Positions 1 through 28,026 of a stretch of 28,026 nucleotides of DNA are shown one piece after another. The number at the start of each line of letters is the position of its first letter. Position 1 is the first letter of the stretch. The notes under the pieces were generated by a model, which searched no databases, was not told the DNA's origin, and saw only the letters and a program-made list of their open reading frames with translations. The stretch comes from a virus: positions 1 to 28,026 of IMG/VR virus record IMGVR_UViG_3300027882_000013; one strand, given 5' to 3'. The position numbers and the translations under genes were made by a program.

Positions 1-1
1 C

Positions 2-853
2 GGCGCCGAGTTCGAAAAACACGCCGTCCTCGAGTTGAAAAAGGCCTGGATCTGTCCAAATCCGCCCTGTGCCGATCGCCAACTCGCGGCTGGGATGTAC
101 GTCAACAAAAAACTCGTGTACCTCCCATTGCCGCGACAAACCGAGCTCCACGAAGCCATCCTGAGCGGGCAGTACGAAAAGATTCTCTACGGCGGAGCGC
201 TCGGCGGCGGCAAAAGCGAGGCGCTGCGGTGGGAGTCCTACCATCTCTGCCAGACGCACAAGAAATTCGCGGTCCTGATCCTACGCCGCACGATCGAAGA
301 GCTGAAAAAGCACCACATCATGAAGGCGATCGGGGAAGCCGACACGGTGAATGCGCGTTGGCTCGCCCAAGAAAAGCGATTGGAATTTGACAACAACTCG
401 TATGTGCAGATGGGGCATTGTCAGCACCCGAGTGACGTGAAAATCTGGCTGGGCCTCGCGTACGACCTGATCGTCTTCGATGAGTTGGTAACGTTTGAAG
501 AAGACATGTTCGTGCGCATCTCCTCGCGCGCTGGCCGCGAAGACAATGACGATGGCTGGGAGGGCATGATTCTCGCCGGCACTAATCCAGGGAGCGGGCC
601 GTGGATTCAAGACCTGTTCATGACGAAGACGCGCGATCCCATCGAATATCCCGACTACAACCCAGATGCCTATCTGTACCTGCCCGCCATCCTTGACGAC
701 AATCCGTTTGTCAGAAAGACGTACGTGAAGTTCCTCGCGGATCTGCCGAAAGAAGTCCGCGAAGCGTATCGGTGGGGACGCTGGGATCGCTTTCCGATGC
801 AATTTTTCCCGGGTTTCGATCGAACGCTCCATGTCGTGAAACACGCCGCATGA
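2..853 (+). CDS. terL: Terminase large subunit, ATPase domain (5' partial)
   Basis: This is the DNA-packaging motor ATPase, which pumps phage DNA into the procapsid through the portal. Counting from the TTG at 35, the Walker A motif GGALGGGKS lies at residues 53-61, LILRRT at 81-86, Walker B LIVFDE at 145-150 and the coupling motif AGTNP at 181-185. The frame is open to the window edge, so the true start probably lies upstream; an internal ATG at 95 is possible but has no clear ribosome site. The protein stops just after the ATPase domain (GRWDRF..FFPGFDRTLHVV), where a normal terminase of about 450-500 residues would continue into its nuclease domain. That domain follows in the next ORF, overlapping by ATGA. 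The ATPase assignment is firm. Confidence 0.93.
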   Translation, partial: GAEFEKHAVLELKKAWICPNPPCADRQLAAGMYVNKKLVYLPLPRQTELHEAILSGQYEKILYGGALGGGKSEALRWESYHLCQTHKKFAVLILRRTIEELKKHHIMKAIGEADTVNARWLAQEKRLEFDNNSYVQMGHCQHPSDVKIWLGLAYDLIVFDELVTFEEDMFVRISSRAGREDNDDGWEGMILAGTNPGSGPWIQDLFMTKTRDPIEYPDYNPDAYLYLPAILDDNPFVRKTYVKFLADLPKEVREAYRWGRWDRFPMQFFPGFDRTLHVVKHAA

Positions 854-1506
854 TCACGCGCTCCACCTATTTCCGATCGTTGCAATTTGGCTACGCGGCG
901 CCGACCGGGCAGCACGCCGGCGTCTGTCTCTGGTTTAGGGTCAAGCCGAATCACTACGTCAACGTGATCAGTGAACTCGCGTTCACGCACGTGCTTGAAA
1001 TAGACCTCTGCGCGCAAATTCATCAACGCGATCGAGCGCTCTGTCTGACTGAGAATCGCATCGCGTACACCGTGGCGAACGAAGAGTGTTTCCAGAAAAT
1101 CAGGAAGGAGACGCGCGGATTTATCGGGCAAAGTATCGCGGAGACGTTCGCGTTGAACGGCGTGCCGCTCGTGCAGGCGGATCCCGACACGTTCAACGGC
1201 TGGCAACGCGTACGCGGATTTTTGCGGCCGGCGCCCGATGGCGTGCCCTGGCTGACGATCGATTCGACGTGCGAGCACTTGATTCGCGGACTGGCGAGCG
1301 GGTTGAGCGATGACACGCACGCGGACGAACTCGCGACGTACAGCCCGGCGCTCCACGCGTTGCGGTTTGCGGTGATGAGTCAACCGGCGCCTGAGATGGT
1401 GATTGCGAACGAGCCGCCGCCACCTGGAACGCCAGCGGCGCGTGTGGCCGAATTGATGGCGGAAGGCAACATGGGCGACGGACGACGCTTCGGTGAGGCC
1501 CGCTGA
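850..1506 (+). CDS. terL: Terminase large subunit, separate nuclease domain (probably catalytically impaired)
   Basis: This 218-residue ORF carries the C-terminal RNase H-like nuclease half of the large terminase. Family landmarks in order are RSLQFGYAAPTG (9-20), YTVANEECF (73-81), the NGWQRVRGFL block (116-125), the TIDSTCEHLIRGL block (137-149) and ALHALRFAVMS (167-177). The ATG at 850 overlaps the stop of the ATPase ORF, so coupled re-initiation is likely. The same frame stays open back to 772, so a -1 frameshift is an alternative. Where I expect the metal-binding acids of the family (DxGY, TVADP, DHxxDALRY), this protein has Q12, N77 and S165-P166/H169. All three acidic positions therefore look replaced. 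Family membership is well supported; loss of nuclease activity is inference from remembered motifs. Confidence 0.82.
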   Translation: MITRSTYFRSLQFGYAAPTGQHAGVCLWFRVKPNHYVNVISELAFTHVLEIDLCAQIHQRDRALCLTENRIAYTVANEECFQKIRKETRGFIGQSIAETFALNGVPLVQADPDTFNGWQRVRGFLRPAPDGVPWLTIDSTCEHLIRGLASGLSDDTHADELATYSPALHALRFAVMSQPAPEMVIANEPPPPGTPAARVAELMAEGNMGDGRRFGEAR

Positions 1507-1712
1507 TGACGATCTGGAAACTGCTCATCGTCTACCCGTATCCACGGTCCGCCAAGGATGAGCATGTGTTTATCGGCCGTGATTATCGCGAGGAAGGCGA
1601 AGCGCGATTAGCTGGCAGCGTCTTGAAAACAGTTTTAACCAGTTGCCTTGTGACCGTCGAATCCGCTGACGCGCCAGCGGAATATTTTGAATCCATCCCG
1701 AAGGCTAGCTGA
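1506..1712 (+). CDS. Small hypothetical protein
   Basis: A 68-residue protein of unknown function. Its ATG overlaps the terminase stop in a TGATG junction, and its own stop overlaps the next start in the same way, so it is embedded in the packaging operon and probably translated by re-initiation. The sequence has an N-terminal beta-like stretch (MTIWKLLIVYPYP), a charged middle and no membrane segment or cysteine pair. I do not recognise the family. Being encoded between the terminase and portal is compatible with a packaging or early head-assembly role, but nothing in the sequence shows this. Confidence 0.6.
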   Translation: MTIWKLLIVYPYPRSAKDEHVFIGRDYREEGEARLAGSVLKTVLTSCLVTVESADAPAEYFESIPKAS

Positions 1713-1921
1713 TGACGAAGGCGAAACGGCCGCCGAATACGACTATCGATGGGAAACTCGCGTGCGCGTTCGGCGAGCTGTGGATCGGTCCGCATCCGTT
1801 ATGTCGAGCAGAGACGGCGCGGATCTGTGGTAGTTCGATTGAGGAGGTACCAGACCACGATCTCTCACATCTCAAGACGATCAGCGCGGCTGACCAACTC
1901 GATCTGTTCGGAGCCCGCTGA
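1712..1921 (+). CDS. Small hypothetical protein
   Basis: A 69-residue protein of unknown function placed directly before the portal gene. It starts in a TGATG junction with the preceding gene and ends in another TGATG junction with the portal gene, so the three ORFs are tightly coupled. It has a basic N terminus (MTKAKRPP), two cysteines too far apart to form an obvious zinc knuckle, and an acidic, leucine-containing C terminus. An overlapping ORF in another frame (1749-1937) is less likely because it breaks the junction pattern. No family is recognised. Confidence 0.6.
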   Translation: MTKAKRPPNTTIDGKLACAFGELWIGPHPLCRAETARICGSSIEEVPDHDLSHLKTISAADQLDLFGAR

Positions 1922-3987
1922 TGGCGTACGGACTTGAGGGATCGCCGTCAAATCAGCAAGACCTCCCGATGTCTCCCGAGGAGACAAAAAGTTGGTGGGG
2001 ACGGATTGAATTGGATCGTCAGCGTCGAAAGAGGGAATCAGATCGTTGGAGAACCTACCTCGCCAATTATTTTCCTCCAGAGAATGCCGGCAACTCAATC
2101 AACAGTAACCTCCACTTTCGGAACACCGAACAGAAAAAAGCGCTCTTGTGGGCCCGCCTCCCCGAACTGATCCTCACGCCCCGTGAACCACTCGCGAATC
2201 TCATGGATCCGCAGACGGGCCAGCCGGCCGATGGCGACACCATTGCCGATCTGAAACGCGCCGTCCTCGCCGAAAAGTTGGACGAGGCGAATGCCGACCT
2301 GATGGTCAACGAGGCGTTGTTCGATGTCTTCCAAACCTCGGGGATCGGGTGGACGAAAATCTGCTATCAGTCGGATGTCGCGTATCCGCCCGCTGACGCC
2401 CCGACGACCCCGACGCCGCAGCCTGGGGCGATTCTGCAGCTCGGCACGCCCCCCGTTCCGGCCCCGCAACCGGTCGTGGTGAATGAACGCTGGCGGTGGT
2501 ACCGCTTCTCCGCGGAGAAAGGCTTGCTGCCTTCTGATTTCCATTCGACGAATTTCGATGAGGCGCCCTATCTCGCCATGGAATTCGTGGAGCCGCTGAC
2601 GGAACAAGCGCGGCGCAGTTACAACCTCCCGGCGGATTTCACGGGCACGGTCTCGCGCGATGAGATGCTCTCGACCTCTGAACGCGATCGGGCGCTTGAG
2701 GGCACGGGGAAAAGGGCGCTCATTAAAGGCGTGGAAATCTGGCCCTACGCCTGTTACTTCGACCCGACGATCGCGAACTCGCAGGTGATGCGGCGACTCG
2801 TGCTGGTCGAGGGATTGAAGGATCGGCCCGCGATCTATCGCAACTCGCCGTACCAGACGATTGGACCCGATGGCCGGCTCTCGAAAGAATCCCTGATCGG
2901 GAATCCCTTGCATCCGCTCGTGCTCCGCGTGGCGTCCGACACCGCGTATGTGCCTCCTGATGCGGCGTTTACGGATCCCCTGGTGCGGATCAAGAACACC
3001 GACATGAATCGGGACATCAAACGGAAAGATGCGAACATCCCGCGCTTCGTGCATCCGGTGTCAGCGTCCCAAGCGATCGATCGGCTCAAGAACATGGACA
3101 CGGGGCAAGGCGTCGCCGTCGATGACGCGACCTTTCTGCGGTTCCCGACGCTGATCAAAGAAATCCCGCATCTCACCGAAGCGCAATCGGATGTCGCGTC
3201 CGATCAGGAACTCGATCGCGCGATTCAGGAAACGCTCGGCATCGGGGCGAATCAGGCCGGCGCGTACAACCGCACGGTCCATTCCGCGACCGAAGTGGCG
3301 ACCGTGCAAGCGAATGTCTCGGCGCGACAGAAAAAAGAACAGAGCGATTTGCTACGGTGGTTCCTCAAGGGTGCTCAGAAATTTGATGCCCTCCTCATGC
3401 AATTTCTGACACAACCTGGGTACGTGGATCTGGTCGGCCAGGACGGGGCGCGCGTCCTGACGGCGTACACGAATGCCCATCTCCGCGTCAATTGCGCCTA
3501 TGAGGCGCATCCGGATTCGCAGCTCACGATGGACGTGGCGACGTTGCGCAAGGAATTCACGGACTTCGTGAATTTCATGGCGAAGAGTGGCTGGATCGAT
3601 TTGGGGTTTGTGGCGCGGCGCGGCGCCTTGTTGTTCGGATTCAATCCGAGTCGCACGGTGCGCGCCCCCCAACCCCCACCTCCTCCACCGCCTCCGCATC
3701 CGAATGTGTCGCTCGCGTTGAAAGCGACGGACCTCGCAATGCCCGAAGTCCAGGTCGTACTTAAACAACTAGGAATTCAACTCCCGCCGACGCCCTCGCC
3801 TGAACTCACAATCGCATTAGCCCAGGAACGCGCGAAACAGCAGCCGCATGGCGGGGCGGCGAACAAAGCGGATCTGGTCGAGAAGCATCAGGCGGCGATC
3901 ACGGGGCAACAGCCGGGGGCGCCACCGATCGCGCCTGTACCGCAGCAACCGCAAATTCCACCCGTCAGCGCGCAGATGGTTCAATGA
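1921..3987 (+). CDS. Portal protein
   Basis: At 688 residues this is the right size and place for a podovirus-type portal, the ring at one capsid vertex through which DNA enters and leaves and on which the terminase docks. The N terminus is rich in charged helices (residues about 18-50), followed by an ALLWARLPELILTP segment typical of portals that bind diverse membrane-free head complexes. A long mixed core with many aromatic residues follows. Near residue 580 there is a proline-rich hinge (a run of eight prolines), and the C terminus is Gln/Pro-rich, as expected for a flexible barrel or crown extension. It lies directly after the terminase and upstream of scaffold and capsid genes. Assignment rests on size, composition and gene order. 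Confidence 0.85.
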   Translation: MAYGLEGSPSNQQDLPMSPEETKSWWGRIELDRQRRKRESDRWRTYLANYFPPENAGNSINSNLHFRNTEQKKALLWARLPELILTPREPLANLMDPQTGQPADGDTIADLKRAVLAEKLDEANADLMVNEALFDVFQTSGIGWTKICYQSDVAYPPADAPTTPTPQPGAILQLGTPPVPAPQPVVVNERWRWYRFSAEKGLLPSDFHSTNFDEAPYLAMEFVEPLTEQARRSYNLPADFTGTVSRDEMLSTSERDRALEGTGKRALIKGVEIWPYACYFDPTIANSQVMRRLVLVEGLKDRPAIYRNSPYQTIGPDGRLSKESLIGNPLHPLVLRVASDTAYVPPDAAFTDPLVRIKNTDMNRDIKRKDANIPRFVHPVSASQAIDRLKNMDTGQGVAVDDATFLRFPTLIKEIPHLTEAQSDVASDQELDRAIQETLGIGANQAGAYNRTVHSATEVATVQANVSARQKKEQSDLLRWFLKGAQKFDALLMQFLTQPGYVDLVGQDGARVLTAYTNAHLRVNCAYEAHPDSQLTMDVATLRKEFTDFVNFMAKSGWIDLGFVARRGALLFGFNPSRTVRAPQPPPPPPPPHPNVSLALKATDLAMPEVQVVLKQLGIQLPPTPSPELTIALAQERAKQQPHGGAANKADLVEKHQAAITGQQPGAPPIAPVPQQPQIPPVSAQMVQ

Positions 3988-4214
3988 AGTCCGTACGTGA
4001 CATGACGGATGACGAACTTGTGGCAGCATCGGAAGAGGTCGCGCTTGCTGCGGGGCGAGAACAAGTCGCGAATGACACGCTCGATAAATCCAACGAGCAA
4101 TTACTAGCCGATATACGGCGACGTACGGCTGCCGGTCAGTCAGTCCGTTTTATCGCGCAGACGTTGGCCACGTCTGAACATGTCGTGAGATTCGCCCTAG
4201 TGACTGGGAGATGA
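3984..4214 (+). CDS. Small helix-turn-helix-like protein
   Basis: A 76-residue protein whose ATG overlaps the portal stop (ATGA), so it is translationally coupled to the portal. The N-terminal half is acidic and helical. The C-terminal half (about residues 45-74) reads RRRTAAGQSVRFIAQTLATS followed by EHVVRFAL, which has the spacing of a helix-turn-helix as seen in resolvase-like and small-terminase-like proteins. It could bind DNA. A small terminase role is conceivable, since no other candidate is visible in this window, but it would be unusually short and unusually placed. The function is unproven. Confidence 0.62.
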   Translation: MKSVRDMTDDELVAASEEVALAAGREQVANDTLDKSNEQLLADIRRRTAAGQSVRFIAQTLATSEHVVRFALVTGR

Positions 4215-4217
4215 AAA

Positions 4218-4421
4218 ATGCCCGCCTTCCTCGAAGACAAGTTGAAAGCCCGCTACGGCGCCGACAGCGCGGTCCCGTTCAAGATCATGAATTCCATCGG
4301 GGCCATGCGAGGCAATCAGGAGACGCCATTGGGTCGCCATATGCAGATGAAACATGAACGGGATGCTGCGTTGCGGAGCACGATCCGGTCGCGCGTCAGC
4401 AAGATGGCGGGCCGACCCTGA
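4218..4421 (+). CDS. Small hypothetical protein, head-operon type
   Basis: A 67-residue basic protein that begins MPAFLEDKLKARYG and ends in a lysine/arginine-rich helix. A purine-rich GGGAGATGAAAA stretch lies just upstream of the ATG at 4218. Its stop is separated by a single base from the ATG of the next gene. Short basic proteins with this kind of N terminus occur near portal genes in tailed phages, but I cannot name a function. It may bind nucleic acid because of its high positive charge, which is inference. Confidence 0.62.
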   Translation: MPAFLEDKLKARYGADSAVPFKIMNSIGAMRGNQETPLGRHMQMKHERDAALRSTIRSRVSKMAGRP

Positions 4422-4422
4422 A

Positions 4423-4857
4423 ATGCCCACGTACGACCGGATTTGTAAGGCGTGTAGCTGGATCACGCTGGATTGCTTGGAACCAGTCCAGACAAATGAT
4501 CCGCCGTGTCCTAACTGTGGAGCGCCGATGTATCGCGCGTGGGTCACCAAGCCGCCGAACGTCGTGGGCGACGAAATCGACCTCGTTTCTCACAACGGGG
4601 AAAAGCACCCGATGCGCTTCCGGTCTCGCGCGGATCATCGGCGCTGGCTCAAGGAGAAGGGGTACCGCATCAAAGACGACGCGTCCGGCCATAGCTCGAC
4701 GGGCGGCGTCCAGTGGCTGAAGGATGCGGAAGTCCTGGCGACCCGGAACGGCGCGGCCCGCGGGGAAGTTGTGGTGGATGATCCCCTGCATGTGACGTTC
4801 ACGGCCGGGGAATTGACCCCGGCTGAGGTGGAGGAATATCGACGACGAAATCGGTAA
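4423..4857 (+). CDS. FmdB-like zinc-ribbon protein
   Basis: A 144-residue protein starting MPTYDRIC, with cysteines at 8, 11, 29 and 32 (CxxC...CPNC). This matches the layout of FmdB-type zinc ribbons, which begin MPTYEYxC. The remainder is charged and helical, with an ADHRRWLKEKGYR segment and a TPAEVEEYRRRNR tail. Such ribbons are common small proteins in phage head operons and probably bind nucleic acid or protein. I chose the ATG at 4423 because it starts the ribbon and abuts the preceding stop; an in-frame ATG at 4354 lies inside the previous gene. The zinc-binding call is firm, the biological role unknown. Confidence 0.78.
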   Translation: MPTYDRICKACSWITLDCLEPVQTNDPPCPNCGAPMYRAWVTKPPNVVGDEIDLVSHNGEKHPMRFRSRADHRRWLKEKGYRIKDDASGHSSTGGVQWLKDAEVLATRNGAARGEVVVDDPLHVTFTAGELTPAEVEEYRRRNR

Positions 4858-4878
4858 GTGGGTGTAGAGTGGCGCAAT

Positions 4879-5154
4879 ATGCCGCCGCGCCGGCCGGCAA
4901 AACCCAAGGCTGAGATTCAGACACAGACGTTGCTCGGTCCCACGGTGTGGACACTGGACCAACGAGTCGCCTCGCTTGAAACGATCGTGGAGCTCCTGAT
5001 GAAGACCGTCGCAGATTTGACGAAAGCCCTGGAAGCCCTCCATGAGGTGATCGGGAAATTGCCACCCCATGTCATGACGCAAGCGGAACTCGATGCGGCC
5101 GTCGATGGCGTCGTGGCCGCAACGGCCGCGGTGCTCGCCAAAACCCCGGCCTGA
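4879..5154 (+). CDS. Small coiled-coil protein
   Basis: A protein of about 91 residues with a basic, proline-rich N terminus (MPPRRPAKPKAE). Heptad-like leucines and valines follow in the middle (RVASLETIVELLMKTVADL and following), consistent with a coiled coil that oligomerises. The C terminus is alanine-rich. The ATG at 4879 sits downstream of GTAGAGTGG; a GTG at 4858 in the same frame would add seven residues and is the alternative. It is followed after two bases by the next gene. No family is recognised; a structural or scaffolding accessory is possible. Confidence 0.6.
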   Translation: MPPRRPAKPKAEIQTQTLLGPTVWTLDQRVASLETIVELLMKTVADLTKALEALHEVIGKLPPHVMTQAELDAAVDGVVAATAAVLAKTPA

Positions 5155-5156
5155 AT

Positions 5157-5549
5157 ATGCGGACGCGCTTGGAACGTCTCGGCTTGCGCGGCGACGACAA
5201 GATGACGATCCGACTCTTGCGTCTCCGACGGGATGCCGCCGCGTGGCGTCCGCGCTGGCGCTATGAACAGCCGCCGCAAACGATCCGCGAATTGCTCACG
5301 GATGCCGAACTGCGCCATGAAGGTCACGAAGAGACTCCGATCTATCGGGAACTTTATCGCACGACCTGTACGCCCGACGCCGAATGGCAGCGGGGCAAAC
5401 TGGAAGCGCTCCGCTACAAATGGCGGTATCGGCACGTCACGCACGTGATGCAGACTCTCGCGGACAATTGGCCGAACGTCCTCGCGGCGGCGCTGTGGGC
5501 CTATGCCGTGCTCATCGTGTGGATTCATGTTCGGTGGATGTTGCGATGA
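5157..5549 (+). CDS. Small tail-anchored membrane protein
   Basis: A 130-residue protein with a highly basic N-terminal two-thirds (RLRRDAAAWRPRWRY) and one hydrophobic segment near the C terminus (about 105-125, NVLAAALWAYAVLIVWIHV), ending in WMLR. It is therefore predicted to be anchored in the inner membrane by its tail, with the basic part in the cytoplasm. Its stop overlaps the next ATG (ATGA). A single helix at the C terminus is not a typical holin arrangement and no endolysin is visible nearby, so a lysis role is only a possibility. Confidence 0.65.
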   Translation: MRTRLERLGLRGDDKMTIRLLRLRRDAAAWRPRWRYEQPPQTIRELLTDAELRHEGHEETPIYRELYRTTCTPDAEWQRGKLEALRYKWRYRHVTHVMQTLADNWPNVLAAALWAYAVLIVWIHVRWMLR

Positions 5550-5818
5550 CCACCCCGCTCGAACGCGGCGATCTCGGTGACGACGATCTCTGTCCGTATT
5601 GCGAACAGCCGCAAGCGGACTTTTCGCTCATCTATTTTCGACAGCGACCCGTCTGTGCGAGCTGTGCGCCGATTTTGAGTAATTTGCGACGTGAACGGCG
5701 TCGTGCTGCCAAAGAGACACATGGGGCCGTTGTCATTCGTGGACCTGATCAGGCGTCCGACACGCCGAACCGAAAACCGGGGACCGCCGCCAATGGGTCA
5801 GGGCCGTGGGTGGAGTAA
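5546..5818 (+). CDS. Small double-CxxC zinc-finger protein
   Basis: A 90-residue protein with CPYC at 16-19 and CASC at 37-40, a four-cysteine zinc knuckle separated by about 17 residues. A basic helix (LRRERRRAAK) and a low-complexity Pro/Gly tail follow. The start is the ATG of an ATGA overlap with the membrane-protein gene. The same frame is open further upstream, but only as an overlap with real coding sequence. It resembles the many short zinc-ribbon proteins in this block and may bind nucleic acid. No exact family is recognised. Confidence 0.65.
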   Translation: MTTPLERGDLGDDDLCPYCEQPQADFSLIYFRQRPVCASCAPILSNLRRERRRAAKETHGAVVIRGPDQASDTPNRKPGTAANGSGPWVE

Positions 5819-6090
5819 TGAAGCGCCGTGATTTTCTCGCGCGCCTCGGCACTATTCCGCTCAGCGCGTTCGTCTTGTCTCAGACCACCAGTGAGCCATC
5901 GCCCGAGCATCAAGTCGGGGCGCTGGCCATTGGTCCTGATGGCCGCCGCTATCGGTACTACCGCGCAGACCGGCGACTCTCTGAAGGTCATCTCTGTGAG
6001 CGCGAGGATGGGACAATCCTTGGCGTGGCGATTTCGCGGATGGAAAAAGGACAGTACGGCTGGATTCAAACATCCGGCCGAAAGTGGTGA
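5818..6090 (+). CDS. Tat-like signal peptide fused to a decoration-protein-like domain
   Basis: A 90-residue protein. It opens with MKRRDFLARLG, a near-textbook twin-arginine motif, then a short hydrophobic stretch (GTIPLSAFVL). The remainder resembles the phage's own decoration proteins at two places. DGRRYRYYR (41-49) parallels DGRAFRYVL of the 10351 gene, and LGVAISRMEKGQYGWIQTSG (68-87) parallels AGVACYPIAVTQYGWLQTWG. It is as if the central ~110 residues of a decoration protein were removed. The start is the ATG in the TAATG junction; a GTG at 5806 is in frame but breaks the RR motif context. Whether it is exported or ends up on the virion cannot be told from sequence. Confidence 0.7.
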   Translation: MKRRDFLARLGTIPLSAFVLSQTTSEPSPEHQVGALAIGPDGRRYRYYRADRRLSEGHLCEREDGTILGVAISRMEKGQYGWIQTSGRKW

Positions 6091-6422
6091 TGCCGAAGCC
6101 GAGCCCAGCCATCTGGACGCCCAACGGGATCGTGAATCTCGACGGGAAACCCTCGACGACACGGCAGCGTGTGGAACTCCGTCCAGGTCTTGTAGAGTGG
6201 CTGCGTCAGATGAACGATTTCGCCGCGCACTTTCAGCTCGGCCTCCATTGCAGCAAATGCGGCGCGGATGTCATCGGCAAAAACGCGGATACCGATCGCG
6301 TCTTTTCGGCAGCGTGTGGCTGTCGAGAATTTGTGGGCCTGAATCGGGAGTACCGGGAACCGACTGCCGCGGAAGCCTTCTATGAAGCCGTGCAGGATTA
6401 CGATCCCAAGAGAGTCTCATGA
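6090..6422 (+). CDS. Small zinc-binding hypothetical protein
   Basis: A 110-residue protein starting in a TGATG junction with the preceding gene. It contains CSKC at 54-57 and CGC at 76-78, a likely four-cysteine zinc site. Before it is a helical segment (RPGLVEWLRQMNDFAAHF) and after it a charged C-terminal helix (TAAEAFYEAVQDYD). An in-frame GTG at 6084 is the alternative start. No family is recognised. It is one of several zinc-ribbon proteins clustered between the portal and scaffold genes. Confidence 0.62.
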   Translation: MPKPSPAIWTPNGIVNLDGKPSTTRQRVELRPGLVEWLRQMNDFAAHFQLGLHCSKCGADVIGKNADTDRVFSAACGCREFVGLNREYREPTAAEAFYEAVQDYDPKRVS

Positions 6423-6559
6423 CGCCTGATTCGCGCGAACGTGATCGATTGAATCGTTGGTTGTGCGTCACACCCATTCGCGACGGCATGGCGCCCGATT
6501 CGTCGTGGTCATGGTCTGATATCTGTTGGTGGTTCACTCGAAATCTGCATTCATCATGA
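6419..6559 (+). CDS. Very small hypothetical protein (46 aa)
   Basis: A 46-residue ORF that is easy to miss. It is supported by position: its ATG overlaps the preceding stop (ATGA at 6419-6422) and its TGA overlaps the next ATG (6556-6559), exactly the coupling pattern of the neighbours. The peptide begins MTPDSRERDRLNRWLC and is rich in tryptophan towards the end (SSWSWSDICWWFTR). The MTPxx start is shared with two neighbouring small genes at 6907 and 7278. The function is unknown; the tryptophan-rich end could associate with membranes or proteins. Confidence 0.5.
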   Translation: MTPDSRERDRLNRWLCVTPIRDGMAPDSSWSWSDICWWFTRNLHSS

Positions 6560-6735
6560 AACGCCGTGGATTTCTCAGTCGTCTGCTCGGCGTCGCCATT
6601 GCGCCAGCCATCACGCGCCTCACGCCAGAGCCGGCACCCGTACAACAACCGTTCAAGATCTATGAAGACGAACATGGATATGTGACGCACATCACCGCGA
6701 CCAGCGCCTGTTTCTATCTCAAGAAAGTCTCATGA
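6556..6735 (+). CDS. Small protein with Tat-like signal peptide
   Basis: A 59-residue protein beginning MKRRGFLSRLLGVAIAPAIT, which has the RRxFL twin-arginine motif followed by a hydrophobic segment. The remainder (about 35 residues, PFKIYEDEHGYVTHITATSA then CFYLKKVS) is not recognised and does not clearly match a virion protein here. It starts in an ATGA overlap with the 46-residue ORF, and its stop overlaps the next start in the same way. It is the second of three such signal-bearing proteins in about 2 kb. Export by Tat, or simple membrane anchoring, is inferred only from the N terminus. Confidence 0.62.
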   Translation: MKRRGFLSRLLGVAIAPAITRLTPEPAPVQQPFKIYEDEHGYVTHITATSACFYLKKVS

Positions 6736-6920
6736 GCGAGATGGATTGGAAGGCGTTGCCGTCGGAGCCCGTCGTGATCGAGCCATCGACGGATGCACCG
6801 TGCGACCTGAACGATCTGGCGCGGAGGAAACTCGAGGCAATGCTCACCACAGCGATCCAGACACTGAATCGCGACTTGTTCACGGATGCCGATGACGACA
6901 AGGACTATGACGCCCGCTGA
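6732..6920 (+). CDS. Small acidic hypothetical protein
   Basis: A 62-residue acidic protein. The ATG lies in an ATGA overlap with the Tat-like gene before it. A helical region (DLNDLARRKLEAMLTTAIQT) is followed by an aspartate-rich tail (DADDDKDYD). There are no cysteine pairs or membrane segments. No family is recognised. Confidence 0.58.
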   Translation: MSEMDWKALPSEPVVIEPSTDAPCDLNDLARRKLEAMLTTAIQTLNRDLFTDADDDKDYDAR

Positions 6921-7281
6921 AGCGGATCCGTACATCGAACTCACCGAGTGGCAGCGACCGATCGATGAGCGCCTTGATGTCCAGAAGGCCATCGGGGGTC
7001 TCATCGTGGAGTGGCCGTCAGGCAAGCGCACCCTGGAGTTCTATGCGGGGGATGTCGTCATGAGCGACATTGAGGCCACGGCGGGTTTCGATATGCGATC
7101 ACATAAGACCGAACAACTGGTCAGAACGATGGCGAATTTTCGGCAGCGCGTCATACGCCATGGATATTTCATTCGCGACAAGCACCGAAAAAAGGCGCGG
7201 CGCATCGTGGCGCACGAATGGATACGCATATCCGCGGTGGCCTCCCCGCGTGACTTTTTCGACTGGAGAGCGCCGCAGTGA
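6907..7281 (+). CDS. Hypothetical protein
   Basis: A protein of about 124 residues with no recognised family. Its C-terminal half is strongly basic (FRQRVIRHGYFIRDKHRKKA), ending in DFFDWRAPQ. I chose the ATG at 6907, which gives the MTPAEAD start shared in style with neighbours and a 14-base overlap with the preceding gene. An in-frame ATG at 6886 would add seven residues. It overlaps the next gene by a GTGA junction. The basic half could bind nucleic acid, which is inference. Confidence 0.6.
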   Translation: MTPAEADPYIELTEWQRPIDERLDVQKAIGGLIVEWPSGKRTLEFYAGDVVMSDIEATAGFDMRSHKTEQLVRTMANFRQRVIRHGYFIRDKHRKKARRIVAHEWIRISAVASPRDFFDWRAPQ

Positions 7282-7460
7282 CGCCTGATGAAGCCATCAC
7301 GCACGCCGAGGAAGTCCTCAAGAGCCATCAGATGGCGAATGCCTCCTACATCGCCAATGGCCAACTGGCGGCCCATGCCCTGACCGCAGAAATTCTGATC
7401 GACATCGCGACGCAACTCCGAGACTTGCAGGAACCGGAACTCCCGCTCGAGGGCGTCTGA
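7278..7460 (+). CDS. Small helical hypothetical protein
   Basis: A 60-residue protein that starts with GTG in a GTGA overlap with the preceding stop. It is almost wholly helical by composition (EAITHAEEVLKSHQMANASY, then AEILIDIATQLRDLQ) and probably forms a helical hairpin or dimer. Its stop overlaps the ATG of the next small gene. No family is recognised. Confidence 0.58.
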   Translation: MTPDEAITHAEEVLKSHQMANASYIANGQLAAHALTAEILIDIATQLRDLQEPELPLEGV

Positions 7461-7579
7461 TGCGCTACTGTGCCTGTGCGACTCCGTGGGTGAATACGCG
7501 ACCGTCCGGCCAGCAGTACTGCGGACTGTGCGGGCTGGATGTCGCGCCGCCCGAGCCGCCCAAGGACGAGAAGCCGTGA
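7460..7579 (+). CDS. Very small zinc-knuckle protein (39 aa)
   Basis: A 39-residue ORF too short for most gene callers but supported on both sides. Its ATG sits in a TGATG junction with the preceding gene and its TGA overlaps the GTG of the next. Four cysteines, CAC at 4-6 and CGLC at 21-24, can form a compact zinc knuckle, followed by a proline-rich tail. It resembles short CxC..CxxC phage peptides. The function is unknown. Confidence 0.52.
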   Translation: MRYCACATPWVNTRPSGQQYCGLCGLDVAPPEPPKDEKP

Positions 7580-7713
7580 GCGAGTACACGGATCGGAAAG
7601 CCACGGAACGGCTGAAGAGTTTTCGGCGCCAGGTCATGGATACCGTGTGGCTGTCGGCGGTGTTCACGCTCGGGATCTGGCTGGGCGCCGCCATGCGAGG
7701 CCATTGTCCATGA
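7576..7713 (+). CDS. Small single-pass membrane protein (45 aa)
   Basis: A 45-residue ORF starting with GTG in a GTGA overlap. The N terminus is charged (MSEYTDRKATERLKSFRRQ) and a hydrophobic helix follows (VWLSAVFTLGIWLGAAM, residues about 24-40). It is predicted to sit in the inner membrane with the basic part in the cytoplasm. It immediately precedes a Tat-like protein gene. A holin or antiholin role is possible but unsupported, since no endolysin is seen in the window. Confidence 0.55.
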   Translation: MSEYTDRKATERLKSFRRQVMDTVWLSAVFTLGIWLGAAMRGHCP

Positions 7714-7991
7714 ATCGCCGCACGTTTCTCAAAGCCATCGCCACGATCGGCGCCGCCGCCGCGATTCCGGCCGCGCTGATCCCGAAGTGGAAAGTCGACG
7801 AACGTGATGTAACTCAGTACCTCTCATTTCGCGGCCACCGCATCATTTACAGCAAGTATTGCCAACAGGACACCATCTATTTTCTCAATCCGAACGGGCT
7901 TTCGTGGAACGATGGGAGCGGCTGGCGATTCGAAGGTCGCGCCGTTGTGATGAATCCGCGTCGACTCGGCGCGGTTACGGGGATCTCATGA
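7710..7991 (+). CDS. Tat-like signal peptide fused to a capsid-protein C-terminus-like domain
   Basis: A 93-residue protein. Residues 1-25 (MNRRTFLKAIATIGAAAAIP and on) form a textbook twin-arginine signal. Residues 40-93 resemble the C terminus of this phage's major capsid protein. FRGHRIIY parallels FKGQNIMF, TIYFLN parallels TAYILN, and the last residues NPRRLGAVTGIS differ from the capsid's final NPRRLGVVTTIS at only two positions. It starts in an ATGA overlap and is the last gene before the regulatory leader. The protein may be an exported or membrane-tethered capsid fragment or a diverged relic. The match is by eye and the function unknown. Confidence 0.7.
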   Translation: MNRRTFLKAIATIGAAAAIPAALIPKWKVDERDVTQYLSFRGHRIIYSKYCQQDTIYFLNPNGLSWNDGSGWRFEGRAVVMNPRRLGAVTGIS

Positions 7992-8003
7992 GATAGATCG
8001 ACG

Positions 8004-8034
8004 TTGACGTTTCTCGCTCGAGCGGCTTTATAAC
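8004..8034 (+). promoter_or_regulatory. Candidate sigma70-type promoter for the capsid block
   Basis: TTGACG at 8004-8009 is followed after 18 bases by TTATAA at 8028-8033 (TATAAC at 19 bases is the other reading). It lies in the only sizeable gene-free stretch of the head region (7992-8217) and points towards the scaffold and capsid genes. Transcription would begin near 8041 and run through the hairpins described next. It is a single-site match by eye. Confidence 0.45.
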
Positions 8035-8076
8035 CCGCTGACACGCCCACCCTTCAGGGCGCGAGGAACGACACAG

Positions 8077-8152
8077 AAGGACATGGACGAAGGCCATGAG
8101 CATTTGGCAGGGGGGCCTGCCAGAGTCTCATGGCCTTTTTGTTTATGTCCTT
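8077..8152 (+). terminator. Nested hairpin with U-tract: terminator or attenuator
   Basis: Three nested inverted repeats share one axis. The outer stem is AAGGACAT (8077-8084) with ATGTCCTT (8145-8152). The middle stem is AAGGCCATGAG (8090-8100) with CTCATGGCCTT (8127-8137). The inner stem is GGCAGG (8106-8111) with CCTGCC (8116-8121) closed by GGGG. The middle stem is followed by TTTTTGTTT, so alone it is a good intrinsic terminator. It could end the small-gene operon, attenuate the promoter at 8004, or end a ~100-nt RNA started there. The outer stem could compete with termination. Confidence 0.68.
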
Positions 8153-8163
8153 ACTTTCGGGGT

Positions 8164-8208
8164 GATTCACCAGACGAATCAAATGGGACGCGTTCACCAG
8201 ACGAACGC
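8164..8208 (+). promoter_or_regulatory. Tandem hairpins with identical ACCAGAC loops upstream of the scaffold gene
   Basis: Hairpin 1 is GATTC (8164-8168), loop ACCAGAC, GAATC (8176-8180). Hairpin 2 is GCGTTC (8190-8195), loop ACCAGAC, GAACGC (8203-8208). The loops are identical while the outer stem bases differ on both sides and stay paired. The pair sits just before the scaffold's ribosome site (AGAGG) and could be a translational operator. A plain 13-base direct repeat (TTCACCAGACGAA), or a coding repeat SPDE if the scaffold starts earlier, are alternatives. Confidence 0.5.
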
Positions 8209-8217
8209 AGAGGACCG

Positions 8218-9279
8218 ATGGAACCCGAACCCACGACCGCGACGCCGCCCGAGACGACAGGTACCCCAAGTCCGGCTACCACAACGCCGGCGTCTCCCGC
8301 GCCCGCTCCGGTCCAGCGACCCCTCACCGCCTTGGAGGCGTTTGAGCAAGTCGCCGCCACGCAGGAATCCGCTGAGCCCGCGACGCCGGCCTCTGCCGCC
8401 ATAGCGCAGCCGGTCTCAGCCACGCCTGTTGGTGCGCCCGCCGCCGCCGAACCTGGTCCGATTCCGTTTCAACAGCACAAAACGATCCTCGAGAACACCC
8501 GCACGAAAGCCTTCACCGAACGCGATGCGCAGTGGAATCAGTCCTTTGGGTGGGCGCGGAATATCACGCCCGAGCATGGGCCAAGTGTCGTGAAGTTCTA
8601 CCAGGACATGGAGCGCGATCCAGTCGCGTTCTACGTCACGTTAGGACAGACGCTTGCCACGCATCCGCAATTCGGGACGCGCTTTCAGCAGATCACTGGC
8701 GCCAATGGCCACGCGAAGCCACAGGCCAATCTGTCCGATCCCGATCTCGTTGTCGATGACGGGAACGGGCGGCAGATTGCGACCTACGGCGCGGAACGCG
8801 TCCAAGCCATCGTCGCCGACGCCGTGCGGAAAGCCGTGTCGGAAGTACGTCAAGAACTGGCGCCTCTTCGCGATGCGCATCAGCAGAGTCTCGTGGATCA
8901 GCAAAGCCGGGTAGTGCAGCAGCAACTCACTCAGCAAGCGGACACGGTGATGAATCGCGCGACGAAGATCCTGGGCGCGACGATCGATGCGAAGGGACAA
9001 CCCGACGCGCGATCCCAAGCCCTCTGGAGCAAAGTCAGCGCGCTCATGGACGCGGATCCGCAGCTGGATGTGGTGGATGCCGCGCTGCAAGTGCGGGAAC
9101 AGATCGTGGCCCCGCAAGAAACGGAATCCGCCAAGACGGCGGCGGCCGAGGAAATGCGACGGAAGGCGAACGCCAACACGGCCAATGGGGCCGGGTCCGG
9201 CAGTTCGCCCATGACACGGCCCCGCACCGAAAAAGAACTCGCGAAATTTCTGGAGCAACGGGCGGGAGCCTCGGCGTAA
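8218..9279 (+). CDS. Head scaffolding protein
   Basis: A 353-residue protein immediately upstream of the major capsid gene, the usual place for a scaffold that guides procapsid assembly and then leaves. Residues 1-80 are low-complexity Pro/Thr/Ala. A conserved-looking core follows (FQQHKTILENTRTKAFTERD and the WNQSFGWARNITPEHG region). The C-terminal half has long Gln/Glu-rich helices suited to coiled coils (about 210-330), ending with a basic helix TRPRTEKELAKFLEQRAGA. The ATG at 8218 has AGAGG five bases upstream. An in-frame ATG at 8083 would add 45 residues translated through the terminator-like hairpin and is less likely. Assignment rests on position and composition. Confidence 0.78.
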   Translation: MEPEPTTATPPETTGTPSPATTTPASPAPAPVQRPLTALEAFEQVAATQESAEPATPASAAIAQPVSATPVGAPAAAEPGPIPFQQHKTILENTRTKAFTERDAQWNQSFGWARNITPEHGPSVVKFYQDMERDPVAFYVTLGQTLATHPQFGTRFQQITGANGHAKPQANLSDPDLVVDDGNGRQIATYGAERVQAIVADAVRKAVSEVRQELAPLRDAHQQSLVDQQSRVVQQQLTQQADTVMNRATKILGATIDAKGQPDARSQALWSKVSALMDADPQLDVVDAALQVREQIVAPQETESAKTAAAEEMRRKANANTANGAGSGSSPMTRPRTEKELAKFLEQRAGASA

Positions 9280-9302
9280 CCCGTTAGTCATTCGGAGGCC
9301 GC

Positions 9303-10337
9303 ATGTACATCAAAAGCCTCCTGGGACTCATCCCGACCGCGATCACGCAATCGCCGGATGGGTACCTCTGGACGGCCATCAATAGCGGGCAGAACGTCGC
9401 GTTCGCGTGGGAAGCCTATGTCCCCTCGGACCCGACCGACAACATCTTCCAGCGCCACTGGCTCCTGGAGCAGTTGCGTGCCAACGGCAGTTTCGAAAAG
9501 CAGAACGGCACGGTCGTCCGCTGCAATTTGGAATATGCCCTCAATCCCAACGTGAAGTTCATGAGCTCGCTCGAGCAGCTCCTGATCTCGTTGCCGGACA
9601 CCTTCGACAACGCCGAGTATTCGTGGAAGTTCATCGGCGGCGATGTCCCGATGTCCGACTTTGAGCGCGGCATTAGCGCCGGAGGGGCCGGAAAGTTTGA
9701 TGTCGAAGCGCGCAAGATCACGAACCTCAAGAACACGATGGAAGAGAAAGTCAATCAGTCGATGTTCTCGGACGGCACGGGCACGGCCGGGAAAGAACTC
9801 GGCGGCGTGCAACTCCTCGTGTCCTCGACGCCCACGACTGGAACGGTCGGCTTGATCAATCGCGCGACCTATACGTTCTTCCGCAATCAGCAGATCACCG
9901 GATCGAACACGGGCACGGCGTTCAACAACATTCTGGCGAGCTGGACCAACTCGTACAACAGTTGTTCGAACGGCATCGGCGAACAAAACCCCACGTTCAT
10001 GGTCACGACGCAGACCGTGTTCGAGGGCTACGAAGGACTCACGCCGACGATCGAACGGCTGGTCCGCCAAGAGCCGAGCGACAAATTAGTCCGCGGCTTC
10101 AAGGGCCAGAACATCATGTTCAAAGACATCCCCATCGGGTATGACCCGTTCTGTCCCGCCGCGACTGCCTACATCTTGAACAACAGGAATTTGAAATTCG
10201 TGTACATGCAGTGGATGAAAGGCGAGGCCGCGGTGCGACCGGCAGACGCGTTCTACGATGTGTTCAAAGTGTTGACAATAGGGAACTTAATCACCGACAA
10301 CCCGCGACGCCTCGGCGTCGTCACCACGATTTCGTGA
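9303..10337 (+). CDS. Major capsid protein
   Basis: A 344-residue protein with a strong ribosome site (CGGAGG, 9295-9300) directly after the scaffold, matching a HK97-fold major capsid protein that forms the icosahedral shell. Features of the fold visible by eye are an N-terminal arm, a long helix in the P-domain region (DFERGISAGGAGKFDVEARK, about 119-138), a beta-rich middle with KELGGVQLLV (about 163-172), and a C-terminal part (266-344) with FKGQNIMF, AYILN and the final NPRRLGVVTTIS. No protease gene is seen, and no N-terminal delta domain is obvious because the scaffold is separate. Homology to a particular capsid family needs a search, but the identity as capsid is well supported by size and order. 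Confidence 0.87.
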   Translation: MYIKSLLGLIPTAITQSPDGYLWTAINSGQNVAFAWEAYVPSDPTDNIFQRHWLLEQLRANGSFEKQNGTVVRCNLEYALNPNVKFMSSLEQLLISLPDTFDNAEYSWKFIGGDVPMSDFERGISAGGAGKFDVEARKITNLKNTMEEKVNQSMFSDGTGTAGKELGGVQLLVSSTPTTGTVGLINRATYTFFRNQQITGSNTGTAFNNILASWTNSYNSCSNGIGEQNPTFMVTTQTVFEGYEGLTPTIERLVRQEPSDKLVRGFKGQNIMFKDIPIGYDPFCPAATAYILNNRNLKFVYMQWMKGEAAVRPADAFYDVFKVLTIGNLITDNPRRLGVVTTIS

Positions 10338-10350
10338 GAGGAGAATTCAC

Positions 10351-11103
10351 ATGGCCATTCTCTCCTCACAAGATGTCACCATCGGCAACAGCAACTTCGT
10401 GACGACCGCCGTCGCGCAGTACGATCTCGGCACCCGCGGCTATACGCGAGACGGTCGCGCCTTCCGCTACGTCCTGAACGGCGCGACGTTGGCCGTGACA
10501 GGCGATGTCATGCAAAGCCCCGCCATCGCGGCCGGCAATCTCGCCCGCGCCGTAAACACGACGAGTCTGGTCGCGCAGTTCGCCACGGCCATCACCCTCA
10601 CGTGCGGATCATCCGTCGCCTCAGGGTTCTACAACGACGGCTATCTCTGCGTCGCGTCAGGGGCCGGTCAGGGCTTCGTGTATCAGATCAAGAGCCATCC
10701 GGCGGTCTCCACAGGCGCGACGGGCGTCTTCACGCTCTATGACGAAGACGGCCTCGCCGTCGCCATCACGATCACGTCCACGGTCTCGCTCCTGGCCAGC
10801 AAGTACAACGGCGTGATCCAGATGCCGGTGACGACGCCGACGGGCACGGTCGCAGGCGTCGCGTGCTATCCGATTGCCGTCACGCAATACGGCTGGCTCC
10901 AGACGTGGGGACCGGCCGCTTGCAACGGCGGTGACACGGGTGTCATCGGCACGCCGCAACTCGCGATCGGGTCGACGGCGGGACGCATCACCAGTGCAAC
11001 AGCGGCCTCGCTCATCTCCGGCGCGGGTCAGCTCGTCGGCTATCTCATGCAGGCTGGAATCCTGAGCCAGTATGTGATGATTGACCTCCGTATCGCGCCA
11101 TAG
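10351..11103 (+). CDS. Head decoration protein, copy 1
   Basis: A 250-residue Gly/Thr/Ala/Ser-rich beta protein right after the capsid gene, with ribosome site GAGAGGAG just upstream. It has YTRDGRAFRYVLNG (31-44) and GVACYPIAVTQYGWLQTWG (169-187), the second being a motif (QYGWxQxxG) common in phage head decoration proteins that bind the outside of the shell and stabilise it. It is followed by a second copy, roughly two-thirds identical by eye, so the pair arose by tandem duplication. The high Ser/Thr content matters because an O-GlcNAc-transferase-like gene follows the second copy. Its exact position on the capsid cannot be told from sequence. Confidence 0.78.
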   Translation: MAILSSQDVTIGNSNFVTTAVAQYDLGTRGYTRDGRAFRYVLNGATLAVTGDVMQSPAIAAGNLARAVNTTSLVAQFATAITLTCGSSVASGFYNDGYLCVASGAGQGFVYQIKSHPAVSTGATGVFTLYDEDGLAVAITITSTVSLLASKYNGVIQMPVTTPTGTVAGVACYPIAVTQYGWLQTWGPAACNGGDTGVIGTPQLAIGSTAGRITSATAASLISGAGQLVGYLMQAGILSQYVMIDLRIAP

Positions 11104-11122
11104 TGTAGGAAAGAAAGCACTT

Positions 11123-11881
11123 ATGGCGCTGCTCTGTTCACAGGATGTCGCGCTCGGCGGCACGAATTTCATCTCATCGGCCGCCGAGCAATTCGAACTC
11201 GGAACCCGCGGCTATACCCGAGATGGCCGCGTGTTCCGCTACGTGCTCAATGGCGCTGTGGCACTCGTGGCGGGCGAAGTCATCCAATCGCCCGCCACGG
11301 TCGCCGGCCATCTAACACGCGCCGTCAACACGACCAGTCAGACGAGTTTCGGGGCGACGCTCATCAGCCTGACGTGTGGATCGACGGTTGCGACGGGGTT
11401 CTACAACGAGGGGTATCTGATCGTCGCGAGCGGCGCCGGCCAGGGCTTGCAATACCAAATCAAGAGCCATCCCGCCGTGTCGACTGGCGCCACCGGGGCC
11501 TTTACCCTCTACGACGATGATGCGCTCACCGTGGCGATCACGGCGACGTCGACCGTCTCGCTTATCGCGAACAAATATGCGGGTGTGATTCAGGCCCCCG
11601 TGACGACGGCGACCGGCGTCGTCGTCGGCGTGGCGTGTTATCCGATTGCGATTACGCAGTACGGCTGGATTCAAACGTGGGGCGTCTGTCCGATCCGCGG
11701 GGGCGATACCAATGCGATCGCGACGTGGGCGGATGGGGTCTCGTCGACAGCGGGCCGTGCACGCGGCTTCACCGGGGTGAGTTCGGCAGGGACGCTCATC
11801 ACGGGGCAGGCGATTGGCTTTCTCTTGCAGACCAACGTGGATGGGCAATTCGTCGCGCTTGACCTCCGAATCGCGCCATGA
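11123..11881 (+). CDS. Head decoration protein, copy 2
   Basis: A 252-residue paralogue of the preceding gene, aligned end to end. Shared blocks include LGTRGYTRDGR, RAVNTTS, SGAGQG, YQIKSHPAVSTGATG, GVACYPIAxTQYGWxQTWG and the ending LDLRIAP (copy 1 ends IDLRIAP). The ATG at 11123 lies after TAGGAAAGAAAG and gives a start that matches copy 1 (MALLCSQDV versus MAILSSQDV). The stop overlaps the ATG of the glycosyltransferase (ATGA), linking their expression. Copies may occupy different sites on the shell or assemble as heteromers; that is inference. Confidence 0.78.
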   Translation: MALLCSQDVALGGTNFISSAAEQFELGTRGYTRDGRVFRYVLNGAVALVAGEVIQSPATVAGHLTRAVNTTSQTSFGATLISLTCGSTVATGFYNEGYLIVASGAGQGLQYQIKSHPAVSTGATGAFTLYDDDALTVAITATSTVSLIANKYAGVIQAPVTTATGVVVGVACYPIAITQYGWIQTWGVCPIRGGDTNAIATWADGVSSTAGRARGFTGVSSAGTLITGQAIGFLLQTNVDGQFVALDLRIAP

Positions 11882-13392
11882 ACGAGGCCGAACTCGCGAA
11901 CGCGACCCCGGAAGATCAGCGCCTGATCGCAGAGGCGGAAAAATATGGCGGCATGTCGCAATGGCCGCTCGCCCAGGAGATGCTCTTGAAACTCTGGGCG
12001 CGCGGCTTCCGACGCGACATGACCGCCATGCATTTGGGCGACGCCTACATGAACGATGGCGATTACCAGAAGGCTGTACATTGGCATCGCAAGGCGCTCG
12101 GGCTGAATGGGAATCTGTACCCCGCCCAAGAACATCTGATCTTCCTCGTGGATGCGCAGCTCGAGACGACCGAAGCCGAGGCTAGGGCGGTACGGCGCGA
12201 CTGGTGGTACCGGTACGGCTCGGCCGCCTACCAGCAGCGCCAACCGCATGAGAACGACCCGGACCCTGACAAACGGATCCGTGTCGGCTACGTGAGTGGC
12301 GATTATATGTTCCATTCAGCGGCGATTGCGTTTACCCCAGTCGTGACGCAACACACGCCCGCGATCGAGCCGGTGTTCTATTCGGTGCTCGAGCGCGAAC
12401 GGTACGACCATCGGACGAAACTCTGGATGGACCGGTACGGCGATCACTTCATCGATGCCTCGGGCTGGTCCGCCATGATGCTCGCCAACACGATCCGCGC
12501 CGATCAGATCGATATCCTGGTGGACCTGTCGGGCTACACCGGCAACAACCGACTGTTGACGTTCGCGTACAAACCGGCGCCCATTCAGGTGCAGGCGTGG
12601 GGCTACGTCCTCGGGACGGCCTCGCCGGCGATCGATGTCATCTTCGCGGATCCCATCGTCTGTCCGCCGGAAGTCCGCATGCAGATGGCGGAACGGGTCG
12701 TGGATTTGCCGTCCGTCCTGAGCTATCTGCCGCGGCCGGATCTGCCAGAAGCTACGGAGTTGCCGTGTCTGCACCCGGAGCGCGTCCCCGTCTTCAGCGT
12801 GTTTCAACGCGCCATGAAACTGAACGCCGACTGTCTCTCGGTGTGGCGTGAGCTCATGGCGCGCGTCCCCGAGGCCCAGATCCAATTCAAAGGCGCGGAC
12901 TATTCGCCGAATGTCCGCACGCGGATCGCCGATGCGCTCGACGACTATCGCGGACGCATCTCGTTCGACTTCCAAGCCGAACACAAGGCGCACATGTTGT
13001 CCTATGGCCAGGTGGATCTCGCGCTCGATCCGTGGCCGCAAACGGGCGGGGTGTCGACGCTCGAGGCGCTCTGGATGGGGGTGCCGTGCGTGACGTGGCT
13101 GGGACCACGGATGATCCAGCGCGCCTCGGCGTCGTTTCTCACCACCCTGGGTCTGAGTGAGTGCGTGACCACGACGCGTGACGCGTACATCGAGAAAGCC
13201 GTGGCACTCGTCACGACGGACCGTGATCGGCTCGCCGAGATTCGGCGCACGCTTCGGGAGACGATGAAAGCCTCACCCATCATGAGCGGCTACGTCGACG
13301 CTGTTGAAGCGCAGTACAGAACCTTGTGGCGCACGTGGTGCGCCGAGCAGAGAGAAGTTACCTTATGGCCAAAGACCGCAATGACGGCATAG
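11878..13392 (+). CDS. GT41 O-GlcNAc-transferase-like glycosyltransferase
   Basis: A 504-residue protein with the layout of O-GlcNAc transferase (OGT/SPINDLY, family GT41). A short TPR-type region (about 45-80, MHLGDAYMNDGDYQKAVHWH) precedes the catalytic part. Motifs in order are RVGYVSGDYMFHS (135-147, with H146 matching the OGT active-site histidine), DILVDLSGYT (212-221), PAPIQVQAWGY (234-243), FADP (256-259), SVFQRAMKL (307-315, with K314 matching the UDP-binding lysine) and TGGVSTLEALWMGVPCVTW (389-407). The family transfers GlcNAc or similar sugar from a UDP donor to Ser/Thr. It overlaps decoration copy 2 by ATGA, so a virion protein is a natural substrate candidate. Enzyme family is firm; substrate and sugar are inferred. 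Confidence 0.87.
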   Translation: MNEAELANATPEDQRLIAEAEKYGGMSQWPLAQEMLLKLWARGFRRDMTAMHLGDAYMNDGDYQKAVHWHRKALGLNGNLYPAQEHLIFLVDAQLETTEAEARAVRRDWWYRYGSAAYQQRQPHENDPDPDKRIRVGYVSGDYMFHSAAIAFTPVVTQHTPAIEPVFYSVLERERYDHRTKLWMDRYGDHFIDASGWSAMMLANTIRADQIDILVDLSGYTGNNRLLTFAYKPAPIQVQAWGYVLGTASPAIDVIFADPIVCPPEVRMQMAERVVDLPSVLSYLPRPDLPEATELPCLHPERVPVFSVFQRAMKLNADCLSVWRELMARVPEAQIQFKGADYSPNVRTRIADALDDYRGRISFDFQAEHKAHMLSYGQVDLALDPWPQTGGVSTLEALWMGVPCVTWLGPRMIQRASASFLTTLGLSECVTTTRDAYIEKAVALVTTDRDRLAEIRRTLRETMKASPIMSGYVDAVEAQYRTLWRTWCAEQREVTLWPKTAMTA

Positions 13393-14081
13393 AGGGAGAA
13401 GTCACCCTCGCGCAAGTGCTCGACCGCCTCGCGCGCATCACCCAGGAGAATCACGACCTCCAGCAGCAGGCGCATCTCGTCCAGCGCGAACAACTGAAAC
13501 AGACACGGCGGAAGTCGAATCAATCCGCGCCACTCGCCTCGGTCTTCAATCCGCGCGGCGAAAAAGATTTTCCGATGCCGCCCTTGAAGTGTGATGTGTG
13601 GATGCCCTTCCCGCAGCGGCCCGAGCTCCACGGGATGGACCGCGAGGAAGTGGAATTGATGAATCTGCTCATCGACGACGTGCGCGAGAAACTCCTCGCC
13701 AAAACGGCGCCGGAATACGCCGTGGAGCTCAATGACGATTCCACGGTCACGCTCTGTATTGAGCCGGTGTTCAACCGGACCACGCGCGAACTCGAGCGGA
13801 TTCGGTGGTGTGGCCCGACTGACCCAGATACCCGCATGCCCACGCCGTTTTTCACGACCGAGAACCGGCAGCAGTTCCGATCCCTGCGTGCCTTGTTGCG
13901 CCATATCCTCGGCGACAAGGCCACGACGGTCATGCCGATGAAGGTCGAATACCAGAAGGTCAAGGAGTTTGCGGCGCTCGATGTCATCGACCGGGAAGAT
14001 CGGACGACGCACGGGGACGCGTACGAGAAGCGGCCGTCAGCGACGCACGTCGGGCCGCTCGCCATGTCCATCGGGGAATAA
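13365..14081 (+). CDS. Hypothetical virion-operon protein
   Basis: A 238-residue protein whose ATG at 13365 overlaps the glycosyltransferase end by 28 bases, so the two are probably coupled. A helical N-terminal stretch with heptad-like residues (about 12-45, EVTLAQVLDRLARITQENHD) suggests a coiled coil. The remainder is soluble and mixed, with no motif I recognise. An in-frame GTG at 13326 would add 13 residues inside the previous gene. Being between head decoration and tail-adaptor genes suggests a head or neck component, but this is from position only. Confidence 0.65.
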   Translation: MAKDRNDGIEGEVTLAQVLDRLARITQENHDLQQQAHLVQREQLKQTRRKSNQSAPLASVFNPRGEKDFPMPPLKCDVWMPFPQRPELHGMDREEVELMNLLIDDVREKLLAKTAPEYAVELNDDSTVTLCIEPVFNRTTRELERIRWCGPTDPDTRMPTPFFTTENRQQFRSLRALLRHILGDKATTVMPMKVEYQKVKEFAALDVIDREDRTTHGDAYEKRPSATHVGPLAMSIGE

Positions 14082-14095
14082 CAATGCCATAACAA

Positions 14096-14311
14096 ATGGC
14101 GAACGACAATTTCAAGGACAAGCACGGCCTCACGTTTGTCGCGGCAGCGCCGACGGCTGGGGCTGGTGCGGGGACACCGGAGCTGGTCATGAATCATGTC
14201 GCACGACTGGGCAGCCCGTCCGCAGGCTATTGGATCTACAACCGCGAATCGACGACGGCAGGCACCAGTACCTGGCGGGCCGTGCGCTTTGAACCGGCCA
14301 ACAGCAAATGA
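14096..14311 (+). CDS. Small hypothetical protein
   Basis: A 71-residue protein rich in Ala, Gly and Thr (VAAAPTAGAGAGTPE). Its middle reads as short beta strands (GYWIYNRESTTAGTSTWRAV). The stop overlaps the ATG of the adaptor gene (ATGA), which suggests coupled translation. No signal or zinc site is present. It may be a minor structural or neck protein; no family is recognised. Confidence 0.6.
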   Translation: MANDNFKDKHGLTFVAAAPTAGAGAGTPELVMNHVARLGSPSAGYWIYNRESTTAGTSTWRAVRFEPANSK

Positions 14312-15303
14312 ATCTCACGGCTCTGCTAGCTGATGCGTACCGACGACTTCGATACCCGACTAGTCCGCCCGCCGCGACCACGACCAGGCTCACCGCGATG
14401 GCCAACGAAACGCATCGCGATGTGCTCTCCCTCCCCGGCCTGACGAAACTTCGCGATGATGTGGTCCCCGTGACGCTCAGCGCGAATGCCCGTCAGGGAC
14501 TTCCACCGATCATCAGCCGTATCCATGCGATCACCGACCGCACGAACAACAAAAAACTTGAGCAGGTGCCGCTCGCGGAATTGCGCTTGGACGATCCGGC
14601 ACAGGCAAATACCGGTGGCTATGCGTTGCGCTATGCCGTCGTCGGGCAACAGGAGGTCGCGATCCAACCGACGACCACCGGATCCGGCTTGTGGGTGGCG
14701 AGCTCAAGCAGTGCTGATCTCGGGGTCGTGAACGTCGAAGCGGCACGACTCGGCGGCTTTCCGTTCTATGACAATACGACGACGACCTTGGTGGGCACGA
14801 CCCGTGTCACGGTGAAGAGTGCGCCGGCTGGCACGAGTGTGCAAACCGATTATATCCAAGTCGATCGGTTCTACATCGGGACCACCGTCGCGGCTGGGTA
14901 TGTGAGTCTCTATGATGCGGCAGCCGCCGGGACTGAACTTGCCCGGATTCCGATCGGGCAACTCTTTTCGCGGTACCTGACCATCGAACTCTACCCCATT
15001 CCGACGGCGCCGACGACGGTCTATGTCGATTTCGCGCGCGCCATTCCTGATCTGGCGAACAATACGGATGAACCGCTCCTGCCCACCGATTTCCACGATC
15101 TGATCGTGCTGGGGATTCGGGTCAAGGAATACGAATACCTCGACGATACGCGGCAGGGCGTCGCCAGAGCCGACTACACCAAACGCACGAACGACTTGCT
15201 CGCCTTCATTCTGGATGACCCGGATCGGATCGCGTCCCTGCGGCCCACGGCGATGAAATGGTCACGACTCGGCGGCCAGTTCCCAGCGGAATATCCATGG
15301 TGA
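14308..15303 (+). CDS. Putative head-tail adaptor protein
   Basis: A 331-residue protein starting MNLTALLADAYRRLRYP, a short helical N terminus seen in many phage adaptor proteins that dock below the portal. A long, mostly beta middle follows (about 90-240, TGSGLWVASSS, YDAAAAGTELARI, YIQVDRFYIG), then a helical C-terminal part (LLPTDFHDLIVLGIRVKEYE, with DYTKRTNDLLAFI) of the kind also seen in tail-completion proteins. It lies between the decoration region and the propeller-type tail gene. The call rests on gene order and the N- and C-terminal helices; a search could place it in a different neck family. Confidence 0.62.
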   Translation: MNLTALLADAYRRLRYPTSPPAATTTRLTAMANETHRDVLSLPGLTKLRDDVVPVTLSANARQGLPPIISRIHAITDRTNNKKLEQVPLAELRLDDPAQANTGGYALRYAVVGQQEVAIQPTTTGSGLWVASSSSADLGVVNVEAARLGGFPFYDNTTTTLVGTTRVTVKSAPAGTSVQTDYIQVDRFYIGTTVAAGYVSLYDAAAAGTELARIPIGQLFSRYLTIELYPIPTAPTTVYVDFARAIPDLANNTDEPLLPTDFHDLIVLGIRVKEYEYLDDTRQGVARADYTKRTNDLLAFILDDPDRIASLRPTAMKWSRLGGQFPAEYPW

Positions 15304-15314
15304 ATGCCCTCGGC

Positions 15315-15524
15315 TTAAAATCCGAAAGTTGCTACGAGTTCGCGTTCTCGTGCTTTCGCTTCTTCGCGTTGATTGATCGCGCGCTCGATTTCATCCGCGA
15401 CTTCAAGCGCATTCGCGGCAAGTGCCCGCAAACTTTCCGGTGTTTCTATTCGAGCGCCGCCAGAGACACGAATCCATGCCTGGCGTGTATCGTCATAGAG
15501 AAAACTGAAGATGAATTCTTTCAT
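15315..15524 (-). CDS. Small minus-strand hypothetical protein inside the tail operon
   Basis: A 69-residue protein on the opposite strand to all its neighbours, filling the gap between the adaptor and the next plus-strand gene. It begins MKEFIFSFLYDDTRQAWIRV and ends in a charged helix (ADEIERAINQREEAKARERE). The start has a purine-rich GAGAAAG about ten bases upstream. It reads like a natural small protein and resembles in style the minus-strand genes at 24-27 kb. A plus-strand ORF over the same bases (15258-15551) starts within the adaptor gene and has less natural composition. No family is recognised. Confidence 0.6.
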   Translation of the reverse strand: MKEFIFSFLYDDTRQAWIRVSGGARIETPESLRALAANALEVADEIERAINQREEAKARERELVATFGF

Positions 15525-15552
15525 AGAGTCTACTTTCTCGCCCTAGCCTAGC

Positions 15553-15858
15553 ATGGAGAATCCCGTCAACCCGTATCGCCGCCTCAGTAATTCCCGCGAA
15601 CCCGAACAGCGGACCTTTCGCCATTTCGCCAAACTGAACGAGGACGGCACGGTGGCGGCGATTGTGGAAGTCGCGGATGGGGCGCCACGGCCGGTCGGGG
15701 CGCTGTACGTGGAAGTGACCGACCTCTGGCCGTATCAACTTTTCGACGCCACAGCCAAAATCGCGGATGTGCAGAAGGGCGATGACCTCGCGATCCGGGC
15801 CACGTTCCGCGCCTTCAACGAGCAGAAAAAAGCGGCTGACGTGGCGGCGCAGAAGTGA
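15553..15858 (+). CDS. Hypothetical tail-region protein
   Basis: A 101-residue protein with a basic, polar N terminus, a beta-like middle (VAAIVEVADGAPRPVGALYV) and a lysine/alanine-rich helical tail (FNEQKKAADVAAQK). Its end overlaps the GTG start of the large tail gene (GTGA). It may be a small assembly factor or neck protein encoded with the tail gene, but nothing specific is recognised. Confidence 0.6.
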   Translation: MENPVNPYRRLSNSREPEQRTFRHFAKLNEDGTVAAIVEVADGAPRPVGALYVEVTDLWPYQLFDATAKIADVQKGDDLAIRATFRAFNEQKKAADVAAQK

Positions 15859-18353
15859 GTGACAAGAAACGCCGTCACGTCATCGCGAATGTCCGCCGCG
15901 GCATCAACGGCTATCTGCCCTCCTGGGCCATCGGAGAAAACGAGCTGCAAGATGCCGTGAATGTGGATTTCTACAAATCCACGCTGGGCAACAAACGCGG
16001 CGGTATGACGGCGATTGCGACCACGGGCATGACCATGACTGGCGTCGTGTCCTCGCTGTTCCGTCATGTGCCGAGCACGGATGAAACACTCGCCGAGCTG
16101 TGGGCGGTGGATGATTCAGGCACACCGATCATCAACCGGATGGCGGGGACCACCGCGTTTGCGGCCCCGACCCTCAAGGACAATCCCACGGGGAACGGCT
16201 GGGACTTCACGGCGGCGTCCATCAACGGGATGCTCGGCTTGGCGTACAAATCGGCGCAAGGGCGGATGCATTTCTGGGATGCGGCGACCGTGCGCCGAGG
16301 CGGCTTGGCGACCCCAGCCGCCCCAACAACAGCCAATACTGGAGCGGGCGCAGCCATCGCGTTCGATGCGGCGGCCACGTTGAACTATGGCGGTGGCACC
16401 ACGTTCTCGCATACCTGTGCGGCGGGCGCGACGCTTCTGATTGTCCAGACCCGATGCGATGCCGCCAGTGTCACGGCCGTGACGTACAACGCCGTGGCGA
16501 TGACGCAGATCGCCACGGTCAACAATGGCGGGACGTATCAATTGTGGTATCTGGTCAATCCCACGAGCGGTGCGAACACGATCGCCATTACAGGCACCGG
16601 CAATGTCGGCGGGTGTTCGACCTCCTATAAAGGGACCGCGACGACGGGCGTTCCCGACGCCTTCAATAGCAATGCAGCCTCGCTCACCCTGAGTGTGACG
16701 AGTATCGCCGATCGGTGCTGGGCGGTCTTCGCAGCGGAAGATCGATCGGGGGCCTTGCCCGCCGCGAGTACGAACTTCACGATTCGGGCCTCGCCGTCGG
16801 CCGCCACCTCAATGGTGTTGGGCGATTCCAATCAAGTGATTACCCCACCCGGTGTCTTTACGATGGTGGCCACCGGGGGCGCTGGGCCGAGCTCGATGAT
16901 TGCCTCTATTGCCGGCGGGGCATCGGCGGTCTCCGCGATCCTGCGTTATTACCGGATCCGGTGGACGGTGCAAGTGGGTGGCATCACGGTGCGTCGCTCT
17001 GAACCCTCGGCGAGTGTGAGTTTCACGCCATCAGGGGCCGGCACCGCGGTCCGTGTGACCCAACCCACCGTGGCCGGCGAAGGCGAAACGCATTGGGAAG
17101 TGGAAGGCTCAACGGACGGCATCACGTTCTACCGGATTGCGACTGTGGCGATCGGCACGACCACGTATGACGACTCTGCGGCGACCTCCAGCTACAGCAG
17201 TAACACGCTCAGTGATTTGACCGGTAAGTACACCGTCCAGAAATCGTACCGCTTCATTGCCGCCGATCAGAATCGCCTCCTGGGCCTCGGGTCGTATACG
17301 GCCACCGACAAACAGAACCGGTTGGAGATTTCCGCCGTCATCGGCTCGAGCGACATCGGGGATGCCGAACGTGTCGATACCTCCCAGGTCAATTCGATCA
17401 TCGACTTCGATGAAAATGATTCGGGCGATGTGGCGGGCCTCCTCGGTCCCATTGTCGGCTCATTCTTCGTCTTCAAAACGCGGCAAGTCCACCAGTTGAC
17501 ACCGACCGGATCGACGCAGCAACCGTACCGCACGGAAGCGATCAGCAAAAGTATCGGGGCCTTGAATCCTCTCGCGATTGCGCGCGCGGAGGATGCGATC
17601 GGGAATGCGGCGCTCTACTGGATGAGCCATCGGGGGCCGTACCGGTGGAGTCTCGCCGGCTTGGAGTACATCGGGCGCGGGGTAGAAGATTATATTATTG
17701 GCCCCACGGCCACGATGAATCTCGCGGCAACCAAAGTGCTCACCCGCGTGGTCTACTACACCGACAAACGTCAGGTGTACTTCTGGTGGGCCACAGGGGC
17801 GGGCAACGATCCGAATCAGGGTTGGATCTACGATGTGCAATCAGGCGGCTGGTCGCGCATTCCCACCGGCGACAAATGGTCAAATGTCCGCTGTGCCGTG
17901 ATGTTTGCGAATACGCTCGGCGCGGCGATGTCGCGTGACCTCAAGCCGTATGTCGGGCAGACGGGCGCGGCGAAACAAATCTGGAAAACCGACACGGGCA
18001 CGACCGACAACGGCACGACCTATCAGGCGTACATCGTCACGAAAGATTACGAGCCGGGCGGCCCGGGATTCTATGGCGAAGTCGGCAGCGCCACGCTACT
18101 CGCCAAAGTCGCCACGGGTGTGACTTTAACGTTGACAACCACGGCAGATTTCGGGATTCAGACCTCGACTGGGACCGCGTTGCTCACGGCGACCGGCGCG
18201 GAGACCCGCGTGTCAGTGGACCTCCCAGGCTCGGAACTCAGTGGCGTCAGTTTCGTGCGGCATCAACTCGGCGATGCCGCCGCCATCGATAACACCTGGT
18301 CGCTCGACCGCCTCATCATTCCGATCGGCAAGCACATGGCGAGGCAGGCATGA
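15855..18353 (+). CDS. Propeller-type tail/stump protein with an inserted adhesion-like domain
   Basis: An 832-residue protein starting with GTG in a GTGA overlap. The first ~150 residues (RRGINGYLPSWAIGENELQD and TLGNKRGGM) and the last ~370 (from KSYRFIAADQNRLLGLGSY) have the character of podovirus tail-tube or stabilisation proteins built on a beta-propeller. Residues about 165-355 form a separate Gly/Thr/Ala-rich domain with SHTCAAGATLLIVQTR, VTYNAVAMTQIA and YQLWYLVNPTSG, a composition seen in adhesion-type jelly-roll domains. Residues about 360-445 look like a fibronectin type III repeat (WTVQVGG..SEPSASVSFTP). It probably sits at the tail tip or stump. Domain names are by eye. Confidence 0.72.
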   Translation: MSDKKRRHVIANVRRGINGYLPSWAIGENELQDAVNVDFYKSTLGNKRGGMTAIATTGMTMTGVVSSLFRHVPSTDETLAELWAVDDSGTPIINRMAGTTAFAAPTLKDNPTGNGWDFTAASINGMLGLAYKSAQGRMHFWDAATVRRGGLATPAAPTTANTGAGAAIAFDAAATLNYGGGTTFSHTCAAGATLLIVQTRCDAASVTAVTYNAVAMTQIATVNNGGTYQLWYLVNPTSGANTIAITGTGNVGGCSTSYKGTATTGVPDAFNSNAASLTLSVTSIADRCWAVFAAEDRSGALPAASTNFTIRASPSAATSMVLGDSNQVITPPGVFTMVATGGAGPSSMIASIAGGASAVSAILRYYRIRWTVQVGGITVRRSEPSASVSFTPSGAGTAVRVTQPTVAGEGETHWEVEGSTDGITFYRIATVAIGTTTYDDSAATSSYSSNTLSDLTGKYTVQKSYRFIAADQNRLLGLGSYTATDKQNRLEISAVIGSSDIGDAERVDTSQVNSIIDFDENDSGDVAGLLGPIVGSFFVFKTRQVHQLTPTGSTQQPYRTEAISKSIGALNPLAIARAEDAIGNAALYWMSHRGPYRWSLAGLEYIGRGVEDYIIGPTATMNLAATKVLTRVVYYTDKRQVYFWWATGAGNDPNQGWIYDVQSGGWSRIPTGDKWSNVRCAVMFANTLGAAMSRDLKPYVGQTGAAKQIWKTDTGTTDNGTTYQAYIVTKDYEPGGPGFYGEVGSATLLAKVATGVTLTLTTTADFGIQTSTGTALLTATGAETRVSVDLPGSELSGVSFVRHQLGDAAAIDNTWSLDRLIIPIGKHMARQA

Positions 18354-18994
18354 AGATCGGCCTCTCTTTCCTGCCGCAGATTCGGTCGTTGCTCATTCAG
18401 ACGCCCGATCCGGCGCAGCTCGCGGAGATGGAGTCCGAGATTCGCGCGGCCAAAACCGGTGGCGGGTGGATTGCGCAACAGATCACGGAGATGGTTGCGC
18501 AGATTGCCGGGACCTTCGACCGGGAACACACGGATGACGGCACGCACAAAACGATTACCGCGTCGGGCTCGGTGAGTGAACGCGGACGCACGATCGCGAT
18601 GGGCGAGTGGATTCCCATCCCGTTTATCGCCGCGAATTTCACGGCCAGCGGGAGCATGATCTGGACGGTGGCCGCCACAAATGTCACGGCCTTGAAATAC
18701 ATGCTGGTGGGCAAGACGTGTTTCGTACTCTTTAATCTCGTGCAGACCTCGGTGGGCGGGACGCTGAACAATGCGTTGCGGATCGCGTTGCCGACCGCGT
18801 TGATGGCCAAAGACACCACGATCACGTCCATTCGGGTCTACGATAATGCGGCGTGGGTAAGCGGAGTTGCCATTGTGAACAGTCCCTTGACGGTCGCAAC
18901 GAGTCTCACGATCTCGCGGGAAGACAACGGGAATTTCACGGCGTCGTCGGCGAATACCTCGGTGCAAGGGCTCGCGATGTTTGAGGTGGTGTAG
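18350..18994 (+). CDS. Putative tail fibre / receptor-binding protein
   Basis: A 214-residue protein coupled to the tail gene by ATGA. A short helical N terminus (MKIGLSFLPQIRSLLIQ and IAQQITEMVAQIAG) is followed by a beta-rich C-terminal head (about 75-214) with NFTASGSMIWTV, YMLVGKTCFVLFNLVQ and VGGTLNNALRIALP. These blocks resemble jelly-roll heads of phage fibres that recognise the host surface. The length is short, as for small podovirus fibres or spike tips, and no enzyme motif is seen. The call is from composition, motif feel and gene order; the receptor is unknown. Confidence 0.66.
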   Translation: MKIGLSFLPQIRSLLIQTPDPAQLAEMESEIRAAKTGGGWIAQQITEMVAQIAGTFDREHTDDGTHKTITASGSVSERGRTIAMGEWIPIPFIAANFTASGSMIWTVAATNVTALKYMLVGKTCFVLFNLVQTSVGGTLNNALRIALPTALMAKDTTITSIRVYDNAAWVSGVAIVNSPLTVATSLTISREDNGNFTASSANTSVQGLAMFEVV

Positions 18995-18996
18995 CC

Positions 18997-20160
18997 ATGG
19001 CGCTTGAACCCGATCAGTTCGATCCCACGGATCCCTATGCCATGGTGCGGCGGCGGGTGACCAATCAGATGGCAGGAGGCGGAGATGCGCCTCCGCTGGA
19101 CACGCCAGGGGTGGGAACGGCCTCGCCCACGCCACCAGCTGAGTTTGTACCGACGGAACGGCCCGATCCAGGCGTGTCAAATCCCACGCCGCCCGCGACG
19201 CCGACCACGCCGACCGGTCCACCGGCACCAGGTGATCCGGGCACCGTGCCGAGTCCTGGCGTGCCGCCAGGTGGCGGCTATCCCAATCCGTACGATACCG
19301 GGCCGTGGAACTCGCCGAATCCGACCAAGGTCGAAACCGGCTCGTGGAACTCGCCGAACCCCAACAAAGTCGAAACGCCAGCCACGACGCGGCCAACCGG
19401 CGGCTCGCTAAACGATCCCAGTTATGTGCGACGACTGATTGCGTGGGCCGCGACCCAACCGGGCGTCAATCCGTCTGTCAAGAACGATCCCAACTATTGG
19501 CTGAGTGCAGTGGGGCGGTTTGGGACCGATGAAGGCTATTTCGTTCAACGGATGTTCACGCCGGAAGGCCCACCAGAAGGGGCACGCACAGGAGGAGGCA
19601 CCGGATTGACCGCGTCCACCATGTTGGGCGCTGGTGGTGGGCTCCTCGGCAATTACGGATTACAGGCACCACAAGGGATCTGGTCACCGGACTTCGTGGC
19701 GAGCTTGCGCCAGCTCATTCAAGAGCGGTTAAAAGGCGCCTCACAACCAGTGGACCCGAATGACCCGAACATCAACATCCCAGTGACGGCGGCGCGAGAC
19801 CAACTGACGCGCCAGGGTGAAACAGAGCGCTCGGCCTTGGCGGAACATGCGTACGCCCAAGGCGGGCTGAATACGGACCTGATTGGGCGTCAGATTCAGC
19901 AATCGAACGAACGGTCTGGGCAAACGCTTGGAAACATCCGCTCGCAGCTCATCCAGCGAGAAATCGTCTCCAGACGGAGCGAGCTCCAAGATCTTTTGTC
20001 TATGGTGATGGCGGCTGGTGATTCGGCATCTGCCAGACAGATCCAATTGCAGATCGCGGCGCTCAACGCCCAATTACAAGAACAGGGGCAAGCGATCAAT
20101 TTGGCGGAATTCGGCGCTCAACTAAATTCCAATGCAGCACTAGCCGGGCTTCGCGGCTAA
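18997..20160 (+). CDS. Putative internal virion / ejection protein
   Basis: A 387-residue protein. Residues 1-140 are Pro/Gly/Thr-rich and disordered, including a 13-residue tandem repeat. A compact middle follows (DPSYVRRLIAWAATQPGVNP and NDPNYWLSAVGRFGTDEGY). From about 255 a long Gln/Glu/Ala-rich helical region runs to the end (RDQLTRQGETERSALAEHAY, SNERSGQTLGNIRSQLIQRE, QLQIAALNAQLQEQGQA). Low-complexity plus long helices are typical of internal virion proteins that leave the capsid with the DNA. It starts with ATG two bases after the fibre stop. Function is inferred from architecture and order. Confidence 0.6.
   Translation: MALEPDQFDPTDPYAMVRRRVTNQMAGGGDAPPLDTPGVGTASPTPPAEFVPTERPDPGVSNPTPPATPTTPTGPPAPGDPGTVPSPGVPPGGGYPNPYDTGPWNSPNPTKVETGSWNSPNPNKVETPATTRPTGGSLNDPSYVRRLIAWAATQPGVNPSVKNDPNYWLSAVGRFGTDEGYFVQRMFTPEGPPEGARTGGGTGLTASTMLGAGGGLLGNYGLQAPQGIWSPDFVASLRQLIQERLKGASQPVDPNDPNINIPVTAARDQLTRQGETERSALAEHAYAQGGLNTDLIGRQIQQSNERSGQTLGNIRSQLIQREIVSRRSELQDLLSMVMAAGDSASARQIQLQIAALNAQLQEQGQAINLAEFGAQLNSNAALAGLRG
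19301..19377 (+). repeat. Two-copy 39-bp coding repeat
   Basis: TGGAACTCGCCGAA occurs at 19306 and again at 19345, part of a 39-base unit that encodes GPWNSPNPTKVET and then GSWNSPNPNKVET. It lies in the disordered N-terminal part of the 18997 gene. Confidence 0.8.
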
Positions 20161-20164
20161 ACCA

Positions 20165-21124
20165 ATGATCCTACAAGAGACGCCATGGCGAAACGACCCT
20201 GACCAAGATTGGTCACGATTTTTTCCGGCTGGGGCCACGGCATGGAATCCGTACGGCGATCCTCGGCTAGGACCATCAACAGGCCGCACTGCCGGCGGCG
20301 GGGGATTCGGCGGTGGCGCTCCAGGGGCAGGCTCTGGAGGCACTACGGCGGCGACGCCTACAGTGTCCACCGCCGCTACAACGAGCGATGCCTTTGATGC
20401 GGCCGGGAATTTCATCGGCCCCTCAACCTATAACGTGCCGGCCAGCGGCGGCTTTTGGGCGAATCTGGCGAAAGGCTATTCAGGCTACAAAACGGGCCAA
20501 TCCATCTGGGATAGTGTGGCAGGCCTGGGCCAGGATGCTGGTGCACTTGCCCTCGGTCGGGCCGATGCCCGCGAACGAGAAGCGCTCGCCCAACAACGTC
20601 AGGATCAGCTCGCCTTGGAGCGCTATCAGGCCGGCCTAGCCGGGACCACGGCTGACATCAACCAACGACGATTCGGCCTTGAAGCGCCAGGGATGCGGGC
20701 CGGGAATGCCGTCCGTGGCGATATCCTCGCCAATGCCCAGGATGTCAGCTTCAGCGGACTCCCGCCGCGTCTCCAGGGCATGATTCCGAACATCCAAGGG
20801 GGACTGCGGCCCAGCATGTTCAGCCCCGCCACGCGCCAATTAGGCGGCCTCCTGAGCAGCCAGGCGCTTGAGGGCCAGCAGAAAGGTGATACGTTCGCGC
20901 CGCTCCCAACACTTCCCTCGCCGACGCCGTTGCCGTCGGGGAACGCGTTCGACACGGGCTTGACGCTCGGCGGCACCGCGGCGACCTTGGCGCCCTCCTT
21001 CTGGGATTTGCTGAGCCGGTATCGGAAACGGAAAGCCGCAGGCGGCGGCGGCGGCGGCGATCTCTATCCAGTCGGCGGATCAGGGTCTTCGGATGAGCCG
21101 GGCGATACCGCAGGGCACGGCTAA
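20165..21124 (+). CDS. Putative internal virion protein with Gly-rich segments
   Basis: A 319-residue protein. A glycine-rich low-complexity stretch lies at about 40-70, a helical Gln/Arg-rich middle (DAREREALAQQRQDQLALER, about 135-160) follows, and a glycine run is encoded by GGC repeats near 21042-21060. Hydrophobic residues are sparse except for a short segment near 268-285 (LTLGGTAATLAPSFWDLL) that might touch membranes. It follows the previous gene by four bases and overlaps the next start (TAATG). The architecture suits an ejected core protein. No family is recognised, so this is a composition-based call. Confidence 0.55.
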   Translation: MILQETPWRNDPDQDWSRFFPAGATAWNPYGDPRLGPSTGRTAGGGGFGGGAPGAGSGGTTAATPTVSTAATTSDAFDAAGNFIGPSTYNVPASGGFWANLAKGYSGYKTGQSIWDSVAGLGQDAGALALGRADAREREALAQQRQDQLALERYQAGLAGTTADINQRRFGLEAPGMRAGNAVRGDILANAQDVSFSGLPPRLQGMIPNIQGGLRPSMFSPATRQLGGLLSSQALEGQQKGDTFAPLPTLPSPTPLPSGNAFDTGLTLGGTAATLAPSFWDLLSRYRKRKAAGGGGGGDLYPVGGSGSSDEPGDTAGHG

Positions 21125-21441
21125 TGCTCACTGACGCGGACCAACTGGCCGCACAATCCCGCTGCGCCTGCGGAGCAGATTTGCACCGCGCCTGTCCCTG
21201 CATGATCGACGGGGACCAGACGACCTATCGGGACGTGCCTGTGCTCTACAGTGACCGTTATCCTGTCAGTCACCTCTACATCAGACAGGCGGGCGGCGAC
21301 TGGCGGATGCAAGGACGCCAGGAAACTGTCAAGCGAGTCATCGACTACATCGTCGACCGCTACGGGTTTCATGAGATGCCCTATCCGCGGCCCATTCGGT
21401 TGACAATCGCACTGGGAGACACGCATGGCAACCGATGTTGA
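21124..21441 (+). CDS. Small cysteine-containing hypothetical protein
   Basis: A 105-residue protein starting in a TAATG junction with the preceding gene. Four cysteines cluster near the N terminus (RCACGADLHRACPC), suitable for one zinc ion. The rest is charged with a helical segment (RQETVKRVIDYIVDRYGFHE). No family is recognised. It overlaps the next gene by 17 bases. Confidence 0.6.
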   Translation: MLTDADQLAAQSRCACGADLHRACPCMIDGDQTTYRDVPVLYSDRYPVSHLYIRQAGGDWRMQGRQETVKRVIDYIVDRYGFHEMPYPRPIRLTIALGDTHGNRC

Positions 21442-21685
21442 ACTACGCGTCGCCGGCTGGGTTATGTTGACGAGCCGTACAGGTGAGGTGTTCGTGAAGC
21501 CTCGATATGTCACATCGATTGGGCCTCCCCAGTCGCATCCCGATGACCCTCGTATCCTATGTCGCTGGATAGGTCTGCTCGGCGGCTCGGCCCATCTGGT
21601 CTTCGACATCCAAGAGAACCTCGACAAATTGCTCATTCCGCAAGCGGGTGTCACGTATGCCGAATGGGAGGCGTCCCATGGGTGA
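21425..21685 (+). CDS. Small hypothetical protein
   Basis: An 86-residue protein with GGGAG upstream of the ATG at 21425. It is beta-like (VELRVAGWVMLTSRTGEVFV, then PRILCRWIGLLGGSAHLVFD) with a charged C-terminal end. There is no membrane or zinc motif. It overlaps the neighbouring genes at both ends (17 and 8 bases). The function is unknown. Confidence 0.6.
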   Translation: MATDVELRVAGWVMLTSRTGEVFVKPRYVTSIGPPQSHPDDPRILCRWIGLLGGSAHLVFDIQENLDKLLIPQAGVTYAEWEASHG

Positions 21686-22976
21686 CGGTCTCGGCCTCCA
21701 GGGCCCCTGGGGACTGGCGAGCCTCCAAGCGTCGATCCGGCAACGCCAGCTGGACCGCATGGCCCAGCAGCAGCAGGAATTTCAGAATCAGATCACTCTG
21801 CGTGGGGCGAATCGTGCGGACCAGCAGCAGCAGATTCTGATGCAGGAACACGCGGCGGCCTTGGCGGAACGGCGAGCCGCGATGGAACAAGCAGGGCGGG
21901 CCGAGACCTCCAAGCTCTATCAGCGTGGCGATATTGTCCCGTCTGGTACAGGCTTGCCCACGACGCCGGAAATGACGTTGCCCTCGATGCAGATGGGCCG
22001 TGGGATGCCAACGCCAGGAGGATTGTCCTCATCCTTGGAGACATCCACACCGGACACGCCGCCAGCCGGTCCCATGGTCGGCACGCTCAAAGCCGCGCCA
22101 GACGTGATGAGTACGACGACATCATCGCCGGCGCCGACAGGACGCCTGATCAATTTGGGCACCGCTGAGGAACGGCAGCGGGCCGAGGACGAAGCCAAGT
22201 TACAGAAACTGATGACCGATCCGGGCTTCAAGACGATGACGCCACTTCAGCAATTCATGGCGATCAGGCCAGCATTGGAGAAAGGCATCAACATCCCGTA
22301 TCAGCTCCTGACTGAACCAGGAGGACCGCCGGGCACGCCAGTGCAAGTAGATGTCGGCGGGAAAGGCGTCTATACGCGGCCAAGCGAGGCGATCGGGAAG
22401 CCCGCATACCATCAACCCACGCCCATGGCCACGGTCACGCTCCAGACGCAGGATGCGCAAGGGAATCCCGTCACGCGCGTCGTGCCGAAAGCCGATGCGC
22501 TCAACAAGGACTTCGCGCGACCTGACACGGCGCAGACGCAAACGCGCAAAGAGAACGCGGCCAACGTGCTCGCCCATATCCAAGACATCGAAAGCGAGGC
22601 TGAACAGGTCGATAAATTAGGGCTGATGGGTCCGCTCGGCGGCCGCTGGGGCGATTTCATGGCGGGTCGTATCGGCGCTGGTGAACTGGCGGCCGGGAAT
22701 CCGCAGAATGCTGAATTACTCGGGCAGTTCCGCTCCGATGTGGGACTCCTGAAATCTGGGATGGCCATGGTGCACGGGGGCGCTCGAGGAGGTGGGAGTC
22801 CCGCGATCATGGCGCGCATGGATGCCCTGATGAACGCGAAGACGATGGACTTGTCACTGTTCAAGGGCGCGACCACCTCGTTCAAAAAATGGCTCACGCA
22901 GTACGCCGGCAAGGCTGACGCGGCTGGCGCTGGAAAGGCCGTCCGCTATGACATGAACGGCAACGAAATCAAGTAA
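21678..22976 (+). CDS. Putative internal virion protein, Gln-rich helical
   Basis: A 432-residue protein. The start is the ATG at 21678 with GGGAGG upstream; a GTG at 21648 is in frame but lacks that site. Residues about 15-70 form a long Gln/Arg-rich helix (SIRQRQLDRMAQQQQEFQNQ), then a disordered Pro/Thr/Ser stretch (about 85-165). A helical C-terminal half (AANVLAHIQDIESEAEQVDK, DVGLLKSGMAMVHGGARGGG) follows. Long helices flanking disordered linkers fit proteins packed in the head and ejected with DNA. It ends in a TAATG junction with the next gene. The call is by architecture. Confidence 0.6.
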   Translation: MGDGLGLQGPWGLASLQASIRQRQLDRMAQQQQEFQNQITLRGANRADQQQQILMQEHAAALAERRAAMEQAGRAETSKLYQRGDIVPSGTGLPTTPEMTLPSMQMGRGMPTPGGLSSSLETSTPDTPPAGPMVGTLKAAPDVMSTTTSSPAPTGRLINLGTAEERQRAEDEAKLQKLMTDPGFKTMTPLQQFMAIRPALEKGINIPYQLLTEPGGPPGTPVQVDVGGKGVYTRPSEAIGKPAYHQPTPMATVTLQTQDAQGNPVTRVVPKADALNKDFARPDTAQTQTRKENAANVLAHIQDIESEAEQVDKLGLMGPLGGRWGDFMAGRIGAGELAAGNPQNAELLGQFRSDVGLLKSGMAMVHGGARGGGSPAIMARMDALMNAKTMDLSLFKGATTSFKKWLTQYAGKADAAGAGKAVRYDMNGNEIK

Positions 22977-24016
22977 TGGCCGACCAGGAAGTCATCATCG
23001 TCGACGATGCGGGGACCGAGCATATCTTTCCGCCCGGTTTCGATCCGAAGCGTGCGGCCGGGATTGTGCGCGACCGAGCGACCGCAGCAGCAGCGCCGTC
23101 CATTCCGCGCGATGCTCGAGGATTGCCACAGGTCAGCGCCGATGTGCAGGAAGGCGGTCCCTCGCTGTTCCAGCGCACGGTGCAAGGCATGGTGAACCCA
23201 TCACCAGAAATGCAACTCGGCATGGATGTTTTGCCCTTTGCCGCCGGTGCCATCGGGCCAGGCATCAGCCGGTTACGAGGCGCTCCCCCCATGGCCGTCT
23301 CACATGGGGCGACGCCTGTCCGTGACTGGATTCGAACGTCTGGCGTGGTGATGGAACAGGCGCCAGCTGCGGGCGCGACCGGCCGATTCGTCGGGCGCCT
23401 CATGCAAAAGGTTCCGACGCCGCAGACGTTTCAAGATTTGCCGCTTGCCCAGCAGATGGAGCAGTTACCCTCAGCCACTCCGGCGCCCGTCACTGGCAGG
23501 CTTGGAATGGCACCGTACCAAGCGCCGCCGACGCCCTTCCACGAATTACCACTCGCTCAGCAGATGCCCCAACTCCCGACGACCGGCGGGATTCCCTTAG
23601 CGCGAAGCAGCGGCCCACCGTTGCAAGCGCCGCCGACACCGTTCCACGAATTACCACTCGCCCAGCAAATGTCGCAGTTGCCGACCACTGGTGGTATCCC
23701 GATGGCGCGCAGCGGTGGACCGCCATTGCAACCGCAGACGCCCTTCCATGAATTGCCAGTCTTTAAGCAGATGGAACAATTACCGACCACTGGACCAGCG
23801 CCCGTGACGGGACGCCTTGCGATCGCGCCGCATCAGATGGCCTCTGATGCGACGATGTTGAAATCGTTGATGCAGGAGAGCTCGACGGCGTTGAATCCAT
23901 GGGAATCCAACTTCCTCGAATCCGTGAGCGCCAATATCAGCGGTGGTCGGGCCTTGACGCCTGGACAATCCAACGCGCTCCGCAGCATTTACCTGCGCGC
24001 GAACATGCCACGCTAG
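22976..24016 (+). CDS. Putative internal virion protein with four ~35-aa repeats
   Basis: A 346-residue protein starting in a TAATG junction. The N-terminal segment (EVIIVDDAGTEHIFPPGFDP) is of a kind often seen at the start of phage internal or tail-associated proteins. Residues 151-288 consist of four tandem units of 34-35 residues built on TPFHELPLAQQMxQLPTTG, rich in proline and glutamine. The C-terminal ~55 residues are helical (ALNPWESNFLESVSANISGG). It is the last plus-strand gene of the virion block and ends four bases from the convergent minus-strand gene. The repeats could form an extended stalk or an array of binding sites. Confidence 0.62.
   Translation: MADQEVIIVDDAGTEHIFPPGFDPKRAAGIVRDRATAAAAPSIPRDARGLPQVSADVQEGGPSLFQRTVQGMVNPSPEMQLGMDVLPFAAGAIGPGISRLRGAPPMAVSHGATPVRDWIRTSGVVMEQAPAAGATGRFVGRLMQKVPTPQTFQDLPLAQQMEQLPSATPAPVTGRLGMAPYQAPPTPFHELPLAQQMPQLPTTGGIPLARSSGPPLQAPPTPFHELPLAQQMSQLPTTGGIPMARSGGPPLQPQTPFHELPVFKQMEQLPTTGPAPVTGRLAIAPHQMASDATMLKSLMQESSTALNPWESNFLESVSANISGGRALTPGQSNALRSIYLRANMPR
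23426..23839 (+). repeat. Four tandem ~105-bp coding repeats (34-35 residues each)
   Basis: Units are residues 151-185, 186-220, 221-254 and 255-288 of the 22976 gene. The middle two are nearly identical, sharing TPFHELPLAQQM, QLPTTGGIP, AR and GPPLQ. The outer two are more diverged and share PAPVTGRL and AP with each other. Confidence 0.85.
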
Positions 24017-24020
24017 GCGA

Positions 24021-24446
24021 CTATTTCTGCCGTGGATCAATCTCGCTTGGGAAACACTGAAACGTGATGATGGATGCCTCCATCCATTTAGCCCTCGGTA
24101 GCGACACCATCCAGTTCTGCACATCCGTACAATCTTTCAGGGTTTCAAAGTACGAATAATTGATGTCCTTGTTATTCGCCGTACTGCTCCCGTCTGTATT
24201 GCCCACTGCATCATGATCGACGACTGCCCATGATTTGAAGAACGTCCACAACACCCAAATCCGTTCTCCATTCCGAAAGTCTGGCAGTCGCAACACCGCA
24301 CGCGGCATCGTGGCGATCGAAGTCCACGCGGCTTGATCGGCCGCGTTCATCGTGTTCCAGTTGGCCGGATGTGGCGGGTTCTGCGCGTACGCCGAATTAG
24401 CCACGAGACAGACGAGGATAATTCCAAGCAGTTGCGTAGGTTTCAT
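24021..24446 (-). CDS. Small exported protein with Sec signal peptide
   Basis: A 141-residue protein with a clear Sec signal: a positively charged start (MKPTQ), a hydrophobic core (LLGIILVCLVANS) and an AYA|QN cleavage site at about residue 21. The mature part has two cysteines (DCTD and FQCF) that could form a disulfide, and several tryptophans. I chose the ATG at 24446, which puts the signal at the terminus and has AAAGGG upstream; an in-frame start at 24470 would add eight residues. It is the last gene of the minus-strand cassette. A periplasmic or secreted host-modifying role, such as exclusion, is a possibility, not shown. Confidence 0.68.
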   Translation of the reverse strand: MKPTQLLGIILVCLVANSAYAQNPPHPANWNTMNAADQAAWTSIATMPRAVLRLPDFRNGERIWVLWTFFKSWAVVDHDAVGNTDGSSTANNKDINYSYFETLKDCTDVQNWMVSLPRAKWMEASIITFQCFPSEIDPRQK

Positions 24447-24472
24447 GGTGGTTGCCCTTTCGGCACGCAAGG

Positions 24473-24667
24473 TTAGTTGTCATCTAGCTCCGTGAGATCG
24501 TCCAAGTCATTGTCGGCGCGCATCAAGAGCACCATTTCATCATGCGCGCGGCTCAGTGCCGTCAACGCTTCACGCAGCCCCGCGATCTGGGTGCCTTGCA
24601 GGTCAAACAGTTTCTGATGGCCTTCGCGGAGATGGCGACGGACAGCTCGCAGTTGGTCATTGGTCAT
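24473..24667 (-). CDS. Small helical hypothetical protein
   Basis: A 64-residue protein, almost wholly helical (LRAVRRHLREGHQKLFDLQG and LREALTALSRAHDEMVLLMR) with an acidic tail (DNDLDDLTELDD). It may form a helical hairpin or dimer. It directly follows the gene at 24668 with no gap and precedes the exported protein by 26 bases. No family is recognised. Confidence 0.6.
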   Translation of the reverse strand: MTNDQLRAVRRHLREGHQKLFDLQGTQIAGLREALTALSRAHDEMVLLMRADNDLDDLTELDDN

Positions 24668-24856
24668 TTAGCTTTCCTTGATGCGATCGTGCGACACCGC
24701 CCATTCCAAGTGTTCCTCGATGGCGACTTGGATGACCTCGGCCAATGTCTGGACTTCCGCAGCACGCTCGACCGGCGCATTCGTGGGGACCACGACGTAA
24801 TCGCTCAGGAATGCTTCGGCGAGGTCATGAACTTTCGTATCAACGAGTACCGTCAT
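24668..24856 (-). CDS. Small hypothetical protein
   Basis: A 62-residue acidic helical protein (ERAAEVQTLAEVIQVAIEEH) with an N-terminal beta-like stretch (MTVLVDTKV). Its start overlaps the preceding stop (ATGA). Small helical proteins of this sort are common in phage accessory cassettes. No family is recognised. Confidence 0.58.
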   Translation of the reverse strand: MTVLVDTKVHDLAEAFLSDYVVVPTNAPVERAAEVQTLAEVIQVAIEEHLEWAVSHDRIKES

Positions 24857-25218
24857 GATTGCACCTTGAGATTGCAGTCCTCGCAGATAACTTCCATCCC
24901 AGCTTCAGCCGCATCGACGTCGAATCCGCCGGATTGACGCGCTTCTCCAAATGTTTGGCCATCTAGACCTGTGGCTTCCAATTGCGCGCGGGTGAGTCGC
25001 GTCAATCGCGGAAGGGCGGCCATCCGCTTCCTGTCTGCGGCATCCATCCGATCATCGTCAGCAGAAAACGAGAAGCCCGCGATTTCCCCGCCCGGATTCA
25101 CGCCGCGTGCGTTGATGATCAGATGCGCCTCCGCAAGCATCGCGCAGTCGACGAGTACGACACCGCGAAAGCCCTCCGGCCCCACAAATGAAAGCCACCA
25201 TGTCTGCTTAGCGGTCAC
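24853..25218 (-). CDS. Hypothetical protein with C-terminal CxxC
   Basis: A 121-residue protein starting in an ATGA overlap. The first half is beta-like (TWWLSFVGPEGFRGVVLVDC), the second half helical (DAADRKRMAALPRLTRLTRA), and the C-terminal end has CEDC. A lone CxxC could bind metal only with another site or in a dimer. No family is recognised. It is one of a run of coupled small genes. Confidence 0.6.
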   Translation of the reverse strand: MTAKQTWWLSFVGPEGFRGVVLVDCAMLAEAHLIINARGVNPGGEIAGFSFSADDDRMDAADRKRMAALPRLTRLTRAQLEATGLDGQTFGEARQSGGFDVDAAEAGMEVICEDCNLKVQS

Positions 25219-25523
25219 GATTGCACCTCATTCTCTTGGTGGACATAGACCAGCCAATCCGCATAGGCGGCACTCAGCCCGGCCTCGGTCAAAAGTCGCG
25301 CATCACGCCGTGGCGCGCCGATCAGGCTCTGCTCGTACTGGCCGAAATTCGCGGTCGTCTCGAGCCAGTCCAAGAACGATTGCGCCAAATCCTGAGCATC
25401 CATGCGTTCATGCTCATCGGTTGTCGGTTCATGCGTGAAGACGGGTCCGAAGGCCCACATGGACGTGGAGCAATAGAGGACGGCGTATTCCCGGTCGGCA
25501 TCGTAGAGAATGCGGACACTCAT
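25215..25523 (-). CDS. Small hypothetical accessory protein
   Basis: A 102-residue protein. The N-terminal half has beta-like character (VRILYDADREYAVLYCSTSM, then WAFGPVF). The rest is helical and acidic (DAQDLAQSFLDWLETTANFG, with SAAYADWLVYVHQE). It resembles in style small conserved proteins found in phages and bacteria, but I cannot name the family. Its start overlaps the preceding stop (ATGA) and its own stop overlaps the next gene. Confidence 0.6.
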   Translation of the reverse strand: MSVRILYDADREYAVLYCSTSMWAFGPVFTHEPTTDEHERMDAQDLAQSFLDWLETTANFGQYEQSLIGAPRRDARLLTEAGLSAAYADWLVYVHQENEVQS

Positions 25524-25744
25524 GATTGACTCCCGTCGCGCGATTCGAAGGCGTGTAGGACATCGATCGCGGCTTGGTTCGCGTCCAACGCGGAATGGAT
25601 CGCGTCGTTGTGCGCTTGAATCGCCACGCCCATCGCCGTCGTCGCGTCACTCATGGCGGTATTCGCGCGACGCAGCGCCGCGAACGCCGTATTGTTGGCG
25701 TCAAACAAGGCGTGCAGATGCTTGGTAATCTCTGGGTCCCTCAT
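25520..25744 (-). CDS. Small helical hypothetical protein
   Basis: A 74-residue helical protein (ITKHLHALFDANNTAFAALR, MSDATTAMGVAIQAHNDAIH, ANQAAIDVLHAF) with evenly spaced alanines, which suggests a helical bundle. I chose the ATG at 25744, which follows the upstream gene's stop by one base. An in-frame start at 25816 would lie inside that gene. No family is recognised. Confidence 0.58.
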   Translation of the reverse strand: MRDPEITKHLHALFDANNTAFAALRRANTAMSDATTAMGVAIQAHNDAIHSALDANQAAIDVLHAFESRDGSQS

Positions 25745-25745
25745 G

Positions 25746-26000
25746 TCAGTACTCCGGCCAGACTTCGAGTTCGCGCATATTTCCGTCGTTCTGAATCGCC
25801 GCGATGAGAGTCTCAAACGGATTCGGCTCGTGATCCCACATGGCCGACATCCCCTCTAGCCTCGACAAAGCGCCGCGATCCAATCGCCACGGCGAGTCGC
25901 CGAATGCGCGCTTCATCGCTTCTACAAACCGACTTGGCGTCAAGACATCAAGGCTTTTCTTCGCCGTCGAGATCGGAATCCAATAAAGATTGGCGCTCAT
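25746..26000 (-). CDS. Small conserved-looking hypothetical protein
   Basis: An 84-residue protein starting MSANLYWIPIS, with a helical core (PSRFVEAMKRAFGD, then LSRLEGMSAM) and the C-terminal block NPFETLIAAIQNDGNMRELE. The overall arrangement (short strand, helices, Leu/Trp-rich ending VWPEY) resembles small conserved phage and bacterial proteins of unknown role. Its start overlaps the preceding stop (ATGA). No function is assigned. Confidence 0.62.
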   Translation of the reverse strand: MSANLYWIPISTAKKSLDVLTPSRFVEAMKRAFGDSPWRLDRGALSRLEGMSAMWDHEPNPFETLIAAIQNDGNMRELEVWPEY

Positions 26001-26161
26001 GATTCCTTCTCCAGTGCGTCAAGCCCTTTGCTTGCATAGAGTTCCAGCAATCTCAGGAGGAGCCAGCGTAACGGGCGCCCCTCGCGCGTCGCCTGGGCCT
26101 TGACCCGCGCCCAGAGATCGACGGGCATATTCCGCAAAATGAAGGCTGGGCCTTTAGGCAC
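25997..26161 (-). CDS. Ribbon-helix-helix (Arc-like) DNA-binding protein
   Basis: A 54-residue protein reading AFILRNMPVDLWARVKAQAT then EGRPLRWLLLRLLELYASKG. This has the strand plus two-helix layout of Arc/MetJ-type ribbon-helix-helix proteins, which bind DNA as dimers and often act as repressors. I chose the GTG at 26161, just after GAAGGG and overlapping the end of the frameshifted upstream gene; the ATG at 26227 would add 22 basic residues. It could regulate this cassette, perhaps at the palindromic promoter 0.8 kb upstream; that is speculation. The fold call is reasonable by eye. Confidence 0.7.
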   Translation of the reverse strand: MPKGPAFILRNMPVDLWARVKAQATREGRPLRWLLLRLLELYASKGLDALEKES

Positions 26162-26454
26162 ATTGCCCTTCGTTTTGGAGACTGATCGCGATGGCTCGCG
26201 CGATTTCGTCGACAGTGTAGTAGGCATCCTGCATATGGCTGTTCTCGCCCCAGAGCGAGATCCGGCCCGGTTTCCGGCCGATGTAGAACGGCGTGCCAGC
26301 CACAGGCGTGAGACATGAATCCTGTTCTGACGTGGCATCGACCGCGATTTGGACCGCCTCGGCATAGCGCCGGGCCGAGCAGTTCGAGGGCTTCGCGGGT
26401 GTAGCTGATCGTCACATACCGATTGCCCCCCACCCTCCATCGCTTCGCGCTCAT
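26154..26454 (-). pseudogene. Frameshifted accessory gene (one extra base)
   Basis: The ATG at 26454 overlaps the preceding stop (ATGA) and reads MSAKRWRVGGNRYVTISYTR then EALELLG. Natural-looking coding then continues in the +1 frame (RRYAEAVQIAVDATSEQDSC through TPFYIGRKPGRISLWGENSH to EIARAIAISLQNEGQCA), ending at the TAA at 26154-26156. Removing one base from the GGG at 26372-26374 (CCC on the coding strand) would join them into a 99-residue protein. Whether this is a real mutation, a sequencing error or a programmed shift cannot be told here. A start at 26470 would need a second shift at a G run. No family is recognised. Confidence 0.65.
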
Positions 26455-26654
26455 CCCAAGTCACCTTCATTGCCAGTGCGGCATTCGCATTCTGTGAGTC
26501 CACAATTGTCGCAACGTGGTCGCCCGTCTGGGTCTGCGTCGTTTGGCCACAACCGACAGTCGCATTTGCAGTTGAGACACATCGGGCCACGACGACACCA
26601 CAGGCACGAAATATCGGCCCGACAGCGCTTATGGCACTTCCAGCATTTAGCCAT
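26451..26654 (-). CDS. Cysteine-rich multi-zinc protein
   Basis: A 67-residue protein with eleven or more cysteines in paired motifs: CWKCHKRC, CLWC, CLNCKCDC and CDNCGLTECEC. It probably binds two or three zinc ions, like a tandem zinc ribbon. The ATG at 26654 starts the first motif; an in-frame start at 26705 would add 17 residues. It overlaps both neighbours. Compact multi-zinc proteins often bind nucleic acid or protein. The family is not named. Confidence 0.66.
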   Translation of the reverse strand: MAKCWKCHKRCRADISCLWCRRGPMCLNCKCDCRLWPNDADPDGRPRCDNCGLTECECRTGNEGDLG

Positions 26655-26880
26655 GAGATACCGCACGGTTTCGCGTGGAGCGCAAGAACGTGAGCCATAC
26701 CTCATCAGCGTTCTGCTTCGCGCGCAGGGCCTCGCGGATTTCAGGATAGTTGAGCAAGTCCGCGGCAGTCATCGTCCAGCGGTCGCGCTTGCCATCCGTA
26801 CGCGCCGCGATCGTGGCCGTCAGGCGTGCATCGGCTTGTTCCGCGAGGGTGAACAGAACGTGGGGAACGAAGGCTTTCAT
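26647..26880 (-). CDS. Hypothetical protein, first gene after the operator promoter
   Basis: A 77-residue helical protein (FTLAEQADARLTATIAARTD, then AADLLNYPEIREALRAKQNA and VWLTFLRSTRNRA). The ATG at 26880 has GTGAGG seven bases upstream; an in-frame TTG at 26898 is less likely. It is the first gene downstream of the promoter at 26943-26971, with a leader of about 55 bases. No family is recognised. It is likely transcribed with the minus-strand genes that follow. Confidence 0.62.
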   Translation of the reverse strand: MKAFVPHVLFTLAEQADARLTATIAARTDGKRDRWTMTAADLLNYPEIREALRAKQNADEVWLTFLRSTRNRAVSHG

Positions 26881-26942
26881 TGCGGGCCTCACTTTCAAGC
26901 GCTTGCGGCGCTCAGTGTCGAGGTTAACGGCTGACAGAGACC

Positions 26943-26971
26943 AATATACGCTACAGCGCTGTAGATGTCAA
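26943..26971 (-). promoter_or_regulatory. Strong sigma70-type promoter with palindromic operator in its spacer
   Basis: On the minus strand TTGACA (26966-26971) and TATATT (26943-26948) are separated by exactly 17 bases. Inside the spacer lies the perfect 14-bp palindrome CTACAGCGCTGTAG (26951-26964), the classic place for a repressor to block polymerase. The site overlaps the stop codon of the 27115-26951 gene and points to the cassette from 26880 to 24021. TACA-N4-TGTA half-sites resemble operators of winged-helix repressors such as the BlaI/CopY group, although those usually have a two-base gap. The bound regulator is unknown; a host repressor or the Arc-like protein here are candidates. 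Confidence 0.72.
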
Positions 26972-27115
26972 GCGGGTATCGCGATTTTTCTTTTCGCGGG
27001 CTTTAAGCAAATTTGCTCGAGATGAGGCCGTCTTGGCTGGACTGGTCTTTCCCTTAGAGGCCAAGCCACCTTTGCGCCCGAGCGCGATGGCGTGAGGATT
27101 TTTACGTTTTGTCAT
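26951..27115 (-). CDS. Small basic protein with NPHAIALGRKGG motif
   Basis: A 54-residue, highly basic protein beginning MTKRKNPHAIALGRKGGLAS, with AAGGAG upstream of the ATG at 27115. The NPxAxALGRKGG motif is a recurrent one in small basic proteins of phages and bacteria and suggests nucleic acid binding. The C terminus is charged (NLLKAREKKNRDTR) and its last codons overlap the operator promoter. It overlaps the end of the HNH-like gene by 14 bases. The biological role is not known. Confidence 0.7.
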   Translation of the reverse strand: MTKRKNPHAIALGRKGGLASKGKTSPAKTASSRANLLKAREKKNRDTRLTSTAL

Positions 27116-27467
27116 TGGATTGCTCCTTCCAAGCAGAACCGTTAGGACCCCAAATGGGCGAGAAATAGACGCAATCAGGGCAAAGGGTCGGGTTGTATTG
27201 GGCAGAATAGATCGCCCGGCAACAGAAGCAGACACGCTCAGTAGTGGGGTTGCACCCGAAATAGAAGGCACGAGTGCGATGTTCTAGGAGCCGATGGTAG
27301 GCCATGCTTTCGCAGATGACGAGCTGCGTATGGCTATGATGATGGACGGGATGACGGCGCGCCAGTGGTCGTCCTAGCGCTTTGACGGCTCGTCTCCGGT
27401 CCTTATTGTGCTGAGTAGGGCTAACAATCGGATGTTGCCAAAGTTTCGGCCTAGGACCCTTTTTCAT
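27102..27467 (-). CDS. HNH-like nuclease, possibly degenerate, with C-terminal zinc ribbon
   Basis: A 121-residue protein. The middle part HPVHHHSHTQLVICESMAYH (39-58) then RLLEHRTRAF resembles the HNH core VHHxDG..NN..NLVxC..xYHxLLHxR, but the DGxxxNN segment seems lost and the central asparagine is Q48. The C-terminal end has cysteines at 80, 82, 83, 96 and 99 (CFCC, CPDC), suggesting a zinc site. The start is the ATGA overlap at 27464-27467. HNH proteins are common in phages as homing or packaging-associated nucleases. Here the catalytic layout looks incomplete, so activity is doubtful. Confidence 0.6.
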   Translation of the reverse strand: MKKGPRPKLWQHPIVSPTQHNKDRRRAVKALGRPLARRHPVHHHSHTQLVICESMAYHRLLEHRTRAFYFGCNPTTERVCFCCRAIYSAQYNPTLCPDCVYFSPIWGPNGSAWKEQSNDKT

Positions 27468-27739
27468 GACGCCTTTTTACCTTCGGCAGCTCGCGCCTTT
27501 TGTCCGCTGCGGGCTCGGCGTGGTCTGACGCGCTTTCCGGTATCGCCAAACTTCGGCGCCCCCAACCGCGGCTCACGTCCTGTAGCTCTCGCCCAGGCAT
27601 CCATAAGCGCAACGAGCTCAGCGCGGATGTCATCCAGGCATCTGGCGTTATAGACGCATCCAGACGCCGGCTCAAATACGTAGTGGCGCCATTTTGGGAA
27701 CCAATAGATCGTACCGATGTACGCGTCGGTCTTTTGCAT
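27464..27739 (-). CDS. Hypothetical protein with YIGTIYWFPKW block
   Basis: A 91-residue protein with a distinct N-terminal block (AYIGTIYWFPKWRHYVFEPA, then CVYNARCLDDIRAELVALMD) that reads as conserved strand-helix structure, followed by a basic, disordered tail (RVRPRRARSGQKARAAEGKK). I chose the ATG at 27739. An in-frame ATG at 27850 would overlap the divergent plus-strand gene at 27808. It overlaps the HNH-like gene by ATGA and is the first gene of the cassette from the right. The family is not named. Confidence 0.58.
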   Translation of the reverse strand: MQKTDAYIGTIYWFPKWRHYVFEPASGCVYNARCLDDIRAELVALMDAWARATGREPRLGAPKFGDTGKRVRPRRARSGQKARAAEGKKAS

Positions 27740-27807
27740 CTTGACCGTGATGATGTCGGTCGCGCCGGCCGGCTCGCGATCGAATGTGAGGATGGACGGA
27801 TGCGGAC

Positions 27808-28026
27808 GTGAGTGAACGCCGCTTGCGGACACTGGTCGTCGTTCCCGCATACAATGAGCAAGGCAAAATTGGACGGGTCATCACGAAGATTCCAGCGGGG
27901 GTGGTTGACAGGGCCGTCGTGGTGGACGACTGCTCGACGGATCAGACTTTTGCAGAGGCACAAAACGCCGGCGCGATTGTAGTGCGGCACGAGCGCAATC
28001 TGGGCGTCGGCGCGGCGATTCGTTCG
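27808..28026 (+). CDS. Family 2 glycosyltransferase (3' partial)
   Basis: The reading frame from the GTG at 27808 gives SERRLRTLVVVPAYNEQGKI, then RAVVVDDCSTDQTFAEAQNA and VRHERNLGVGAAIRS, and runs off the window. The PAYNE motif, the VDDCSTDxT nucleotide/metal block and the HxxNxGxGAAIRxG-like end are hallmarks of GT2 enzymes of the dolichyl/polyprenyl-phosphate mannose or glucose synthase type. The start is in frame with a stop at 27787, so it cannot begin much earlier. It is divergent from the minus-strand cassette. It could be phage or host DNA; the donor and acceptor are unknown. Confidence 0.8.
   Translation, partial: MSERRLRTLVVVPAYNEQGKIGRVITKIPAGVVDRAVVVDDCSTDQTFAEAQNAGAIVVRHERNLGVGAAIRS

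Follow-up and report, generated by a model that had tools for sequence, protein, structure and literature searches.

A small phage gene combining a twin-arginine-type leader with a miniaturised relative of the major capsid protein C terminus

The gene we report here is characterized by two halves: an N-terminal leader of the twin-arginine (Tat) type and a cargo homologous to the C-terminal part of the major capsid protein (MCP). It lies at 7710..7991 on the + strand of the window, i.e. the whole stretch of 28,026 nucleotides of the virus record IMGVR_UViG_3300027882_000013 that was analysed, and encodes a protein of 93 aa (MNRRTFLKAIATIGAAAAIPAALIPKWKVDERDVTQYLSFRGHRIIYSKYCQQDTIYFLNPNGLSWNDGSGWRFEGRAVVMNPRRLGAVTGIS), hereafter T3. 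As judged from sequence comparison, it is near certain that its cargo is homologous to HK97-fold podovirus-type MCPs over their last ~75 residues. As the best reading of the gene we tentatively favour the view that virion modules have been reused as small proteins located at the envelope.

T3 is a genuine small phage gene. The preceding stop codon and the ATG of T3 overlap in ATGA, and GAGG is found 9 nt 5' of this ATG, which together mark T3 as a translationally coupled gene. The same overlap with the stop of the preceding gene is seen at the starts of two further small genes of the window, T1 and T2, and of a gene from a related phage, G010, all discussed below. An alternative in-frame ATG at 7539 would bury the leader of T3, and the stretch that it would add overlaps two other genes. 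T3 is the final gene ahead of a strong terminator-like hairpin (8088..8140, +; -37.7 kcal/mol, z=-5.5, followed by TTTTTG), which stands between it and the scaffold-like gene. Sequence searches returned no match to T3 in isolate phages or bacterial genomes.

Downstream of the hairpin come the virion genes: the scaffold-like gene (8218..9279, +), whose start is set by a Shine-Dalgarno-like GAGG and whose BLAST homologues lie directly 5' of the MCP in related phages; the MCP itself (9303..10337, +; phrog_9953 E=2.8e-34, NF033394 E=4.9e-51), for relatives of which bacterial genomes gave no match; and two copies of a decoration-type gene (10351..11103 and 11126..11881, both +), homologues of which follow the MCP in related phages. 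We infer the name 'decoration' from this position and from the 'major virion structural protein' of Mx8/Mx9. The two copies are a tandem duplication with 73-75% DNA identity over long stretches; in locus L003 a single copy was seen. Right after them, at 11878-13392, is a gene for a glycosyltransferase of family 41, O-GlcNAc-transferase-like (Pfam PF13844 E=3.5e-34, with TPR matches), which might glycosylate the virion; L003 has a similar gene at the same place.

The leader of T3 (NRRTFLKAIATIGAAAAIPAALIP; 7713..7784, +) displays the motif NRRTFLK and, after it, an Ala/Gly-rich stretch of weak hydrophobicity, in likeness to the TAT signals described by the NCBIfam model TIGR01409 and the Pfam model TAT_signal (PF10518). 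It passes the cut-off of the former (20.9 bits vs 16.7) and just misses the gathering score of the latter (22.1 bits vs 22.7; E=1.3e-4). The T1 leader (KRRDFLA) scores 13.9 bits with TIGR01409, under the cut-off of 16.7, and the T2 leader (KRRGFLS) has no match to this model; hence, the designation Tat is well supported for T3 only. In both T1 and T3 the RR precedes a weakly hydrophobic stretch, from which an N-in/C-out topology is predicted, and we consider it likely that T3 is exported.

The original prediction was that T3 fuses a Tat-like signal to a segment resembling the MCP C terminus. This is borne out by the leader model and by two colinear segments in the cargo. The first, LSFRGHRIIYSKYCQQDTIYFLNPNGLS (7821..7904, +), is the homologue of the MCP hairpin and scores 19.3 bits for this stretch with a profile of the MCP C terminus (E=1.5e-5 in the whole-record search). 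The second, NPRRLGAVTGIS (7953..7988, +), is identical in 10/12 residues to the end of the window MCP, NPRRLGVVTTIS, and in both proteins it stands at the extreme C terminus. The profile was made from the last ~90 residues of 23 MCPs from related viruses and isolate phages, with T3 excluded. In a search of 8210 ORFs it finds T3 at E=6.2e-5, and no other ORF outside the MCPs scores better than E=3.6; the main match aligns LSFRGHRIIYSKYCQQDTIYFLNPNGLS with the MCP hairpin 'lmfkdipvvyDgacpagtmYfLNtryLk', and the second match is the ending. The cargo as a whole reaches 25.4 bits, a score attained by 0/20,000 shuffles (shuffle maximum 9.9), and the reversed sequence gives -1.5.

Two tests in which our own alignments play no part point the same way. 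The curated NCBIfam capsid model NF033394 matches T3 at E=1e-4, with residues 38-77 of T3 placed against positions 233-275 of 311. Its score of 21.6 bits is below the family cut-off of 80 (the window MCP scores 173.8 bits), and T3 is thus not a member of NF033394. A DNA pattern derived from the T3 hairpin and scanned against 2.9 million viral contigs picked out ~30 MCP-sized ORFs, mostly at about 75 aa before the C terminus. An enlarged MCP profile gave E=2e-7 and 6e-7; it was set aside as biased, for it contains MCPs chosen via the motif of T3.

The likeness goes beyond the shared ending at the sequence level: even when truncated by 12 residues at its end, the cargo aligns colinearly with the MCP, with a shuffle p=0.0026 for the whole MCP and p=0.0006 for its residues 261-332. 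Among the motifs that were earlier said to be shared with the window MCP, T-YxLN (TIYFLN in T3, TAYILN in the MCP) and the 10/12 ending stand, and FxGxxI falls: the window MCP has FKDIPI at this site, while the FRGHRI of T3 agrees instead with the FxG consensus of other MCPs. As read from the sequence, the cargo is one β-hairpin plus the extreme C-terminal strand, the ~20 residues between them having been lost. AF2 models are weak (pLDDT 43 from the T3 sequence by itself, and 58.6 when MCP rows were added, a run that is partly circular since those rows are MCPs), and Foldseek gave no usable PDB match. A chance likeness of a short β-hairpin and a 12-residue tail would be eased by the shortness of the matches, by the simplicity of hairpins of this type and by the presence of the motif in an unrelated-looking small viral ORF (L036 1343-1531). 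We regard it as largely refuted and very improbable in view of the two colinear segments, the values of E=6e-5 and 1e-4 from two independent tests, the second of which used a curated family that also names the window MCP, and the 0/20,000 shuffles.

The codons speak to the age of T3. Of the residues that it shares with the MCP, 3/10 in the ending (3.7 expected) and 2/10 in the hairpin (4.8 expected) have the same codon. With codon agreement at or below chance, a recent DNA-level copy of the MCP was rejected as the source of T3, and synonymous sites in the matched segments look saturated. These counts bear on a further explanation, namely that T3 and its like are recombination debris, virion gene fragments joined illegitimately to a leader in a hypervariable block and having little or no function, which we hold to be rather unlikely. 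A protein likeness kept with only 5/20 shared residues encoded by the same codon would need purifying selection at some stage, and its outlasting of the synonymous sites argues against simple debris, in a comparison that rests on twelve residues, too few to be firm; moreover, the ORFs are intact and start-stop coupled.

A second gene of the same block had also been predicted to place a piece of a virion protein behind such a leader, and this too is upheld. T1 (5818..6090, +) encodes 90 aa, with a Tat-like leader and a miniaturised decoration protein. Its cargo matches the decoration-type proteins at E=3.8e-7 in a single-sequence search and again at E=3.8e-7 by a profile made without T1; 0/20,000 shuffles reach the real score. 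The match consists of two colinear segments, decoration positions 14-41 and 159-182, and T1 is without model positions 42-158, an insert, and without everything beyond 182 (the last ~70 residues). The compact decoration versions of Mx8/Mx9 are also without most of this insert, so that T1 looks like a trimmed core. It sits 4.3 kb 5' of the first decoration gene, not in the position after the MCP. A stretch of T1 (6017..6078, +) is repeated in the second decoration gene at 11622-11683, with 71% DNA identity over 62 nt and a 20-nt exact run, and 10/12 shared residues in the repeat have the same codon (5.8 expected, P=0.011). The DNA repeat and the excess of shared codons suggest that T1 descends from this phage's own decoration gene.

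T2 (6556..6735, +; MKRRGFLSRLLGVAIAPAITRL...) is a third Tat-like small ORF, the cargo of which has no recognisable relative and no match to virion proteins in sequence and profile searches; over its final 25 nt it matches the end of the 6090-6422 gene at 84%. When eleven other genes of the block (T2 and ten leaderless ones, with the gene at 7577 left out) were compared with the MCP and decoration profiles, none was alike. The T1 repeat with its 20-nt exact run and codon sharing above expectation, and the 25 nt that T2 has in common with a neighbouring gene, are what favour recombination debris within the window; the occurrence of an RR leader before both window copies, T1 and T3, is not explained by debris alone.

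Genes of the T3 type were sought in other phages, with a mixed outcome: one related phage has such a gene, and strict scans of 2.9 million viral contigs produced no more. The MCP C-terminal profile, searched over 36 whole records, has three non-MCP matches: T3, a small gene of G010 and the small ORF of L036. G010 is the record of L011, and its MCP is 61% identical to that of the window. Its gene at 34293-34574 encodes a TRKSFL leader (MTRKSFLALCGSVLAAPF..., MTRKSFLALCGSVLAAPFVTKK...) followed by an MCP hairpin; the protein has a weak match to NF033394 (E=0.081), and 0/20,000 shuffles score as high. It gives no BLAST alignment to T3, and no T3 orthologue is detectable. The gene 5' of it is homologous to window 6886-7281 (31%, E=7e-9), and the gene 3' of it has a weak Rz-like spanin match (E=0.003) and is a possible spanin. 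With these neighbours the setting, ~20 kb from the MCP of that phage and among membrane and lysis-type genes, is an envelope/lysis one; in the window no lysis gene was identified. The strict pattern scans found a leader and an MCP piece in frame only in the L011 phage, by which a wide family of Tat-plus-MCP genes was rejected; other close relatives are without such genes. On present evidence, the class of leader plus virion module is recurrent yet narrow.

The G010 gene is informative about recombination debris as well. The tail of its protein has a likeness (E=0.005) to a 657-residue virion protein that G010 also encodes, and another small gene of G010 (L116 1839-2162) has a tail, HDPNDPTQVMMALLEAYRRAG, that resembles the C-terminal part of the scaffold protein (E about 0.005); both fit with debris, as does the absence of these genes from relatives. 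The homologues of L116 1839-2162 in G011 and G012 have no match to the scaffold-like tail.

Several other small ORFs came to light alongside these. The ORF of L036 (1343-1531; G018 13542-13616) is a coupled leaderless frame of 62 aa with the MCP-hairpin motif FNGVPIYEHADVPANTIYFINNELL, and may be another capsid-derived mini gene or a chance likeness. Tat-like small ORFs in G011 (L121 647-907) and G005 (L110 8466-8786) have cargo without likeness to virion proteins; one of these cargos is zinc-ribbon-like and encoded between portal and scaffold genes. Clear RRxF leaders with unrelated cargo are also present in the small phage ORFs L002 1831-2010 and L027 3408-3695, and RR-leader mini genes seem to be frequent in uncultured phages. 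At L012 2655-5279 the frame of a large terminase is broken by an apparent intein (CLVAGTRIATEHGERPIETIVVGDRVW ... VLVHNC).

The reading that we favour runs as follows. T3 would have arisen by the joining of a twin-arginine leader to a reduced and diverged copy of the C-terminal region of an HK97-fold, podovirus-type MCP, and T3, T1 and the G010 gene would constitute a small class that recurs among these phages: an export leader coupled to a miniaturised virion module. Either via Tat or as an N-in membrane anchor, the leader would expose the cargo on the periplasmic side of the inner membrane, and there, at a late stage of infection, the compact β module would serve for protein binding at the envelope, with lysis timing and superinfection control as possible tasks. 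We infer the envelope role from the topology of the leader and the lysis-type surroundings of the G010 gene, and the export, the location and the binding role of T3 are predictions throughout. A more specific version, in which exported miniature virion domains (capsid, decoration and possibly others) behind twin-arginine leaders mimic the virion in the envelope, e.g. in superinfection or lysis control, is conceivable though on balance doubtful.

An assembly factor would make different use of the same features: the leader would be an N-terminal helix or a membrane tether, and the MCP-like end and the decoration core would contact capsid subunits in the cytoplasm and position head assembly or adjust it, as a miniature capsid paralogue or an assembly modulator would. 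The residues retained in the mini proteins are the ones used by the capsid itself. The ending of T3 agrees with its own MCP in 10/12 residues, against 6-8/12 for seven related MCPs, despite the apparently saturated synonymous sites, and T3 stands directly 5' of the scaffold and MCP genes. We nonetheless consider such a factor unlikely, because the RR leaders of T1 and T3 predict N-in/C-out and T3 passes the TAT model, the strong terminator divides T3 from the scaffold-MCP unit, and the G010 counterpart is encoded far from its MCP, beside membrane and lysis-type genes.

CapRel (PMC9712102) and staphylococcal Thoeris (PMC11312562) are bacterial defences known to sense the MCP, and they show host proteins to be capable of recognising pieces of it. 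A miniature capsid piece could serve as a decoy that fills a sensor which would otherwise recognise the MCP. These sensors are cytosolic, whereas the export leader of T3 would take a decoy out of the cytoplasm, which weakens this explanation; the decoration-type T1 would in addition require a second sensor, and we regard a decoy as improbable.

The reuse of virion modules at the envelope has a counterpart, by analogy alone, in the antiholin RI of phage T4, a small protein exported by an N-terminal signal, whose site of action late in infection is the periplasmic face (PMC8385771). RI offers an indication of where T3 might work; it differs in being exported via Sec and in having no virion-protein origin. 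With the podovirus capsid family NF033394 (capsid_maj_Podo), T3 shares the hairpin region and the last 12 residues; it differs in comprising ~58 residues of the domain, without the N-terminal three quarters and ~20 residues near the end, and in bearing an export leader. T1 likewise keeps two core segments of the Mx8/Mx9-like decoration-type proteins in the same order, and differs in the missing insert and last ~70 residues and in the added leader. The usual load of the Tat pathway is cofactor-binding enzymes; the cargo of T3, whose export is a prediction, is no such enzyme and in this departs from the proteins recognised by TIGR01409 and PF10518. Capsid proteins, for their part, are viewed as cytoplasmic building blocks. 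In a search of the open literature, outside of which lies most subscription literature, we found nothing comparable among the papers listed on phage Tat substrates and capsid-like exported proteins. The presence of an export leader before a piece of capsid or decoration protein suggests a second use of virion folds by phages, as small proteins that act at the envelope. If true, this would give rise to new phage genes which annotation pipelines overlook owing to the shortness of each half. The leader and the capsid piece are each of a known kind, and it is their combination that is new to us.
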